64,000 nucleotides of DNA. Source: Dehalococcoidia bacterium (GTDB taxonomy: Bacteria > Chloroflexota > Dehalococcoidia > DSTF01 > JACRBR01). The notes under the pieces were generated by a model. It saw nothing but the letters and a program-made list of their open reading frames with translations. It was not told the DNA's origin and searched no databases. Both the position numbers and the translations under genes were made by a program. Of the stretch, positions 1 to 64,000 are shown piece after piece. The DNA lies in the NCBI GenBank assembly GCA_021462855.1, contig JAJTXQ010000036.1:1-64000 (forward strand). The letters are read 5' to 3'. Position 1 is the first letter of the stretch, and each line of letters opens with the position of its first letter.

Positions 1-1
1 C

Positions 2-457
2 CCCGACAGCAACGAAACGGCCGGCGCGCCATGCCCGTTCACCGTGAGCGCCACCAACCCCGCGCTCGCCGACAGCGACGGCGACCGTGTGACCGACGGC
101 GCTGAGTGCATGCTGGCGTATGACCCGAACAACATCTCGGCCAAACCCACCACGACGGAATGCGGCCTGTCCACCGACGACGACAACGACGGCATCCTCG
201 CGTACCGCGAGTCCTGCTACTTCAGCACCGATCCCGCCGACCCCAACGGCGATGACGACGCGCTCGACGACGGCTGCGAGGTGGCATCGGTGAACGCGGA
301 CCAGTTGGTGAACGTGCTCGACCTGCAGCAGGTGGCGCAGAGCGTGCCACCATCCGGGATCGCCGGGTACATCGTCAACCTCGACATGAACCGCGACGGC
401 GCGATCAAGGTCATCGACCTTCAGTTCGTCGCGGCGCGCAGCGGGCCCTGCCCCTGA
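2..457 (+). CDS. Secreted TSP3-repeat protein with dockerin-like C-terminus (5'-truncated)
   Basis: The open frame runs off the left edge, so only the C-terminal 151 or so residues are present; the GTG at position 44 is an internal codon. The visible part has Asp-rich thrombospondin type 3 calcium-binding repeats (ADSDGDRVTDGAE, DDDNDGI) followed by a dockerin-type-I-like pair of EF-hand-like loops (VNVLDLQQVAQ and DMNRDGAIKVIDLQ) bracketed by cysteines (CEVASVN ... GPCP). The same C-terminal module ends the protein at 3075-5255, so the two are paralogues at least in this domain. The likely role is an extracellular or cell-surface calcium-stabilised protein. The N-terminal function cannot be seen. 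Confidence 0.8.
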   Translation, partial: PDSNETAGAPCPFTVSATNPALADSDGDRVTDGAECMLAYDPNNISAKPTTTECGLSTDDDNDGILAYRESCYFSTDPADPNGDDDALDDGCEVASVNADQLVNVLDLQQVAQSVPPSGIAGYIVNLDMNRDGAIKVIDLQFVAARSGPCP

Positions 458-478
458 CCGGCGCCGCCGCCCGGCGGG

Positions 479-487
479 TGCTACCCT
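479..487 (+). promoter_or_regulatory. Extended -10 promoter element (TGCTACCCT)
   Basis: TGCTACCCT fits an extended -10 (TGn plus TACCCT). Its last base is 8 nt before the ATG at 495, so transcription would begin at or one base before the start codon, giving a leaderless mRNA. Near-identical TGCTATCCT or TGCTACACT motifs precede the genes at 1797, 3075 and 30233. No clear -35 is visible. Confidence 0.45.
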
Positions 488-494
488 GCGTGCC

Positions 495-1715
495 ATGCCG
501 AACCTCGCGGTGCGCGGCGGCGCGCCGCTCCGCACGAAGCCCTGGCCCGAATGGCCTCAGCACGACGACCGGGAGCGCCGCAACCTGGCGCGCGTGCTCG
601 AAAGCGGCAACTGGGGCGGCTTCCCCTCGCCCAACGTCATGGCTGCCGAGTTCGCCGAGCGCTTCGCCGCGCACCACGGCGCGAAGTACGGCATCTGCAC
701 CACGGGCGGCACCACGGCGCTCGAGGTCGCCCTCCGCGCCGCCGGCCTCGAGCGTGGCGACGAGGTGCTCGTGCCCGCGCTCACGTTCTACGCGACGGCG
801 TTCGCGGCGCTGGTCCAGGGCTTCAAGCCCGTCTTCGTCGACATCGATGACGGCTCGTGGTGCATGGACCCGGCGCAGATCGAGCGGCACATCACGCCCG
901 ACACGCGCGCGATCCTCCCCGTGCACCTCGGCTCGCGCATGGCGGACATGGACCGCATCACCGAGATCGCGCGCCGCCACGGCCTGCGCGTGATCGAGGA
1001 CTGCGCGCACATGCACGGCGGCGCCTGGCGAGGTCGCGGCGCCGGAAGCCTCGGCGACATCGGCTGCTTCAGCTTCCAGTCATCGAAGCTGATGACCTGC
1101 GGCGAGGGCGGCATCATGCTCACCAGCGACGACACGCTGGAGGAGCGCTGCCACGCCTACGTGAACTCCGGCCGCGTCAAGACGAGCGACCGCACCGCCG
1201 CCGAAGGCACGATGCTCGGCTGGAACTACCGCATGACGGAGTTCCAGGCGGCCGTGCTGCTCGCGCAGCTCGAGCGGCTGCCCGGGCAGGTGGCGCACCG
1301 CAACCGCACGATCGCGCACTTCGAACGCCGCATCGCCGAGATCGATGGCGTCAGCACGTTGCCGCACGATGAGCGCATGACGACGCGCTCCGGCTACGGC
1401 GTCATCCTCCGCTACGACGAGCGCGCCTGGCGCGACGTCTCGCGCGACCGCTTCGCCTGGGCGCTGCACAAGGAGGGCATGCGCCTGCACGGGGCGTTCT
1501 ACACGCCCGTCTACAGCAACGCGCTCTTCGCCTGGAAGGACGCGCCGATCGAGGTTGACTACTCCGGCGTGCGCTGCCCCGTCGCGGAGCGCGCCGCGAG
1601 CCGGGAGATGATCTGGCTCCCGCACGAGGTCTTCCTCGCCGGGGAGCGCGACATCGACGACCTCTGCGACGCGATCATCAAGCTGCGCGAGAACATCGAC
1701 GAACTGCAGGTGTAG
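495..1715 (+). CDS. DegT/DnrJ/EryC1/StrS-family PLP aminotransferase
   Basis: This 406-residue protein has full length for the DegT/AHBA-synthase group of sugar aminotransferases. These enzymes move an amino group from glutamate or glutamine onto a keto-sugar or cyclitol through PLP. Visible motifs are the phosphate-binding TTGGTTALEVAL segment (about 70-80), the Asp of VIEDCAH (about 170), and the Schiff-base lysine at residue 198 in FSFQSSKLMTCGEGG, the pattern typical of the scyllo-inosose/AHBA synthase branch. The ATG at 495 is chosen because MPNLAVRGG is the usual N-terminus and an extended -10 lies just upstream. It is the first of two adjacent PLP aminotransferases. The exact substrate cannot be read from sequence. 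Confidence 0.9.
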   Translation: MPNLAVRGGAPLRTKPWPEWPQHDDRERRNLARVLESGNWGGFPSPNVMAAEFAERFAAHHGAKYGICTTGGTTALEVALRAAGLERGDEVLVPALTFYATAFAALVQGFKPVFVDIDDGSWCMDPAQIERHITPDTRAILPVHLGSRMADMDRITEIARRHGLRVIEDCAHMHGGAWRGRGAGSLGDIGCFSFQSSKLMTCGEGGIMLTSDDTLEERCHAYVNSGRVKTSDRTAAEGTMLGWNYRMTEFQAAVLLAQLERLPGQVAHRNRTIAHFERRIAEIDGVSTLPHDERMTTRSGYGVILRYDERAWRDVSRDRFAWALHKEGMRLHGAFYTPVYSNALFAWKDAPIEVDYSGVRCPVAERAASREMIWLPHEVFLAGERDIDDLCDAIIKLRENIDELQV

Positions 1716-1764
1716 GCACCCGGCCGCGCGCCGCCGCCGTCCGTCCGATACTCCTCCGGACGTC

Positions 1765-1773
1765 TGCTATCCT
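1765..1773 (+). promoter_or_regulatory. Extended -10 promoter element (TGCTATCCT)
   Basis: TGCTATCCT lies 23 nt before the ATG at 1797, which would give a leader of about 17 nt containing a short GAAGG ribosome-binding site. It is one of several copies of this motif upstream of genes in the window. Confidence 0.4.
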
Positions 1774-1796
1774 GCGGCTTTGAAGGCGGCCCACCG

Positions 1797-2993
1797 ATGA
1801 CGAACTGGCGCGAAAAAGAAGCGAAGTACTTCCTCCGCGCGGGCAAGCGCATGGACCTGCTCGCCGTCCGCGGCGAAGGCACGCGCATCTGGGACGAGCA
1901 CGGCCGCGAGTACCTCGACTTCTTCGGCGGCCCGGCGACGATCAGCCTCGGCCACTCGCATCCGGTCGTCGTCGACGCCCTCGTCGACCAGGCGAAGCAG
2001 CTGATCCACGTCTCGAACAGCTTTTACTCCATCCCGCAGCTGCAGCTCGCCGAGCTGCTGATCGAACACTCGTGCTTCGACCGCGTGTACTTCATGAACA
2101 GCGGCGCCGAAGCGAACGAGGGGGCGCTCAAGATCGCGCGGAAGTGGGGCAAGGAGAAGAAGAACGGCGCGTTCGAGATCATCTCCGCGGTCAACGCGTT
2201 CCACGGCCGCACGCTGCAGATGATCACGGCCGGCGGCACCGAGCGGTACAAGGCCCCGTTCTCGCCGCTGCCCGAGGGCTTCATCCACGTGCCGTTCAAC
2301 GACGCCGACGCGATCAGGCAGGCGACGACGCCGCGCACGGTCGCCGTCTTCCTGGAGCCGATCCAGGGCGAGGGCGGCATCAACGTCCCCGACGACGACT
2401 ACCTGAAGCGCGTGCGCGCCTGGTGCGACGAGCAGAACATCCTGCTGATCCTCGATGAGGTGCAGACGGGCTGCGGGCGCACGGGGGCGCTCTTTGCGTA
2501 TGAGCTCTTCGGCGTCGAGCCGGACATCGTTACGCTCGGCAAGGGGATCGGCAGCGGCGTGCCGCTGTCTGCGTTCCTGGTGAAGGAGCACGCCGCGGTG
2601 TTCACGCCGGGCGATCACGGCAGCACCTACGGCGGCGAGCCGCTCACCACCCGCGTCGGGTACGAGGTGATGAAGTACATCATTGACAACGATATCCCGG
2701 GACAGGTCGCGCAGAAGGCGAAGGCCGTCGAGCGCCGCCTCCACTCGCTCATGGATCGCTGCCCGCATGTCACCGAAGTGCGCGGCAAGGGGCTGATGTG
2801 GGCCGTGCAGTTCAGCGGCGACATCGGCGAGCGCGTGACGAACGACGCGCTCGCGGCCGGCCTCATCGTCAACAACGTGCGGCCGAACGCCGTGCGCCTC
2901 GCGCCGCCGCTGACGATCAGCGATGACGATCTCGAGCACGGCCTGACCATCCTCGAGCACGTCATCGAGGACGCCATCGGCGCTTCGAAGTAG
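1797..2993 (+). CDS. Class III PLP aminotransferase (acetylornithine/GABA aminotransferase-like)
   Basis: This 398-residue fold-type-I aminotransferase has the length and motif order of the ArgD/GabT/AGXT2 class III family. It shows the MNSGAEANEGALKIAR cofactor-binding segment (about 100-115), AFHGRT, the Asp of ILDEVQTGCGRTG (about 220) that contacts the PLP ring nitrogen, and the catalytic Lys249 in TLGKGIGSGVP. The family transfers the terminal amino group of omega-amino acids or alanine to a keto acid. It sits 81 nt after the DegT-type gene on the same strand, with its own extended -10. No arginine or GABA genes flank it, so a symbol is not assigned. Confidence 0.9.
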   Translation: MTNWREKEAKYFLRAGKRMDLLAVRGEGTRIWDEHGREYLDFFGGPATISLGHSHPVVVDALVDQAKQLIHVSNSFYSIPQLQLAELLIEHSCFDRVYFMNSGAEANEGALKIARKWGKEKKNGAFEIISAVNAFHGRTLQMITAGGTERYKAPFSPLPEGFIHVPFNDADAIRQATTPRTVAVFLEPIQGEGGINVPDDDYLKRVRAWCDEQNILLILDEVQTGCGRTGALFAYELFGVEPDIVTLGKGIGSGVPLSAFLVKEHAAVFTPGDHGSTYGGEPLTTRVGYEVMKYIIDNDIPGQVAQKAKAVERRLHSLMDRCPHVTEVRGKGLMWAVQFSGDIGERVTNDALAAGLIVNNVRPNAVRLAPPLTISDDDLEHGLTILEHVIEDAIGASK

Positions 2994-3032
2994 TTCGCTC
3001 ACGTGCAACCGGCCGCCGCGCGCCACTGGCCG

Positions 3033-3041
3033 TGCTATCCT
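3033..3041 (+). promoter_or_regulatory. Extended -10 promoter element (TGCTATCCT)
   Basis: TGCTATCCT is identical to the element before the gene at 1797. It lies 33 nt before the GTG start at 3075, and a GATCGAGG ribosome-binding site follows. Confidence 0.4.
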
Positions 3042-3074
3042 CGTTCCGTCCCCGTCGTTTGAGATCGAGGTTAC

Positions 3075-5255
3075 GTGCGCGTCGCGCTCTTCCTCCTCGC
3101 GGTCCTGACCGCCGGCTTCACCATGCTCGCGCCCCCGCGTCCCGAGGGCGCGCGCGCCGATAGCCAGCCCTTCCTTGCCGACGCCGGCCCGGTGATCGTC
3201 GCTGACCGCATCATCTGCTCGCTCGCCAACGCCGACGCCGCCACGTCACGCATCACCGGCCAGGACGGCGGCATTTCGGTCGAGGTCGATGGCACGAGCT
3301 ACTGGTTCTTCGCGGACACGCTGTACGACCTGCCGGGCGGCACATACATGATCTCGAACGACGTCGCCGTCTCGACGGACGCCGACGCGTCGGACTGCGT
3401 GTCGATGACGCACAAGTCCACCGCCGCCGAAGCCGTCCCGCTGCTCGAAGCGCTGCCCGAAGAGCTTGGCGCGTGGCCGAACGGCGTCGTCGCATCCTCG
3501 GCCGGGACGGTGCACTTCTACATCAGTTCGCACCGCGAGGGCCCGGCATGGTACATCCGCGGCATCGGCCTCGGCCGCGTCGACATGGCGTCGCTCGAGG
3601 CGACGCGGGTGCACGACATCATGTTCGACGCCGCCGACTTCGGCGATGAACCGATCGGCGCGCCGGGCATCGTCGTCCAGGGCGAGACCGCCTACCTGTA
3701 CATCCACACCGCGCCGGGCCGCGTGCTCCTCGCCCGCGTCGCGCTCACCGCGATCGAGGACAAGGCGGCCTACGAATTCTGGGATGGCGTGTCGTGGTCG
3801 GCCGACCCGCGCGACGCGCAGGCGCTCTGGACGGACGCCGGCGGATTCAACGGCGTCTCCGTCCGCTGGAGCGAGCCGCTCGGGAAGTGGCTGGCCATCT
3901 ACAATGGCGACCTCACGCGCAAGGTCCGCGTCCGCACCGCGGACGCCTTCACCGGACCGTGGAGCCGCGAGTACCAGTGGCTCGACTGCGCGCGCTACAT
4001 CGCGCCGTGGTCGTTCCCGATGTGCTACTCACCGATCTTCCACCCGCAGTACGACCGCGACGGCGGCCGCACGATGACCGTCACGCTATCCAGCACCGAG
4101 CCGTACGAGGTCGCCGTGCACGAGGTGCGGCTCGGCGTGGCCGTGTACCAGTGGCGCGGGTCCAGCGGGGCCGCGAGATACGAATCGGCGGACCCCGGCG
4201 CCGGCTGGACGCGCGAGGGCATCGCGTTCTACGCGTCCGATACGCCCATTGCGGGGTACGCGGCCGTGCGGCGCTGGACCAACGCCTCGGGGGAGTATCT
4301 CTACGCCGTATACTCGCCCGGATTCGGCTGGACCGATGGCGGCGTCGCGTTCTGGACGCCCGGCAAGAAGTCGCCGCCTGGCGCCAACCTCGATTTCGAC
4401 CCGGTGTACCGCTGGGAACGCGGGGCCGAACGCGTGTACTCGCCGATGCCCGGTCTCGACGCGCTCGGCTACACGCGCGGACCCGCCGCGTGGTACGGCA
4501 TGTGCGGCGACACCGACCTCGACGCCGCGAGCGACTGCGCCGAGGCGTGGACCGGCACCGACCCGCTGTTGCCCGACACCGACGGCGACGGATTCCTCGA
4601 CCGGCCGGCGTCCACCAGCAACCCGAACTTTATGCCGGCGACAGACAACTGTCCGACCGTGCCGAACCCCGACCAGGCGAACAACGATGCCGAACCGATC
4701 CGTGGCGGCGACACCGGCATGCAGGACTGGACCCACCCTGCCGCCGACAACCTGGGCGACGCGTGCGACGACGACCTCGATAACGACGGCCTGTCGAACG
4801 ACGACGAAGCCGCGCGCGGCACCGACGAGCGCAAGCGCGACACGGACGGCGACACGTGGAGCGACCGGATCGAGACCCTGTGCGGCGCCGACCCGCTCTC
4901 GTCCGCGAACCGCCCGTCAGGCGCTGATGGCGACGGCGACCTCATCTCCGACGCCTGCGAAACGGCGATCGGCTCGCGGCCGACACAGCCCGACAGCGAC
5001 AACGACACGCTCAGCGACCTCATCGAGGCGCGCTGGGGCAGCGACCCGCTGAGCAACGACAGCGACGGCGACGGCGTGCGCGACCAGTGCGAGGTCGCAT
5101 CCGTGAACGTCGATACCTCCGTCAACGTCATCGACCTGCAACAGATCGCCATGCGCAACCTCGACCACAGCGAGGCGCCCGCCGACATCAACCGCGACAA
5201 CGCGGTGAACACGACGGACCTGTACATCTCCGCGACCAAGATCGCTGTCTGCTGA
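3075..5255 (+). CDS. Secreted beta-propeller/TSP3-repeat protein with dockerin-like C-terminus
   Basis: This 726-residue exported protein starts with a signal peptide (MRVALFLLAVLTAGF, likely cleaved near ARADSQ). Residues of about 30-350 resemble a DUF4185-like five-bladed-propeller or glycosidase-type fold (repeated Trp/Asp-rich strands such as YWFFADTLYDL and WYIRGIGLGRV). This is followed by a DUF5648-like segment with two YAVYSPGFGWTDGGVAFW-type repeats (about 355-475), then five or more Asp-rich thrombospondin type 3 repeats (about 480-670). A dockerin-like pair (VNVIDLQQIAM, DINRDNAVNTTDL) ends in a C-terminal Cys. The C-terminus matches that of the truncated gene at 2-457. It is probably surface-attached or released; a polysaccharide-binding role is inference. 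The start is the GTG with an RBS-like GAGG. Confidence 0.8.
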   Translation: MRVALFLLAVLTAGFTMLAPPRPEGARADSQPFLADAGPVIVADRIICSLANADAATSRITGQDGGISVEVDGTSYWFFADTLYDLPGGTYMISNDVAVSTDADASDCVSMTHKSTAAEAVPLLEALPEELGAWPNGVVASSAGTVHFYISSHREGPAWYIRGIGLGRVDMASLEATRVHDIMFDAADFGDEPIGAPGIVVQGETAYLYIHTAPGRVLLARVALTAIEDKAAYEFWDGVSWSADPRDAQALWTDAGGFNGVSVRWSEPLGKWLAIYNGDLTRKVRVRTADAFTGPWSREYQWLDCARYIAPWSFPMCYSPIFHPQYDRDGGRTMTVTLSSTEPYEVAVHEVRLGVAVYQWRGSSGAARYESADPGAGWTREGIAFYASDTPIAGYAAVRRWTNASGEYLYAVYSPGFGWTDGGVAFWTPGKKSPPGANLDFDPVYRWERGAERVYSPMPGLDALGYTRGPAAWYGMCGDTDLDAASDCAEAWTGTDPLLPDTDGDGFLDRPASTSNPNFMPATDNCPTVPNPDQANNDAEPIRGGDTGMQDWTHPAADNLGDACDDDLDNDGLSNDDEAARGTDERKRDTDGDTWSDRIETLCGADPLSSANRPSGADGDGDLISDACETAIGSRPTQPDSDNDTLSDLIEARWGSDPLSNDSDGDGVRDQCEVASVNVDTSVNVIDLQQIAMRNLDHSEAPADINRDNAVNTTDLYISATKIAVC

Positions 5256-5270
5256 GCCCACGCGCGCGGC

Positions 5271-5299
5271 TTGCGCGCGCCGGGCCGCCGGCCTACCGT
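5271..5299 (+). promoter_or_regulatory. Promoter of the selenocysteine tRNA gene
   Basis: TTGCGC (5271-5276), a 17-nt spacer and TACCGT (5294-5299) form a plausible sigma-70-type promoter. The expected start, 7 nt after the -10, falls exactly on the first base of the mature tRNA (5306). Confidence 0.45.
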
Positions 5300-5305
5300 G
5301 CCCGC

Positions 5306-5403
5306 GGGAGTGGATGGGTCCCGGTGGGTTCCACGGTCTTCAAAACCGTTGCGATGGCGCCTTCGCGTCGTCGGGAGGGTTCGACTCCCTCGCACTCCCG
5401 CCA
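5306..5403 (+). tRNA. selC: tRNA-Sec (selenocysteine, anticodon UCA)
   Basis: The 98-nt gene shows every hallmark of bacterial selenocysteine tRNA. The acceptor stem GGGAGTG pairs with CACTCCC, followed by discriminator G and an encoded CCA. The anticodon arm ACGGT-CTTCAAA-ACCGT carries TCA at 5340-5342. The extra arm is very long (about 22 nt, paired with several wobble pairs), and the T-arm is GAGGG-TTCGACT-CCCTC. The eighth acceptor pair appears as G-G. This tRNA is charged with serine, converted by SelA and delivered by SelB to read in-frame UGA. No selA, selB, selD or clear UGA-containing gene was recognised in the window. Confidence 0.93.
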
Positions 5404-5772
5404 GCAGGAGTCTACTGGGGCGTGGCGGAGGCACATGCCGAGCCATCAGGGGGGAACCCGGAGTGCGCTGGTTCGCCACCCGGGCTCGGTGATGGTTGGT
5501 GTCGCCGGCCGTCTCCCTGGCAACGCTCGTCGTAGATCCTGGGTCGGTGGCAGAGGGGCCCGCGCGCGCCTCACGAGCCGCTCTCATGTTCGGCGCGGCC
5601 GGTGTCGTGACGGTGTCGTCCGTCCTCTCCAACTCGGTGACAGGCTCGCCGACTGCGATGGACGCCCTCGGGCGCCCCGATACGGCCGCCGAAGCCGTTG
5701 CCATGGCGCCGCCTTCGCGTCAGGCCGGAGACACGCCCCAGCCGCCGCACCTGACGGCCGCGCGGGCGACAA
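5404..5772 (+). other. Non-coding stretch after selC, possibly structured RNA
   Basis: No convincing gene is visible on either strand; the tracked ORFs here have shadow-like Arg/Pro/Ala composition. The first 110 bases have strong pairing potential. CCGAGCC near 5438 pairs with GGCTCGG near 5483, enclosing a GTGCGC/CGC hairpin. GTGGCG near 5422 can pair with CGCCAC near 5474, and CCATCA with TGATGG, in a crossing arrangement. It matches no riboswitch consensus that I can recall and could simply be GC-rich DNA. Confidence 0.35.
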
Positions 5773-5798
5773 GAAAGCCACGCCGCTGCGTGGCTTTC
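5773..5798 (-). terminator. Hairpin terminator downstream of the YceI gene
   Basis: GAAAGCCACGC and GCGTGGCTTTC form a perfect 11-bp stem around a CGCT loop, 20 nt beyond the stop codon of the minus-strand YceI gene. The flanking A and T bases make it usable from both directions. Confidence 0.75.
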
Positions 5799-5818
5799 GA
5801 CATGGGCTGGCCGGGCCC

Positions 5819-6382
5819 CTACGCCGCCTGGCGCACCGCGGCGATGTTCAGCGTGATCTTCACCGCGTCGCTCACGACGACACCGCCGGCTTCGATCACG
5901 CCGTTCCAGTTCACGCCGAAGTCGCGCCGGTTGATCTTCGCGGTCGCGGTGAAACCGGCGCGGTCGTTGCCGTAGGCGTCGATCCCGCGGCCATCGAACT
6001 CGACATCGAGCGTCACCGGGCGCGTGACGTCGCGGATCGTCAGGTCGCCGGCCAGCTTCCAGTCATCGCCGTCGCGCCGGATCTTCGTGCTGCGGAACGT
6101 CATCCGCGGGTAGCGCTCGACGTTGAAGAAGTCGTCCGACCGCAGGTGCGCGTCCCGCTGTTCGGCGCCGGTGTCGACGCTCGCGACGTCGATCGACGCT
6201 TCGATGCGCGAGCGCTCCGGCGCCGCTTCATCGATCTCGAAGCTCCCCTCGACCGCGCCGAAGCGGCCCTTCACGGTCGACACCATCATGTGCTTGACCG
6301 CGAACTCGACGCTCGAGTGCGCCGCATCGATGTTCCACGCGCTCGTGGCGTTCTGCGTGCCGCTGCTGGTTGCGGTGGTCAT
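5819..6382 (-). CDS. YceI-family lipid/polyisoprenoid-binding protein
   Basis: This 187-residue protein matches the YceI lipocalin-like beta-barrel along its whole length. It opens with AWNIDAAHSSVEFAVKHMMVSTVKGRF and has the family's later strands HLRSDDFFNVERYPRMTF and LTIRDVTRPVTLDVEF. The family binds long isoprenoid chains and is often induced under stress. No signal peptide is present (Thr/Ser-rich cytosolic-type N-terminus), so this is the cytoplasmic form. It is divergent from an HxlR regulator with a shared 100-bp promoter region, so control by that regulator is likely. An AAGGGAG ribosome-binding site precedes the ATG. Confidence 0.92.
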   Translation of the reverse strand: MTTATSSGTQNATSAWNIDAAHSSVEFAVKHMMVSTVKGRFGAVEGSFEIDEAAPERSRIEASIDVASVDTGAEQRDAHLRSDDFFNVERYPRMTFRSTKIRRDGDDWKLAGDLTIRDVTRPVTLDVEFDGRGIDAYGNDRAGFTATAKINRRDFGVNWNGVIEAGGVVVSDAVKITLNIAAVRQAA

Positions 6383-6444
6383 GGCCCGGTACTCCCTTGC
6401 TGCTGCTCCCTGCCTTCCCGTGAGGCAGTTACCATTCGTAAGTG

Positions 6445-6474
6445 ACTATACGGGTATTAGCTTATGGTTGTCAA
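6445..6474 (-). promoter_or_regulatory. Sigma-70-type promoter of the YceI gene
   Basis: Read on the minus strand, TTGACA (6469-6474), an 18-nt spacer and TATAGT (6445-6450) give one of the best promoters in the window, about 60 nt upstream of the ATG. The AT-rich spacer and the -35 abut the divergent HxlR gene, so HxlR binding here could repress yceI and itself. Confidence 0.75.
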
Positions 6475-6484
6475 GGGCCTTACG

Positions 6485-6844
6485 ATGGGTAATAATCAGG
6501 GCATGGATGACGAGCCGCTCGCGCCCTTCTGTGCCGAGTACCACCACGCCGTCGAGGTCATCGGTGGGCGCTGGACCGGCGCCATCGTCCGCGCGATGCT
6601 CTCCGGCCTGACGCGCTTCAGCGACATCACCCACGCGATCCCCGGCCTCAGCGACCGCATGCTCTCCGAGCGCCTGAAGGCGCTCGAGGCCGAGAGCATC
6701 GTCGAGCGTTGTGTCGCGCCGACGACGCCCGTGCGCATCGACTACCGGCTGACAGAAAAGGGCCGCGCCCTCGGCGCCGTCGTCAACGCCGTCACCGCCT
6801 GGGCGGAGGAGTATCCGCGGGCCACGGAAGCGCGCGCGGGCTAG
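6485..6844 (+). CDS. HxlR-family winged-helix transcriptional regulator
   Basis: This 119-residue regulator has the HxlR winged-helix fold: CAEYHHAVEVIGGRWTGAIV, then the recognition region LTRFSDITHAIPGLSDRMLSERL, then the wing with YRLTEKG. A Cys near the N-terminus (FCAEYH) sits where redox- or aldehyde-sensing HxlR proteins keep a cysteine. The tracked GTG start at 6464 lies inside the divergent promoter. I choose the ATG at 6485, which has AAGGG 8 nt upstream; the ATG at 6503 is also possible. It probably controls the divergent yceI-type gene. Confidence 0.88.
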   Translation: MGNNQGMDDEPLAPFCAEYHHAVEVIGGRWTGAIVRAMLSGLTRFSDITHAIPGLSDRMLSERLKALEAESIVERCVAPTTPVRIDYRLTEKGRALGAVVNAVTAWAEEYPRATEARAG

Positions 6845-6851
6845 CTGCCCG

Positions 6852-8414
6852 CTAGGGTCGCATGCCGCGGGCGATCGGGCCGCGCGGCGACGACTCGATG
6901 ATCTCGTACGCGCGGCGCGCGAACTCCACCAGCAGCGGCCGCGTGTCGCGCGGGTCGATGATCTCCTCGATCCCGAACACCTCCGCGGTCAGGATCGGGT
7001 CGCGCAGCGACGCGAGGTTCGCCTCGAGCTCGGCGCGCAGCTTGTCGGGGTCATCGGCGGCCTGGAGCTGCCGCTTGTACGCCGCCTCAACGCCGCCCTC
7101 GATCGGCAGCGAGCCCCACTCGGCCGAAGGCCACGCGTAGCGCGTGTTCGCGCGCGTGTGGTTCGTGTGCCCGGCGCCCGCGACGCCGAACGTCTTGCGG
7201 ATGATGATCGCGCACCACGGCGTCGTCGCCTGGTACACCGCGGCGAGCGCGCGCACGCCCTTGCGGATCGTCCCCTGCTCCTCCGCCACGATGCCGACCA
7301 GGAACCCCGGGTTGTCGACGAGGTTCACGACCGGCAGGTGGAACGTGTCGCACAGGTCGACGAAGCGTGTCATCTTCTCGGCGGCCGCGGCATCGATGGC
7401 GCCGGCGGCGAACAGCGGGTCATTCGCCATCACGCCGAGCGGGATGCCATCGACGCGCGCGAGCCCGGTGATCAGCGCCGGTCCATAGTGCCGTCCCATC
7501 TCGAAGAACGAATCGATGTCGAACACGAGCTCGATGATCTCGCGCATGTCGTACGGGCGGCGGCGGTCGCGCGGGACGATCGACAGCAGCGCCTCCTCCC
7601 GCCTCCCCGGGTCGTCATCGGGGTCGACGAGCGGCGGCGCCTCCCAGACCGACGACGGCAGGTACGACAGGAAGCGCCGGACATGCTCGAACGCCTCGGC
7701 CTCCGACTCCACCTCGTTGTCGACCGCGCCGCTCGCGTGCGCCTGGATGTGCGAGCCGCCGAGTTCCTCCTTGTCGACCTCGCGCCCGAACGCGCGGTAG
7801 ACGACAGGCGGCCCGGCGACGAACAGCTGGCTCGCCCCGCGCACCATCACCGAGAAGTGCGACGCGGCGACGCGCGCGGCGCCGAGCCCAGCGACCGGAC
7901 CGAGCGCCGCCGCAACGACCGGCACCTGCGAGAGCAGCGCCACCGAGACGTCCCAGTCCGGGTTGAACGGCACGTAGGAGCGGCGGAGCGCCGCATTCGT
8001 CTTCACGCTGCCGCCGCCGCCCGTGCCATCGACCAGCCGCACGACGGGGATGCGCAGCTCGCGCGCGGTGCGTTCGCTCCACCCCATCTTGTTGCCGACC
8101 GCGCCGTCGGCCGCGCCGCCGCGCACGGTGAAGTCGTCGGCGCCGATGACGATCGGGCGGCCGTCGATCGTGCCGCGCCCCGTCACGAAGTTCGATGGCG
8201 TGAGGCCGCGCAGCTTGCCGTCGTCGTCGTACTCGACGCGGCCGGCGATCGTGCCCGCCTCGCGGAATGAGCCGTCATCGAGCAGCGCGTCGATGCGCTC
8301 GCGGACGGGCATGCGCCCGGCCGCGACGTGGCGCGCGACGCGCTCCTCGCCGCCCATCTGCCGCGCGAGCGCGCGCCGACGCGCGATCTCCTCGAGCTCT
8401 GGCTCCCACGTCAT
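6852..8414 (-). CDS. Acyl-CoA carboxylase carboxyltransferase (beta) subunit
   Basis: This 520-residue protein carries two crotonase-like carboxyltransferase domains, as in propionyl- or methylcrotonyl-CoA carboxylase beta subunits. It transfers the carboxyl group from biotin to an acyl-CoA. The N-half has RERIDALLDDGSF, GADDFTVRGGA and GPVAGLGAARVAASHF; the C-half has LVDNPGFLVG, IIIRKTFGVAGAGHTNH and EWGSLPIEGGVEAAYKR. The ORF in the track is open far upstream, but that extension has shadow composition; MTWEPELEEIARRRALARQ is the natural start. No biotin carboxylase subunit is adjacent, so its partner is elsewhere. The acyl-CoA substrate is unclear. Confidence 0.9.
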   Translation of the reverse strand: MTWEPELEEIARRRALARQMGGEERVARHVAAGRMPVRERIDALLDDGSFREAGTIAGRVEYDDDGKLRGLTPSNFVTGRGTIDGRPIVIGADDFTVRGGAADGAVGNKMGWSERTARELRIPVVRLVDGTGGGGSVKTNAALRRSYVPFNPDWDVSVALLSQVPVVAAALGPVAGLGAARVAASHFSVMVRGASQLFVAGPPVVYRAFGREVDKEELGGSHIQAHASGAVDNEVESEAEAFEHVRRFLSYLPSSVWEAPPLVDPDDDPGRREEALLSIVPRDRRRPYDMREIIELVFDIDSFFEMGRHYGPALITGLARVDGIPLGVMANDPLFAAGAIDAAAAEKMTRFVDLCDTFHLPVVNLVDNPGFLVGIVAEEQGTIRKGVRALAAVYQATTPWCAIIIRKTFGVAGAGHTNHTRANTRYAWPSAEWGSLPIEGGVEAAYKRQLQAADDPDKLRAELEANLASLRDPILTAEVFGIEEIIDPRDTRPLLVEFARRAYEIIESSPRGPIARGMRP

Positions 8415-8484
8415 CGCGCCGCCAGTGTAACGCCGCGGGCCAGCGCCCGCCGCCGCTGCGCAGCACAACGGCGATCCGCAAGCG

Positions 8485-8859
8485 TCAACGGCGGGAGGCG
8501 TCGAACTGCGCCACCAGCGCAGCCGGCGCGACGCAGCGCCACGCGTCTTCGATGAGGCCTGCGAGCATCTTCCAGTCCTGCCGCACGTCGACGTACACGC
8601 CGAGCCACCCGCGGTGCCCGACGTACGGCGGCGAGAAGAACCGCTCCGGCGCCATATCGACCAGCGCACGCTGCGCGCCGTCTGGCGCGGCGCACCAGAA
8701 CGCCACGCGGTCGTCGTGGTGGTGATTGCTGTACACGGCAAAGAGCTTCTTGTCGCGCAAGAACCACGCCGGCTCGCCGTGGCTCGGTCGCTCGGTCGCC
8801 TCCGGCATGGCCATGCAGAGCGCGCGCAGGCGCGGCAACGGGTCGGCGCGTCGTGGCAT
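8485..8859 (-). CDS. MmcQ/YjbR-family protein
   Basis: This 124-residue protein has the MmcQ/YjbR fold pattern: ATERPSHGEPAWFLRDKKLFAVYSNHH, then a central strand pair and SPPYVGHRGWLGVYVD near the C-terminus. The family adopts a double-psi-like DNA-binding fold and its cellular role is poorly defined. The real gene is the C-terminal third of a long tracked ORF; MPRRADPLPRL gives the start. It follows no obvious operon partner, being 70 nt upstream of the carboxyltransferase gene on the same strand and divergent from the flavodoxin gene. Confidence 0.82.
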   Translation of the reverse strand: MPRRADPLPRLRALCMAMPEATERPSHGEPAWFLRDKKLFAVYSNHHHDDRVAFWCAAPDGAQRALVDMAPERFFSPPYVGHRGWLGVYVDVRQDWKMLAGLIEDAWRCVAPAALVAQFDASRR

Positions 8860-8929
8860 GGCAGCGATCCTAGCACGGACGCTGCGTCCGCGTCGCTCCT
8901 CCGCTAGCATGAGGCGAAGGAGGGGCGAC

Positions 8930-9424
8930 ATGCGCGTGCTGATCGCGGCCTCATCGAAGTACGGCGCGACGCGCGAGATCGCCGAGCGCATCGCGGACAC
9001 CATCGCCGCGGAGGGGCTCGCTACATCGGTCATCGAGCCGGGCCCCGCGCCCGGGATCGGCGCGTTTGACGCGGCCATCCTCGGCAGCGCCGTGTACATG
9101 GGCCACTGGATGAAGCCGATGCGCGAGTTCGTCGAGCGGCACGCGGAGGCGCTTGCGCAACGCCCCGCGTGGTTGTTCTCCAGCGGGCCGGTCGGCGACC
9201 CACCGAAACCGGCCGAGGAGGACGTCGACGTCTCGGATATCGAGGCGCTGGTGCACCCCCGCGGACACCGCGTGTTCACCGGCCGCCTGGCGCGGAAGGA
9301 CATGGGGTTCGCCGACCGCGCCATCGCCACGGCGCTTCGCGCGCCGGACGGCGACTTCCGAGACTGGGCGGCGATCGAGGCATGGGCGCGCGAGATCGCC
9401 GCGGCGTTGCGGCGGTCCAGCTGA
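8930..9424 (+). CDS. Flavodoxin-domain protein (HemG-like)
   Basis: This 164-residue flavodoxin-fold protein opens with MRVLIAASSKYGATREIAERI, in which the SSKYGAT loop binds FMN phosphate, and continues with AAILGSAVYMGHWMKPMREFV and LFSSGPVGD. This pattern matches the flavodoxin-domain proteins related to menaquinone-dependent protoporphyrinogen dehydrogenase HemG, though the group also holds general electron carriers. The ATG at 8930 has a strong AAGGAGGGG site 7 nt upstream, so the longer tracked ORF starting at 8726 is rejected. It is followed 52 nt later by a SnoaL-like gene. Confidence 0.85.
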   Translation: MRVLIAASSKYGATREIAERIADTIAAEGLATSVIEPGPAPGIGAFDAAILGSAVYMGHWMKPMREFVERHAEALAQRPAWLFSSGPVGDPPKPAEEDVDVSDIEALVHPRGHRVFTGRLARKDMGFADRAIATALRAPDGDFRDWAAIEAWAREIAAALRRSS

Positions 9425-9476
9425 CGCACGCGTCCGCGACACAGCATCGCGCAGATCCCGGGGAGGAGCGACCGCC

Positions 9477-9842
9477 ATGCGCATCACAGATCCGGCCGAC
9501 CTATCGCAGCGCTTCGCGGAGTACATGCACGCCGGCGACATCGACGCCGTAATGAGCCTGTACGAGGACGGGGCCGTCATGCCTGACAACTTCGGCGTCA
9601 ATCAGAGCGGCGCGGCGACGATCCGCGCGAACATGGCGCCATTCGCGCAGGCGCGGCCCGACATCCGCTGCGACGTCACGAAGGTGATCATCGCCGGCGA
9701 CATCGCGCTCGTGCACAACCGCTGGTCGATGTCCGGCGCCTCGGGCTACGCCATCGAGGTCGCGCGAAAACAGGCCGATGGCACGTGGCGCTACGTCATC
9801 GACGACCCGTTCAACCAGCTCGTCCCCGACAACATCGTGTAG
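9477..9842 (+). CDS. SnoaL/NTF2-like protein
   Basis: This 121-residue protein has the cone-shaped SnoaL/NTF2 fold: helices from SQRFAEYMHAGDIDAVMSLYEDGAVM, then strands ending in GTWRYVIDDPFNQ. Members act as small isomerases, hydrolases or binding proteins and the substrate cannot be deduced. The ATG has GGGGAGGAG upstream. It is possibly cotranscribed with the flavodoxin gene. Confidence 0.8.
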   Translation: MRITDPADLSQRFAEYMHAGDIDAVMSLYEDGAVMPDNFGVNQSGAATIRANMAPFAQARPDIRCDVTKVIIAGDIALVHNRWSMSGASGYAIEVARKQADGTWRYVIDDPFNQLVPDNIV

Positions 9843-9896
9843 CGCACACCGTGGCGGCGGCGCCGGGTCCAGGCGATGCGGCACATCGCCACGCGA

Positions 9897-9924
9897 TACA
9901 ATTCCAGCCACGCGTTGACGTGGC
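9897..9924 (+). promoter_or_regulatory. MarR gene -10 element and inverted-repeat operator candidate
   Basis: TACAAT (9897-9902) is a good -10. GCCACG-N6-CGTGGC (9907-9924) lies over the expected transcription start, about 30 nt before the MarR start codon. A perfect 6-bp dyad in that position is typical of an autoregulatory operator. No convincing -35 is seen. Confidence 0.45.
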
Positions 9925-9955
9925 AGTGTTGCGGTGCGCCGGCGCAGGAGGTCGC

Positions 9956-10426
9956 ATGAGCTCACGGTCCCGGGATGACCGCGGCGTCGATTACGCCGCC
10001 CTCGCTGAGTTCCGCTACCAGCTGCGGCAGTTCCTTCGGTCCAGCGAGGACGCCGCACGCGGCGTCGGCCTTCAGCCGCAACAGCATCAGCTGCTCCTGG
10101 CGGTGAAGGGCGCGCCGACGCCCGACGTCACGATCCGTCACCTGAGCGAGCGGATGCAGCTGCGCCATCACAGCGTGGTGGAATTGATCGACCGGCTCGC
10201 CGAGCGCGACCTCGTGCGGCGCCGCCCGGGCGCCGCCGACCGCCGCACCGTCTGCGTGGAGCTGACCGACGAAGGAGAGGTCGTGTTGCGGGCGCTCTCC
10301 GTGCACCATGTGAAGATGCTCGCGGACGCGCGCGGCCTCGTGCGCGCGCTCGCCGCTGTAGTCCCCGCGCGCGTCACCCGCGCATCACCATCGCCCTCGG
10401 CTCGATGCGCGCGCTCAGGTCCTTGA
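9956..10426 (+). CDS. MarR-family transcriptional regulator
   Basis: This 156-residue winged-helix protein shows DYAALAEFRYQLRQFLRSSED, the recognition helix region TIRHLSERMQLRHHSVVELIDRL, and the wing RRRPGAADRRTVCVELTDEG, the classical MarR DR-motif. The ATG at 9956 follows GCAGGAGG. Its last 53 bases overlap the end of the convergent PRC-barrel gene, and the Arg/Ser-rich tail after LVRALAAVVPARV looks non-functional, so a recent loss of an earlier stop codon is possible. It probably regulates itself through the dyad upstream. Confidence 0.88.
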   Translation: MSSRSRDDRGVDYAALAEFRYQLRQFLRSSEDAARGVGLQPQQHQLLLAVKGAPTPDVTIRHLSERMQLRHHSVVELIDRLAERDLVRRRPGAADRRTVCVELTDEGEVVLRALSVHHVKMLADARGLVRALAAVVPARVTRASPSPSARCARSGP

Positions 10427-11309
10427 TCATCGCTTCATCGCGTTTGAGCGATTGCCGCAGGCCGAAATCTTCCGTGCGGCCGATCTCCATCTTCAACTCG
10501 CCCAGGTCGTAGGCGAGCAGGCGCCGCAGCAGTTCCGCCTCCTCGGGTGAGAGGTGCAGCGTGACCGGGTCTCCGACGCTGGACGGCATCCCCGCGCCGT
10601 CGGCGCCATCCCGCACGAGATCCTCGAGGCCGTGGTACTCCATCCCCGCGAATACCCGCTTCGAGTCGATGTTCAGCACCACGCTCGACATCTCCCAGCT
10701 GACATGATCAACCCGGTGCGGCGACACGAGCAGGTCGCGGTGGTGCAGCCAGCCGCCGGTCTCGACGATGAAGTCGCGGATCCGCCAGTCCGCCAGCACG
10801 AAATCGGACACCCGGCCCACCGGCCCGCTATGCGTGACAACGTGGTAGCCGGCGATCGCGCGCAGGCTCCGCAGGTGCGGATCTCCCGGCTGTTCGCAGA
10901 ATGTCATCGATTCGCCACGGCTGGTCGCCGCGTGCATGCTCGTGAGCGGCAGCGGCGTCAGGCCGATCGGTGCGTAGTAGGCGCCAATCCAGTACGCCGG
11001 CCAGGAGAAATAGTCGCGGTACTGCAATTCCTTCTGGCGCGATACCGGGATCTCCGTCTCGACGGGCGGGCTCCCGGCGACCTGCTCGCACGTCAGGTCC
11101 ACGTCCACGCGCCGTTTGCGCCGGTCGATGCGCTGCACCGCCAGCGGCGAGATCAGCACCCGCCGGCTCTGGAGCCACGAACCTGTTTCGACGACGACGT
11201 AACGCGTGTTCCACGTTTCATCGTCGAAGTACAGGTCTCGCGCCGAGCCCAACTCGCCGTCGCGCGCGTTGATCGTGAAGCCTTCCATGTCTCGCGCTGT
11301 CGTAAGCAT
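10374..11309 (-). CDS. PRC-barrel domain protein
   Basis: This 311-residue cytosolic protein has two PRC-barrel domains. The first is at about 1-75 (MEGFTINARDGELGSARDLYFDD, RYVVVETGSWL, RRVLISPLAV) and the second at about 145-215 (IAGYHVVTHSGPVGRVSDFVL, FIVETGGWLHHRDLLVSP). A C-terminal helical tail follows. PRC barrels are small beta-barrel adaptors found in photosynthetic reaction centres, RimM and stress proteins. Duplicate-barrel proteins like this are common in desiccation- or stress-related contexts but are poorly characterised. It is convergent and overlapping with the MarR gene, and its 5' region contains a perfect 17-bp dyad. Confidence 0.85.
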   Translation of the reverse strand: MLTTARDMEGFTINARDGELGSARDLYFDDETWNTRYVVVETGSWLQSRRVLISPLAVQRIDRRKRRVDVDLTCEQVAGSPPVETEIPVSRQKELQYRDYFSWPAYWIGAYYAPIGLTPLPLTSMHAATSRGESMTFCEQPGDPHLRSLRAIAGYHVVTHSGPVGRVSDFVLADWRIRDFIVETGGWLHHRDLLVSPHRVDHVSWEMSSVVLNIDSKRVFAGMEYHGLEDLVRDGADGAGMPSSVGDPVTLHLSPEEAELLRRLLAYDLGELKMEIGRTEDFGLRQSLKRDEAMIKDLSARIEPRAMVMRG

Positions 11310-11341
11310 CGTCAGATCCGTTCTGCTGACCCTCCCAAAGT

Positions 11342-11358
11342 ATATCGTGAAACGATAT
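11342..11358 (-). promoter_or_regulatory. 17-bp palindromic operator candidate upstream of the PRC-barrel gene
   Basis: ATATCGT-GAA-ACGATAT is a perfect 7-3-7 dyad in an AT-rich patch, 33 nt upstream of the PRC-barrel start. The sequence differs from the MarR dyad at 9907-9924, so a different regulator is likely. Confidence 0.45.
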
Positions 11359-11494
11359 CAGATCCGTGGCAAACGGCGCCCGCGGCATGCATGCGCCATC
11401 GCGTTACCCCCGCCACCTCCCGAAGGCACTTGATGCACCGCCGCGCCTGCCGTAGCGTTCAGCGCATCGCAATCAGGCAGGAGCGAGGGGACCA

Positions 11495-12274
11495 ATGCCG
11501 ACGTTCAACTCCGCGGGCGTGCCGATCCACTACACCGACGAGGGAAGCGGCCCGCCGGTCGTGCTCGCGCACGGGTTCGCCGCGGACGCTGACCGCAACT
11601 GGCGCGCGCCCGGCGTCATCGCAGCGCTGCTCGCCGCGGGCAGGCGCGTCATCGCGTTCGATGCGCGTGGCCACGGCGCCAGCGGCAAGCCGCATGACCC
11701 GGAGGCGTATGACCGCGACGCCATGGCCGGCGACGTGGTGCGCCTCATGGACCACCTGGGCATCGAACGCGCCGACCTTGCGGGTTACTCGATGGGCGGG
11801 TTCACGTCGGCGTCGCTGCTCGCGAAACACCCGGAGCGGTTCAACAGCGTGGTCCTCGCCGGCGTCGGCGACTCGGTCATCGAGCCGGGCCAGGCGTCGA
11901 TGCGCGGCCGCTCGCGGCACATCGCCGAGGCGATGCGCGCATCGGCCGGAGCGCGGCACGACGACGAGACGGCGCGCGGCTTCCGCGTCTTCGCCGAGGC
12001 GTTGGGGAATGACCTGCAGGCGCTCGCCGCGGTGGTCTCCGCGCCCGACCGCGCGATGTTCGACCCGGCCGCGCTCGCCGGCAACACGCTGCCCGTGCTC
12101 GTACTCGTCGGCGATGCCGACGCGCTCATTGGACCGAGCGATGGCCTCGCCGCAGCCGTCCGCGGCGCGAAGCACGTCGTCGTGCCGGGCGATCACCTCA
12201 GCGCCGTCGGCCAGGCGGCGTTCCGGCAGGCGATCGTAGATTTCCTCGCCGAGTGCTCACCCGCCGGCGGGTAG
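11495..12274 (+). CDS. Alpha/beta hydrolase
   Basis: This 259-residue serine hydrolase has the full alpha/beta-fold signature: oxyanion HGFAAD (about 26-31), FDARGHGASGKP, the nucleophile elbow GYSMGG with Ser99, the acid Asp in VLVGDADALIG, and the catalytic His in VVPGDHLSAV. The length is typical of the esterase/haloperoxidase-like group. A GGAGCGAGGGG site precedes the ATG. No neighbour reveals its substrate. It ends 4 nt from the convergent gene at 12279. Confidence 0.88.
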   Translation: MPTFNSAGVPIHYTDEGSGPPVVLAHGFAADADRNWRAPGVIAALLAAGRRVIAFDARGHGASGKPHDPEAYDRDAMAGDVVRLMDHLGIERADLAGYSMGGFTSASLLAKHPERFNSVVLAGVGDSVIEPGQASMRGRSRHIAEAMRASAGARHDDETARGFRVFAEALGNDLQALAAVVSAPDRAMFDPAALAGNTLPVLVLVGDADALIGPSDGLAAAVRGAKHVVVPGDHLSAVGQAAFRQAIVDFLAECSPAGG

Positions 12275-12278
12275 CGCG

Positions 12279-12659
12279 CTACGCCGACACGTACGACTCG
12301 AGTTCCGCGAAGTTCCAGCGGCGCATGTTACGGGGGTCGTACGCCTTTGGGCCGCGGTTGGTCCAGCGACGGCCGTCAGCCGTCTCGACCATCCAGTTCG
12401 GATTGACGTTGCGGCCCTTCGCGCGCTCGCTGTACGGCGCACCCTTCACGCCGAGCCAGATGTAGCGCACCGGCCAGCGCCCGGCGTTCCGGCACTCGGT
12501 GAACATCGCCTGGAAGTACGACGCGCCGAGATGCGAGTAATGGCGCTCGTCGAACGCGGCGTCGGCGCGCGCGGCCATCTTGCTGGCGGCTTCGCGCGCA
12601 GCGGCGCCGACGGGAGAAGCTGAGCTGACGACAGGCACCGGCTTGGTGGGTTCGGGCAT
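12279..12659 (-). CDS. Hypothetical protein behind the FGE gene
   Basis: This protein of 126 residues belongs to no family I recognise. After a low-complexity N-terminus (PTKPVPVVSSASPVG) there is a helical Ala-rich stretch. Then comes a Trp/Tyr/Arg-rich core (YSHLGASYFQAMF, WPVRYIWLGVKG, NPNWMVETADGRRWTNRG, RRWNFAELESYV). It lies 27 nt downstream of the FGE gene on the same strand, so it is likely the third gene of the sulfatase-FGE transcript. No signal peptide or membrane segment is visible. The GTGs upstream of 12659 could also be used. Confidence 0.6.
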   Translation of the reverse strand: MPEPTKPVPVVSSASPVGAAAREAASKMAARADAAFDERHYSHLGASYFQAMFTECRNAGRWPVRYIWLGVKGAPYSERAKGRNVNPNWMVETADGRRWTNRGPKAYDPRNMRRWNFAELESYVSA

Positions 12660-12686
12660 CACCACATGGTACGCGCTCGGCGCGGC

Positions 12687-13637
12687 TCAGACATCGCGCG
12701 CGCAGCGGAAGCCCGTGTGACCGGTGGCGCTGTCCGGCGTGTTCGCGCTGCGCGCCGACACGCGATAGCGGTGGCAGTACGAGGCGTGGCACAGGTACGA
12801 GCCGCCGCGGATCACCTTCTGCACGCCGTCCGGGGGCCCTTGCGGCCGGTCCGCGCTCGCCATCGCGTGCCAGTCGACGCTGAACCAGTCGGCGCACCAC
12901 TCCCACACGTTGCCCGACGTGTTATACAGCCCGAAGCCGTTCGGCGCATATGCGTCGACTGGCGCGGCGCCGTAGTAGCCGTCGTCGCCCGTGTTGTCGT
13001 TCGGGAACGTGCCCTGCCAGATGTTGCAGCGATGCTCGCCGCCGGGCGTCAGATCGTCGCCCCACGGGTAGCGCCGCTGATCCAGACCGCCGCGCGCCGC
13101 GCATTCCCATTCCGCCTCGGTCGGCAGGCGCAGCCCGGCCCACGCGCAGTACGCCATCGCATCGTTCCATGAGACGTGCACGACCGGATGCCGCATGCGG
13201 CCATCGAGCGTTGAGTGCGGGCCCTCGGGACGGCGCCAGTGCGCGCCGGCCACCTCGCGCCACCACGGCGCGGCCGCGACGCCGCGCGTCTCCGGGAACT
13301 CGTCCGGGAGCAGCCCCGCGAAGACAAAAGACCAGCCGTAGCGCTCCGCGTCCGTCGCGTAGCCCGTCGCGTCCACGAATGCGGCGAACTGCTCGTTGCT
13401 GACGGCGCAGGCATCGATCCAGAACGGGTCGAGCGTCACGCGCCGCGCCGGGCCCTCGCCGTCGGCGCGGTAGCCGATGCCATCGTCCGTGCCCATGATG
13501 AAGTCACCGCCGGCGACCAACACCATGCCGTCCGTCGTGCCTCGCGGTGACGCGGCGATGCTCGCCACACCGGTGGCGCCGTGCCGCTCGCCCGCGGATG
13601 GAGCGCAGCACGGTGCGGCGTGCTGTTCGTCACACAC
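12687..13637 (-). CDS. Formylglycine-generating enzyme (aerobic FGE/SUMF1 family)
   Basis: This 316-residue enzyme oxidises the active-site cysteine of type I sulfatases (CxPxR) to formylglycine using oxygen. The FGE-sulfatase domain begins at MVLVAGGDFIMGT and ends with RGGSYLCHASYCHRYR. In that motif Cys283 and Cys288 match the two copper-binding catalytic cysteines of characterised FGEs, and SANTPDS and GFRCA follow as in bona fide enzymes. Lookalike family members without these cysteines are thereby excluded. The N-terminus carries a CCAP motif seen in bacterial FGEs. The GTG start lies 15 nt after the sulfatase stop codon, indicating an operon in which the enzyme matures its neighbour. 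Confidence 0.93.
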   Translation of the reverse strand: MCDEQHAAPCCAPSAGERHGATGVASIAASPRGTTDGMVLVAGGDFIMGTDDGIGYRADGEGPARRVTLDPFWIDACAVSNEQFAAFVDATGYATDAERYGWSFVFAGLLPDEFPETRGVAAAPWWREVAGAHWRRPEGPHSTLDGRMRHPVVHVSWNDAMAYCAWAGLRLPTEAEWECAARGGLDQRRYPWGDDLTPGGEHRCNIWQGTFPNDNTGDDGYYGAAPVDAYAPNGFGLYNTSGNVWEWCADWFSVDWHAMASADRPQGPPDGVQKVIRGGSYLCHASYCHRYRVSARSANTPDSATGHTGFRCARDV

Positions 13638-13652
13638 GGCCGCGATCGCGCA

Positions 13653-15953
13653 TCACTGGCGCGCCATCTCGATCTGCGCCTCCTGCTCCAGGTCGCGCGG
13701 CGGCTCCGTCGCATCGAGCTCGATGATCACGCGGCGCAGTTCGCCCGTGAACTCGAACGGCGACTGGTAGTCCTCGCTCACCGGGTTGCCGTCATCGCGG
13801 CCGCACTGCAGCGCCTCGCCGAGCGAGAAGAGGAATGGCACGGTGCGCTTGATCTCGCCCTCGCCCGCGGGCTCGCCGTTGATGTACAGCCGCGCCGTGC
13901 CGCCCGGCCCGAACGGCCGGTCGCCGTACTTCTCGAACGCGAACCCCAGCTCGACGCGGCCCGCCGGGATCGGCCGGTCGGACCTCACCGTCCAGCGCTC
14001 ACGGCCGAGGAAGTTGTAGGTGTAGACGAGCCGCCCGCCCTGCACATACAGCGAGTAGCCGCCGAACCGCCCTCCCTCCGAGATCAGCACGCCTTCGGCG
14101 CCGGATTCGGGCATCACCGCCTCGGCGACGATCGCGTGGCTGCGGTTCTTGACGTTCGCCGCCGCCGCCGTCTCGATCGGCGCGCCGCCGGGAAAGTACG
14201 TGAAGTGCCGCCGCCGCCCGGAGATCCGCGGCCGCCCGATCGCGCGCGCGACCGTCCGCGCGTCGATCGGCAGCACCTGGTAGCGGCCGGCTTCGGCCCA
14301 CCACAGCGCCTGCAGTTCGCGCAGCTTCTCGGGGTACTCGCCGGCGAGGTCCTTGCTTTCCGAGAAGTCGTTGTCGACGTGGTACAGCTCCCACTTGTCT
14401 TCGTCGAAGTGCTTCGACGGGTCCGTGACGCCGTCGTAGATCATCCCCTCGGTGCCGTGATACGTCACCGCCTTCCAGCCGCGGTGGTAGATCGCGCGGT
14501 TCCCGAGCATCTCGTAGTACTGCGTCTCATGCCGGCTCGCGGCTTCGGGTTCGCCGAAGGTGTGCGCGAAGCTCGACCCGTGGATCGGCGACTGCGCGTG
14601 TCCCTTGATCACGGCCGGCGGATCGACGCCGATCGCATCGAGCACCGTCGGCGAGATGTCGACGGCGTGGATGTACTGGCCGCGCACGTCGCCACGCGCC
14701 GCGATCCCCGCCGGCCAGTGCACGATGCACGGGTCGGCGACGCCGCCCTCGTGCACCTCGCGCTTCCAGCGCTGGAACGGGGTGTTGCCGGCCCACGCCC
14801 AGCCGTACGGATAATGGTTGAACGTGTTCGGCCCGCCCAACTCGTCGATCCGCGCCAGGTTCTCGCCGATGCTCTCGAACACGCGGTTGAAGAACGCCGC
14901 CTCGTTCACCGAGCCGTGCGGCCCGCCCTCGGCGCTCGCGCCGTTGTCGGAGATCGCCACGACGATCGTGTTGTCGAGCTCGCCGAGCCGCTCGATGAAA
15001 TCGAGCACGCGGCCGATGTGATGGTCGGTGTGCGACATGAAGCCCGCGTACACCTCCATCATCCGCGCGTACAGCCGGCGCTCGTCGTCGCTGAGGCTGT
15101 CCCACGCCGCGATCCAGTGCGGCCGCGGCGTCAGCTCCGTGTCCGCCGGCAGGATGCCGAGCGCCTTCTGCCGTTCGAAGACCACATCGCGCGCCTTGTC
15201 CCAACCCATGTCGAAGCGGCCGCGGTACTTCTCGATCCACTCCTTCGGCGCGTGGTGCGGCGCGTGGCATGCGCCGGTGCAGAAGTACAGGAAGAACGGC
15301 TTCTCCGGCGCCGCGTTGCGCAGGTCCGTCAGGAACTCGATCGCGTGGTCCGCCAGGTCCTCCGTGAGGTGGTAGCCCTCCTCGGGCGAACGCGGCTGCT
15401 CGATCGGGTGGTTGTCGTACACGAGCTCGGGGTGCCACTGGTTCGTGTCGCCGCCCATGAACCCGTAGAACCGCTCGAAGCCCCGCCCGAGCGGCCAGCG
15501 GTCCTTGCGCGCCCCCATGTTCATCTCGGCCTGCGGCGTCAGGTGCCACTTGCCGACGGCGTACGCGGCGTAGCCGTGCGGCGTCAGCATCTCCGGCAGG
15601 AAGCCGTTCTCGAACGGGATCTCGGTGTTATAGCCGGGGAACCCGCTCGGCACCTCGACGATGCTCGCCATGGCGTTCGCGTGGTGGTTCCGGCCGGTGA
15701 GCAGGCATGTGCGCGTCGGCGAACAGAGGGCCGTCGTGTGGAAGTTGCGGTAGCGCAGCCCGCGGGACGCCAGCCGGTCGAGGTTCGGCGTCTCGCACAG
15801 CCCGCCAAAGCACGAGATCTGCCCGTAGCCCACGTCATCGAGCACGATGTAGACGACGTTCGGCGAGCCCTCGCGCGCGCGCACCTGCTCCGGCCACCAG
15901 GGCGTCGACTCCGTGGCCACGCGGCCGATCACTCCCTTGAATTCCTGCGGCAT
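13653..15953 (-). CDS. Type I arylsulfatase
   Basis: This 766-residue sulfatase hydrolyses sulfate esters. Metal-binding DD (39-40) lies in YIVLDDVGYG, the formylglycine site CSPTRTCLLTGR has Cys77, GKWHL follows, and the second metal pair is DN in AISDNGA. The C-terminal third (about 560-766) is beta-rich with a polysaccharide-lectin-like look (SLYVQGGRLVYTYNFLGRE, ARLYINGEPAGEGEI), as in the large AtsA-type arylsulfatases. No signal peptide is seen, so it is probably cytoplasmic, where FGE can act. MPQEFKGV is chosen as start because GAGGAG precedes it. It is first in the operon with FGE. Confidence 0.92.
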   Translation of the reverse strand: MPQEFKGVIGRVATESTPWWPEQVRAREGSPNVVYIVLDDVGYGQISCFGGLCETPNLDRLASRGLRYRNFHTTALCSPTRTCLLTGRNHHANAMASIVEVPSGFPGYNTEIPFENGFLPEMLTPHGYAAYAVGKWHLTPQAEMNMGARKDRWPLGRGFERFYGFMGGDTNQWHPELVYDNHPIEQPRSPEEGYHLTEDLADHAIEFLTDLRNAAPEKPFFLYFCTGACHAPHHAPKEWIEKYRGRFDMGWDKARDVVFERQKALGILPADTELTPRPHWIAAWDSLSDDERRLYARMMEVYAGFMSHTDHHIGRVLDFIERLGELDNTIVVAISDNGASAEGGPHGSVNEAAFFNRVFESIGENLARIDELGGPNTFNHYPYGWAWAGNTPFQRWKREVHEGGVADPCIVHWPAGIAARGDVRGQYIHAVDISPTVLDAIGVDPPAVIKGHAQSPIHGSSFAHTFGEPEAASRHETQYYEMLGNRAIYHRGWKAVTYHGTEGMIYDGVTDPSKHFDEDKWELYHVDNDFSESKDLAGEYPEKLRELQALWWAEAGRYQVLPIDARTVARAIGRPRISGRRRHFTYFPGGAPIETAAAANVKNRSHAIVAEAVMPESGAEGVLISEGGRFGGYSLYVQGGRLVYTYNFLGRERWTVRSDRPIPAGRVELGFAFEKYGDRPFGPGGTARLYINGEPAGEGEIKRTVPFLFSLGEALQCGRDDGNPVSEDYQSPFEFTGELRRVIIELDATEPPRDLEQEAQIEMARQ

Positions 15954-16275
15954 CGTGCGCTTCTCCTCACCAACGGACCGGGGACGTTCAGGCAACGATC
16001 CTAGCCACGTAGCGTGGTGCAATCAACCGCCGCGGATGCGCGCAGTACGAGTTCTCCAATGCCGACAGTGGGAGATCGCCTGCCGGTCGGCGAGCCGCAA
16101 TCCGGGCGAACGAGAGCGCGTCCCGCACCGCGCAGGCGTGCGCGTCGATGTTGACGCCGCCGCGCACCCACCCTGATCCTTCTCGCCGAATCGATGCGCG
16201 CGCAACGCTTCCGCATCGGGACGACCGGCACTTTCGTGCAGACCCGCGAGTGGCGCACGTTGGCTGTCGCCGGGG
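15954..16275 (+). other. Gene-poor stretch with repeat copy A1
   Basis: No supported gene is found. The stretch holds the first copy of a 118-bp direct repeat (16093-16210). ORFs on both strands are short and have mixed character, consistent with degraded coding DNA. Confidence 0.4.
16093..16210 (+). repeat. Direct repeat, copy A1
   Basis: About 118 bp (AGCCGCAATCCGGGCGAACG ...) are repeated at 17337-17451 in the same orientation, with only a few substitutions and one 3-nt length difference. The two copies bracket the secreted-protein gene and its promoter. Confidence 0.85.
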
Positions 16276-16425
16276 CTACACCGAGGTTGCGTCGGCCAAC
16301 AACTGTTCGAGGCACGCGGCGAGACCGTGTTGGTGGGCCAGGAAGCGACGCTCAAAGGCGAGCCAGCCGCCTTCGGGCCAGACGTGGCGACGGCGCTCGC
16401 CATCGACCACCCGCTGGGCTAGCAT
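16276..16425 (-). CDS. Possible small ORF overlapping the end of the poly-G gene
   Basis: This 49-codon frame (MLAQRVVDGERRRHVWPEGG ...) starts inside the stop region of the secreted-protein gene (ATGCTAG overlap). It is in the frame that a one-base slip in the upstream G13 tract would enter. It could be an alternative C-terminal tail, a separate coupled mini-gene, or noise. The opposite strand also reads protein-like here, so the call is weak. Confidence 0.25.
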   Translation of the reverse strand: MLAQRVVDGERRRHVWPEGGWLAFERRFLAHQHGLAACLEQLLADATSV

Positions 16426-17222
16426 GAGAGTCCCATCCAGCGGCAGCCGAACTCCCACCCTAACCCCCCCCCCCCCGAGCCGAGACCCGGTAGCGGATCA
16501 GTGATGCTGTCGATGTCCAAGGTCCACGTGCCGGGACACATAGGCGTGGCGTAGCCGGGACTGTTCACCCACGCATCGAGTCGATGCTTGGCTTCCCACA
16601 GAGTGATGCCGACGCGCGGGTACTTGAACCCGCCTATCGCGTGCACGAACAGCGACGAGTACACGCCGGGGGAGTACTGGCTTGCCGGTAGCGCGTATCC
16701 GTTCGTGCTCGTTTGGTGATACAGAATGCTGCCTGCTGGCGTAAGGCTGGCGTCCATGGACGGCGGGTTCTGCCAGTCCGTGAGGTTGCTGAACGGCTGA
16801 ATGATGAAGCCTTCACTCACGTCAAAGGTGAACACGTTCACGCCGCCTATCTCGCCCGTCCATGACCACTCACATGTCCATAGCCCAGCTGACTGCACTG
16901 CCCCTGACGAGGGCAGCGTTGGCGACGAGCCGTCGGGCGCGATCAAGGTTGAGGTGCCAGACAGGAACGCCTCGATGGCGTTACAGTCGCCATCGTACAG
17001 CGTCACGCCCGTTTGCGAGGTCTGCCCGCTCGACACGTCGAGCGTGACCTGCTGCGTATCGGGGCACGCGCCCTCGGCCCTGCGCACCGGCACGGGGTTG
17101 TCGATAACGCTCCCCTCGCGATAGCAGGCGCTCGCCGCCGCCCCGACCACCAGGTAGAGGGCGACAACGGAAGCGAGGAAGAACAGCATGCGCCGCACGA
17201 GAGATCGCATGTTGCCCGTCAT
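16419..17222 (-). CDS. Secreted/lipoprotein-like hypothetical protein with poly-G tract
   Basis: This 267-residue protein has an N-terminal signal sequence (MRSLVRRMLFFLASVVALYL, then VVGAAASACYRE). The Cys after ASA suggests a lipobox-like site, although cleavage by signal peptidase I is also possible. The mature part is beta-rich with several Cys (VTLYDGDCNAIEAFLSG, SAGLWTCEWSWTGEIGG, MCPGTWTLDI) and belongs to no family I know. Near the C-terminus a G13 run encodes GGGG, and a one-base slip there would replace the last residues by about 60 others. Codon use is visibly less GC-biased than in neighbours, suggesting acquisition. A partial copy of its 5' end survives at 17452-17536. Confidence 0.7.
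   Translation of the reverse strand: MTGNMRSLVRRMLFFLASVVALYLVVGAAASACYREGSVIDNPVPVRRAEGACPDTQQVTLDVSSGQTSQTGVTLYDGDCNAIEAFLSGTSTLIAPDGSSPTLPSSGAVQSAGLWTCEWSWTGEIGGVNVFTFDVSEGFIIQPFSNLTDWQNPPSMDASLTPAGSILYHQTSTNGYALPASQYSPGVYSSLFVHAIGGFKYPRVGITLWEAKHRLDAWVNSPGYATPMCPGTWTLDIDSITDPLPGLGSGGGGLGWEFGCRWMGLSC
16464..16476 (-). repeat. Poly-C13 homopolymer (poly-G in the coding strand)
   Basis: Thirteen consecutive C on the plus strand lie inside the 3' end of the secreted-protein gene. Homopolymers of this length slip during replication. Length changes here would switch the C-terminal reading frame. Confidence 0.8.
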
Positions 17223-17257
17223 GTCACATCTTTTCTGGCGGTACTCCCGCTCACGTG

Positions 17258-17283
17258 AGTATACCCCCCCCCCCACATGGCAA
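17258..17283 (-). promoter_or_regulatory. Promoter with G11 tract in the spacer (phase-variation candidate)
   Basis: On the minus strand the -10 TATACT (17258-17263) lies 36 nt from the start codon of the secreted-protein gene. It is preceded by an unbroken run of 11 G (17264-17274), three more bases and a -35 TTGCCA (17278-17283). The spacer is therefore 14 nt, short of the optimal 17, and every added G would lengthen it. This is the architecture of phase-variable promoters in which slippage sets expression. Confidence 0.6.
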
Positions 17284-17336
17284 GCCTCTGGAACCTTGGC
17301 TGGATCGCCGGCGTGTTACAGTCAGCGGCGCGCGAC

Positions 17337-17451
17337 AGCCGCAATCCGGGCGAACGAGAGCGCGTCCCGCACCGCGCAGGCGTACGCGTCGATGTTGACG
17401 CCGCGCACCCACCCTGAGCCTTCTCGCCGAATCGATGCGCGGGCAACGCTT
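17337..17451 (+). repeat. Direct repeat, copy A2
   Basis: Second copy of the repeat at 16093-16210. It runs straight into a fragment of the secreted-protein gene at 17452, so the pair looks like the remains of a tandem duplication. Confidence 0.85.
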
Positions 17452-17536
17452 TCGAGCGTGACCTGCCGCATATCGGGGCACGCGCCCTCGGCCCGACACC
17501 CCGACACGGGGTTGTCGATACCGGAAGCGAGGAAGA
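17452..17536 (-). pseudogene. Remnant of a second copy of the secreted-protein gene
   Basis: The 69 bp at 17452-17520 match 17038-17106, inside the 5' part of the secreted-protein gene. The last 15 bp (CGGAAGCGAGGAAGA) match 17168-17182, so about 60 bp are deleted between them. No start codon or full frame remains. Together with repeat A2 it marks a duplicated, then mostly deleted, gene unit. The 86 bp between this and the gene at 17623 hold no other feature. Confidence 0.7.
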
Positions 17537-17622
17537 CGAGCCTCTACCAGGCGTGGGAGAAGTACGAGTTCAATGTCGGCACGCGCAACGCGCACCGACC
17601 GGCGATCGGCTATACATCGATC

Positions 17623-18252
17623 ATGCAGATCATCGACATCTCGGCGCCGGTGCGCGCGGGCATGCACGTGTACGAGGGCGATCCACCGGTCTCGATCGAG
17701 CGTGCGGCGTCGATCGCCGCCGGCGACCTGGCGAACGTCACGCGGCTCGCGTTCGGGGCGCACACCGGCACGCACGTCGATGCGCCCGTGCACTTCATCG
17801 AGGGCGCGCCGGGCGTCGAGACGCTGCCGCTCGACGCGCTGATCGGCCCCGCGGCCGTCGTCGACGCGACGCGGATCACCGCCGACATCGACGCGGCCGC
17901 GCTCGCGGCGCTCGACATCCCGTCCGGCGCAACGCGCGTGCTGTTCAAGACGCCGAACTCGGCGCTCTGGGACGAGCCGGCGTTCTCGCCGCACTTCGTC
18001 GGCCTGCTGCCCGATGCGGCGCGCGCGCTCGCCGGACGCGGCGTGCGGCTCGCCGGCATCGACTACCTCTCGGTGGCGCCCCAAGCCGACCCCGCGCCGG
18101 CGCACGAGGCGCTGCTGCGCGCCGGCATCGTGATCCTCGAGGGGCTGGACTTGCGGCGCGTCGAGCCGGGCGCGTACACGCTCATCTGTCTGCCGCTGCT
18201 CATTCCCGGCGCCGATGGCGCGCCCGCGCGCGCCGTGCTGACGCGGCCGTAG
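17623..18252 (+). CDS. Cyclase/kynurenine formamidase-family metal-dependent hydrolase
   Basis: This 209-residue protein has the length of bacterial KynB. It carries the metal-binding motif GAHTGTHVDAPVHF (about 46-59), preceded by DISAPVRAGMHVYEGDP, and ends with the GLDLRRVEPGAYTLICLPL pattern of the family. Members hydrolyse N-formylkynurenine or related amide or lactone bonds with a zinc pair. No tryptophan-degradation genes are adjacent, so the substrate is open. A TATACA element ends 7 nt before the ATG, so the mRNA may be leaderless. The tracked upstream extension is rejected because it runs through the repeat region. Confidence 0.88.
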   Translation: MQIIDISAPVRAGMHVYEGDPPVSIERAASIAAGDLANVTRLAFGAHTGTHVDAPVHFIEGAPGVETLPLDALIGPAAVVDATRITADIDAAALAALDIPSGATRVLFKTPNSALWDEPAFSPHFVGLLPDAARALAGRGVRLAGIDYLSVAPQADPAPAHEALLRAGIVILEGLDLRRVEPGAYTLICLPLLIPGADGAPARAVLTRP

Positions 18253-18257
18253 CCCGG

Positions 18258-18503
18258 CTACCCCGCCCGTTTCCAGTCGCGGAACGCCATCAGCAGCGCG
18301 GCGCGCGCCTCGGGCGCGATCGACTCCTCGGTCAGCCTGCCGGTGAGCGCGATCGTCTCGCGCATCTGCGCCAGGTAGATGATGCAGCCGCGGCAGCCGC
18401 GCAGGTGCGCCTCGAAGCGCTCGCGGTCCTCCGCCGGCATCGTGCCTTCGATGTACTCGGTGATCAGCTCGACGATGTCGATGCAGTTCTGCCCGTCCGC
18501 CAT
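18258..18503 (-). CDS. Zinc-finger anti-sigma factor (soluble, zf-HC2)
   Basis: This 81-residue protein contains the anti-sigma zinc-binding motif HLRGCRGC (His-x3-Cys-x2-Cys) after an N-terminal Cys (NCIDIVELITEYIEGTM). There is no transmembrane segment, so it is a soluble anti-sigma of the RsrA/ZAS type that may sense redox state or metals. Its ATG overlaps the stop codon of the sigma-factor gene by one base (TGATG), so the pair is translationally coupled and certainly functions together. Confidence 0.88.
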   Translation of the reverse strand: MADGQNCIDIVELITEYIEGTMPAEDRERFEAHLRGCRGCIIYLAQMRETIALTGRLTEESIAPEARAALLMAFRDWKRAG

Positions 18504-19156
18504 CACCCGCTCCCCCCGAAGTACACCTCGAGCGCCCGCCGCACCTTCGCGCGCGCGCGATGCAGCAGCACCCGTTGATTCGTGTCGGTGATCTCGAGCG
18601 CGTTACAGACCTCGTCCGCACGCATGCCGACGATATCGCGCAGGGTGATGACCTGGCGTTGCGCCGCCGGCAGCTCCGCTACCGCCTGCCGGATGCACGC
18701 GCGCGTCTCCTTCGCGAGCGCCCGCTCCTCGGGCGTCTGCGGCCACAGCGCGGGCGCGCTGCTCCAATGGAACGCCGACGGCTCGCCGGCCGGCCGGAAC
18801 CGCGCCGGGTCAACCGTGGGCCCGTGCTCGTCCGCGCCGTCGAGCGAGGAGAACGCGATGCTGCGTCGCTCCTTCCGCGCACGCGCTCGCGCGCAGTTGA
18901 GCAGGATGCGGAACAGCCAGGTCTTGAGTGATGCGCGTCCCTCGAACCGCGCGAGACTGCCGAGCAGGCCGACCCACGCCTCCTGCACGACTTCCTCGGC
19001 GACCGCGCGGTCGCGCACCCACGTCGCCGCGACGCGCAGCATCGACGCGCCGTGCATGTCGACGAGCGCCGTGAACGCGGCCTCGTCGCCATCACGCAGC
19101 GCCGCGACGACGCGCAGGTCATCGCCCGATGCGCCGCCGTCGCGCTCGTCGCTCAT
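18503..19156 (-). CDS. ECF-family RNA polymerase sigma factor
   Basis: This 217-residue sigma-70 family protein has region 2 (AFTALVDMHGASMLRVAATW, AEEVVQEAWVGLLGSLARFE, SLKTWLFRILLNCARARARK) and region 4 (ELPAAQRQVITLRDIVGMRADEV, TDTNQRVLLHRARAKVRRAL). A linker of about 45 residues joins them. There are no regions 1 or 3, as expected for ECF sigmas. The cotranscribed anti-sigma controls it. The divergent sulfatase gene 160 bp away is an obvious candidate target, but no promoter motif could be verified. Confidence 0.92.
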   Translation of the reverse strand: MSDERDGGASGDDLRVVAALRDGDEAAFTALVDMHGASMLRVAATWVRDRAVAEEVVQEAWVGLLGSLARFEGRASLKTWLFRILLNCARARARKERRSIAFSSLDGADEHGPTVDPARFRPAGEPSAFHWSSAPALWPQTPEERALAKETRACIRQAVAELPAAQRQVITLRDIVGMRADEVCNALEITDTNQRVLLHRARAKVRRALEVYFGGSG

Positions 19157-19316
19157 GGCGCCAGGCCAGCTTCCGGCATGGCGCAGGCGCCCGGGGCGCC
19201 CGCCGCACCGTACATCTGTTGCGCTCCTCCCCCGAGGGGGTGAGCATACATCCGCCGGGCGCGCACGTCACCCGGCGACCCTTGCATCCGCACCACGCCT
19301 GTAGCACGATGCCCCA

Positions 19317-20873
19317 ATGCAGACCGCGACCGCACCGGCGCCGACGGCCAGCGCCCCAGCGCCAGCGATGCCGCGCCGCGTCATCGTCGTCCTGCTCGAC
19401 AGCCTGAACCGCCACATGCTCGGCGCCTACGGCGGCCGCGAGTTCGCCACGCCGCACCTCGACGCGTTCGCGCGCCGCGCGGTGAAGTTCGAGAAGCACT
19501 ATGCCGGTTCGCTGCCGTGCATCCCCGCGCGGCACGACCTGCTGTGCGGCGCCCTCGACTTCCTGTGGAAGCCCTGGGGGTCGATCGAGCTCTGGGAGCA
19601 CGCGCTGACGACATACCTGCGCCGCCAGTCCATCGTGACGATGCTCATTTCGGATCACCCGCACCTGTTCGCGTCGGGCGGCGAGAACTACCACACGGAC
19701 TTCTACGCGTGGGAGTACGAACGCGGGCACGAGAACGACCCGTGGAAGACGCGCCCCGACCCGAGCTGGATCGGCGCCCCGACGTCGTTCCGCGCGTACG
19801 CCGACTGGGGCTACGACCGCTCGCGCGGCTACTTCCGCGGCGAGGAGGACTTCCCCGGCCCGCGCACGATGGCCGCCGCCGCGCGCTGGATCGACGACCA
19901 CGCCGCGCACCACGACCGCTTCCTGCTGTTCGTCGACGAGTTCGACCCGCACGAGCCGTTCGACACGCCCGAGCCCTACGCATCGATGTACGACGAGACG
20001 TGGGAGGGGGCGCACCTCATCTGGCCGCCATACGCCGTCGCCGCGCTGAAGCGCGGCGTGCTCACCGAGCGGCAGGGGCGCCAGGTGCGCGCGTCCTACG
20101 GCGGCAAACTGACGATGATCGACCGCTGGTTCGGCAACGTGATCGCAGCCATCGACCGGCAGGCGCTGTGGGACGACACGGCGGTCATCGTGTGCACGGA
20201 TCACGGCCACTATCTCGGCGAGAAGGACACGTGGGGCAAACCACCGTCGCCCGTCTACGAGCCGCTCGGCCACATCCCGCTGATGATCGCGTGGCCGGGC
20301 GTCGCGCCGGGGACGTCGGCCGCGCTGACGACCAACGTCGACATCTTCGCGACGCTCGCCGATATCTTCAGCATCACGCCGGAGCATCGCACGCACGGCC
20401 GCTCGCTCGTGCCGGTCGTCACGGGCGCGCAGCCCGGCGTCCGCGACTACGCGTTGTCCGGCATCTGGGGCCGCGAGGTGCACCTGATCGATGACACGCA
20501 CAAGTATGTGCGCGCCCCCGAAGGGCCGAACGCGCCGCTCTCGATGTGGTCGAACCGCTGGTCGTCGCTGGCGCTACACCACGCCGTGCCGGGCTACCGT
20601 TTCCCCGTGCCCGACGACCGCGCGACGCTCGACCGCATGCCCGGATCACGCATCCCCGTCATCCGCCAGCCCTTCCGGGAGGGGGACCTGCTGCCGTACT
20701 GGGCGGCCGGCCGCTTCACCGGCAACTACCTGTTCAACCTGCGCAACGACCCCGGCGAGGACGAGAACCTCGCATCATCGCGCGCCGAACGCGACGTCGC
20801 CGACAAGATGCGTACGGCGATGCAGGAGGTCGATGCGCCCGGCGACCAGTTCGAGCGCCTGGGGCTGGCGTAG
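19317..20873 (+). CDS. Type I sulfatase-family hydrolase
   Basis: This 518-residue alkaline-phosphatase-superfamily sulfatase has metal Asp in VIVVLLDSLNRHMLGAYGG, the formylglycine motif CIPAR with Cys68, the late metal pair in VIVCTDHGHYLGEKDTWGK, and a C-terminal FNLRNDPGEDENL closing motif typical of S1 sulfatases. The CxPxR motif fits the FGE encoded at 12687-13637. The Ala/Pro/Thr-rich first 17 residues may be untranslated, with MPRRVIVVLL as an alternative start. It is divergent from the ECF sigma gene and directly abuts the convergent CoA-transferase gene. Confidence 0.88.
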   Translation: MQTATAPAPTASAPAPAMPRRVIVVLLDSLNRHMLGAYGGREFATPHLDAFARRAVKFEKHYAGSLPCIPARHDLLCGALDFLWKPWGSIELWEHALTTYLRRQSIVTMLISDHPHLFASGGENYHTDFYAWEYERGHENDPWKTRPDPSWIGAPTSFRAYADWGYDRSRGYFRGEEDFPGPRTMAAAARWIDDHAAHHDRFLLFVDEFDPHEPFDTPEPYASMYDETWEGAHLIWPPYAVAALKRGVLTERQGRQVRASYGGKLTMIDRWFGNVIAAIDRQALWDDTAVIVCTDHGHYLGEKDTWGKPPSPVYEPLGHIPLMIAWPGVAPGTSAALTTNVDIFATLADIFSITPEHRTHGRSLVPVVTGAQPGVRDYALSGIWGREVHLIDDTHKYVRAPEGPNAPLSMWSNRWSSLALHHAVPGYRFPVPDDRATLDRMPGSRIPVIRQPFREGDLLPYWAAGRFTGNYLFNLRNDPGEDENLASSRAERDVADKMRTAMQEVDAPGDQFERLGLA

Positions 20874-22067
20874 CTAGATCGCCCCGCGCTCGCGCAGGGC
20901 GTTGATGTCCTCCCACGTGTAGCCGAGGTCGAGGAGGATCTCCTCGGTGTGCTGGCCGAGCTCGGGCGCGGCGGCGGCGGCGCGCGCCGGCGTCCCGGAG
21001 AACTTCCACGGGAATCCGACGACCTGCGTCGGGCCGCGCAGCGGGTGGTCGACCGTGAGCAGGTACTCGTTTTCCAGCGCCTGCGGGTCCGCGAGCAGCT
21101 GCTCATAATCCTGCGCCGGCGCACAGATCATGTCATGCGCTTCGAGCACCGCGATCCATTCGGCCGTCGTCTTCGCGGTGAACTTGTCGTCGAGCAGTTC
21201 GTACAACGCGTCGATGTTCTTGATCCGCAGCAGCGCGCCGGCGAACCGCTCGTCGTACTCGAGCTCCGGCATGCCGACGGCGACGCACAGGTCGTGCCAG
21301 CGGTCATCGCCGACACCGCCGATTACCGCCCAGCCGTCCGCCGTACGGAATGTGCGCCAGATCGTCGGCAGGTACGCGTGGCCGCGGCCGGAGCGCCGCC
21401 GCACGCGGCCCATGATGTACGTCTGCAACTCCCACGCCTGCGATGCGATCGCCGACCCGAACAACGACGTGTCGATGCGCTGCCCGACGCCCGTCGTCGC
21501 GCGCGCGTACAGCGCCGAGATCACGGCGATCGCCAGGGTCATCGCGCCGATGTAGTCGGCGATCGCGACGCCGACCGGCAGCGGCCCGCCGTCGGTCTCG
21601 CCGGTCATCGACATCAGGCCGCTGCGCGCCTGCGCGGCGATGTCGAACGCCGGGTGCTCGGCCTTCGGCCCCTTTGGCCCCCAGCCGGACGCATGCGCAT
21701 AGATGAGGCGTTCGTTCAGCGGGCGCACGTCGTCGTACCCAAGCCCGAGCTTCTCCATGATGCCCGGGCGGAAGTTGTGCGTCATGACGTCGACGCCCGG
21801 CACGAGCTTGCGCGCGATCTCGACACCCTCATCGGTCTTGAGGTTGAGCGTGATGCTGCGCTTCCCGCGGCTGTGCGCCAGGTGGTACGCGCTCACGCGT
21901 TTGTCGCCCTCGCCGGTAAGGCCGAGCACGCGCCCCAGGTCGCCGAACATCGGCGCCTCGACCTTGATGACGTCGGCGCCCATATCGGCCATGACGAGCG
22001 TGGCCTGCGGCCCTTGCTGGAACACCGTGAAGTCGAGGACGCGGACGTTGGCAAGCGGACCGGGCAT
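20874..22067 (-). CDS. CaiB/BaiF family III CoA-transferase
   Basis: This 397-residue protein shows the interlocked-ring CoA-transferase family III pattern: RVLDFTVFQQGPQATLVMADMGADVIKVE, the KRSITLNLKTDEG segment, and the catalytic Asp in HPAFDIAAQARSG. The late half has WHDLCVAVGMPEL and HTEEILLDLGY. It moves CoA between carboxylic acids, often in degradation of carnitine, oxalate or aromatic acids. The ATG at 22067 follows CAGGAG, so the longer tracked ORF is trimmed. The substrate is not inferable from neighbours. Confidence 0.9.
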   Translation of the reverse strand: MPGPLANVRVLDFTVFQQGPQATLVMADMGADVIKVEAPMFGDLGRVLGLTGEGDKRVSAYHLAHSRGKRSITLNLKTDEGVEIARKLVPGVDVMTHNFRPGIMEKLGLGYDDVRPLNERLIYAHASGWGPKGPKAEHPAFDIAAQARSGLMSMTGETDGGPLPVGVAIADYIGAMTLAIAVISALYARATTGVGQRIDTSLFGSAIASQAWELQTYIMGRVRRRSGRGHAYLPTIWRTFRTADGWAVIGGVGDDRWHDLCVAVGMPELEYDERFAGALLRIKNIDALYELLDDKFTAKTTAEWIAVLEAHDMICAPAQDYEQLLADPQALENEYLLTVDHPLRGPTQVVGFPWKFSGTPARAAAAAPELGQHTEEILLDLGYTWEDINALRERGAI

Positions 22068-22134
22068 GGCGCGCACTCCTGCTGCTCAGGTTGACGCGCC
22101 CAGCCTACGACAGCGTTCGCGCGCGTTCCAGTGC

Positions 22135-22163
22135 TTGCCCGCCTGGGGGCTCGCTGTTATAAC
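22135..22163 (+). promoter_or_regulatory. Promoter of the small membrane-protein gene
   Basis: TTGCCC (22135-22140), a 17-nt spacer and TATAAC (22158-22163) precede the ATG at 22193 by 29 nt, with GAAGGAG as ribosome-binding site in between. Confidence 0.6.
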
Positions 22164-22192
22164 GGCCTCGAAGCCAGCGAAGGAGTGATCCC

Positions 22193-22402
22193 ATGGGCGC
22201 CGAACGCTCGCACACCTACGGCATGATCATCTGCGCCATCAGCGTGGTGACGGGATTCTTCTTCCTGATCGGCGTCATGCGCCGGTCTTACATGGCGCTG
22301 GCGCTGCCGGTCACCGCCGGCTTCCTCGGCGCGCTGTACATCGCCTTCTGGATCGGGCGCGCCCTCGTCACGACCCCGATCGAGCCGCCCGCCGACGACT
22401 GA
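22193..22402 (+). CDS. Small two-helix membrane protein
   Basis: This 69-residue protein of unknown function has two predicted transmembrane helices (IICAISVVTGFFFLIGVM at about 12-29, and ALALPVTAGFLGALYIAFWI at about 35-54). The helices are joined by a basic RRSY turn, and the tail is acidic. A good promoter and an AAGGAG site support a real gene. It lies alone between convergent and divergent minus-strand genes. Confidence 0.75.
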   Translation: MGAERSHTYGMIICAISVVTGFFFLIGVMRRSYMALALPVTAGFLGALYIAFWIGRALVTTPIEPPADD

Positions 22403-22408
22403 CCGCCG

Positions 22409-23689
22409 CTAACGCCGCCGCGCCGACAGCACCTCCGCATACAACGACGACGTATGCTGCGCGCACGCCCGCCACGAGAACTGCTCCTCGACCCGGCGCG
22501 CGCCCGCCGCACCCATCGATGTCCTCAGGCCCGCATCGCCCAGCAGCCGTTCGATCGCGCCGGCCAGTGCTCCCGCGTCGCCCGGCGGCACGAGCACGCC
22601 CGTCTCGCCATCGGCGATGACCTCCGGAAACGCGCCCGCAGTCGTCGCGACGACGGGCGTGCCGCAGGCCTGCGCCTCGGCGGCCGGCAGGCCGAAGCCC
22701 TCGTACAGTGACGGCGACACGACGACCTGCGCCTCGTTGTAGGCGCGCGCGAGCTCCTCGTCGCTGAGCCGCGGCAGGCCGCGCGCCGCCCGCTCCTGGT
22801 TCACGAACGTCACACGGTCGCCCAGCCCGAGCTCCGCGACCATGCGGGGCGCCGTCTCGGCGCCGGGGCGGTCGACGAACGACAGGTGGAACGCCACGCC
22901 GCGGTCGCGCAGGATCGCCGCCGCTTCGATGAGGTAGCGCGCGCCCTTGTTCCGGTCGTCGCTGTTGCCGACGTACAGCAGCCCGTCGGGCCGGCGGCCC
23001 GCCTCCAGCGGGCGGAACACGCGCGTGTCGACGCCGTCGTGGATCGCCGTGATCTGCTCATCGCGCAGCGCGAACGCGCGCTGCACGGACTGGCGCGAGT
23101 TCTCGGAGCCCGTGATGATCCGGTCCATCCGTCGCGCGACCACCTCCTGCATGAAGAACGGATAGAACATCACCTTGCGGATCTTCATCCGCGTGCCGCG
23201 CGCCTGCTGCACCTGGTTCATCCGGTCGATCGACAGCGGATGGTGGATGTTTGCCACCATCGGCATGCCGGAGGCGTGGATCATCCACGAGCCATAGCCC
23301 AGCACCTGCACGTCGTGGACGATGTCGAAGCGATGCCGCGCCTGGAGCGCGCGCCAGCGCATGTAGGCGCGCCACGAGAAGGCCGACATCACCGAGAACT
23401 GCCCGAGCCGGCTCGATGCCAGTTCGTACGCGTTCAGGGGGTGAAAGAAGCTGCGCGCCGGGCGGCCGTAGAAGAACATCCGGTTCGTCTCGAGCAGGCG
23501 ATACACGCTGTACGAGGGCACGCGATGCACCGTCACCGAGCTGTCGGTCTCGGGCCACGGCGGCCCGACGACGAGGTGCACATCGTGCCCGAGGCGCGCC
23601 AGTTCGCGCGTCACCTGCGCCGTGTACACGCCCTGCCCGCCCGAGAACATGTTGCCCTGGTGCAGCAGGAACAGGACTCTCACAGCCAC
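22409..23689 (-). CDS. Glycosyltransferase family 4 (GT-B fold)
   Basis: This 426-residue retaining glycosyltransferase has an N-terminal Rossmann half beginning VRVLFLLHQGNMFSGGQGVY, in which the glycine loop binds the acceptor. The C-terminal half has VGNSDDRNKGARYLIEA and the nucleotide-sugar motif SLYEGFGLPAAEAQACGTPVV, with the two Glu of the EX7E motif. It likely adds a hexose to a glycolipid or surface polymer. GTG at 23683 (MRVLFL, with GAGGT upstream) is an equally good start. It is divergent from purF and not part of the large glycan operon at 38.7-47 kb. Confidence 0.9.
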   Translation of the reverse strand: MAVRVLFLLHQGNMFSGGQGVYTAQVTRELARLGHDVHLVVGPPWPETDSSVTVHRVPSYSVYRLLETNRMFFYGRPARSFFHPLNAYELASSRLGQFSVMSAFSWRAYMRWRALQARHRFDIVHDVQVLGYGSWMIHASGMPMVANIHHPLSIDRMNQVQQARGTRMKIRKVMFYPFFMQEVVARRMDRIITGSENSRQSVQRAFALRDEQITAIHDGVDTRVFRPLEAGRRPDGLLYVGNSDDRNKGARYLIEAAAILRDRGVAFHLSFVDRPGAETAPRMVAELGLGDRVTFVNQERAARGLPRLSDEELARAYNEAQVVVSPSLYEGFGLPAAEAQACGTPVVATTAGAFPEVIADGETGVLVPPGDAGALAGAIERLLGDAGLRTSMGAAGARRVEEQFSWRACAQHTSSLYAEVLSARRR

Positions 23690-23796
23690 CTCATCCGCGA
23701 TCCATAACGTGCGCGCGCTCGCTTCGCGCTGGTCCGGGCGCGTGCCGGGCCCAGCATCCCGGATTCAACGGCGAGTATCCAGTGGGGGTAGTTCCG

Positions 23797-23826
23797 TTGC
23801 ACCCCCGCCTGAGCCGCTGATAAAAT
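23797..23826 (+). promoter_or_regulatory. Promoter of the purF operon
   Basis: TTGCAC (23797-23802), 18 nt, then TAAAAT (23821-23826) preceded by TGA as an extended -10. The resulting leader of about 80 nt can fold (CTCCAG near 23831 with CTGGAG near 23883), ending in a strong CAGGAGGT before the GTG. Confidence 0.6.
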
Positions 23827-23913
23827 GACGCTCCAGAGGGACCACCGCACGCGGGGCCGCCTGTGGGGCGCTGATCCTTCCCTGGAGCACTGTCCTACGG
23901 GCAGGAGGTATGT

Positions 23914-25374
23914 GTGCTCCCAACCTTGCGCGAGGCCTGCGGCGTCTTCGGGGTCTACGCCCCGGGCGAGGATGTCGCAAGGATCACCTTCTTCGGCCTC
24001 TATGCCCTGCAGCATCGGGGGCAGGAGAGCGCAGGGATCGCTACATCCAACTCACGCACCATCTACCTGAAGACGGGCATGGGCCTCGTCTCCCAGGTCT
24101 TCGACGAGGACGACCTCAGCTACCTCCCCGGCGCCTTCGCGATCGGCCACACGCGCTACTCGACGACCGGGTCCAGCCGGCTCGATAACGCGCAGCCGTT
24201 CCGCGTCAGCGGACCGAACGGCGAACTGGCGCTCGGACACAACGGCAACATCGTCAACGCCGCCGTCCTGCGCGAGGAGTTGCAGCGCGACGGCATCACG
24301 TTCACCACCAGCAGCGATTCCGAGGTCATCGCCCGCATGCTGGCGCACGCGCCCGGCGACTCGTGGAAGGATCGCTGGGGCCACGTGATGCGCCGCCTGA
24401 ACGGCGCCTACTCGCTCGCCGTCATCACGCCGGACGCGATGATGATGGCACGCGACCCCATGGGCAACCGGCCGCTGTGCCTCGGCCGGCTCGATGGCGG
24501 CTGGGTCGCCGCCTCGGAAAGCTGCGCGTTCGACCACCTTGGCGCCACGTTCATCCGCGAGATCGAGCCGGGCGAGGTCATCTACATCGACGCCGAGGGG
24601 CTCCAGAGCTTCAAGCCGGCCGAGGACCTCGAGCAGCGCAGCGCGTTCTGCGTGTTCGAGTACATCTACTTCGCGCGGCCGGACAGCCTGCTCGGCGGCA
24701 AGCTGGTGTACCCGATCCGCATGGCGCTCGGCCGCGAGCTGGCGAAAGAGGCGCCCGCCCCCACCGGCGACGTCGTGATCGGTGTGCCTGACTCCGCGAC
24801 GGCGGCCGCCATCGGCTACTCGCAGGCGTCTGGCATCCCGTTCGTCGAGGGGCTGGTGAAAAACCGGTATGTCGGGCGTACCTTCATCCAGCCCGACCAG
24901 CGCCTGCGCGAGGTCGGCGTGCACCTGAAGTTCAACCCGCTGCGCGACGTGCTGCAGGACCGCCGCGTGGTGCTCGTCGATGACAGCATCGTCCGCGGCA
25001 CAACGACGCCGCGCGTGATCCAGATGCTGCGCAAGGCCGGCGCGCGCGAAGTGCACATGCGCATCACCGCGCCGCCGATCACGCATCCCTGCTTCTACGG
25101 CATCGATATGGGCACGCGCTGGGAACTGATCGCCGCGCAGAAGTCCGTCCCGGAGATCCGCGAGCACATCGGCGCCGACTCGCTCGGCTACCTGAGCGCC
25201 GAAGGGCTCGAGCGCTCCGTGCAGACGGCGAAGGACCGGCTGTGCATGGCCTGCTTCTCCGGCGAGTACCCGCGTCCCGTCCCGCTGCAGATGGACAAGC
25301 TCGCCATGGAACCCGCCGACGGCGCGCTCGACCGCCACGAATCCGAGTACACACTCCCGCTGCGACGCCCGTAG
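23914..25374 (+). CDS. purF: Amidophosphoribosyltransferase
   Basis: PurF catalyses the first committed step of purine synthesis, making phosphoribosylamine from PRPP and glutamine. The 486-residue protein begins with a short propeptide (MLPTLREA) before the glutaminase nucleophile Cys9 in ACGVFGVYAPG. HRGQESAGI, HTRYSTTGSS and HNGNIVN follow in the Ntn domain. The phosphoribosyltransferase domain has the PRPP loop VVLVDDSIVRGTT. Late cysteines (THPCFYGIDMGTR, RLCMACFSG) match iron-sulfur-type PurFs such as that of Bacillus. The GTG start is fixed by the propeptide and by CAGGAGGT upstream. It heads the purF-purM-purH operon. Confidence 0.97.
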   Translation: MLPTLREACGVFGVYAPGEDVARITFFGLYALQHRGQESAGIATSNSRTIYLKTGMGLVSQVFDEDDLSYLPGAFAIGHTRYSTTGSSRLDNAQPFRVSGPNGELALGHNGNIVNAAVLREELQRDGITFTTSSDSEVIARMLAHAPGDSWKDRWGHVMRRLNGAYSLAVITPDAMMMARDPMGNRPLCLGRLDGGWVAASESCAFDHLGATFIREIEPGEVIYIDAEGLQSFKPAEDLEQRSAFCVFEYIYFARPDSLLGGKLVYPIRMALGRELAKEAPAPTGDVVIGVPDSATAAAIGYSQASGIPFVEGLVKNRYVGRTFIQPDQRLREVGVHLKFNPLRDVLQDRRVVLVDDSIVRGTTTPRVIQMLRKAGAREVHMRITAPPITHPCFYGIDMGTRWELIAAQKSVPEIREHIGADSLGYLSAEGLERSVQTAKDRLCMACFSGEYPRPVPLQMDKLAMEPADGALDRHESEYTLPLRRP

Positions 25375-25380
25375 GTGAGC

Positions 25381-26448
25381 ATGACAACAACCCGTCCCGG
25401 CAACAGCCCCGTCCCGTCGGGAGACGCGTACGCGCGCGCAGGCGTCAACCTCGCCGCGCGCAACGACCTCGTCGAACGCATCAAGGACGTCGCCCGCCGC
25501 GCCTCCCGCCCGGAAGTGATGAGCGGCGTCGGCCTGTTCGGCGCGCTCTTCCGCCTCGGCGAATACCGCGAGCCGGTGCTCGCATCGAGCACCGACGGCG
25601 TCGGCACCAAGCTGCGCATCGCCATCGCGATGGGCCGCTACGGCACCGTCGGCCAGGACCTCGTCAACCACTGCGTCAACGACATCCTGACGACGGGCGC
25701 GCACCCGCTGTTCTTCCTCGACTACATCGGCTCCTCGAGCCTCTCCGATGACCGCAAGATCGAGGTGATCGATGGCATGTCGCGCGCTTGCCAGGCGCAC
25801 GGCTGCGCGTTCATCGGCGGCGAGACGGCCGACATGCCCGATGTCTACGCACCCGGCGACTTCGACCTCGTTGGGTTCATCGTCGGCGTCGTCGAGCGGG
25901 CCGACGTGATCGACGGCTCGAAGATCCGCGAAGGCGACGTGCTGCTCGCGCTGCCTTCCAGCGGGCTGCACACGAACGGCTACTCACTCGTCCGGCGCGC
26001 CTTCGGCATCGGCGTTGGCGGCGATGCGGCAGCCGACCGCGCGGCGCTCGAAGCCACGTACGACGGCCTCGAGGGCACGCTCGGCGAGGCGTTGCTCGCC
26101 GTCCACACGTCGTACTACGACGCGCTGAAGCCGGTGCTGCCGCGCCTGCACGGCATCGCCCACATCACCGGCGGCGGCCTCATCGACAACGTCCCGCGCA
26201 TCCTCCCCGAAGGCCTCGCCGCGCGGTTCGACGCCGGCTCGTGGCGCGTGCCGCCGCTCTTCTCGCTGATCCAGGAGCGTGGCGGCATCAGCGACGCGGA
26301 GATGTACCACACGTTCAACATGGGCATCGGCATCGTGCTCGCCGTCGACCCGGCCGGGGCGGAGGCGATCGCCTCCCAGGTGCGCGATGCCCGTCCCGTC
26401 GGCCGCATCATCCGCCAGGGCGATGAGCGAAGGGTGATCGTCGAATAA
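25381..26448 (+). CDS. purM: Phosphoribosylformylglycinamidine cyclo-ligase
   Basis: PurM (AIR synthetase) closes the imidazole ring using ATP, at step five of purine synthesis. The 355-residue protein has DAYARAGVNLAARNDLVERI, the ATP-binding ASSTDGVGTKLRIA, VNDILTTGAHPLFFLDYI, GGETADMPDVY and SSGLHTNGYSLVRRAF, and ends with FNMGIGIVLAVDP and VGRII, all as expected. It begins 6 nt after the purF stop; a GTG directly behind that stop is an alternative. It is followed 2 nt later by purH. The purN gene that often sits between purM and purH is absent here. Confidence 0.97.
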   Translation: MTTTRPGNSPVPSGDAYARAGVNLAARNDLVERIKDVARRASRPEVMSGVGLFGALFRLGEYREPVLASSTDGVGTKLRIAIAMGRYGTVGQDLVNHCVNDILTTGAHPLFFLDYIGSSSLSDDRKIEVIDGMSRACQAHGCAFIGGETADMPDVYAPGDFDLVGFIVGVVERADVIDGSKIREGDVLLALPSSGLHTNGYSLVRRAFGIGVGGDAAADRAALEATYDGLEGTLGEALLAVHTSYYDALKPVLPRLHGIAHITGGGLIDNVPRILPEGLAARFDAGSWRVPPLFSLIQERGGISDAEMYHTFNMGIGIVLAVDPAGAEAIASQVRDARPVGRIIRQGDERRVIVE

Positions 26449-26450
26449 CG

Positions 26451-28016
26451 ATGCCCCTTCGCGCCATCCTCGCACCGTACGACAAGACCGGACTCGTTGA
26501 CCTCGCCCGCGGCCTCGCCGGGCTCGGCGTCGAGATGTACGCCACCGGCAACACGTACCGCATCCTGCGCGAGCAGGACGTCGCCGTCCGGCCGGTCACC
26601 GACCTCACCGGCTTCCCGGAGATCCTCGACGGGCGCGTGAAGACGCTGCATCCCGGCGTGCACGCCGGCCTGCTCGCGCGGCGCGACAAGCCGGAGCACA
26701 TGGCCGAGCTCGAGCGCCAGGGGCTGCGGCCGATCGACATCTTCGTCGGCGGCCTGTACCCGTTCGAGGAGACGGTCGCCCGCCCGGATGTGACGTTCGA
26801 AGACGCGATCGAGAACATCGACATCGGCGGCCCGGCGATGCTGCGGGCCTCCGCGAAGAACTTCGCGAGCGTGCTGCCCGTCGTCGACCCCGCCGACTAC
26901 AACGACCTGCTCGATGCGCTGCGCTCGGACTCGGCGCCGTTCGAGTGGCGCCGTAAGCTCGCGCTGAAAGCGTTCCAGCACGTCGCGTCGTACGACACGA
27001 TGATCGCGACGTGGCTGCGCGGCCACGAGGACCCGTTCCCCGACCGCCTGTCGCTCGCCCTCGAGAAGCGCACCGACCTGCGCTACGGCGAGAACCCGCA
27101 CCAGCTCGCCGCGCTCTACCGCACCGGCAACCCGCTGTCGCATGCCGCCGAAGGCGTGGTCAACGCGCGGCAGCTGCACGGCAAGGCGATGTCATACGTC
27201 AACGTGCTCGACGCCGACGCCGCGTGGACGGCCGCCTGCGACTTCGACGAGCCAACGGTGGTGATCGTCAAGCACGCGACGCCCTGCGGCATCGCCAGTC
27301 GCGGCGACCTGGCGGAGGCGTTCCGGCTGGCGTTCGAGGGCGACCCGATCTCGGCGTTCGGCGGCATCATCGCCATCAACCGGCCCATCGACGAGGCGCT
27401 GGCCACGGCGATCCGCGGCACGAAACACCCCCCCAGCGGCCAGCGCCTGTTCGTCGAGATCGTCGTGGCGCCGGGCTACGGGCCGGGCGCGGTCGAATTG
27501 CTGGCCAAGTCGAAGGACCTGCGCATCCTCGAGGCGCCACCGGTCGACATGCGGCGGCGCAGCTTCGAATTCCACGGGATCGCGGGTGGAATCCTGATGC
27601 AGGAGTTCGACCGCCCGGCCGACGATCCACCGGAGACGCGAGTGCTGACGCGCCGCCAGCCCACCGAGGCGGAGTGGCGGGATCTGTCCTATGCGTGGCG
27701 CTGCGTCAAGCACGTGAAGTCGAACGCGGTAGTGATTGTGAAAGATCGCGCAATGGTCGGGATGGGCGCCGGGCAGCCGAACCGCGTGATGAGCGCGCGC
27801 ATCGCTGTCGGCCACGCCGGCGACCGCGCCCGCGGCGCCGTTTCGGCCTCCGACGCGCTGATCCCCTTCCCGGACACCGTCGAGGTATGCGCCGAAGCCG
27901 GCGTTTCGGCGATCATCCAGACCGGCGGCTCGATCCGCGATGAGGAATCCGTCGCCGTGTGCGATGCTAATGGCATGGCGATGGTAGCGACGGGCATCCG
28001 GCACTTCAGGCACTAG
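26451..28016 (+). CDS. purH: Bifunctional AICAR formyltransferase/IMP cyclohydrolase
   Basis: PurH makes the last two purine steps, formylating AICAR and closing the ring to IMP. The 521-residue length fits. The N-terminal cyclohydrolase domain (about 1-195) opens with LAPYDKTGLVDLARGL and has GRVKTLHPGVHAGLLARRD and NIDIGGPAMLRASAKN. The C-terminal transformylase domain has RYGENPHQLAALY, the catalytic KH in VVIVKHATPCGIA, and SDALIPFPDTVE with GGSIRDEE. The first residues (LAPYDKTG rather than SVSDKTG) are slightly unusual. It is the last gene of the purine operon, though the next gene is only 38 nt away. Confidence 0.96.
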   Translation: MPLRAILAPYDKTGLVDLARGLAGLGVEMYATGNTYRILREQDVAVRPVTDLTGFPEILDGRVKTLHPGVHAGLLARRDKPEHMAELERQGLRPIDIFVGGLYPFEETVARPDVTFEDAIENIDIGGPAMLRASAKNFASVLPVVDPADYNDLLDALRSDSAPFEWRRKLALKAFQHVASYDTMIATWLRGHEDPFPDRLSLALEKRTDLRYGENPHQLAALYRTGNPLSHAAEGVVNARQLHGKAMSYVNVLDADAAWTAACDFDEPTVVIVKHATPCGIASRGDLAEAFRLAFEGDPISAFGGIIAINRPIDEALATAIRGTKHPPSGQRLFVEIVVAPGYGPGAVELLAKSKDLRILEAPPVDMRRRSFEFHGIAGGILMQEFDRPADDPPETRVLTRRQPTEAEWRDLSYAWRCVKHVKSNAVVIVKDRAMVGMGAGQPNRVMSARIAVGHAGDRARGAVSASDALIPFPDTVEVCAEAGVSAIIQTGGSIRDEESVAVCDANGMAMVATGIRHFRH

Positions 28017-28054
28017 AGGAGAAGGCGGCGCCGGACAGGCGCGGCGAGGGGCAA

Positions 28055-29149
28055 ATGGCCATCCAGCAGGACTACAACATCATGCAGATCGAAGACGCGG
28101 TCGCCGCGCTCGACCACGAGCAGCGCGCGTGCTTCGAGCGCATCTTCCACGTCTCCAGCACCTCCGGCCGCATCGTCCCGCCGGATGCGATGCTGCCCTG
28201 GATCGAGAAGCAGTTCGGCAGCGTCGAGCCGACGCTCGAGCAGAAGATCATCAAGATCACGAACGTCGTCACGCTTGAAGGCGTGCTCTTCAACTGGCTG
28301 CGCTCCAGCCGGCCGATGTGGCACCAGGAGATCGACCTCGACGCGGAGCTTGAGCGCGCGGCGTTCGACCCGCTCGCCGACCCCATGAACGGCACGCCCG
28401 AGGACCTGTTCGGGCGCGTCCGCGGCAAGTACTGCATGACCGCGAGCAACATCGCCAAGTTCGACGGCTACCACGGGCTCGTCGTGTTCAACGAGAAGCA
28501 CCCGCTGCGGTTCACGCGCGACATGCTGCACGACTACGTCGACACGGCCGGCCGCTGGGGGGACCTTGCCCACGCCTCCGACCCCGACGCGAAGTACTAC
28601 ATGTTCATGTGGAACTGCCTGTGGAAGGCCGGCGCGTCGCTGCTGCACGGCCACGCGCAGATGATCATGGGACGCGGCATGCACTACGCGGCGGTCGAAT
28701 ACCTGCGCCGTTGCGCGGCCGTGTACCAGGCGCACACGCGGGCCAACTACTTCCACGACCTCTTCCTCGCGCACGAGGCCGTGGGCTGCGCCTTCGAGAA
28801 AGAGGGCACGCGGGTCATCGCGAACCTCACGCCGAAGAAGGAAAACGAGGTCATCATGCTGGCCCCGTTCGTCAACGACTCGCTGAAGGACCGCATCTAC
28901 GAAGCGCTCGAGTGCTTCCGCGATGAGCTCGGCGTCAGCTCGTTCAACCTCGTGATCTACACGCCGCCGTGGTCATCGACTCCAGAGAACTGGGAAGGCT
29001 TCCCGGTCGTCGTGCGCATCGTCGACCGCGGCGATCCGACCAACCGCACCGCCGACTTCGGCGCCATGGAGCTCTACGCGGCGAGCGTCGTCTCGAGCGA
29101 CCCCTTCGCCCTCGCCCGGCGCCTGAAGGACGCGCTCGGCGCGGAGTAG
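28055..29149 (+). CDS. HIT-superfamily, galactose-1-phosphate uridylyltransferase-like protein
   Basis: This 364-residue protein has a GalT/ADP-glucose phosphorylase-like organisation. The histidine triad-type catalytic motif LLHGHAQMIM (about 202-211) sits where GalT has HPHxQ. It is preceded by NCLWKAGAS and an N-terminal half with GYHGLVVFNEKHPLRFT. A later strand-rich part with TPKKENEVIMLAPF completes the second HIT-like fold. Nucleotidyl transfer through a His intermediate is therefore likely, but the substrate is unknown. Two Cys in the N-half could bind metal. It may be cotranscribed with purH (38 nt gap). Confidence 0.75.
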   Translation: MAIQQDYNIMQIEDAVAALDHEQRACFERIFHVSSTSGRIVPPDAMLPWIEKQFGSVEPTLEQKIIKITNVVTLEGVLFNWLRSSRPMWHQEIDLDAELERAAFDPLADPMNGTPEDLFGRVRGKYCMTASNIAKFDGYHGLVVFNEKHPLRFTRDMLHDYVDTAGRWGDLAHASDPDAKYYMFMWNCLWKAGASLLHGHAQMIMGRGMHYAAVEYLRRCAAVYQAHTRANYFHDLFLAHEAVGCAFEKEGTRVIANLTPKKENEVIMLAPFVNDSLKDRIYEALECFRDELGVSSFNLVIYTPPWSSTPENWEGFPVVVRIVDRGDPTNRTADFGAMELYAASVVSSDPFALARRLKDALGAE

Positions 29150-29193
29150 CCGCCGGCGCCCCCATTCCACCTGTGTCGGCGGTACCATGCACG

Positions 29194-29568
29194 ATGCTCG
29201 ACCCGAAGCTCGCCGCGCAGGATTACTGCTACGTCACCACCACCGGCCGCGTGACGGGCAAGCCGCACACGATCGAGATCTGGTTCGCCGCCCACGGCGA
29301 CACGATCTACATCCTCGCCGGCAACCGTGAGCGGTCCGACTGGGTGCGCAATGCCATGAAACGGCCGCGCGTGCGCGTGCGCATCGGCCGGCGCGTGTTT
29401 GCCGGCGACACGCGCGTGGTGCGCGCCGCCCGGGACGACGCGCGCGCCCGGCGCCTGCTGCTCGCCAAGTACAGCCCAACAAACGACGACCTCGACGACT
29501 GGGGGCGCACCGCGCTCCCCGTCGCCATCGCGCTGACGCCGCGCACAACGAAGGACGCCCCGGGGTAG
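29194..29568 (+). CDS. Nitroreductase/quinone-family (DUF385-like) flavin/F420-binding protein
   Basis: This 124-residue split-barrel protein has YVTTTGRVTGKPHTIEIWF, then IYILAGNRERSDWVRNAMKRPRVRVRIG and a C-terminal helix with ARRLLLAKYSPT. This is the DDN/DUF385 pattern of F420- or flavin-dependent reductases with a NW/DW-N core. The family reduces quinones or nitro groups with deazaflavin F420 in actinobacteria and Chloroflexota. The ATG at 29194 is chosen from conservation of the fold start. The stop codon lies in the loop of the terminator hairpin. Confidence 0.8.
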   Translation: MLDPKLAAQDYCYVTTTGRVTGKPHTIEIWFAAHGDTIYILAGNRERSDWVRNAMKRPRVRVRIGRRVFAGDTRVVRAARDDARARRLLLAKYSPTNDDLDDWGRTALPVAIALTPRTTKDAPG

Positions 29569-29579
29569 CCGGGGCGTCC
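29553..29579. terminator. Bidirectional terminator hairpin between convergent genes
   Basis: GGACGCCCCGG and CCGGGGCGTCC form a perfect 11-bp stem with a 5-nt loop that includes the stop codon of the gene at 29194. It sits between that gene and the convergent hsp20 gene. There is no U-tract. Confidence 0.65.
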
Positions 29580-29601
29580 ACAGTGCGTCCGATGCGGCGG
29601 C

Positions 29602-30072
29602 TTACTGCGACGCGCCGGCCCCAACGGCCTTCGCGCCGTTGACCTTGATCGTCTTCGCCTTCACGCTCTCGGCCTTGGGCAGCCGCAGCGTGAGCACGCC
29701 GTCCTCGAAGCTGGCGTTGGCCTGGTCGGCGTTGACCTCGCCCGGGAGCGTCAACTGGCGCATGAACACGCCATGCTTGCGCTCCTTGCGGTAATAGTTC
29801 TCCGCCTTCTCTTCCGACTCCTCCCTGGACTCGCCCTTCAGGCTCAGGACGTCGCCCGTCACCTGGATCTCGATGTCCTCCGCCTTCACGCCGGGCAGGG
29901 ACGCCTTGACGACGACCTCGTCCTTCGTGTCGAGCAGGTCGACGGGGAAGAAGCCATGCTCGCCGCCGCCCGGCAGCAGCGTGCGGAACGGGCGGTCCTC
30001 GAACATGCGGTCAAGGGCGTTTCGAAGCGATGCCATCTCCGCGAACGGGTCCCAACGGGTGATGTCAGCCAT
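29602..30072 (-). CDS. Small heat-shock protein Hsp20 (alpha-crystallin family)
   Basis: This 156-residue ATP-independent holdase has an N-terminal segment DPFAEMASLRNALDRMFED. The alpha-crystallin domain (about 45-140) has FFPVDLLDTKDEVVVKASLPGVKAEDIEIQVTG, YYRKERKHGVFMRQLTLPG and the closing strand NASFEDGVLTLRLPKAE. A C-terminal lysine-rich tail follows. It binds unfolding proteins and hands them to the DnaK and Clp systems. It is divergent from dnaJ-hspR-clp, with which it shares a 160-bp control region. AGGAGG precedes the ATG. Confidence 0.95.
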   Translation of the reverse strand: MADITRWDPFAEMASLRNALDRMFEDRPFRTLLPGGGEHGFFPVDLLDTKDEVVVKASLPGVKAEDIEIQVTGDVLSLKGESREESEEKAENYYRKERKHGVFMRQLTLPGEVNADQANASFEDGVLTLRLPKAESVKAKTIKVNGAKAVGAGASQ

Positions 30073-30124
30073 GGTGGTGCCTCCTAATCTGAACCTGTGA
30101 TCTGAGCTATCTCTACCCGATCCC

Positions 30125-30154
30125 TTTGTACCGCCGGCAAGGCCGACGAGTCAA
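30125..30154 (-). promoter_or_regulatory. hsp20 promoter
   Basis: Minus strand: TTGACT (30149-30154), an 18-nt spacer, then TACAAA (30125-30130), about 53 nt before the ATG. The -35 overlaps a pair of TGACTC repeats that could be part of a regulator site. Confidence 0.5.
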
Positions 30155-30176
30155 GTATCCTGAGTCATTACATATC

Positions 30177-30206
30177 AATCTACCTGCAGGTACATACCGG
30201 TAGATT
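30177..30206. promoter_or_regulatory. Inverted repeat in the hsp20-dnaJ control region (HspR operator candidate)
   Basis: AATCTACC at 30177 pairs with GGTAGATT at 30199 across 14 nt. The inner sequence holds the perfect palindromes TACCTGCAGGTA and TACCGGTA. It lies just upstream of the dnaJ -10 and behind the hsp20 promoter. The sequence is not the actinobacterial HAIR consensus (CTTGAGT-N7-ACTCAAG), but its position suits the HspR encoded downstream. Confidence 0.45.
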
Positions 30207-30217
30207 ATTGCCGCCCG

Positions 30218-30226
30218 TGCTACACT
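30218..30226 (+). promoter_or_regulatory. Extended -10 of the dnaJ operon (TGCTACACT)
   Basis: TGCTACACT ends 6 nt before the GTG start, so the transcript would begin at the start codon (leaderless). No Shine-Dalgarno is visible, in agreement. Confidence 0.45.
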
Positions 30227-30232
30227 TGCAGG

Positions 30233-31216
30233 GTGGCGAAGGACTTCTACAGCACACTGGGTGTCTCCCGCACGGCGACGGACAAAGAGATCCGCTCCGC
30301 CTATCGCAAGGCCGCCCGCAAACACCACCCGGACGTGAATCCGGGAGACAAGGCGGCCGAGGCGCGCTTTAAGGAGGTCAACACGGCCTACGAGGTGCTG
30401 TCCGATTCCGAGAAGCGCCGCAAGTACGACAAGTACGGCGACCAGTGGGAGCACGCAGACCAGATCGAGGAGATGCAGCGCGCCCGCGCCTCCCGCCCGT
30501 TCGGCGGCAACGGCGGCTCGTACACCTTCGACATCAACGACCTCGGCGACGCCGGCGACCTGGGCGGCGTGTTCAGCCAGTTCTTCCGGCGCGGGGGCGG
30601 CCCGCGGACGATGGCCCGCCGGGGCGCCGACATCCAGCAGCCCGTAGAGATCACGCTCGAAGAGGCGTACCACGGCACCACGCGCGTCCTGCAGTTGGCC
30701 GCGCAGGAGCCTTGTTCCACGTGCGGCGGCTCCGGCGAGATCGCGGGCGCGACATGCCACGCCTGCAACGGCGCCGGCGTCGTCGTCAACCCGCGCCGGC
30801 TCGAGGTGAAGATCCCCGCCGGCGTCGCGAGCGGGTCGAAGGTCCGCGTCGCCGGCGAGGGCCAGCCGGGGTACGGCGGCGGCGGCAACGGCGCCATGAT
30901 CCTCGTGGTCACGGTGCGCCCGCACCCGCGCTTCGAACGCAAGGGCGACGACCTCATCGAGGACGTCGACGTGCCCGTGACCACCGCCGTCCTCGGCGGC
31001 GAGGTCGAAGTGCCGACCGTCACCAGCCGGGTGATGCTCAAGGTCCCGCCCATGACGCAGGGCGGCCGCATCTTCAAGCTCGCCGGGCTCGGCATGCCGC
31101 GCCTGTCGAAGCAGGGCAAGGGAGACCTGCACGCCCGCGTCCGCATCCGGCTCCCGCACGATATCGATGACCGCCAGCGCGCGCTGTTCGAGCAGCTGCG
31201 CGAGGCCGGCGTGTAA
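30233..31216 (+). CDS. DnaJ/CbpA-type J-domain co-chaperone with half zinc finger
   Basis: This 327-residue Hsp40 has a J-domain at residues 1-65 ([20 protein letters not shown], the HPD motif in KHHPDVN), a short linker (about 80-110), then the beta-sandwich substrate-binding domains. The zinc region keeps only two CxxCxGxG repeats (CSTCGGSG and CHACNGAG) instead of the four of classical DnaJ, so one zinc site at most is possible. It stimulates DnaK ATPase and delivers substrates. The GTG start is fixed by [10 protein letters not shown]. It is first in the operon with hspR and the Clp ATPase. Confidence 0.92.
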
Positions 31217-31233
31217 CGGAAAGGCAGCAGCGC

Positions 31234-31581
31234 ATGGCCGAGCACATCTTCGAACACGACGAGCACGAGCCCTGCTACGTGATCTCGATCGCCGCGCGCA
31301 TGGTCGGCATGCACGCACAGACGCTGCGCCAGTACGAGCGCATCGGCCTCATCGAGCCGAAGCGCACGCGCGGGAACATCCGCCTGTACTCGCGCGCCGA
31401 CGTCGCGCGGCTGCGGCAGGTGCAGCGGCTCGTCAGCGACCTGGGCGTCAACCTCGCCGGTGTCGAGGTGATCCTGCGCATGAGCGAGCGCATCCAGCGC
31501 ATGGAGCAGGAGATGGAGGCGCTGCGCCGCGAGGTGCAGCGCCATCGCGACCGCCGGCTGCCGGCGCCGCTCGACGGATAG
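31234..31581 (+). CDS. hspR: HspR, MerR-family heat-shock repressor
   Basis: This 115-residue MerR-type regulator has the helix-turn-helix ISIAARMVGMHAQTLRQYERIGLIEPKRT and wing NIRLYSRADVARL. A predicted coiled-coil dimer helix (RIQRMEQEMEALRREVQRHRDR) follows. This is the HspR subgroup, which represses dnaK, clpB and hsp20 genes and uses DnaK as co-repressor. The start lies 17 nt after the dnaJ stop, with GGAAAGGCAG upstream. Its position between dnaJ and a Clp ATPase matches known hspR loci, and autoregulation of this cluster is likely. Confidence 0.92.
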   Translation: MAEHIFEHDEHEPCYVISIAARMVGMHAQTLRQYERIGLIEPKRTRGNIRLYSRADVARLRQVQRLVSDLGVNLAGVEVILRMSERIQRMEQEMEALRREVQRHRDRRLPAPLDG

Positions 31582-31636
31582 ACGGGCATTACGCGCGGCC
31601 GGGCCGGACGCCCGGCGCGCCGGAGGAGATATCGAC

Positions 31637-34108
<2,472 letters not shown>

Positions 34109-34131
34109 CATCGAACGATGGGACGATGCCG

Positions 34132-34158
34132 AAGGGCGGGGGCAACGCCCCCGCCCTT
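34132..34158 (+). terminator. Terminator after the heat-shock operon
   Basis: AAGGGCGGGGGC and GCCCCCGCCCTT form a perfect 12-bp stem with a 3-nt loop, 24 nt beyond the Clp stop codon. The downstream gene therefore needs its own promoter. Confidence 0.75.
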
Positions 34159-34240
34159 CGTGCGCTCGCGGGGCAAAGCTGATTCAATGTGCCGTCACGC
34201 ATCGCACGGCCCTCACCCGGGCAGGCAGGGGAGGTACCAC

Positions 34241-34699
34241 TTGGCAATCGGACTGAAGCGCGTCGACCACGTCAGCATGGCCGTCTGGAAGATCGACGAT
34301 ACGATCGGTTTCTTCACCGACGTCTTCGGCTGGAAGGAGGCGGGCCGCTTCAGCAACGCGGAGGCGGGCTTCGCCGGCGTCGTCCTCGACGTCCCCGGCG
34401 CCGACGGCCAGCGGCAGATGCAGTGGGAGATCCTGGAGCCGCTCGGCGAGAACAGCTTCATCGAAAAGTTCCTGCGCGAGCGCGGCCCCGGCCTGCACCA
34501 CGTCACTCTCGAGGTCGCCGACGCCGACGAGGCCGCGAAGGAACTGCGCTCGTGCGCGATCGAGCCGTTCGGCGGACCTCGCGTCTCGTGGGACTGGAAA
34601 GAGATGTTCATCCACCCGCGGTCATCGGGAGGCGTGCTCTTCCAGTTGTTCGAGCAGCTCGACGCGCCGGGCACCCTCGGCGGGCCGCCGCAGGGCTGA
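34241..34699 (+). CDS. VOC-family protein, methylmalonyl-CoA epimerase-like
   Basis: This 152-residue protein has paired beta-alpha-beta-beta-beta modules. The metal ligands sit in RVDHVSMAV (first His) and GLHHVTLEV (second His), with a Glu in WEILEPLGENSFIEKFL and the closing GGVLFQLFEQ. The arrangement and spacing match methylmalonyl-CoA epimerase, which racemises methylmalonyl-CoA on the route from propionyl-CoA to succinyl-CoA. Other VOC enzymes share the fold. The start is TTG at 34241, backed by GGGGAGG 7 nt upstream and the family N-terminus. The neighbouring genes do not settle the function. Confidence 0.8.
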   Translation: MAIGLKRVDHVSMAVWKIDDTIGFFTDVFGWKEAGRFSNAEAGFAGVVLDVPGADGQRQMQWEILEPLGENSFIEKFLRERGPGLHHVTLEVADADEAAKELRSCAIEPFGGPRVSWDWKEMFIHPRSSGGVLFQLFEQLDAPGTLGGPPQG

Positions 34700-34701
34700 C
34701 G

Positions 34702-35856
34702 CTACGCTGCCCAGGCGCGCGCGCCGGCGACCCACGTCTCGCGCACGCGCAGCGCATTGTCGAGCACGATGAAGTCGGCGGGGCAGCCGGCCGCGATGAC
34801 GCCGCCGCCGATACGCAGCGCGCGCGCGGGCACGGCGGCGCACATCGCCGCCGCCTCGTGCAGCGGCGTGCCGAGGTGCGCCACGGCGTTGCGCAGCGCC
34901 TGGTCCATGGTGATCACGCCGCCGATGATCGTGCCGTCGGCGACACGCACGGCCTTCCCGCCTTCCACGCGGATGCGCTGGCCCTCCCACTCCGCCTCGC
35001 CCTCGTCGGTGCCGGCGAGCGGCATGCCATCGGTAATCAGCGCGACGTTCGCCGCGCCCTTCGCGCGCAGCAGCAGCCGCGCCGCCGCGTAATCGACGTG
35101 CGCGCCATCACCGATCAGCTCCGCGGTCACATCATCGCGTTCAAGCGCGGCGGCGATCACGCCGGGATCGCGATGCCCGAACGGCCGCATCGCGTTGAAG
35201 CAGTGCGTGACGTGGCTCGCGCCGCGGTCGAACGCGCGCATCGCCTCCGCGTACGTCGCGTCGGTGTGCCCGACGGCCGCCACGGCGCCCGCCGCGAGCA
35301 CGGCGTCGATCAGCGCACCGGCGCCCGGCAGCTCGGGCGCGAGCGTCACCTGCCGCACCGCGCCGCCCGCCGCCGCGTGCAACGCGCGGTACTCGGCAGC
35401 CGAAGGCGCGCGCAGCCACGCCGCCGGGAACGCGCCCTTCCGCGCGGGGTTGATGTACGGCCCCTCGAGGTGGAAGCCCAGCGCGCGCGCGCCGCCCTCC
35501 ACCGCGCCGACCGCGCCGGCGAGCGCGCGCAGCCGGCGCTCGATCGCCGCATGGTCCGCGCCCGACGTGCTGACAAGAAACCCGGTGACGCCGCGCGACA
35601 CCACCCATCGCGCGTAGCCGCGCACCTGTTCCGCGTCGCCGGCCATCAGGTCAAATCCGCCGCCGCCGTGCACGTGCACATCGATCAGTCCCGCGGCGAC
35701 GTACCGGCCGCCGGCATCGACGGCGTCGATGCCGTGCGGCACCGGGCAGCAGCCCGCGTGCACCGCGGCGATCGTGCCATCGCGCACGACCAGGCAGCCT
35801 TCGCGCACGCCCTGGGGCAGCACGAGCCGCGCGTTCGTGAGCGCGAACGGCCTCAT
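34702..35856 (-). CDS. nagA: N-acetylglucosamine-6-phosphate deacetylase
   Basis: NagA removes acetyl from GlcNAc-6-phosphate in amino-sugar salvage and cell-wall recycling. The 384-residue amidohydrolase has metal motif HVHGGGGFDLM, the Glu ligand in FHLEGPYINPARKGAF, His in VGHTDATY and HCFNAM, and the catalytic Asp in LITDGMPLAG. These are all in the usual order. Its ATG overlaps the mutM stop (ATGA), so it is the last gene of a coupled five-gene operon. No nagB or PTS gene is adjacent. It ends 2 nt from the convergent VOC gene. Confidence 0.93.
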   Translation of the reverse strand: MRPFALTNARLVLPQGVREGCLVVRDGTIAAVHAGCCPVPHGIDAVDAGGRYVAAGLIDVHVHGGGGFDLMAGDAEQVRGYARWVVSRGVTGFLVSTSGADHAAIERRLRALAGAVGAVEGGARALGFHLEGPYINPARKGAFPAAWLRAPSAAEYRALHAAAGGAVRQVTLAPELPGAGALIDAVLAAGAVAAVGHTDATYAEAMRAFDRGASHVTHCFNAMRPFGHRDPGVIAAALERDDVTAELIGDGAHVDYAAARLLLRAKGAANVALITDGMPLAGTDEGEAEWEGQRIRVEGGKAVRVADGTIIGGVITMDQALRNAVAHLGTPLHEAAAMCAAVPARALRIGGGVIAAGCPADFIVLDNALRVRETWVAGARAWAA

Positions 35857-36677
35857 CGCTGGCACGTCCGGCACCACGAGGTCACGCGGTCGTTGGGCGA
35901 AATCTGGCTGATGTGCGTGCCGCAGCGCGGGCAGCGTCCTTCGTCGCGGTCGCGCCCCTCCACGCCCTTGCGGTGCACTTTCAGATGTTCGCGCCATTCC
36001 TCGTAGTCGAGCGCGTCGCGGAAGCGCTCCGCGAGGATCGGGAGCGCCCAGTCGTACACCTCGCGCATGCCGCGATACAGCGCGCCGATCTCGTCGTCGG
36101 AGAGCGTGGTGCGCTTCCGAAACGGGTCGATGCGCGCGGCGAACAGGATCTCGTCCGAGTACGCGTTCCCGATGCCGGCGACGAAGTTCTGGTTGGTGAG
36201 GACGCCTTTGATCGCGCCCGAGTACTTCCGGATACGCTGCCGGAACTCGTCCTCGCCCACCACGAGGGCGTCCGGCCCCAGGTCGGCGAACTGCGGCACG
36301 TTCGCCACCTCATCGCCATGGACGAGGTAGATTTTGCCCATCACGCGCTGGTCGGCGTACCGGAGCTCGGCGCGCCCGTCGAGCGTCAGCGTCATCGCCA
36401 CCTTCGGCCGCTTCTTCTCGGGCGCCTCGACGTACTGGAAGCGGCCGGTCAACATCGGATTGATCACCATCACGTAGCCGTCATCGAGCCCGAACAGCAG
36501 GAATTTGCCGTGCCGCAGCACCTCGCCGAAGCGGCGGCCCGTGATGCCGGCGACAAAGTCCGTCGCACCAGTACGGACGATGTACGGGATGCGCACCTCG
36601 GCCGCCGTCACTTCGGCGCCGATGATGCGCGCGTTCAGGAACCCCCGGATCGCTTCGAGATCAGGTATCTCCGGCAT
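35853..36677 (-). CDS. mutM: Formamidopyrimidine-DNA glycosylase (Fpg/Nei family)
   Basis: MutM removes oxidised bases such as 8-oxoguanine and nicks the abasic site. The 274-residue protein begins MPEIPDLEAI with the catalytic Pro2 and Glu3, has the conserved Lys in RHGKFLLFGL, the helix-two-turn-helix with VAGIGNAYSDEILFAARIDP, and a C-terminal zinc finger CPRCGTHISQISPNDRVTSW followed by CRTC. The first motif (PDLEAI instead of PEVETI) is slightly divergent, so a Nei-like specificity is possible. It is the fourth gene of the operon after HEAT, NUDIX and GNAT genes, and overlaps nagA by 4 nt. Confidence 0.92.
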   Translation of the reverse strand: MPEIPDLEAIRGFLNARIIGAEVTAAEVRIPYIVRTGATDFVAGITGRRFGEVLRHGKFLLFGLDDGYVMVINPMLTGRFQYVEAPEKKRPKVAMTLTLDGRAELRYADQRVMGKIYLVHGDEVANVPQFADLGPDALVVGEDEFRQRIRKYSGAIKGVLTNQNFVAGIGNAYSDEILFAARIDPFRKRTTLSDDEIGALYRGMREVYDWALPILAERFRDALDYEEWREHLKVHRKGVEGRDRDEGRCPRCGTHISQISPNDRVTSWCRTCQR

Positions 36678-36714
36678 GCACGAACGGTACCACGCGGCTG
36701 GCCGAGCGGGTGCG

Positions 36715-37257
36715 TCAGTCCTGCAGCGCCTGCCAGGCGGACAGGTATTCCATGACGACGAACGTGTTGCCGCCCCGCCGCGAGCGGCCGCACACGCGGA
36801 ACCCTGCCTTCTCGAAGGCGCGCTGGGCGCGCACGTTCCAGTCGAGCGTCTTCAGGTAGACGCGCCGGAACCCGGTCGTGCCGAGGATGTGCCGCACCAG
36901 CGTGCGCACGGCATCGGTGCCGTAGCCCCTGCTCCAGTACGAGCGTTCGCCGATCGTGATGCCGATCTCCGCCTCGCGGCGGATCGTGTCGATGTTGTAG
37001 TACATCACGTTGCCGATGTGGCAGCCGGCGGCGTCCTCGACGGCGAGCGTGCGGCGGTACGGGCTCGGATACCGCAACTCGTCGCGGTAGAGCGCCAGGT
37101 AATCGTCGAAGCTCGCCGCGAACGGGCGCGCGGCGTCGTACCGCGCGAGCTCGGCGTCGGTGCGCCAGCGGTAGTCCTCCCGCGCGTCACCGAGCCGCTT
37201 CTCGCGGAGCACCGTGTGCTCGCCGCGCGCGACTTCGCCTTCAACCGTCGTCGTCAC
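36715..37257 (-). CDS. GNAT N-acetyltransferase (RimJ/RimL-like)
   Basis: This 180-residue protein has the GNAT fold of the RimJ/RimL type. VLREKRLGDAREDYRWRTD occupies the N-terminus, and IGITIGERSYWSRGYGTDAVRTLVRHIL contains the acetyl-CoA loop (RGYGTDA). KTLDWNVRAQRAFEKAGF closes the domain. It acetylates a protein N-terminus, antibiotic or small amine; the target is unknown. The GTG start overlaps the NUDIX stop (GTGA), so the longer tracked ORF is trimmed. It is the third gene of the HEAT-NUDIX-GNAT-mutM-nagA unit. Confidence 0.87.
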   Translation of the reverse strand: MTTTVEGEVARGEHTVLREKRLGDAREDYRWRTDAELARYDAARPFAASFDDYLALYRDELRYPSPYRRTLAVEDAAGCHIGNVMYYNIDTIRREAEIGITIGERSYWSRGYGTDAVRTLVRHILGTTGFRRVYLKTLDWNVRAQRAFEKAGFRVCGRSRRGGNTFVVMEYLSAWQALQD

Positions 37258-37703
37258 GCCGTCTCTCCCGCGATGCGCTCCATCGCACGTCGCACGACCC
37301 CGGCCTCGCTGCGATGCGTCATGATCCGCAGCGCCTCGGCCGCCGGGAACCACGCGATGCGGTCATACTCGCGGTCGTGCAGCTCCACGCTGCCGGTGCC
37401 ATCGGGCCGCATGAGGAAGTGGCGTACGGTCTTCTCGTAGCGCACGCCGGGCCGCGCGAACGTGTACGCGATCTCGCCAAGGTCACCGACGATCTCGACG
37501 CCCAGTCCCGTCTCCTCGCGCACTTCGCGCAGCGCGGCCTCTTCGATCGTCTCACCGTACTCGGGCGTGCCCTTCGGCAGCGCCCAGAGCCCCTCGTGCG
37601 TGCGGCCGGCGAGCACGATCTCCACGCCATCGCGGCCGTGGCGATAGATCACGCCGCCGGCCGAGCGCGCCTGCTCCACGCGGAGGTTCGGGTCGATCGT
37701 CAT
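37254..37703 (-). CDS. NUDIX hydrolase (MutT-like)
   Basis: This 149-residue protein carries a complete Nudix box in GTPEYGETIEEAALREVREETGLGV (G-x5-E-x7-REVREETG), preceded by RSAGGVIYRHGRDGVEIVLAGRTHEGLWALPKG. Nudix enzymes hydrolyse nucleoside diphosphates linked to another group, including 8-oxo-dGTP (MutT) and diadenosine polyphosphates. The HDREYDRIAWFPAAEALRIM part resembles the diadenosine type. Its presence in an operon with mutM makes an oxidised-nucleotide role attractive but unproven. It overlaps both neighbours by 4 nt. Confidence 0.9.
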   Translation of the reverse strand: MTIDPNLRVEQARSAGGVIYRHGRDGVEIVLAGRTHEGLWALPKGTPEYGETIEEAALREVREETGLGVEIVGDLGEIAYTFARPGVRYEKTVRHFLMRPDGTGSVELHDREYDRIAWFPAAEALRIMTHRSEAGVVRRAMERIAGETA

Positions 37704-38665
37704 TCGTCGTCCGCCTCTTCCATATCTTCGGCCACGCTGCGTTCGAGCTCGACGCGGATCCCGAGCGGATCCTCGAAGAAATCGGCCTCGGCAAGCGCCG
37801 CGCTCACTGCCTCGAGCACACGCTCGTCGGTGGATTCCGCCGCGAGGTCGACGAGGATGTTGCGCGCCTCCGGGCCGCCAATCTGGCCGAGCGCGGCGAT
37901 CGCCGCCTCCTGCACCTCGGCATCGTCGTCTCCGATGAGCCGCGCAAGCTCGGGGATCGCCTCTTCGGCCGCGATCTCGCCGGCGGCCGCGGCCGCCTCG
38001 AAGCGCACCTCGGCGTCGTCCGAGCCCATCTCTTCGAGCACATTCGGGAGCCAGTCGAGGTCGGCGTTCCGGCCCATCGCGTGGATCGCCGAAATGCGCA
38101 GCCGGCGGTCGCCGCTCGTGTACGCGTCGTCGATGAGGTCGCGCACCCACTCGTGGCCGCGCACGCCGAGCGCCTCGATCGCGCGGCCGCGCACGTCCAC
38201 CAGCTCCGTATCATCCGTCGCGACGAGCCGCAGCGCGTTCTCGATCTGGCCGACGCGCGGGCGCGCGTCTTCGGTCAGTTCGGCGCGGAACAGGAAGCGG
38301 CCGAGGCCAAGCGCCGACTCCGCGCGCACGATCGCCTCGGGGTCGCGGAGCAGCCGCAGCAGCACGCCGACGAGGTCGTCGCCCTCGTACTCCCACAGCG
38401 CCTTGATCGCGTCGGCGCGCACCTGCACGTCGTCGTCGAGCGCGCCGAGCAGGTACACCGCGCTGAAGTCGTACTCCGCGCTGTCTTCCGACATCTCGGC
38501 GAGCCGGTCGATGATGTTGCGGCGCTGCTGGATGCCGAGCCGCCGCCAGACGTCGATGAACCGCTCGCGCTCGTCGCCGCCAATCCCGCTGAGCTTCGCG
38601 AGCTCCGCCGCGGCCGGCGCCGAGGGCGATCCTTCCAGGCTGGTGAAGAGGGTATCGAGTGACAC
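37700..38665 (-). CDS. HEAT-repeat protein
   Basis: This 321-residue, strongly acidic, all-helical protein consists of HEAT/PBS-lyase-type repeats (VQVRADAIKALWEYEGDD, AIVRAESALGLGRFL, LRISAIHAMGRNAD, AEVRFEAAAAAGEIAAEEA, AEVQEAAIAALGQIGG). These segments are scaffolds for protein binding. There is no signal peptide or catalytic motif. It starts the operon leading to NUDIX, GNAT, mutM and nagA, whose ATG overlaps its stop codon. The partner is unknown. Confidence 0.85.
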   Translation of the reverse strand: MSLDTLFTSLEGSPSAPAAAELAKLSGIGGDERERFIDVWRRLGIQQRRNIIDRLAEMSEDSAEYDFSAVYLLGALDDDVQVRADAIKALWEYEGDDLVGVLLRLLRDPEAIVRAESALGLGRFLFRAELTEDARPRVGQIENALRLVATDDTELVDVRGRAIEALGVRGHEWVRDLIDDAYTSGDRRLRISAIHAMGRNADLDWLPNVLEEMGSDDAEVRFEAAAAAGEIAAEEAIPELARLIGDDDAEVQEAAIAALGQIGGPEARNILVDLAAESTDERVLEAVSAALAEADFFEDPLGIRVELERSVAEDMEEADDE

Positions 38666-38732
38666 GGCAGGCGCTCCTCGCGGGTCTTGCGCTCCCGGAC
38701 GCCGTTACGTCCGCGCAGCCTGCGCCGGTGCC

Positions 38733-39503
38733 TCAGTCTAGGGATCGCCCTCGCGGGGTGTCAACGAGCGCATCGTCGTCGCCGGCGCGCTGCGATGATG
38801 ATGCCACACCCGCGCGCGAGCGAGCGAAACGCACACGCACGATCGCGCGGAGCACGCTCCAGCCGACGCCCGGACTCAGCTTCTTCCCCTCGTCGACGCT
38901 CCGCGCCTCGTACGTCACCGGCACCTCGACGATACGCTCGCCGGCGCGCAGCAGCCGGCAGGTGATCTCCGCATCGAGATCGAAGCCGTTGCAACGCAGT
39001 TCGAGCGCGCGTGCGACCTCCGTGCGCATCACCTTGTAGCAGGTGAGGATGTCCGTAAGCCGCGCGAGGTAGAGCGCGTTGACGGCCCACGTCAGGCCCA
39101 GGTTGCCCGCGTAGCCGACGAGCGGCGTGCCGCCGCGGCCGCGCCCCTTGAACCGCGAGCCAAACACGACGCTCGTCTCGCCGCGCACGATCGGCGCGAG
39201 CAGCAGCGGGATCTCCGACGGGTCGAGCTCCAGGTCCGCGTCCTGCACCATGACGATATCGCCGCGCGCGCGGTCAAACCCGGTGCGCACGGCGCGCCCT
39301 TTGCCGCGCGCGCGATCCTCGAGCACGAGCTGCAGGTCATCGGCGTCGCCGAGCGCCTGCAGCGCCTCGCGCGTGCCGTCGGTCGAGGCGCCGTCGACGA
39401 TGATCAGCTCCTTCGGCATGCCGCAGTCGACCGCCCGCACGCGGGCGATCAGCGCGAGCACCGTCTCCCGCTCGTTCCGCACGGGGATGACGATCGACAG
39501 CAT
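38733..39503 (-). CDS. Glycosyltransferase family 2 (dolichol-phosphate-mannose synthase-like)
   Basis: This 256-residue GT-A enzyme has LSIVIPVRNERETVLALI, the DGASTDGT donor loop and DIVMVQDADLELDP, in which the DxD binds metal and nucleotide sugar. GSRFKGRGRGG and the acceptor helix region FDLDAEITCRLL follow. The pattern resembles DPM1-type synthases that load a sugar onto polyprenyl phosphate, the donor of GT39 enzymes encoded upstream. The last 25 residues are low-complexity. The start overlaps the nucleotidyltransferase stop by one base. It is the last gene of the nine-gene glycan operon. Confidence 0.9.
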   Translation of the reverse strand: MLSIVIPVRNERETVLALIARVRAVDCGMPKELIIVDGASTDGTREALQALGDADDLQLVLEDRARGKGRAVRTGFDRARGDIVMVQDADLELDPSEIPLLLAPIVRGETSVVFGSRFKGRGRGGTPLVGYAGNLGLTWAVNALYLARLTDILTCYKVMRTEVARALELRCNGFDLDAEITCRLLRAGERIVEVPVTYEARSVDEGKKLSPGVGWSVLRAIVRVRFARSRAGVASSSQRAGDDDALVDTPRGRSLD

Positions 39504-40207
39504 CACCCGTGCCGCGCGGCGAGCCAGCGCGCCGCATCTTCGAGCTGGTCGAGGCCGTCGATCGCGCGCCATTCGTCGGTGAAGGGGAACGCGCCGGCGC
39601 GCCGGCCCGCGGCGACCAGCGCGTTCACGAGGTCCGGCATGTCGAACGCCCGCCCGGACGGCACCACATCGAGCGCGGCCGGCGAGATGGCGTAGATGCC
39701 GGCGCTCACGACGTCGGTCACCTCCGGCTTCTCGACGACGCCGGTGATCCGGTCGCCTTCGAGCTCGATGACGCCGAACGGGTGCTGCAGCACGTGCTCG
39801 CGCGTGGCGACGGTGATGTCGTTGCGCGCGCGCTGGTGATGTCCGATCAGACGCCGCATGTCCAGGTCCGTCAGGATGTCGCCGTTCATCGCGAGCAGCG
39901 GCTCGGCCGCATCGAGCGCGCACTCGTCGCGGACGAGCGAGAGCGGGCCGGCGGTGCCGAGCGGCTGGCTCTCGCGCACGTAGGTGATGCGCACGCCGAG
40001 CTGCGCGCCGTCGCGGAAGTATGTCTCGATCAGCTCCGCGCGGTACCCGACGGCGATGATGATGTCGCCGAAGCCCTGGCCGCGCAGCCGCTCGATGATC
40101 TCTTCGAGGATCGGCTTCTCGCCGACGGGCAGCAGCGGCTTGGGGATCGTGTACGTCAGCGGCCGCAGCCGCACGCCCTTGCCGCCGGCGAGCACGACCG
40201 CCTTCAT
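39503..40207 (-). CDS. Sugar-phosphate nucleotidyltransferase
   Basis: This 234-residue protein has the nucleotidyltransferase signature at its N-terminus (VVLAGGKGVRLRPLTYTIPKPLLPVGEKP), with the G-G-x-G-x-R loop and signature lysine. The NGDILTDLD metal Asp and the GVVEKPEV motif follow. It makes an NDP-sugar from a sugar-1-phosphate; the branch resembles glucose- or mannose-1-phosphate transferases. Lacking the C-terminal beta-helix, it is the short monofunctional type. It overlaps the epimerase gene by 4 nt and the GT2 gene by 1 nt in the glycan operon. Confidence 0.92.
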   Translation of the reverse strand: MKAVVLAGGKGVRLRPLTYTIPKPLLPVGEKPILEEIIERLRGQGFGDIIIAVGYRAELIETYFRDGAQLGVRITYVRESQPLGTAGPLSLVRDECALDAAEPLLAMNGDILTDLDMRRLIGHHQRARNDITVATREHVLQHPFGVIELEGDRITGVVEKPEVTDVVSAGIYAISPAALDVVPSGRAFDMPDLVNALVAAGRRAGAFPFTDEWRAIDGLDQLEDAARWLAARHG

Positions 40208-41196
40208 ACGGCGTACTCCTGCGGCCGGTACGCGTCGATATGCTCGCGGATCCAGCCGGTGGTCATGCGCAGCCCGTCGCGCAGCGCGACCTCCGGTTCC
40301 CAGCCGGCGAGCGTCTTCGCGCGCGTGCTGTCCGAGTGCAGGCGCGAAACCTCGCTCTTCGCGGGCCGCATGCGTTGCTCGTCGCCCTCGACCAGCAGCT
40401 CCCGCCCGACGATCTCGCCGACGAGCCGCACGATCTCCCGAATGCTCACCTCTTCGCCGGAGCCGACGTTCACGACCTCGCCGAGCGCCTCGTCCGCTCC
40501 GCCGACCATCGCAAACCCGCGCGCCGTGTCGGCGACGTACGTAAAGTCGCGCGTCGTGTCGAGCGTGCCAAGCCGCAGGTTCATCCCCGCCACCGCCTGG
40601 CTGATGATCGTGGGGATCACGGCGCGCGCCGACTGTCGCGGCCCGTAGGCGTTGAACGGCCGCACGATGACGATCGGCAGCCCGAACGAGCGGTGGAAGC
40701 TCAGCCCGAGCGCATCGGCGGCGATCTTCGTCGCCGAGTACGGCGACTGCGCCTGCAGCGGGTGCTGCTCATCCATCGGCACGCGGATCGCGGAGCCGTA
40801 CACCTCGCTCGTGCTCGTGAGCACGATGCGCTCGAGCGTGCCGAGCTCCTTCGCCGCGAGCAGCACGTTCGAGGTGCCGATGATGTTCGTATCGATCACT
40901 TCCTGCGGGTGCGCGTACGAGTACGGGATGCCGATCAGCGCGGCCAGGTGGAAGACCGCGTCCGCGCCGCGCGCGATCTCGCGCACGGCGTCGAAGTCGC
41001 GCACGTCGCCGAGCGTGACGTCGACGCCGTCAAGCACGTCGGGCGGCACCAGGTCGAGGCAGCCGCGCTGGCCGCGCGACGTGTACCGCAGCATCGCCCG
41101 CACGCGCGCGCCGTCCCGCACGAGGCGCTCGACGAGATGGCTGCCGATGAACCCGCCGGCGCCCGTGACGACGACGGTCTTACTTGCGAATCGCAC
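40204..41196 (-). CDS. NAD-dependent sugar epimerase/dehydratase
   Basis: This 330-residue extended short-chain dehydrogenase has VVTGAGGFIGSHLVERLV (NAD loop) and the catalytic S-Y-K set: TSTSEVYG with Ser, then Tyr and Lys in PYSATKIAADALGLSF. FNAYGPRQSARAVIPTII follows, as in GDP-mannose 4,6-dehydratase, UDP-glucuronate or CDP-sugar dehydratases. It converts the nucleotide sugar made by its operon neighbour. Its start lies 17 nt inside the preceding small membrane gene. Confidence 0.92.
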   Translation of the reverse strand: MRFASKTVVVTGAGGFIGSHLVERLVRDGARVRAMLRYTSRGQRGCLDLVPPDVLDGVDVTLGDVRDFDAVREIARGADAVFHLAALIGIPYSYAHPQEVIDTNIIGTSNVLLAAKELGTLERIVLTSTSEVYGSAIRVPMDEQHPLQAQSPYSATKIAADALGLSFHRSFGLPIVIVRPFNAYGPRQSARAVIPTIISQAVAGMNLRLGTLDTTRDFTYVADTARGFAMVGGADEALGEVVNVGSGEEVSIREIVRLVGEIVGRELLVEGDEQRMRPAKSEVSRLHSDSTRAKTLAGWEPEVALRDGLRMTTGWIREHIDAYRPQEYAV

Positions 41197-41404
41197 GCAC
41201 GCCCCTTCCGAACAGCCGCGCCACGACGCCGATGAGCGCGATCAGCGCAAGTATGCCGCAAACGAACGCCCACATGTACAGCGTGATGACGAGGGCGAAT
41301 TCGAACGGGGCATCGGTCGTCGTCACCACGACCAGCGCGACGGCCGGGCTCGCCACCAGCAGCCACAGCGTCAGCCGCAGCCAGTGGCTCGCGAGCGGGT
41401 TCAC
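41180..41404 (-). CDS. Small membrane protein of the glycan operon
   Basis: This 74-residue protein, shorter than the tracked ORF, starts at a GTG that overlaps the GT39 stop (GTGA). It has two transmembrane helices (LTLWLLVASPAVALVVV and FALVITLYMWAFVCGILALI) and a basic tail (LFGRGVRAIRK). It belongs to no known family. Coupled translation with GT39 and epimerase genes suggests a role in glycan assembly. Confidence 0.7.
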   Translation of the reverse strand: MNPLASHWLRLTLWLLVASPAVALVVVTTTDAPFEFALVITLYMWAFVCGILALIALIGVVARLFGRGVRAIRK

Positions 41405-42798
41405 GGCTCCGGCGTGCCGAACGTCCGCAGCACCGAGCCGAACGATCGCCCGCCGGCGACCTCCCGCCAGTGCGCCGCCGTAAGCCCGAACACCGCGGAC
41501 AGCCCGGCGCCCGCGAACACACTCATCGGGATGTACAGCGCGTAGTGGTACCTCGGATCGCCGATGAACAGCACGCCGAACGTCAGCATATAGAACGGGA
41601 CGATCGAGAACACCGCCCAGCGCTTTGGGTCGCGCCAGCGCCACCAGCGCGGCAGCGAGCCGAGCATCAACGCCGCGAGCATCCAGAACCAGAACGTCGA
41701 GTAGACGATGAGCTTGTGCGCGTTTTGCTCGCCGAACCACGGCTTGTTGCTCTGCAGCCACGTGACGCCGGCCTCGTCGTTCCGGAACAGCTGCCACATC
41801 CTCAGCCCGACGAGTTGCAGCTCGCGCACCTTGTGGTCCATCGCCCACTCGCGCGCTTCCTTCTGGCCTCGCTCGCTCGACTTCCGCTCGATCACATCGC
41901 GGCGGTAGCCCTGGAACGGCGCCTCGAGGATGCCGACCGCTTCGAGGCTTGGCCCGCCGTTGGCGAGCGGGTTGTGGCCCTGGTAGGCCACGCGGCCCGA
42001 GCCCGTCGTGCCGATGATCGGTTCACCCATGCTGCTGCGGTTGCGCAGCGTCCACGGCACGACGATCAGCGTCGCGCCGAGCGCCAGCACGGCGAGCGCG
42101 ATCGGCGCCTCGCGCTTGTAGCGCAGCGCGATGATCAGCGCCATCACTCCGCCAAACGCCATGAACTCGCCGCGCACGTAGCCGGTCGCCGCGATCAGCA
42201 CGCCCAGCGCCCCCGTCGCGGCGAGCGCCGTGGCGTCGAGTTGCTTGCGGTCGAGCACGAAGTACACCGCGACGGCGAGCGTCAGCGCGAGCAGGAACCC
42301 GAAGTAGGTCTCGCAGAGCAGCATCGTCGTGAACAACACGTGGCTCGGCATCAGCGCCAGCGCGGCCGCGCCGAGCACGGCGGTGCGCCGGTCGAACAGC
42401 TTGCGCCCGATGAGGAACACGAGCGCGACCGTCAGCGACCCGAACACGACGTTGGCGAAGCGCGCCGCCGCGACCGAATCGCCGGTCAGCTTGTAGATCG
42501 CCGCCAGCGTGATCGGGTAGCCCGGCGGCCAGAGCGCCGTCGGCGTCAGGTCGTTCTCATCCGGGAAGACGCGGTTGCCGTCGCCATCGAACCAGACCGT
42601 CGGGTCGAAGACGTAGCCGTCTCCGGCGGCGATGTGCCGCGCCGCGGTGTCGTACCACACCGTGTCGTCGAAGCGGCCGTCGCGCGGGTCCGGCCGCACG
42701 TCGAGCGCGACGAGCAGCCGGATGACGAATGCCAGCAGGAACAGCGCGATGAGCCATCGCCCGTCGGCGGACCGCAGCCACCGCGACACCGCGCTCAT
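41401..42798 (-). CDS. GT39-family (PMT/ArnT-like) membrane glycosyltransferase, copy 1
   Basis: This 465-residue GT-C enzyme has about nine transmembrane helices. After the first helix comes the large loop with acidic residues (RFDDTVWYDTAARHIAAGDG) typical of the polyprenyl-phosphate-sugar-using ArnT/PMT group. It probably transfers a sugar from a lipid carrier outside the membrane. Two homologous genes follow in tandem at 42795 and 44162 with 4-nt overlaps. All three share the GRFDDT- or GYxN-type loop and a C-terminal FFGDPRFHYP-like segment. Confidence 0.88.
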   Translation of the reverse strand: MSAVSRWLRSADGRWLIALFLLAFVIRLLVALDVRPDPRDGRFDDTVWYDTAARHIAAGDGYVFDPTVWFDGDGNRVFPDENDLTPTALWPPGYPITLAAIYKLTGDSVAAARFANVVFGSLTVALVFLIGRKLFDRRTAVLGAAALALMPSHVLFTTMLLCETYFGFLLALTLAVAVYFVLDRKQLDATALAATGALGVLIAATGYVRGEFMAFGGVMALIIALRYKREAPIALAVLALGATLIVVPWTLRNRSSMGEPIIGTTGSGRVAYQGHNPLANGGPSLEAVGILEAPFQGYRRDVIERKSSERGQKEAREWAMDHKVRELQLVGLRMWQLFRNDEAGVTWLQSNKPWFGEQNAHKLIVYSTFWFWMLAALMLGSLPRWWRWRDPKRWAVFSIVPFYMLTFGVLFIGDPRYHYALYIPMSVFAGAGLSAVFGLTAAHWREVAGGRSFGSVLRTFGTPEP

Positions 42799-44165
42799 TC
42801 GGACGCCTCCGCCGCCACGGGGGTGTCACGCCGATCCCACAGCGAGAGCAGCGTCCACGCGGCGATCAGGATCACGAGCGGCATCGCCGGGAACTTGAAC
42901 CGCGGGTCGCCGAAGAACACGAGCGGGACCGCCAGGATGTACAGCGCGACGATCAGCAGCACCGCCCGCCTGATGTCGCGCGCGAACGCGAACGCCAGCG
43001 CGCCGAGGATGAACAACGCGCCGGCCGCGTAGTAGATCGCGTTCGCCGCGAACTGCAGGATCTCGCGCAGCGGGTGGTCGATGAACCAGTCGTTGCCGTA
43101 CGATTCGGCGGCCCACAGCCCGTCATCGTCGTTGTACAGCAGCCAGTACGCCTTCTGGCTGATGAGCTTCGGCATGCGCAACGGGTGGTCCCGCACATCC
43201 TCGAGCGCGACGCGGATGCCGTGACGGTTGCGCTTGACTTCGAGGTCCTCGCCCGAGACACCGTGCAGCCCCTCGAAGCATGGGCCGGTCAGCGTGAAAC
43301 GCCCGTCGGCGCCGTAGTAGTTGCCGATGCAGAGGTCGTCGCCGAGGTTCGTCGATGGTCCGCTGATGGTGTTGAACACGAGCGAGTTGCGCACCGACCA
43401 CGGCACGGTCAACACAGCGATGCCGGCGAACATCACCAGCGTCTGCAGCAGCGCGCGCTTCTTCGAATGGAGATAGAAGAACCAGACCGGGAACAGCACC
43501 GCCGGCAGGAGCAGCGTGATGCCGCGCGTCATCGTCGCCAGGCTCAGCAGCACGCCGACGGCGAGCACCTGGCGGTACGGCATGCCGTCACGGCTCCAGG
43601 GGTTCCACAGCAGCACCGCCAGCGAAAGCGCGAGCAGGAACGTGAATAACGCCTCCGACAGCACCACGCCGGTATAGAACACCTGGCTCGGGAAGATCGA
43701 CATCAGCAGCGCCGACGCGATGCCTGTACGCCGGTTCACGAGGCGCGTCGCCATCAGGTACACGAGCGAGACGGTGAGCGCGCCGAAGACACCGTTCATC
43801 ATCTTCGCCGCGAACACGCTGCGCCCGAACCACAGGATGTCCCCCGCCTTGCGCAGCGCGCCGAGCGTCGCCGGGAAGCCCACGGGGTAGTAGCCGACGC
43901 GATGCCCGTCGAGGTTCGCGTAGCCCTTGCCGTCGGCGATCAGGTCGGCGTAGATCATGTACAGCGCGGGGGCGTTGACCCCGGCCGGCGCGCGGTCGTT
44001 GTACGCAATCCACGCCGTGCGCGGCACCATCGCGATCGCGAACATCAGCAAAGCGAGCGCGATGTCCAGCCGCACGCGCGCGATCGACGCCACCAGCGTC
44101 CGCTCCGCGGCACGTCGCTGCTCGACGCGCTCGACATGGCCGGTTACCGTGGACTCCACGCTCAT
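42795..44165 (-). CDS. GT39-family membrane glycosyltransferase, copy 2
   Basis: This 456-residue GT-C protein is homologous to the flanking copies. It has an N-terminal cytoplasmic stretch of about 30 residues and then about nine to ten transmembrane helices. The first extracytoplasmic loop has NAPALYMIYADLIADGKGY, which corresponds to the acidic loop of copy 1 but without its DD pair. FFGDPRFKFPAMPLVILIA lies near the C-terminus. Copies have diverged enough for different acceptors. It overlaps both neighbours by 4 nt. Confidence 0.86.
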   Translation of the reverse strand: MSVESTVTGHVERVEQRRAAERTLVASIARVRLDIALALLMFAIAMVPRTAWIAYNDRAPAGVNAPALYMIYADLIADGKGYANLDGHRVGYYPVGFPATLGALRKAGDILWFGRSVFAAKMMNGVFGALTVSLVYLMATRLVNRRTGIASALLMSIFPSQVFYTGVVLSEALFTFLLALSLAVLLWNPWSRDGMPYRQVLAVGVLLSLATMTRGITLLLPAVLFPVWFFYLHSKKRALLQTLVMFAGIAVLTVPWSVRNSLVFNTISGPSTNLGDDLCIGNYYGADGRFTLTGPCFEGLHGVSGEDLEVKRNRHGIRVALEDVRDHPLRMPKLISQKAYWLLYNDDDGLWAAESYGNDWFIDHPLREILQFAANAIYYAAGALFILGALAFAFARDIRRAVLLIVALYILAVPLVFFGDPRFKFPAMPLVILIAAWTLLSLWDRRDTPVAAEASE

Positions 44166-45463
44166 GCGGCAGCGTATCGGCGCAATAGCGCGGGCTGTGC
44201 CCGCCGCGCCACCGCCGCGCAGGCGGCCATGCCGCGCGTCGCGAAGAGCGCCACGACGAAGACGATCGGGTAATGGAACCGCGCGTCCCCGAAGAAGAGG
44301 AGGTGCGTCGCCGTCCAGAGCAGCGCCAGCGCCAGGAGCGCGCCGGCCGCGCCGCGCGCCGCGCCGCGGCTCGCGGCCGCGCCGATGGCGGCAAACGCAA
44401 GCGCGCCGAACCAGACGCCGTTCGCCATGCCCCGCAGCAGTCCGGCGATGCCGTCCGGGCGGTAGTAGCCGTCGTCGTAGCGGGAGTTCCAGTCCAGCGC
44501 GGTCGCGTCGGACTCGTACATCGCCCGCAGCTTCAGCGGCACGAGCCGGAACTGCTCCTCCGGATGCAGCAAGATGTAGGCAAGACCCTTGCGCAGCGCG
44601 AGCCGCTCGGCGGCGACTTCAAACTCGGGTTGCGTCATGTCCCCCCGCTCGGGCTGCGGCGGCTCGGGTTCGGGGATATTCATGCGGCCCGTCGCGCCCT
44701 CGTGGTTCCCGATCCAGATGTTCGGCCCGAAGTTGGTCGCGAGGATCACCGGGCTGCCCAGTCGCTGCTCGTTCCGCGCCGCCCACGGCGCGAGCATCAG
44801 CGCCACGACAAGCGCGGCCAGCATACCCCAGCCCGCCGCGGGTCGCCATCGCAGCGGCTGCGCCCAGAAGGCGACCGCGACCGGCAGCAGCACAAGCGCC
44901 TGCCCGCGCGTGAGCGTCGCCGCGCCGAGCGCCACGCCGAACGCGAGCACAGCCGCGCCACGTGCCCGCCCCGACTGCGGCGCGACGAGCATCAGCAGCG
45001 CCGCGAGCGCGAACAGGAACGTGAACAGGGGCTCCGACAGCGTCAGCGAGGCGAAGTACACCTGCCCGGGCCACGCCGCCAGCGCAACCGCGCCGCCGAG
45101 CGCGACGCCGCGACCGAACGCGACCGCACCGATCGCGTACACCAGCGCCACCGTCGCCACCGCCAGCGCGATGTTCGCCGCGCACGTCTGCATCGTGCCC
45201 TCGCCGAACAGGCGGAATACCGTGCCGAGGAAGAACGGATACCCCGGCGGCCACCCCGCCGTGGGCGTGCCCACGAACGGGTTCACGTAGCCGTCGCCGA
45301 TCGAGAGGAAATGCGCCGCGCCGCGGTACCACGCCGTGTCGTCGAACCGGCCGTCGGTGGGGTCAGGATGGACGAACGCCACCCAGGCGATGCGCGTCGC
45401 GAGCGCGATGATGAGGGCGAGGCTCAGGCCGGGGAGGTGCGTCCGGATGCCTGTCGTGCCCAA
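44162..45463 (-). CDS. GT39-family membrane glycosyltransferase, copy 3
   Basis: This 433-residue GT-C protein has the loop DGRFDDTAWYRGAAHFLSIG, with the same DD-containing pattern as copy 1, about nine helices, and HLLFFGDARFHYPIVFVVA near the C-terminus. It is the third of three tandem paralogues, probably arisen by duplication. It starts 10 nt after the stop codon of the large membrane-protein gene. Confidence 0.86.
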   Translation of the reverse strand: MGTTGIRTHLPGLSLALIIALATRIAWVAFVHPDPTDGRFDDTAWYRGAAHFLSIGDGYVNPFVGTPTAGWPPGYPFFLGTVFRLFGEGTMQTCAANIALAVATVALVYAIGAVAFGRGVALGGAVALAAWPGQVYFASLTLSEPLFTFLFALAALLMLVAPQSGRARGAAVLAFGVALGAATLTRGQALVLLPVAVAFWAQPLRWRPAAGWGMLAALVVALMLAPWAARNEQRLGSPVILATNFGPNIWIGNHEGATGRMNIPEPEPPQPERGDMTQPEFEVAAERLALRKGLAYILLHPEEQFRLVPLKLRAMYESDATALDWNSRYDDGYYRPDGIAGLLRGMANGVWFGALAFAAIGAAASRGAARGAAGALLALALLWTATHLLFFGDARFHYPIVFVVALFATRGMAACAAVARRAQPALLRRYAAA

Positions 45464-45473
45464 GCAGCTCCTG

Positions 45474-46985
45474 TCAGTGCCCCGCGCCGTCCTGTTGTAC
45501 CGATTCCGCCCCTACCGGCGCCAGGTGCCCGTCCTCGAGCCGCGCGAAGTACACGTCCGACCGCGCGTCGAGCGTCTCCGTGAGCCGCGCCAGGTCCGCC
45601 GATGAATACGCGCGCACCGACACATCGTCGCCGTACAGCGCGCGGCCGACCGATGTCATCCACGTGGGCTGCCAGTACGGGTTCGACCACAGCCCCTCGT
45701 CGTCGGCGATGTAGATTGTCGCGCCGGCCGGCACCTCGGGGTATGCGAGGCGCAGCTCATCGGTGAGCAGGCGCCAGCGCGCGGTGTCCTTCACGAACGG
45801 GTCGGTCTGCTCGATCGTCTGCCACGCATACAGCCCGCCGACAGCCGCGAGCGCGGCTGCCGCGAGCGCGTTGGCGGCGTACCGGTTGACCCGCCGCGCG
45901 TGGTGGTAGACGAACCCCGCCGCCACCGCCACGAGGATCGCGAAGAACGGCGTCGCCATGTAGGTGTAGCGCGTCGCCGTCCACATCTTGCTCGGCACGT
46001 ACGGCATCAGCGCAAGCCCCGCGCCGACAGCCGCAAACCGCGCGATGTGCGGCCCGCGGATGAAGAAGAACAGCGCGAACCCGGCGACGACCGACCCCCA
46101 CGCCCACTCCATCGCCGAAGGCTCGAGCGGGATCTGGCCGACCGGATACGCGAGGCGCGACATGTAGACCCACGTGCTCAGCGGCATGTGCTCGCCGGGC
46201 CCGTAGAACCCGCCCTCGACACCCTGGCACTCGCAGCCGCTGAGCCCGCCGACGAGCAACGTCGCTGCCAGCGCGAAGGGCGCCATCTTCAGCGTGAAAT
46301 CGAGCACGTCGCGGCGCCGCGCCAGCGAGAAGCACGCGTAGTACACGAAGATCCCCCCGCCGATCACCACCCCGCCCTCGTTGGCGAGGAAGCCGAGGAC
46401 GTACAGCGCGAGCGCGCCCCAGTACAACGCCGCTCGCCGCTCGCCGCCCTGCACGTAGCGGTGCAGCGTGTAGAGCGAAGTGATGAGCAGGAACTCGCTC
46501 AGCACGTGCGGGAACGCGGTGATGTACGTCACCGTGTGCACCGCCGCCGCGGAGACGCCAAAGATCAACGCCGCCGCCGACGCGACGAACACCCGCCGCG
46601 TGATCGACAGCACGAGCGCGTACAGCACCAGCACCGTCGCCATGTGGAACACCAGGTTCGTGATGCGCCACGGCAGCGCGTCCATGCCGAACAGGTGGAA
46701 CTCGGCGTAGTACACCGCCATCGTCAGCGGCCGCCAGTTCGGCGTCAGGTCGCGCAGCATCACGACATCGCGCATGTACGCCGGGAATGAGCGCGTGTTC
46801 ACGTCGCCGAGCACGAGGAAATCGTCGCCGAAGAAGTGGTACTCGAGCGTCGGCACGTGCAGGCCGAGCACCAGGCCCAGGACCACCAGGATCGGGATGT
46901 GCCGGGCGGACTCGCGGAGGTGATCTACGAACGCGCGGGCGCCTGTCCGCTCATACGTCGCTGGGTGTGCGGCGATGACAGCCAT
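45474..46985 (-). CDS. Polytopic membrane protein, probable GT-C-type enzyme
   Basis: This 503-residue protein has about 10-12 transmembrane helices. The first extracytoplasmic loop contains YHFFGDDFLVLGDVNTRSF followed by NWRPLTMAVYYAEFHLFG. This arrangement (acidic loop, then W-R-P) is seen in GT-C-type and TPR-lacking membrane mannosyltransferase relatives. A soluble C-terminal domain of about 100 residues (GATIYIADDEGLWSNPYW) follows the last helix. It is first in the nine-gene operon 46985-38733, so it probably shares in surface-glycan assembly. The function is inferred from context. Confidence 0.72.
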   Translation of the reverse strand: MAVIAAHPATYERTGARAFVDHLRESARHIPILVVLGLVLGLHVPTLEYHFFGDDFLVLGDVNTRSFPAYMRDVVMLRDLTPNWRPLTMAVYYAEFHLFGMDALPWRITNLVFHMATVLVLYALVLSITRRVFVASAAALIFGVSAAAVHTVTYITAFPHVLSEFLLITSLYTLHRYVQGGERRAALYWGALALYVLGFLANEGGVVIGGGIFVYYACFSLARRRDVLDFTLKMAPFALAATLLVGGLSGCECQGVEGGFYGPGEHMPLSTWVYMSRLAYPVGQIPLEPSAMEWAWGSVVAGFALFFFIRGPHIARFAAVGAGLALMPYVPSKMWTATRYTYMATPFFAILVAVAAGFVYHHARRVNRYAANALAAAALAAVGGLYAWQTIEQTDPFVKDTARWRLLTDELRLAYPEVPAGATIYIADDEGLWSNPYWQPTWMTSVGRALYGDDVSVRAYSSADLARLTETLDARSDVYFARLEDGHLAPVGAESVQQDGAGH

Positions 46986-47087
46986 CTTGGACTTGTACCC
47001 CGAAATTGCCCGCGCAATCGTCTACTGTCAGGACGACTCGATCCTAGCATCGACCATAACGCGCGGCAATATCGCCGCCCGGCGATG

Positions 47088-49595
47088 TTAAGAGAGCGCG
47101 GCCCGTTCCGGCGCCGGGTCGGCGCCTGCGACGGGCGCCGCGGACTGCTCGGCCTTGCCCGCGCGGGTCGCCAGCAGCGCCATGGCCGCGAACGCAGCGC
47201 CATACGCCAGCGCCCCCAGCCAGTACGACACGGAGATCCCCCAGAGCATCGCCACGACCATCGCCAGCACCGACGCGCAGACCGACGTCGCGCCGTTGAT
47301 GCCCCAGAGGAACGGCGTCGGCGCACCCGCTCGCGTCCCGGCCATGCTCATCCCGATCGCGAACGGCATGCCCATCACGAGGCCGAGCGGGAACAGCAGC
47401 CCGACCGCCGCCATGATCCGCGCCGGCGTCGTGTCGGCATCGAACCGGTCGATGACGCCGGGCGTGATCGCGCCGAACAGCACCACCACGAGCAGCAGCG
47501 CCGCGAGCGGCGCCAGCAGTGTCGCCGCTTTCTCCGGCCGCACGATGCGCTCGGTCACCATGCTGCCGATGCCGCTCGCGAGCAGGACCGAGAACAGCAC
47601 GACCGTCAGCGCGTACGTGGGATGTCCGAGGAAGATGCTCAGCCGCTGCAGCTGCGACACCTCGACCATCATGAAGCCGATGCCGATGCCGCTGAAGTAC
47701 GTGTAGAACGGCGCCATCCCCGCGTGCGCCGAGCGCTCGGTCATCGCCAGCATCGGCACGATGATGCACGCCGTCGTCATGCCGAGCACCACCAGCCCGA
47801 GGATCGCCAGCACGAGCGCCGGCCGCGTCACGTGCGTGTTCTCGAACGCACTGCCGTTGAAGAAGCTCTTCACGCCGGTCATCTGGAAGAAGAACGGGCG
47901 GTCGTCCGTCGGCGGCGAGATGTCCTGCTCGAACGAGTCGATCGTCGCGTCCGGCCCCTCGGGCGATGCCAGGCCGGCGAACCGCGGGTCCGCGGCCTCG
48001 GTGCGCGTGAGGACCGCGCCGAACTCGAGCTGGCTCGTCGCCTCGTCCATCCTCGCGATGTCATCGGCGGGGAACGGCTCCGGGCTCACGAGCAAGGTCG
48101 CCGCCGACACGGAGTACGACGGCGTCGTCGTCGCGTAGTCGCCGGCGTAGATCAGCATGTGGTCACGCGGATTCTCGACGCCGCGCTCCTTCAGCGCGTG
48201 CGCCGCCAGCGCCGCCGTCCGGTACATCTCCAGCGGCTCGTCATCGCCGATGTTGTACCAGCGCGAGACCGACAGCACACCGCCCGGCTTCAGGCGGTCC
48301 ATGAACGTGTCCCATGCCTCCGTGGTGTACAGCGAGTTCTCGGTCAGCGAGTAGGCGCCGGCCGCCGTCGCCGCCCACGTGTCGATGAGCGAGATCTGGA
48401 TCACGTCGTACTCGTTGTCGGTGCGCGTCAAGTAGCTGCGCGCCTCGTCATTCACGAGCTTCACCTTCGGGTGCCGGTCCAGGTGACCCGTGAAGTCGCC
48501 GAACGCGACGTTCGTCGTATCGAGGATCTGCTTGTTGATCTCGACACCCGTCACCGAGTTCTGATCGAACTCGATCGCCGACAGAAGGTCGCGCCCGCCG
48601 CCGACGCCGATCACCAGCACGTCGCCCGGCTGGCGGATGTAGTGCACGAGGTTCGTGACGTCGTAGCGCAGGAAGTCCGTCTCCTTCTCCTTGCCGGTGT
48701 AGCGCGTCAGCACCGTCGCGGCGCCGCCATCGATCGTCATCGTCAGCTGGTTCACGAAGATGTCGTCGGGGAGCGTGTTGCTCATGCCCCAGCCGTACGG
48801 GCGCGCGCCCGCATCCGGGTCGCCGGTCACCGTCACGCGCGAGAACGCGTTCCACTTCTCGTAGGGGTACTTCTGCTCTTTTCCTTCCTTGGCCCAGAGG
48901 ATGTACAGGAACGGGTCACGCCGCTCGGCGAGGCGCGCGTTCATCAGCGCGATGCCGCCGAGGACGAACACCGCGGCAAGCGCCACCCACATGCCGCGCG
49001 TCAGACCGCCGTCCCACGCGAACGCGAGCGCGCCGACCCCCGCGAGCGCGCCGATCGCGATCACGGCGCTCGGCCCGTCGAGCCGCGACATGAGCAGCAC
49101 GAGGAGGATGCCCCCCAGCGCCGCGCCCGCGAGGTCGGCGGCGTAGAGCCGGCTCACACGCGCCGGGAACCGCGTGAGCGCCAGGCACACGACGATCCCG
49201 CTGAACGTGAACGGCACCGCGATGACCACGCAGGTCAGCACCACGGACCACACGCCCACCAGGTTCCACCGCGGCACGAACGGCACCGCCATCTGCGTCA
49301 GGAAGCTCAGCGCGATCGAAACGCTGAAGAGCAGCGCGTACAGCCACAGCTGCCGCCGCACGTCCTCGTGCGGGAACCGCTCAGGCCGCAGGTACACGAT
49401 GAGCGCGCCAAGCGTCATGCCGAACAGCGCGATGGAGATGGCGACGAACGCGAAGTGGTAATACATCGTCACGCTGAAGATGCGCGTGAGGATGATCTCG
49501 TACATCAGCGTGCTCAGGGTGACCATGAACAGGCCGGCGTACGTCCCCGCCGTGGGTGCGCCGGGCGAACCCGTGGCGCGCGCTGCGACGCTCAC
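47088..49595 (-). CDS. Spermidine-synthase-like protein with membrane domains
   Basis: This 835-residue protein has an N-terminal membrane domain of about seven helices (LFMVTLSTLMYEIILTRIFS at the start). A central spermidine-synthase-like methyltransferase fold lies at about 300-500 (VIGVGGGRDLLSAIEFDQ, IQISLIDTWAATAAGAY, ENSLYTTEAW). A second set of about seven helices ends it. Such fused proteins occur in many bacteria but their substrate is uncertain; aminopropyl transfer is not proven because the polyamine-site Asp motif is altered. The GTG at 49595, preceded by AGGGGAG, is preferred over the tracked start. Confidence 0.8.
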   Translation of the reverse strand: MSVAARATGSPGAPTAGTYAGLFMVTLSTLMYEIILTRIFSVTMYYHFAFVAISIALFGMTLGALIVYLRPERFPHEDVRRQLWLYALLFSVSIALSFLTQMAVPFVPRWNLVGVWSVVLTCVVIAVPFTFSGIVVCLALTRFPARVSRLYAADLAGAALGGILLVLLMSRLDGPSAVIAIGALAGVGALAFAWDGGLTRGMWVALAAVFVLGGIALMNARLAERRDPFLYILWAKEGKEQKYPYEKWNAFSRVTVTGDPDAGARPYGWGMSNTLPDDIFVNQLTMTIDGGAATVLTRYTGKEKETDFLRYDVTNLVHYIRQPGDVLVIGVGGGRDLLSAIEFDQNSVTGVEINKQILDTTNVAFGDFTGHLDRHPKVKLVNDEARSYLTRTDNEYDVIQISLIDTWAATAAGAYSLTENSLYTTEAWDTFMDRLKPGGVLSVSRWYNIGDDEPLEMYRTAALAAHALKERGVENPRDHMLIYAGDYATTTPSYSVSAATLLVSPEPFPADDIARMDEATSQLEFGAVLTRTEAADPRFAGLASPEGPDATIDSFEQDISPPTDDRPFFFQMTGVKSFFNGSAFENTHVTRPALVLAILGLVVLGMTTACIIVPMLAMTERSAHAGMAPFYTYFSGIGIGFMMVEVSQLQRLSIFLGHPTYALTVVLFSVLLASGIGSMVTERIVRPEKAATLLAPLAALLLVVVLFGAITPGVIDRFDADTTPARIMAAVGLLFPLGLVMGMPFAIGMSMAGTRAGAPTPFLWGINGATSVCASVLAMVVAMLWGISVSYWLGALAYGAAFAAMALLATRAGKAEQSAAPVAGADPAPERAALS

Positions 49596-49700
49596 GTCAA
49601 ACTCCCCTTCCGGCACGGCGCCGGGGTCACACAGAGATCGCTGGCGAGGCGGGGGCGAGTATATCACGCCCCGGACGCATGAATTGACAGCGCGCGCCGC

Positions 49701-50228
49701 TCAGGCGTCCGGGGCGAGTGCGCGGTACTGGCCGCGATAGAACAGCAGCGGGCTCAGCGCCTCGTTGACGACGCGGACGCCGACCACCTGGCCGAGGAAG
49801 ATCGAGTGGTCGCCGCCGGTCAGCACGTCGGCCACGCGGCACTCGATGTACGCCAGGCAGTCCTCCAGCACCGGCACGCCGGTGACGCCGATACGGAACG
49901 GCTGCCCGCGCAGGGTCCGGAGCTCGGGCTCCGCGCGCCGCGCGAACAGCCTCGACACGTCCTCCTGGTGCGCGCCCAGGATGTTCACCGCGAACACGCC
50001 TCCCTGCTCGAGCACGCGGTGCGAGTGCGTCCCCTTGTCAACGCAGGCAAGCATCATCACGGGGTCGAGCGAAAGCGACGCGACGGCATTCGCCGTCATG
50101 CCCTGGAACTCGTCGCCGGCGCGCGTGGTGATCACCGTCACACCCGTGGCGAAGTGGCCGATGATCGACCGGAACAGCATCGGGTCGACGGGTGGGTCAA
50201 CGGGCTCGGTGCGCTCGTGTCCACTCAT
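49701..50228 (-). CDS. Flavin reductase-domain protein
   Basis: This 175-residue FMN-binding split-barrel flavin reductase has the signature LFRSIIGHFATGVTVITTR, then GMTANAVASLSLDPVMMLACV, GGVFAVNILG and VGVRVVNEALSPLLFYRGQY. Such proteins supply reduced flavin to monooxygenases or act as NADPH:FMN oxidoreductases. No monooxygenase partner lies nearby. It probably ends the operon that starts at the CNNM gene, with a 34-nt gap from the preceding gene. Confidence 0.9.
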   Translation of the reverse strand: MSGHERTEPVDPPVDPMLFRSIIGHFATGVTVITTRAGDEFQGMTANAVASLSLDPVMMLACVDKGTHSHRVLEQGGVFAVNILGAHQEDVSRLFARRAEPELRTLRGQPFRIGVTGVPVLEDCLAYIECRVADVLTGGDHSIFLGQVVGVRVVNEALSPLLFYRGQYRALAPDA

Positions 50229-50262
50229 GGCGGACGGAATCATACCACCCTGCCCGCCCGGC

Positions 50263-50568
50263 TCAGGCGGCGTGCGATTCGGTCTGCTGGTCGTCGAGCG
50301 GCACGATGACGCTGGCGTGCTGCGTGTTGATCAGGATGAACGACGCGGTCGCGACCTCGCTCTCGATCGCGCCGCCGTCCAGGTTGCGGATGCTGACGTC
50401 GGTGAGCAGCATGTGGCGCTCGTTCGTCGCGTTGCGCAGCGCGTCGCTCAGCCGCACACCCGGCACGTGGTGGTAGAGGCCGTCGATGATCCCCGACGGG
50501 GTGAACACGCGCACCCTGCTCGCTTCCCGCTGGATGTACTCGCCGCCGCCGGGCCGTGCGTCTGTCAT
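50263..50568 (-). CDS. Conserved-looking hypothetical protein
   Basis: This 101-residue protein of unknown function is mostly beta-rich (VRVFTPSGIIDGLYHHVPGV, HMLLTDVSIRNLDGGAIESE, ATASFILINTQHASVIVPL). It has no signal peptide. Its start codon overlaps the stop of the phosphatase gene (ATGA), so the pair is translationally coupled, which supports a real gene. It may be a small ligand-binding or regulatory protein. Confidence 0.75.
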   Translation of the reverse strand: MTDARPGGGEYIQREASRVRVFTPSGIIDGLYHHVPGVRLSDALRNATNERHMLLTDVSIRNLDGGAIESEVATASFILINTQHASVIVPLDDQQTESHAA

Positions 50569-51209
50569 CGCCCCTCCTGTACATCGTGATCATCGGCAAG
50601 TCCGGCGGCGATCATGTGCGATGTGTCGCCGAACGCCCGCAGCACCGTGGAGGCAGCAGTTATGTCAATCACTGTGCGCCCGCCGAGTGCGTGCTTCAGC
50701 CGCCGGAACTGCCATAGCGGCAGCCCGATCGCGCGGCACACCGTTGCCAGGATCACGAAGTTGTGCGTGACCACCACCACCTCGCCCGTGCCGTGCGCCT
50801 CACGCAGCCTGCCGATGCCCTCCCAGGCGCGCTCCTGCACCTCGGCCAGCGTCTCGCCGCGCTCCATGCGCGCCGTCGCCGCGTCCTCGGAGAACCACGC
50901 GCGCAGGAACTCCGGGTGCCGCTCTCGCAGCTCCGCGGCGGTCAGGTGCTCCAGCGCGCCCACGTCCATCTCGATGAACGCCGCATCGACCTGCGGCTCG
51001 ACGCCGGCGCGCGACGCGATCGCCCGCGCGGTGTCGAGCGCGCGCGCCAGCGGGCTGCTGTAGACCGCGGCTGTCGCGTGCGTGAACGTGGCGGCTACCG
51101 CCTCCGCCTGCGCGGCACCGCGCGCGTTCAGCGGCACGTCCGCGCGGCCAAGCGTCAGCCGTGCGCGGTTGTGCTCCGTTTCGCCATGCCGCACGAGAAT
51201 GAGCCGCAT
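50565..51209 (-). CDS. Histidine phosphatase family protein (phosphoglycerate-mutase-like)
   Basis: This 214-residue phosphatase has the RHG motif in ILVRHGETEHNRARLTLG, where the His is phosphorylated during catalysis. The second catalytic His lies in VVVVTHNFVILATV, and the acid in MDVGALEHLTAAEL. The branch (CobC/GpmB-like) includes alpha-ribazole phosphatase and broad-range acid phosphatases. ATG at 51209 is the natural start. It follows the DUF2344 gene after 2 nt and overlaps the next gene by 4 nt. Confidence 0.9.
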   Translation of the reverse strand: MRLILVRHGETEHNRARLTLGRADVPLNARGAAQAEAVAATFTHATAAVYSSPLARALDTARAIASRAGVEPQVDAAFIEMDVGALEHLTAAELRERHPEFLRAWFSEDAATARMERGETLAEVQERAWEGIGRLREAHGTGEVVVVTHNFVILATVCRAIGLPLWQFRRLKHALGGRTVIDITAASTVLRAFGDTSHMIAAGLADDHDVQEGR

Positions 51210-51211
51210 CG

Positions 51212-51901
51212 CTAGAAGGTGACCCGCCCGCGCGTCCGCCACGCCTGGCGCGCGGGCGAAGCGCTCGCCAGCACGACCCGCGTGCGATGCAGCCGCAGCG
51301 GCGCTGGCAGGCCGAGGGCCGCCGCGACCTGTTCCGGGCGGCCGGAGCCGCCGCTGTCGCTCCGCAGCAGCATGCGGAGCCGCACGGCGCCGGGGCGCGG
51401 CTCGACCTCGATCGTCTTCACCAGCGCGCGGATGTCGTACGACTTCACCTCGTCCTCCCGCCTGTGCTCCCACGGCACGCTGTCCGCCGCCAGGAAGTCC
51501 GCGACCGCGCGTTCCACGTCGAACCCGGGCGGCGGCGCCACGTCGGCCTCCCACTCCGCCGCACGCACCTGCGCCTGCAGCGACGGCAGCGCGACGCCGG
51601 CCTCCTCGACACGCACGAGCCGCATCGCCGGCGGTAGCTGGGCGCCCACGCGTTCGCTGAACTCGCGCGGGTGCATCCGCTCGGCCAGGAACACGTCCAT
51701 CAGCTCGGCATCGCTTGTCGTGCCGACGGGCAGCGGCGACGCGAGCGCGATCTGCGCGTGCGGCGTGAACCCCTCGGAGTACGCGATCGGGATGCCTGCA
51801 CGGCGCAGCGCGCGCTCCCATGCCCGCATCTGGTCGAGGTGCGTGATGTACCTCAACGCGTCGCCGCGCGCGAACGTCACCCGAAGGCGCTGGACCTTCA
51901 T
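51212..51901 (-). CDS. DUF2344 / TIGR03936 radical-SAM-associated protein
   Basis: This 229-residue protein fits TIGR03936: MKVQRLRVTFARGDALRYIT, THLDQMRAWERALRRAGIP, SEGFTPHAQIALASPLPVGT, then a C-terminal part with YDIRALVKTIEVE. It is normally encoded beside or fused to a B12-binding radical SAM protein (TIGR03960), and links to tRNA or ribosomal RNA modification have been suggested. No radical SAM gene is present in this window. It starts 10 nt after the CNNM-type gene ends. Confidence 0.88.
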   Translation of the reverse strand: MKVQRLRVTFARGDALRYITHLDQMRAWERALRRAGIPIAYSEGFTPHAQIALASPLPVGTTSDAELMDVFLAERMHPREFSERVGAQLPPAMRLVRVEEAGVALPSLQAQVRAAEWEADVAPPPGFDVERAVADFLAADSVPWEHRREDEVKSYDIRALVKTIEVEPRPGAVRLRMLLRSDSGGSGRPEQVAAALGLPAPLRLHRTRVVLASASPARQAWRTRGRVTF

Positions 51902-51911
51902 CGCCGCCGCA

Positions 51912-53201
51912 TCACAGCCGCGTGATCACGAGCGATTCGATCTTGACGCCCTCCATCCCGGTCACGGCGATGCGGTAGCCGTCGACCGTAAGCGTCTCGC
52001 CCGGCCTCGGGATGTGCCCCAGCCGGTCGAGCACCAGGCCGGCGACGGTCTCGTAGTCGCCTTCCGGCAGGGCGATGTCGAGCTCATCCTTCAGGTCGAA
52101 GATGCTCATCCCGCCATCGACGCGCGTCGTCCGCTCATCGATGGCCATGAACTCGGTCGATGGCTGGCCCAACTCGTCGGCCACGCGCCCCACCATCTCC
52201 TCGAGCAGGAGTTCGAGCGTCACGATCCCGGCAACGCCGCCGTACTCGTCGACGACGATCGCCATCTGCTGCTGCTCCTCCTGCATCTGCCAGAACAGCG
52301 AGCTGACCAGCTTGGTTTCGGGGATGAACGTCGCCGGGCGCGTCACCGCTTCGAGCGTTGCTTCGTCGCCGAGCTCGCCGTCGCCGATTGCGCGCAACAC
52401 GTCCTTGATGCTGACGATGCCGATGACGTTGTCGACGGTGTCGTCGCACACCGGGAAGCGAGAACGCGGCGACGCCCGGAACGTGTCATGGAACTCGCGC
52501 AGGGTCTCGGTCTTGTCGATCCATGTGACCTCGGTGCGCGGGATCATGATCTCGTTTACCCGCCGGTCGTGGAAGTGGAACACGCGGTCCAGCAGCTCCG
52601 CCTCGTCCTCGCCGACGACGCCTTCCTCCGCGCCGATGTCGATCAGCATGCGCAGCTCGGCCTCGGTGACGGTCTGTGTGACATCTCCGCGCGTGAACAG
52701 GTTCGGCACCACCGCCAGCGCCGCGATCACCGGCCGCAGCGCCACCACCACAGCCCGCATCGGCAGCGCCGCCGCGTAGGCGATGCGCTCGGCAGAGCGC
52801 GACGCCAGCACCTTCGGCGTGTACTCACCGAACTCCGTCGAGATCAGAGGGATGGCAACCAGGCCGAACAAGAACCCCCAGCGCCCGAACGAATCGACGA
52901 ACACCACGGTGCCCGCCGTCGATACCAGGAATACCGCCAGGTTCTGGGCGATGACGATGGCGCCGAAAAACGTCTCCTGCTGCCCCTTGAGCCGGTCGAG
53001 CGCGCGCGCCGATCGGCTCCCCGCTTCGGCGGCGGTCTTCACGCGCAGGCGGTTCGATGCGACGACGGCGATCTCGACCGCGTTGACAATCGCATATCCC
53101 ACGAGCCCGGCGATGAACAGCGCGACGGCGAGCGGGATCGGCATCGGGAGCGAGGCGTCGGCGAGAAGCGGGAGCGAAGCGTACGGGGGGATATCAGACA
53201 T
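51912..53201 (-). CDS. CNNM/CorC-family transporter (DUF21 plus CBS plus CorC_HlyC)
   Basis: This 429-residue membrane protein has an N-terminal DUF21 domain with four helices (about 25-190). Two CBS domains follow (about 210-330: EIMIPRTEVTWIDK, VIGIVSIKDVLRAIG, MAIVVDEYGGVAGIVTLE). A C-terminal CorC_HlyC domain (about 345-425, GDYETVAGLVLDRLGHIPRPG) completes it. Family members export magnesium or cobalt and the CBS pair senses nucleotides. The operon continues with DUF2344, phosphatase, hypothetical and flavin reductase genes. Confidence 0.92.
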   Translation of the reverse strand: MSDIPPYASLPLLADASLPMPIPLAVALFIAGLVGYAIVNAVEIAVVASNRLRVKTAAEAGSRSARALDRLKGQQETFFGAIVIAQNLAVFLVSTAGTVVFVDSFGRWGFLFGLVAIPLISTEFGEYTPKVLASRSAERIAYAAALPMRAVVVALRPVIAALAVVPNLFTRGDVTQTVTEAELRMLIDIGAEEGVVGEDEAELLDRVFHFHDRRVNEIMIPRTEVTWIDKTETLREFHDTFRASPRSRFPVCDDTVDNVIGIVSIKDVLRAIGDGELGDEATLEAVTRPATFIPETKLVSSLFWQMQEEQQQMAIVVDEYGGVAGIVTLELLLEEMVGRVADELGQPSTEFMAIDERTTRVDGGMSIFDLKDELDIALPEGDYETVAGLVLDRLGHIPRPGETLTVDGYRIAVTGMEGVKIESLVITRL

Positions 53202-53273
53202 GCAGTCCAGCGGCGGGCGCGGTCACGGGCGCCCGGCCCTCGGCCTGCGGCATGATAGCGGATCGGCGAAGGG

Positions 53274-53882
53274 CTATCCGGCGTCCCGTTTCGGGTGGTC
53301 AAGCCGGTGGATGTGCTCGGACGGGCCTTCCTCGAGCACGCTCTCCTCGAGCAGCCGCATCGACATCTCGCACCATTCGATGTAGGCCCGGCGGTAGGCC
53401 ATCGCCATCTCCAGCGTCAGCGACCAGAACAACGCGTGGCGCGGGGTGAACATGTGGTGCGTCACCGCCTTCACCTTCTCGCGCAGCACCGTCTCGCAGA
53501 ACGCGAGCCCCTTGCCGTGCTCGTCCATCTGCCGCCGCATCAGCACCAGCATGTCTTCGACGGGCACGTCGGCGCCGAAGAAGACCTTGATCATGAACGG
53601 ATCGCGCATCTCGGCGGGTGGCTGCGGCTCGCGCACCCAGCGCAGGAACTCGTCGCGGCCCGAGGGCGTGATCTCGTAGATCTTGCGGTTGGGCCGCCCG
53701 TCCTGCACCTGGACGTCCTTGTCCACCCAGCCCTGCTCTTCGAGCGCCTTAAGCGTCGGGTAGATCTGGCTGAGCTCGGCGTTCCAGAAGTGCTGGACCG
53801 AGGAGTCGAAGAACTGCTTCAGCTCGTAGCCGGTCATCGGCTCGTACGTCAGCAAGCCCAGGAGCGCGTGGCGAAGCGACAT
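53274..53882 (-). CDS. PadR-family transcriptional regulator
   Basis: This 202-residue PadR winged-helix protein has LLGLLTYEPMTGYELKQFF, LSQIYPTLKALEEQGWVDKD and RKIYEITPSGRDEFLRW at about 5-85. The C-terminal Vir_act_alpha-type dimer domain follows (FFGADVPVEDMLVLMRRQM). The class commonly represses stress or efflux genes. The ATG at 53882 is the family start; the tracked upstream 300-residue reading is rejected. It lies 50 nt behind a small basic gene, and an AT-rich palindromic patch occurs upstream of that gene, so autoregulation is probable. Confidence 0.9.
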   Translation of the reverse strand: MSLRHALLGLLTYEPMTGYELKQFFDSSVQHFWNAELSQIYPTLKALEEQGWVDKDVQVQDGRPNRKIYEITPSGRDEFLRWVREPQPPAEMRDPFMIKVFFGADVPVEDMLVLMRRQMDEHGKGLAFCETVLREKVKAVTHHMFTPRHALFWSLTLEMAMAYRRAYIEWCEMSMRLLEESVLEEGPSEHIHRLDHPKRDAG

Positions 53883-53932
53883 GCCGGAAAAACCCCTCCG
53901 GCCGCACCCTACAGCGCGGCCGGAATCGGCGT

Positions 53933-54121
53933 CTAGAGCTTGTGTACCCCTGCGAGGTGGTCGGGCTTGTTCACGGTGACCAGCCGTTCCGGCTCGCGGC
54001 GGTCGCGCAAGGCGAGCTCGCGCAGCCGGCGTCGCCACCTGCGCGACTCGAACTCGCGGTCGCGCTCGATCTTCAGCGCCTCGTACATGATTGGCGCCAG
54101 GCTCGATGTCAGGTCCATCAT
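53933..54121 (-). CDS. Small basic protein upstream of the PadR gene
   Basis: This 62-residue protein of unknown function is rich in Arg and Lys (EFESRRWRRRLRELALRDRR) after a helix DLTSSLAPIMYEALKIERD. GGGGAGG precedes the ATG by about 8 nt and a promoter lies at the right distance, supporting a real gene. It is first in a two-gene unit with the PadR regulator. It could bind nucleic acid or a membrane, but no motif proves either. Confidence 0.65.
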   Translation of the reverse strand: MMDLTSSLAPIMYEALKIERDREFESRRWRRRLRELALRDRREPERLVTVNKPDHLAGVHKL

Positions 54122-54173
54122 GGCGGTGTGCCTCCCCGTCGAATACAACATCGGACGGCCGTAGCTGTCCTTT

Positions 54174-54219
54174 CATATATCGACACTTATATATAGCACC
54201 TTAGTACCACCCGCCGCAA
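54174..54219 (-). promoter_or_regulatory. Promoter and AT-rich PadR-operator candidate
   Basis: Minus strand: TTGCGG (54214-54219), 18 nt, TATATA (54190-54195). ATATAT at 54175-54180 and at 54189-54194 are separated by 8 nt, forming an AT-rich dyad that overlaps the -10 in otherwise GC-rich DNA. PadR regulators often bind AT-rich dyads in such positions. Confidence 0.5.
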
Positions 54220-54335
54220 TGCGCCGCCGAGATTTGCGGGTTTTCCCGGCCCGTTACGTCAAGATCATGGCTTCTCCCCGGGACCGCGACGGCGCACGGC
54301 GGGCGCGGCGGGCAGGCGCCCGCGCCTCTGCGGGC

Positions 54336-54363
54336 TTGACACGCCGGCGTCCGAACATACAAT
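54336..54363 (+). promoter_or_regulatory. Sigma-70-type promoter of the GNAT gene
   Basis: TTGACA (54336-54341), 16 nt, TACAAT (54358-54363), about 28 nt before the GTG start, with AGGAGG in the leader. It is one of the strongest promoters in the window. Confidence 0.75.
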
Positions 54364-54390
54364 CGAACCGGTTTCAGACAGGAGGCCCCT

Positions 54391-55014
54391 GTGACGACGA
54401 CCAGCGCGCCCGCAACGATCATGGCGAAGCACCAGATCGCCGAGTCAGGCGCCGTCCTCGGCCGCGCGTTCTTCGATGACCCGCTCCTCAGCTACATCCT
54501 CCCGGACGATGCGCGGCGGGCGCGGCCGCTCACCTGGTTCATGACGCGTGGCGCGCACTACGGTCACAAGTACGGCGAGGTGCACACCACGCCCGGCGCA
54601 GTCGCCGGCACCGCGGTGTGGCTCCCGCCCGGCGAGCCGGCGGTGACGGCGGCCCGCATGCTGACCACCGGCTTGCTGATGGCGCCGCTGCACTTCGGCA
54701 TGGGCGCGCTCGGCCGCTTCCTGGGGGCGACCGGCTTCTACGAGAAGTTGCACAAGCAGTACGCCCCCGAGCCGCACTGGTACCTGATGGTCCTCGGCGT
54801 CGACCCGCCGCGACAGGGACAGGGCGTCGGCGGCGCGCTGATCGCGCCGATGCTCGAGCGCGCCGACGCCTCGGGCGTGCCGTGCTATCTCGAAACGAAC
54901 AAGGCGCGCAACGTGCTGTTCTACCAGCGCCACGGCTTCGCCGTCTGCGAGGAGGGCGTGATGCCCGGCGACGGCCCGCAGTACTGGACGATGAAGCGCG
55001 CCGCCCGCCGCTGA
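54391..55014 (+). CDS. GNAT N-acetyltransferase
   Basis: This 207-residue acetyltransferase of the actinobacterial-style GNAT group has an N-terminal AESGAVLGRAFFDDPLLSYIL, a central helical insert with MAPLHFGMGALGRFLGATGF, the acetyl-CoA loop VDPPRQGQGVGGALI, and the closing CYLETNKARNVLFYQRHGF. These proteins often acetylate small amines or antibiotics; the substrate is unknown. The GTG start follows CAGGAGG and a strong promoter. Confidence 0.88.
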   Translation: MTTTSAPATIMAKHQIAESGAVLGRAFFDDPLLSYILPDDARRARPLTWFMTRGAHYGHKYGEVHTTPGAVAGTAVWLPPGEPAVTAARMLTTGLLMAPLHFGMGALGRFLGATGFYEKLHKQYAPEPHWYLMVLGVDPPRQGQGVGGALIAPMLERADASGVPCYLETNKARNVLFYQRHGFAVCEEGVMPGDGPQYWTMKRAARR

Positions 55015-55087
55015 CGCGCTTGCCCCACGCGCGGTACATCGCAACAATCCCCGTCGACACCGCCGGCGACGGGAACGGAGCACGCGC

Positions 55088-56254
55088 ATGAAGATCCACG
55101 AGTTCCAGGCGAAGCAGATCCTCGCGAATTACGGCGTGCCCGTGCCGAAGGGCCGCGTCGCCGCTTCGGCCGATGAAGCGCGCGCGATCGCGCAGGAGCT
55201 CGGCGGCAAGGTCGTCGTGAAGGCGCAGATCCACGCCGGCGGGCGCGGCAAGGGCGGCGGCGTCAAGCTCGCGAACTCGCCCGATGAGGCGGCGCGCGCC
55301 TTCGGCCAGGTCCACGGCATGCAGCTCATCACGCACCAGACCGGGCCGCAGGGCCAGAAGGTCAAGACGGTGCTGATCGAGGAGCAGATGCCGATCGACC
55401 GCGAGCTCTACCTCGCCGTGCTGATCGACGGCGCGGCCGGCCGCCCGGTGATGATGGCGAGCGCCGCCGGCGGCATGGACATCGAAGATGTCGCGGCGAA
55501 GGACCCGGGAGCGATCTTCCGCGTCAGCATCGACCCGGTCACCGGGTTCCAGCCGCACCTCGCGCGCGAGCTCTGCTTCTCGCTCGGGCTCACCGGCGAG
55601 CTGATGAAGCCGGCGTCGCAGTTGATGGCGGCGCTCTACGCCGCGTTCGCCGCCAGCGACGCATCGCTCGCCGAGATCAATCCGCTCGTCGTGACGAAGG
55701 ACGGCCGCGTGCTCGCGCTCGACGCGAAGATGAACATCGACGACAACGCGCTGTTCCGCCACAAGGACATCGAGGAACTGCGCGACAAGGACGAGGAAGA
55801 TCCGTCGGAGGTCGAGGCCGCGGAGAAGGGCATCAGCAACTTCATCAAGCTCGATGGCAACATCGGCTGCCTCGTGAACGGCGCCGGGCTGGCGATGGCG
55901 ACGATGGACAGCATCAAGTTCGCCGGCGGCGAGCCCGCCAACTTCCTCGACATCGCCACCGCCAACGACGTGACGAAAGTCGTCGACGCGTTGCTCATCA
56001 TCTCGCGCGACCCGAACGTGAAGGCGATCCTCGTCAACATCTTCGGTGGCATGGCCCGCGTCGACGTGATCGCCGAGGGCATCATCCAGGCGCAGCGCAA
56101 GATGGAGAAAGCGATCCCCGTCGTCGCGCGGCTCGCCGGAACGAATGTCGAGGAAGGCGAGCGGCTGATCCGCGAGAGCGGCCTCCCCGTCATCCGCGCC
56201 GACGACCTCGGCGACGCGGCGAAGAAGGCGGTCGAAGCCGCCCGCGCGGCATAG
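55088..56254 (+). CDS. sucC: Succinyl-CoA synthetase (ADP-forming) beta subunit
   Basis: SucC binds nucleotide and succinate and, with SucD, interconverts succinyl-CoA and succinate plus ATP in the TCA cycle. The 388-residue ATP-grasp protein has [38 protein letters not shown], the [20 protein letters not shown] loop, [18 protein letters not shown] and INIFGGMAR-type [16 protein letters not shown]. All family elements are intact. The matching sucD lies 2.4 kb downstream, separated by three unrelated genes, which is unusual. Confidence 0.97.
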
Positions 56255-56257
56255 CGC

Positions 56258-56632
56258 TCAGCTCCCCGTCCCCGGGATCGCCGCATCGCCCGGGTAGCGC
56301 GTGCGCAGGAACACCGTCATCGCGCCGATCGTCGTCGAGGTCCCCTTCGACTCCCACACGCTGAGCTCGTAGTCATAGCCCGGCGCCCAGCCGATCTGGA
56401 CCGGCACTCCGCGCAGGATTGCGCTCTGCAGCGCGCCCCGAAACGCCTCGGTCACGCCATCGGGGATCGCCGACAGCACCGCCGCGTCGGCCGGGTCCAG
56501 CGCAATGCCCGCCGTCTGCGCCGCCTCGACGAAGTCAGCGCCCGGCGCCAGCAGATCCTTCGGCAGGCTTCCGATGTTCTGCCGGTTCAAGGCCACGTTT
56601 GCCCGCTCAACCATCCCGTTGAAATTCGGCAT
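56258..56632 (-). CDS. Hypothetical protein between sucC and the hydrolase-cyclase gene
   Basis: This 124-residue soluble protein of unknown function has a central strand-rich part ([37 protein letters not shown]) after a helical N-terminus ([18 protein letters not shown]). The ATG is preceded by an unusually strong AAGGAGG site and a promoter on this strand, so it is real. It is convergent with sucC, 3 nt apart, and divergent from the hydrolase-cyclase gene. Confidence 0.7.
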
Positions 56633-56671
56633 GCGATATACCTCCTTGAGCAATCTCGCCCGAGATCACGG

Positions 56672-56700
56672 ATAATGCTCGCGTTGGGGTACGAAGTCAA
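56672..56700 (-). promoter_or_regulatory. Promoter of the hypothetical gene at 56258
   Basis: Minus strand: TTGACT (56695-56700), 17 nt, CATTAT (56672-56677), about 40 nt before the ATG. It lies in the 83-bp gap shared with the divergent gene at 56716. Confidence 0.5.
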
Positions 56701-56715
56701 CGGCCGCGACTGGAC

Positions 56716-58068
56716 ATGACCGCCATGCAACCCGCGATCCGCTTCGTCAATGCTGCCGACGGCGCCAGCATCGCCGTAGCCACGCACGGCAACGGCCCGC
56801 CGCTCGTCTTCGTCCGCGGCTGGATCAGCCACATCGAGCAGATGTGGGAGGACCCCGCGTTCCGTTCCTACTGGTCCGCGCTCGCCGCGCACTTCACGGT
56901 CATTCGCTACGACACGCGCGGCAACGGCATGTCCGGGCGCGACGTGCACGACATCGACAACGACGCACTGATGCTCGACCTCGAGGCGGTGATCGGCACG
57001 CTCGGCCTGCGCGACATCGTGCTGTACGGGCAATGCTTCGGCGGCCCGACGGCGATCACCTACGCGGCGCGCCGCCCGAACAACGTCCGCGCGCTGATCC
57101 TCGACGGCACGTACGCCGACGGCGATGCGATCACGTCCGTCGCCCGGCGCGAGCGCATCGTCCAGACCCTGCGTGACCTGCCCGAGGCCGGCCTGCTGCT
57201 GATGTCGCACTACACGCAGCCAAACCCGCGTGGCGAGCGTTTCAGCCAGGTCACCGCGAAGCCCGCGGCGATCCACCCGGAGGTCGCGGCCGAGTTGTAC
57301 GCGCTCGCGTTCCGCACCGATGTCTCGCGGTTGCTGCCCGACATCGCCGTCCCGGCGCTCGTGCTGCACCGGCGCAACACGCTCGCCATCCCGTTCCGTC
57401 TCGGCCGCGCGCTCGCCGGCGCGATCCCGGACGCGCGCTTCGTGCCGCTGGAGGGCAAGGCGCACAACCCGTGGGACGAGCGCCCGGACGACGCGCTCGC
57501 AGCGATCGGCGAGTTCCTGGGCGTCCCGCTCGGCCCCGGCCCCCGTCGCGACGACGGCGCCGCGCTCGCGGCGATCCTCTTCACCGACATCGAGGCATCG
57601 ACGGAGACCACGACGCGGCTCGGTGATGCCGCCGGACAGGCGCTCGTGCGCACGCATAACGCCGTCGTCCGGCAGGCGCTCCGCGAGCACGGCGGCAACG
57701 AGATCAAGCACACCGGCGATGGCCTGATGGCGTCGTTCATCACTCCGTCGCGCGCCGTCGCCTGCGCGCTGAGCATCCAGCGCGCGCTCGCCGGGCACGG
57801 TGAGGCGGGCGTGGCGCCGCGCGTCCGCATCGGCATCAACGCCGGCGAGCCCGTGTCCGAGGAAGGCGACCTGTTCGGCACGTCGGTCCAGCTGGCGCGC
57901 CGCATCTGCGATGCCGGCGCCGGCGGGGCTATCCTCGTCTCCAACGTCGTGCGGGAGCTCTGCGCCGGCAAGGGGTTCGAGTTCCGTGAGCACGGCGCCG
58001 TGACACTCAAGGGCTTCCCGGAGCCCGTGCGCCTCTATCAGGTGGGGGCAGGGAAGGACGACCGATGA
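56716..58068 (+). CDS. Alpha/beta-hydrolase fused to class III adenylate/guanylate cyclase
   Basis: In this 450-residue protein, residues 1-265 form an alpha/beta-hydrolase domain ([19 protein letters not shown]). In it the nucleophile elbow reads GQCFGG, with Cys107 where Ser is expected, and the acid position reads HRRNTLAI without the usual Asp; His250 remains. Residues 285-445 form a class III cyclase domain with the metal Asp in [17 protein letters not shown] and the second metal site in [29 protein letters not shown] follows. The cyclase looks active while the hydrolase has probably become a ligand sensor. It makes cAMP or cGMP. Confidence 0.88.
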
Positions 58069-58466
58069 CCCAGACACACACGCCCGACGCCCTCCGCGAG
58101 CGCGTCGCCGCCTACTACGCGGCGATCTCGCGCCGCGACATCGACGCCTGCGCGGCGATGTTCGCGGCCGACGCCGAAATGCGCGACCCCGTCGGGATGC
58201 CCGGCGCCACCGACGACGCCGGGCGCCGCCAGCGCTACGCCGGCATCGACGCCGCGTTCGCCACGTTCAACATCGCGCCCGACGTCGCGATCCCGGGTGG
58301 CGACGAGATCGCCGTGAAGTGGACCGCGCGCGGCGTCACCAGGAACGGCGCGCGCGACGTGTCGTTCGAGGGCATCAGCACATTCGTCTTCGATGGAGAG
58401 GGCCGCATCGCTTGCATGTCGGCGTACTGGGACACCGGCGCGATCATCCGCGCCATGGCCGGCTGA
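58065..58466 (+). CDS. SnoaL/NTF2-like protein coupled to the cyclase gene
   Basis: This 133-residue SnoaL-type protein has [35 protein letters not shown] and closes with [21 protein letters not shown]. The ATG overlaps the cyclase stop (ATGA), so both products are made together and the two may act in one pathway. The substrate is unknown. It is not related in detail to the SnoaL-like protein at 9477. Confidence 0.85.
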
Positions 58467-58611
58467 CGCGTCACCGCCAACGAGTGGGATATCGCGCACC
58501 GCCCCGGCGGCTGACCGCCGGAGCGCCCTCGCACCACCGCGCGCCGTCCGATAGGATCCCGTCCGTGCCCGCCCCGTGCGGGGAGCGAGCCACGGCGACA
58601 GGAGCGGACTC

Positions 58612-59499
58612 ATGAGCGTACTCGTCAACAAGGACACGCGCGTGCTGGTGCAGGGCATCACCGGCAAGGAAGGCAGCTTCCAGACGCAGCGCTGCATCGA
58701 GTACGGCACGAAGATCGTCGCCGGCGTCACGCCCGGCCGCGGCGGCGAGAAGACCGAGCACGGCGTGCCCGTGTTCAACCGCGTGTCCGAGGCTGTGCGC
58801 GAGACCGGCGCGGACTGCGCGCTCATCTTCGTCCCGCCGGCGTTCGCCGCGGACGCGATCCTCGAATCGGCCGCCGCGGAACTCCCGCTCGCCGTCTGCA
58901 TCACCGAAGGCATCCCGACGATGGACATGGTGAAGGTGAAGCGCGCGCTCGGCAGCCACGGCACCCGGCTCATCGGCCCGAACTGCCCGGGCATCATCAC
59001 GGCCGGCGAGTGCCGCGTCGGCATCATGCCCGGGCACGTCTTCTCGCCCGGCAGCGTGGGCGTCGTCTCCCGCTCTGGCACGCTGGTGTACGAGGCGGTC
59101 GACCAGCTGACGCGCCGCGGCATCGGCCAGACGACGTGCATCGGCGTCGGCGGTGACCCGATCATCGGCACGAACCAAAAGCAGGCGCTCGAGCTGCTCA
59201 ACAACGACCCGGACACCGCCGCCGTCGTGCTGATCGGCGAGATCGGCGGCAGCGCCGAGCAGGAGGCAGCGGAGTACATCCGCAAGCACATGAAGAAGCC
59301 GGTGATCGCGTTCATCGCCGGCGCGACGGCGCCGCCCGGCCGCCGCATGGGCCACGCGGGCGCGATCATCTCGGGCAACAGCGGCACCGCCGACGCGAAG
59401 AAGCACGCGCTCGCCGGGGCCGGCGCCATCATCAGCGAATCGCCGGCCGAGATCGGCGCCACGACCGAACGCGTCCTTCGCGAGCGCGGCCTGCTGTAG
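58612..59499 (+). CDS. sucD: Succinyl-CoA synthetase (ADP-forming) alpha subunit
   Basis: SucD binds CoA and forms the phosphohistidine intermediate. The 295-residue protein has the Rossmann start [22 protein letters not shown], the phospho-His in [20 protein letters not shown], and [18 protein letters not shown], all intact. It lies apart from sucC and has its own GACAGGAG ribosome-binding site. The 145-bp gap upstream contains ATAGGAT, a possible -10. Confidence 0.97.
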
Positions 59500-59551
59500 C
59501 ACGGGCCGCCGAAGCCGGCGCGTGCCACACGCCGCGTAGAATGCGCCCATC

Positions 59552-60061
59552 ATGACGCAGCCCGCGCCACGCATCCGCCACGCAATCGAGGCCGACCTGC
59601 CGCGGTTGACCGAGATCTACAACCACTACGTCGTCCAGACACCCACGACGTTTGACCTCGAGCCGTTCAGCGTGGATGAGCGCCGCGCGTGGTTCGACCG
59701 CTACGCCGCGGCCGGGCGCCACCGCCTGCTCGTCGCCGACGACGGCGGCAAGGCCGTCGCGTACGCGAGCAGCAGCCGCTTTCACCAGCGCGCGGCGTAC
59801 GACACGACGATCGAGATGACGGTGCTGTGCGCGCCGGAAGCCGTCGGCCGCGGCCTCGGCCGCGCGCTCTATGAGCGCCTGTTCGAGATGCTCGCCCCGG
59901 AGGACATCCGTCTCGCCGTCGCGCTGATCACGATGCCGAACGACGCATCGGTCGCGCTGCACGAGGCGTTCGGCTTCGAGCGCGGCATGCTGCTGCCGGA
60001 GGCCGGCCGGAAGTTCGGCCAGTGGTGGGACGTGCTGTACATGCTGCGGCGGATGCCGTGA
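59552..60061 (+). CDS. GNAT acetyltransferase (phosphinothricin/methionine sulfone-type)
   Basis: This 169-residue protein matches the PAT/MnaT/YncA group: IRHAIEADLPRLTEIYNHYV, TPTTFDLEPFSVDERRAWF, SSSRFHQRAAYDTTIEMTV, VGRGLGRALYERLFEML and the NDASVALHEAFGFE closing motif. The group acetylates phosphinothricin, methionine sulfoxide or similar compounds. TAGAAT lies 10 nt before the ATG, suggesting a nearly leaderless transcript. Confidence 0.88.
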   Translation: MTQPAPRIRHAIEADLPRLTEIYNHYVVQTPTTFDLEPFSVDERRAWFDRYAAAGRHRLLVADDGGKAVAYASSSRFHQRAAYDTTIEMTVLCAPEAVGRGLGRALYERLFEMLAPEDIRLAVALITMPNDASVALHEAFGFERGMLLPEAGRKFGQWWDVLYMLRRMP

Positions 60062-60103
60062 TCGTCTCCCCCGACCCGGCGACGGAGTAACTCGCTGGCC
60101 GGA

Positions 60104-61138
60104 TCAGCCGTGCGCCGCCCGCGGGTGCGGCTCCGGCTCCGGCGGGGCAGCCTTCGCCCCGAACGAGAAGACGTCCGCCGGCGTCAGGCGCAGCGCCAGC
60201 ATCGCGACGCCGCCGGCGACGGTGATCCAGGCGATGTTCAGCACGTGCGACGCGATCGCGAACGCGCCCGCCGGACCGGCGGCGATCCCGAGCGCCTTCA
60301 CCAGCTCCGACACGCCTACCTCGTACGCGCCGACGTTTGAAGGCGTGATCGGCACCGAAGAGATCATGTTCGCCCCGACCGTGACCAGCATCCACGCCGG
60401 GATCGACAGCGTCACACCAAACGCCTTCCCGAACAACGCGAACATCGCCACTTCCGTCATCCAGATCGCGAGCGAGAGCGCGATGGCGCGCGTGCCCATC
60501 CGCGGGTCGCGGAACACGGCGAGGCCGTCGATGAAATGCGGCACCGCCTCCTCGACGGCGAGGCGCGCGCGGTCCGGCAAACGCGGGATGACGCCGCGCC
60601 GCGTCCACCCCTCCTGCAGCTTGAGGTGCGAGAGCGGGATCACCGCGAGCAGGCCGCCCGCAACCGCCCCCAGCAACCCCCAGAACACCTCGCCGGGAAA
60701 CCCGTGGAGGTCGATCAGCGCGAGCCCCACCAGGCCGAGCGCGGCGAACGCCACCCCATCGAGCAGCGACTCCGTGGCGAAGACGGTGGCCGCGAGCCGC
60801 GCGCGGCTCAGCCCAAAGCGCTGCGCCGGCACCTGCACGCGGATCAGGTCGCCGATGCGCGCCGGCAGCACGTTGTTCGCCAGGTTGGAGACGAGCAGCA
60901 CGCCGAACATCGGCATCAGCGGCAGGCGCTCGAATTCGCGCAGCATTAACCGCCAGCGGAGCGCGACGAGCAGTTTCGCCACGCCGAAGAGCGCCAGCCC
61001 GGGGATGACGTACACGTAGTTGCCGTCGCGCAGCGTCCGCGCCGCCTCGCCGGGGTCGATGCGCCACAGCAGCAGCGCCACCAGCGCCAGGGCGACGGCG
61101 ACGCGCAGGAGCAAGCGCAGGTCGATGAGGCGGGTCAT
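60104..61138 (-). CDS. Lysylphosphatidylglycerol synthase/flippase-like membrane protein (YbhN family)
   Basis: This 344-residue protein has about eight transmembrane helices and the YbhN/AglD-type pattern (RLMLREFERLPLMPMFGVLLVSNLANNVLPARIGDLIRVQ). The loop of Asn, Pro and Arg-Gly-Asp or Arg-Ile-Gly is typical, and ITPSNVGAYEVG lies in the second half. The family shares its fold with the flippase part of MprF and may move lipids. The ATG at 61138 replaces the longer tracked start. It lies alone between convergent and divergent genes. Confidence 0.87.
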   Translation of the reverse strand: MTRLIDLRLLLRVAVALALVALLLWRIDPGEAARTLRDGNYVYVIPGLALFGVAKLLVALRWRLMLREFERLPLMPMFGVLLVSNLANNVLPARIGDLIRVQVPAQRFGLSRARLAATVFATESLLDGVAFAALGLVGLALIDLHGFPGEVFWGLLGAVAGGLLAVIPLSHLKLQEGWTRRGVIPRLPDRARLAVEEAVPHFIDGLAVFRDPRMGTRAIALSLAIWMTEVAMFALFGKAFGVTLSIPAWMLVTVGANMISSVPITPSNVGAYEVGVSELVKALGIAAGPAGAFAIASHVLNIAWITVAGGVAMLALRLTPADVFSFGAKAAPPEPEPHPRAAHG

Positions 61139-61218
61139 CCTGTACAGCAACCTCGCGTCAACGTTACCATAGCCGCAGAGGCGGCCCCGGCGTGCCCGCC
61201 GCGTCTCCCGCGCCGCGT

Positions 61219-61247
61219 TTGCGCCCCCGCGCCTCATAGGCTACAAC
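61219..61247 (+). promoter_or_regulatory. Promoter of the citrate-synthase-like gene
   Basis: TTGCGC (61219-61224), 17 nt, TACAAC (61242-61247), 50 nt before the GTG start; GGGAG serves as ribosome-binding site. Confidence 0.5.
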
Positions 61248-61297
61248 TATGCCATCAATAGAAGTCACGCCCAGTTCAGGAAGCTAGGGAGCGCATC

Positions 61298-62662
61298 GTG
61301 GTCGTCGGAACGAGAGTGAACACCGAGCGCGTGTACTACAACTACGGCGGCACCCTCCCGCCGGTCACGCTCGAGCCGGATCCCGTCGCGCCGCCCGCGG
61401 CCGCGAGCGACGACCTGCCGAAGCTCATCACCGACACCACGCTCCGCGACGGCGCGCAGGACAGCCGCTTCGCCATCTTCCCGCCCGAGGTCAGGCTCCG
61501 GTACTACGACCTGCTCCACCGCCTCGACAACAACACCGGCGCGGTCTACGCGGTCGAGGCGTTCATCTACCAGAAGCGCGACGTCTGGACGCTCGAGAAG
61601 CTGCTCGAGCGCAACTACGAGTGGCCGCGCGTCACCACGTGGACGCGCGCGACGCCGAAGGACATCAAGCTGCTCGTCGAGGTGTCGCAGGGCCGCGTCA
61701 AGGAGACGGGGATGCTCGCCTCCGCGTCGGACCACCACATCTTCGACAAGCTGGGCTACGCCTCGAAAGAGGAGGCGATCGAGAAATACCTGCAGCCGAT
61801 CCGCACCGCGCTTGAGCACAACATCATCCCGCGCGTCCACCTCGAAGACTGCACGCGCGCCGACATCTACGGCTGGGTGATCCCGTTCATGCAGCGCGTG
61901 CTCGAGGAGAGCAAGGGCATCGCGAAATTCCGCATCTGCGACACGATCGGCTGGGGCAGCCCGGACCCGTACGCGTCGCTGCCGTGGGGCGTGCCCCGCC
62001 TGTTCACCGTGCTGCGGGCGGAGACCGGCGCCGAACTGGAGTTCCACGGCCACAACGACTTCGGCCTGGCGACGGCGAACTCGATCGCCTCGTGGCGATA
62101 CGGCGGCAAGAAGGTGAACGTCGCCTTCGCCGGGCTCGGCGAGCGCACCGGCAACACGTCGCTGGAGCAACTCGTCGCCGCGCTCATCCGCCACTACGGC
62201 GACCCCGGCTTCGACCTCACCGCGCTCGAGGAGATGAAGCAGCTGATCGATACTGAGGTCACGCCACTCCCCGACCGCGCGCCGATCATCGGCGAGGTGT
62301 TCACGACGACCGCGGGGATCCACCAGGCGGGCGTCGGCCGGCAGGATGACGCGCCCGGCGGGCTCATCTACCTGCCGTTCGCCGCGTCGTTATTCGGCCG
62401 CAAGGAAGTCGAGCTCAGCCGCGTCGGCTCGCTGTCCGGCGCCGAGGGCATCATCTCGGTGCTGAATCGCGAGATGGAGCGACTCGGCCGCAGCGACCGC
62501 TTCGGGGGTTCGAGCCGGGTAGTCAAGCAGATCTACGACCGCATCCAGGACGAATACGACGGCCAGTACGACGCGCAGCACGACCACTGGGTCAACGCCC
62601 GGCGCGCGTTCTTCACGTCCGAGGACATCCTGGAACTGGCGCGGGAACTCGGCGCGATCTAG
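61298..62662 (+). CDS. DRE-TIM acyltransferase: Re-citrate/homocitrate/isopropylmalate synthase-like
   Basis: This 454-residue protein condenses an acyl-CoA with a keto acid. The TIM barrel opens with LITDTTLRDGAQDSRFAIF (the DxTLRDGxQ motif with catalytic Arg and metal Asp) and carries the metal-binding HGHND in LEFHGHNDFGLATANS. ERTGNTSLEQLVAAL and TTTAGIHQAG follow. The stretch ETGMLASASDHHIFDKLGY and the region RVHLEDCTRADIYGWVIPFM are as in Re-citrate synthases of Clostridium and Dehalococcoides rather than LeuA. There is no LeuA regulatory domain. Acetyl-CoA plus oxaloacetate, or oxoglutarate, are the likely substrates. It has its own promoter. Confidence 0.82.
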   Translation: MVVGTRVNTERVYYNYGGTLPPVTLEPDPVAPPAAASDDLPKLITDTTLRDGAQDSRFAIFPPEVRLRYYDLLHRLDNNTGAVYAVEAFIYQKRDVWTLEKLLERNYEWPRVTTWTRATPKDIKLLVEVSQGRVKETGMLASASDHHIFDKLGYASKEEAIEKYLQPIRTALEHNIIPRVHLEDCTRADIYGWVIPFMQRVLEESKGIAKFRICDTIGWGSPDPYASLPWGVPRLFTVLRAETGAELEFHGHNDFGLATANSIASWRYGGKKVNVAFAGLGERTGNTSLEQLVAALIRHYGDPGFDLTALEEMKQLIDTEVTPLPDRAPIIGEVFTTTAGIHQAGVGRQDDAPGGLIYLPFAASLFGRKEVELSRVGSLSGAEGIISVLNREMERLGRSDRFGGSSRVVKQIYDRIQDEYDGQYDAQHDHWVNARRAFFTSEDILELARELGAI

Positions 62663-62780
62663 CGCCGGTCCGCGTCAGGTCGCGCCCGCAGGCGGTGCAG
62701 CGCAACGCCAGCGGCTGGCCGCACGCCAGGCAGAACGCCGCGTCGTCGCGGTTATCTTCGTTACAGGATCGGCACCGCAC
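62613..62780 (-). CDS. Short zinc-ribbon ORF (too short for the ORF track)
   Basis: This 55-codon minus-strand frame has three CxxC knuckles in the order CRSC, CLAC, CTAC within the first 40 residues, the pattern of double zinc-ribbon modules that begin many cyclase or kinase proteins. After GRDLTRTG the frame continues antisense into the 3' end of the citrate-synthase-like gene and looks random, so this is either a mini zinc-ribbon protein with a sloppy tail or the broken start of a former larger gene. The GTG start lacks a clear ribosome-binding site. Confidence 0.4.
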   Translation of the reverse strand: MRCRSCNEDNRDDAAFCLACGQPLALRCTACGRDLTRTGARSRRVPAPVPGCPRT

Positions 62781-62855
62781 CCGGAATCATGCTCAGTGGC
62801 GAACCAGTAAGTCAACGCCGCGCGGGCCCGCAGACGTCCTTGTGATGCGCATGTA

Positions 62856-62897
62856 ACAGAAGGGCGCCACGGCTTCCGTGCCGGGGCGCCCTTCTGT
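62856..62897 (-). terminator. Stem-loop downstream of the glycosyltransferase gene
   Basis: ACAGAAGGGCGCCACGG pairs with CCGGGGCGCCCTTCTGT over 17 positions with one mismatch and an 8-nt loop. It lies 42 nt beyond the minus-strand gene stop. There is no U-tract, but the stem is long and GC-rich. Confidence 0.65.
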
Positions 62898-62938
62898 GCC
62901 CGGGACGCGGGGCCGAGTCCGCGTCCATGTTCCGCGTG

Positions 62939-64000
62939 CTACGCCTTCTCCGTCACCTTGTATTCGAGCCGCCGGCCCAGCGCGAGCCGGATCTGCGCGT
63001 CCAGCGCCGGCATGGCGGTGAAGAAGAGCGTGATCGGCGCCATCAGCGACCATTGCGCGAACTGGACAGGATAGAGCCAGATCTTCCAGCGCGAAGGCCG
63101 CGGCGGCCGCATTACCGTGTCGAGGATGATCATGCCGACCAGCGGGATCATGCACGGCATGAGGATCCAGTGCGATGCGGTGATGAACCAGTCCGGGATC
63201 GCGTGCTGCTCGAACGGGTGCAGCCCCAGGAACCCGCCCCAGCTCGCCGCCGACATGTTCGCCGCCACGCCCGTGATCAGGAACCACTGCGACGACCACA
63301 ACACGTGATTCTCCGTGAGGCTCCACGTACGGCGCAGGCGCCGCAGGAACGGGATCTCCGGGTGGCGAACGAACTGCTTGATCGCGTACGGGATGTCGGA
63401 GCAACCCCACGCGTGGCGCCGCGCCTGCTGGTAGTGCTCCCAGAACGTGCGTGTGTAGCTGTGCGCGCGCACGCCGTCGTTGCCGACGGGGAGCAGGATC
63501 GGCTGCACGTCCGGTTCCCCCTCGAGCTCGAAGAAGCACTTGAGGAACATGTGCCAGTCCTCCGGCACGACATCCACGTCCCAGTATCCGACGTCGTCGG
63601 CCATGCGCATGCTCAGGCTGTATGTCGACTGCGGGAACAGCACGGTGTACTTCCGCATGAGCTTCGCGAGGTGGTTGATCCCGCCCAGGCTGTTCTGGAT
63701 GCGCAGCGGCGCCGGCACGTCCCAGACGTTGTTGTAGTAGAAGATCGGGCCCTGCCAGAACGTCCGGTAGCGCCGCGGGTTCATCGCGAAGTAGTAGGTG
63801 AGCGCGCTGAAGTAGCGGGGGTGGAACAGCGTATCGGCGTCGCAACTCGTCACGGTCATTGCGTCGAGGTCGTACGACATCTCGCCGCAGAACTTGCGCT
63901 TCGCATCCTTCGCCGCCCACGCCTCGTTCGAGGACTTGCCGCGCCCCTCGCCCGGGATGTCGCCCGGGTGCACCGTCCGCATCATCCCCTGGAACCTGGC
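62939..64000 (-). CDS. Processive family 2 glycosyltransferase (cellulose-synthase-like), 5'-truncated
   Basis: The frame is open to the right edge, so the N-terminus lies outside; 353 residues are visible. The GT-A catalytic core shows SCDADTLFHP (donor-binding DxD) and VVPEDWHMFL (acid of the ED motif). The acceptor motif appears as QQARRHAWG, a variant of Q/R-x-x-R-W. Four C-terminal transmembrane helices follow (WFLITGVAANM, WFITASHWILMPCMIPLVGMI). The arrangement is that of membrane synthases that extrude a polymer, and FFELEGEPDVQPILLP lies between the catalytic motifs. The polymer cannot be named from the sequence. Confidence 0.82.
   Translation of the reverse strand, partial: ARFQGMMRTVHPGDIPGEGRGKSSNEAWAAKDAKRKFCGEMSYDLDAMTVTSCDADTLFHPRYFSALTYYFAMNPRRYRTFWQGPIFYYNNVWDVPAPLRIQNSLGGINHLAKLMRKYTVLFPQSTYSLSMRMADDVGYWDVDVVPEDWHMFLKCFFELEGEPDVQPILLPVGNDGVRAHSYTRTFWEHYQQARRHAWGCSDIPYAIKQFVRHPEIPFLRRLRRTWSLTENHVLWSSQWFLITGVAANMSAASWGGFLGLHPFEQHAIPDWFITASHWILMPCMIPLVGMIILDTVMRPPRPSRWKIWLYPVQFAQWSLMAPITLFFTAMPALDAQIRLALGRRLEYKVTEKA

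Follow-up and report, generated by a model that had tools for sequence, protein, structure and literature searches.

The locus and its promoter

The 64,000-nucleotide stretch of Dehalococcoidia DNA analyzed here (the window) carries on its minus strand a gene for a predicted exported protein, preceded by a promoter-like element that holds a run of 11 G residues between its two boxes (Table 1). The initial annotation had described TTGCCA, 3 nt, G11, and TATACT as contiguous on this strand with a 14-nt spacer, which is exact on direct reading; the spacer consists of TGT plus G11. Its placement of the ATG 36 nt past the −10 box is equally correct, the first base of the codon being the 36th, and added Gs do bring the spacer nearer to 17 nt, from 14 nt at G11 to 17 nt at G14. 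Two features had been overlooked: an alternative ATG just upstream of the tract and a second, longer tract within the gene. A scan of positions 16000 to 17700 found no other promoter-like site with a spacer of 16 to 18 nt. The palindrome CTCACGTGAG overlaps the end of the −10 box and the expected transcription start, and we infer a possible operator there.

The 267-aa open reading frame (ORF) has GC contents of.56/.54/.81 at the three codon positions, as a coding frame should show. Searches of 60 genomes from the class, a collection of genome contigs, viral contigs, phages, PDB, and Pfam yielded no relatives of the protein. Its N terminus resembles a signal peptide and it has no family match; the AlphaFold model, made from the single sequence, is uninformative as to fold (pLDDT 35) and reliable only in the signal helix. 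The second tract lies in the 3′ part of the ORF, where lengths of G12, G13, and G14 give products of 253, 267, and 315 aa that keep the protein and differ in their C termini. It is a possible C-terminal switch, a candidate read from the frames, on the same gene that carries the promoter tract.

Just upstream of the gene sits a decayed second copy of the locus, in which a 118-nt repeat (94% identity to positions 16093 to 16213) is joined to a 72-nt gene fragment (89% identity to positions 17038 to 17109). Direct repeats of ~120 nt lie on both sides of the gene (16093 to 16213 and within 17337 to 17525). Together, the flanking repeats and the gene fragment represent a tandem duplication of old date, whose internal deletions also took out the second copy's tract-bearing promoter. 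The locus is flanked by two sulfatases and a sulfatase-modifying (FGE) protein (12687 to 16022 and 19317 to 20873). The nearest named relatives of a neighboring gene come from Dehalococcoidia/Chloroflexi metagenome-assembled genomes (MAGs), at 70 to 77% identity.

Table 1. Features of the promoter-tract locus and of comparable sites in the same genome and the same order
Feature	Position	Strand	Description
−35-like hexamer TTGCCA	17278..17283	minus	5/6 match to sigma-70 consensus TTGACA; direct reading
Alternative ATG	17276..17278	minus	just upstream of G11; SD-like AGAGG before the ATG
TGT	17277-17275	minus	between TTGCCA and G11; direct reading
G11 homopolymer	17264..17274	minus	within −35/−10 spacer; assembled length, uncertain
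−10-like hexamer TATACT	17258..17263	minus	5/6 match to sigma-70 consensus TATAAT; direct reading
Palindrome CTCACGTGAG	17250..17259	.	10 bp, perfect; direct reading
Predicted exported protein, 267 aa	16422..17222	minus	ATG 17222, alternative ATG 17210; signal peptide MRSLVRRMLFFLASVVALYLVVGAAASAC
G13 homopolymer	16464..16476	minus	last codons of the 267-aa ORF
Degraded second locus copy	17337..17525	.	118-nt downstream repeat and 72-nt gene fragment
TTGACA-AGAACGA-G9-CG-TAGTGT	contig C28		spacer 18; upstream of lipoprotein
G13 then TACGAT	contig C35 (L034 5173-5250)		32 nt to start of 425-aa signal-peptide protein
C9 run	contig C52		upstream of secreted HELGH-containing protein
TTGACA-GGGC-G10-TATGTT	L064/L109, same order		14-nt spacer; upstream of signal-peptide protein

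Long G/C tracts in the window and the genome

The two tracts of this gene are the only homopolymers of at least 8 nt in the 64 kb. Runs of G or C number 50, 7, and 1 at lengths of 5, 6, and 7, and the next lengths encountered are 11 and 13; a first-order Markov model predicts 0.02 runs of at least 11 per 64 kb. The chance that one given tract is flanked by both a −35 and a −10 box, each matching at least 5 of 6 positions, is ~3 × 10^−5, calculated from the hexamer frequencies of the window itself with ten placements allowed per box.

Across the 3.02 Mb of the genome there are ten G/C runs of at least 9 nt, and two of these sit at a contig end or close to one. All four of those that are intergenic and internal to a contig have signal-peptide-like ORFs downstream: the G11 of the target promoter and the runs on contigs C28, C35, and C52 (Table 1). 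Because the genome encodes MutS, the idea that the long tracts stem from lost mismatch repair was rejected, and slippage should not be unrestrained.

Class-wide survey of spacer tracts

The pattern TTGAC-N1-9-G8-N0-9-TANNNT, outside which the target's own TTGCCA falls, was searched across 393 genomes of the class and returned 59 sites in 46 genomes, versus 4 for the reversed pattern; the poly-C version of the spacer returned 35 sites versus 4 reversed. When the G tract was instead placed upstream of the −35 box or downstream of the −10 box, 17 and 6 sites were found. For spacers of 14 to 20 nt, the counts within the spacer, upstream, and downstream were 50:17:6 (chi-square P ~ 4 × 10^−10), the opportunities being similar but not identical at ~9 to 10 placements each. 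The same three placements gave 27:3:1 for sites with strong boxes, whose spacers range from 13 to 21 nt around 17. Positions left free by the pattern are still consensus-like, the sixth base of the −35 box being A at 38 of 49 sites. A 14-nt spacer like that of the target occurs in the same order, again upstream of a signal-peptide protein (L064/L109; Table 1).

Exported-looking products were predicted for 30 of 73 genes downstream of such sites (20/49 with G tracts and 10/24 with C tracts), compared to 38 of 178 other ORFs of the same loci (P = 0.003). This ~twofold effect is modest and rests on a crude, home-made heuristic for calling export.

Tract length among related promoters

The initial annotation had pointed to related genomes as a place to look for variation in tract length. 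Such variation is seen at related promoters of other loci, among species and among paralogues, the target gene being an orphan with no detected homologue to compare. In genus g67, promoters of the form TTGACG-Cn-GCGTGCTAGGCT have n = 7, 8, and 8 in genome G352 and n = 9 and 10 in G140; these sites (TTGACG-Cn-GCGTGCTAGGCTTCGCTATAGCTTGAAGAGGAG, with the n = 10 site of G140 a close variant) stand upstream of related exported-protein genes. For a lipoprotein of genus g32, G128 and G087 share a conserved promoter and leader but differ in the tract, which is G14 in the former and G8 in the latter; in G101 the tract is G9 and the left part is shorter, and the tract of G179 is interrupted. Paralogues within a genome carry G8, G9, and G11 (G038) or G12 and G13 (G034). 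The related promoters have near-identical flanks, and tract length is their main difference (C7, C8, C9, and C10; G8 versus G14). One paralogue of the poly-C-promoter family (L263/L268; G352 C1:844976-845780) is apparently frameshifted relative to its G140 orthologue.

A proposed slippage-tuned promoter and its alternatives

With a probability of roughly 0.6, judged from these sequence features, the G11 tract would be the slippage-tuned spacer of a sigma-70-type promoter for the predicted exported protein, and the G13 tract would add an independent C-terminal switch. Replication slippage would add Gs to or remove them from the promoter tract within the population, and each gain or loss would alter both the distance between the −35 and −10 boxes and the way they face each other, which would set promoter strength. 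As assembled, with G11 and a 14-nt spacer, the promoter would be weak or off; at G13 to G15 (spacers of 16 to 18 nt) it would be on, most strongly around G14. The second tract at the 3′ end of the gene would switch the C terminus independently. We infer that slippage occurs in the population, where transcription starts, which way and how strongly expression responds, and that the protein is exposed at the surface. The initial annotation had proposed that slippage switches an outer protein on and off, a reading that is partly supported. A slippage-tuned promoter is favored by the promoter anatomy, the class-wide enrichment in spacers, the length differences, and the bias toward export; "outer" comes down to a predicted signal peptide.

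Among the alternatives, the one that holds up best, though we consider it unlikely, is that the tract is inert: whether or not a promoter lies here, the G run would have arisen passively, through mutation bias in intergenic DNA under low constraint, and nothing would switch. Homopolymers are tolerated in intergenic DNA, the orphan gene and the decayed neighboring copy suggest weak constraint, and the length differences among species and paralogues could be explained by slow neutral drift. However, inert tracts should spread evenly around promoters, whereas the surveyed tracts concentrate in the spacer (50:17:6), and neither the outlier run lengths nor the preference for exported genes fits a passive origin.

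Translational phase variation would instead have the protein start at ATG 17278, upstream of the tract, with slippage shifting the frame. This ATG shares the frame of the gene at G9, G12, or G15 alone and would give a dead product of 19 aa at G11. The AGAGG that precedes it is at a suitable distance, at G12 an open frame leads from it into the gene, and phase-variable tracts of Neisseria are found most often in 5′ codons. Yet such a start would add ~22 residues, many of them charged, ahead of the signal peptide; transcription from the TATACT box would begin only after this ATG; among relatives, recurrent sites such as L064, L102/L103, and L106 have no such ATG as a natural start; and the downstream ATGs at 17222 and 17210 would stay usable. 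We regard a translational switch as improbable.

Miscounting of the G run, or its creation by poly-G errors of two-color Illumina sequencing, is a real concern for homopolymer counts in MAGs because a relative (G003) has poly-G of 33 to 50 at contig ends. Poly-G of 19 to 21 is found at or near contig ends of the target genome (C2 and C54), and in G003 runs of 20 to 50 lie at contig ends and beside N10 gaps (L079, L086, L089, and L090). Contig-end poly-G (C2, C54, G003, and G004) was left aside as likely artefact. The tracts of the window, in contrast, are internal with unique sequence on either side, and similar sites occur in assemblies of one or a few contigs (e.g., G097, G195, and G140), so that an artefact appears less probable still. 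Least probable of all is a G run that serves as a fixed structural or binding element (a two-tier quadruplex, a stiff spacer, or a regulator site) with no length switch: G11 would in principle be barely long enough for a two-tier quadruplex and the palindrome overlapping the −10 box favors such a reading, but C-tract spacers are enriched too and tract length differs among otherwise conserved promoters, both of which fit spacing better than a fixed site.

Relation to known phase-variable systems

Most known cases of promoter-spacer phase variation come from host-associated pathogens. The mechanism of a slippage-tuned promoter is itself already known: tract length sets promoter spacing in porA and opc of Neisseria meningitidis and in fetA/frpB of Neisseria gonorrhoeae (PMC5320596), for which PMC5084427 cites van der Ende 1995 and Sarkari 1994. 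The layout here is alike, with a homopolymer between recognizable −35 and −10 boxes and a spacer that is a few bases off 17 nt and within reach of slippage. It differs in belonging to another phylum and an unrelated gene, in its assembled spacer of 14 nt, and in being known from sequence alone.

In Helicobacter pylori, sabA has a poly-T tract in the promoter region and a CT repeat in the ORF (PMC2715451). The target gene resembles it in that a single exported-protein gene bears both a promoter-region repeat and a coding repeat, the comparison with the poly-T tract being made at the level of the promoter region. The coding repeat of sabA is near the 5′ end and acts as an on/off switch, whereas the coding tract here is at the 3′ end. 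A homopolymer near the 3′ end of an ORF leads to alternative C termini in Helicobacter canadensis and N. gonorrhoeae (PMC2823697; PMC5320596). The G13 tract is similarly placed and alternative C termini are predicted from it, although here they are read from one assembled sequence and offer no structural domain for interpretation.

A literature search of incomplete coverage, and hence weak as evidence, turned up nothing on phase variation in either Chloroflexota or Dehalococcoidia, and as far as that search reached, the initial annotation's view of the mechanism as undescribed for Chloroflexota stands. One survey of within-gene homopolymers covered Dehalococcoidetes. Tentatively, and at slightly less than even odds, Dehalococcoidia, which are environmental and not known as phase-variable, may harbor class-wide contingency loci in which G/C homopolymers tune how the promoters of lipoproteins and further exported proteins are spaced, with the gene in the window adding a second, C-terminal switch for its orphan protein. 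If this is true, stochastic surface switching would extend class-wide to free-living or uncultivated Chloroflexota, where it would be used against other pressures, such as phages, grazers, or changes in substrate. The length of a G run would then report the on/off state of uncultivated bacteria and could be read in metagenomic reads.

Two further sets of tract-bearing genes were observed. On contig C54 of the target genome (L035 7054-7064), a GDSL-like protein whose start resembles an export signal has a G11 run in its coding sequence; in frame as assembled, this run is a candidate translational switch. Two genomes, G034 (L135 and L136) and G088 (L148, L149, and L151), hold look-alike, multi-copy small proteins of 77 to 78 aa in two class families. 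Each of these genes carries a TTGACA-..G11-13..-TATAAT promoter, and they are possibly a mobile or repeated element.
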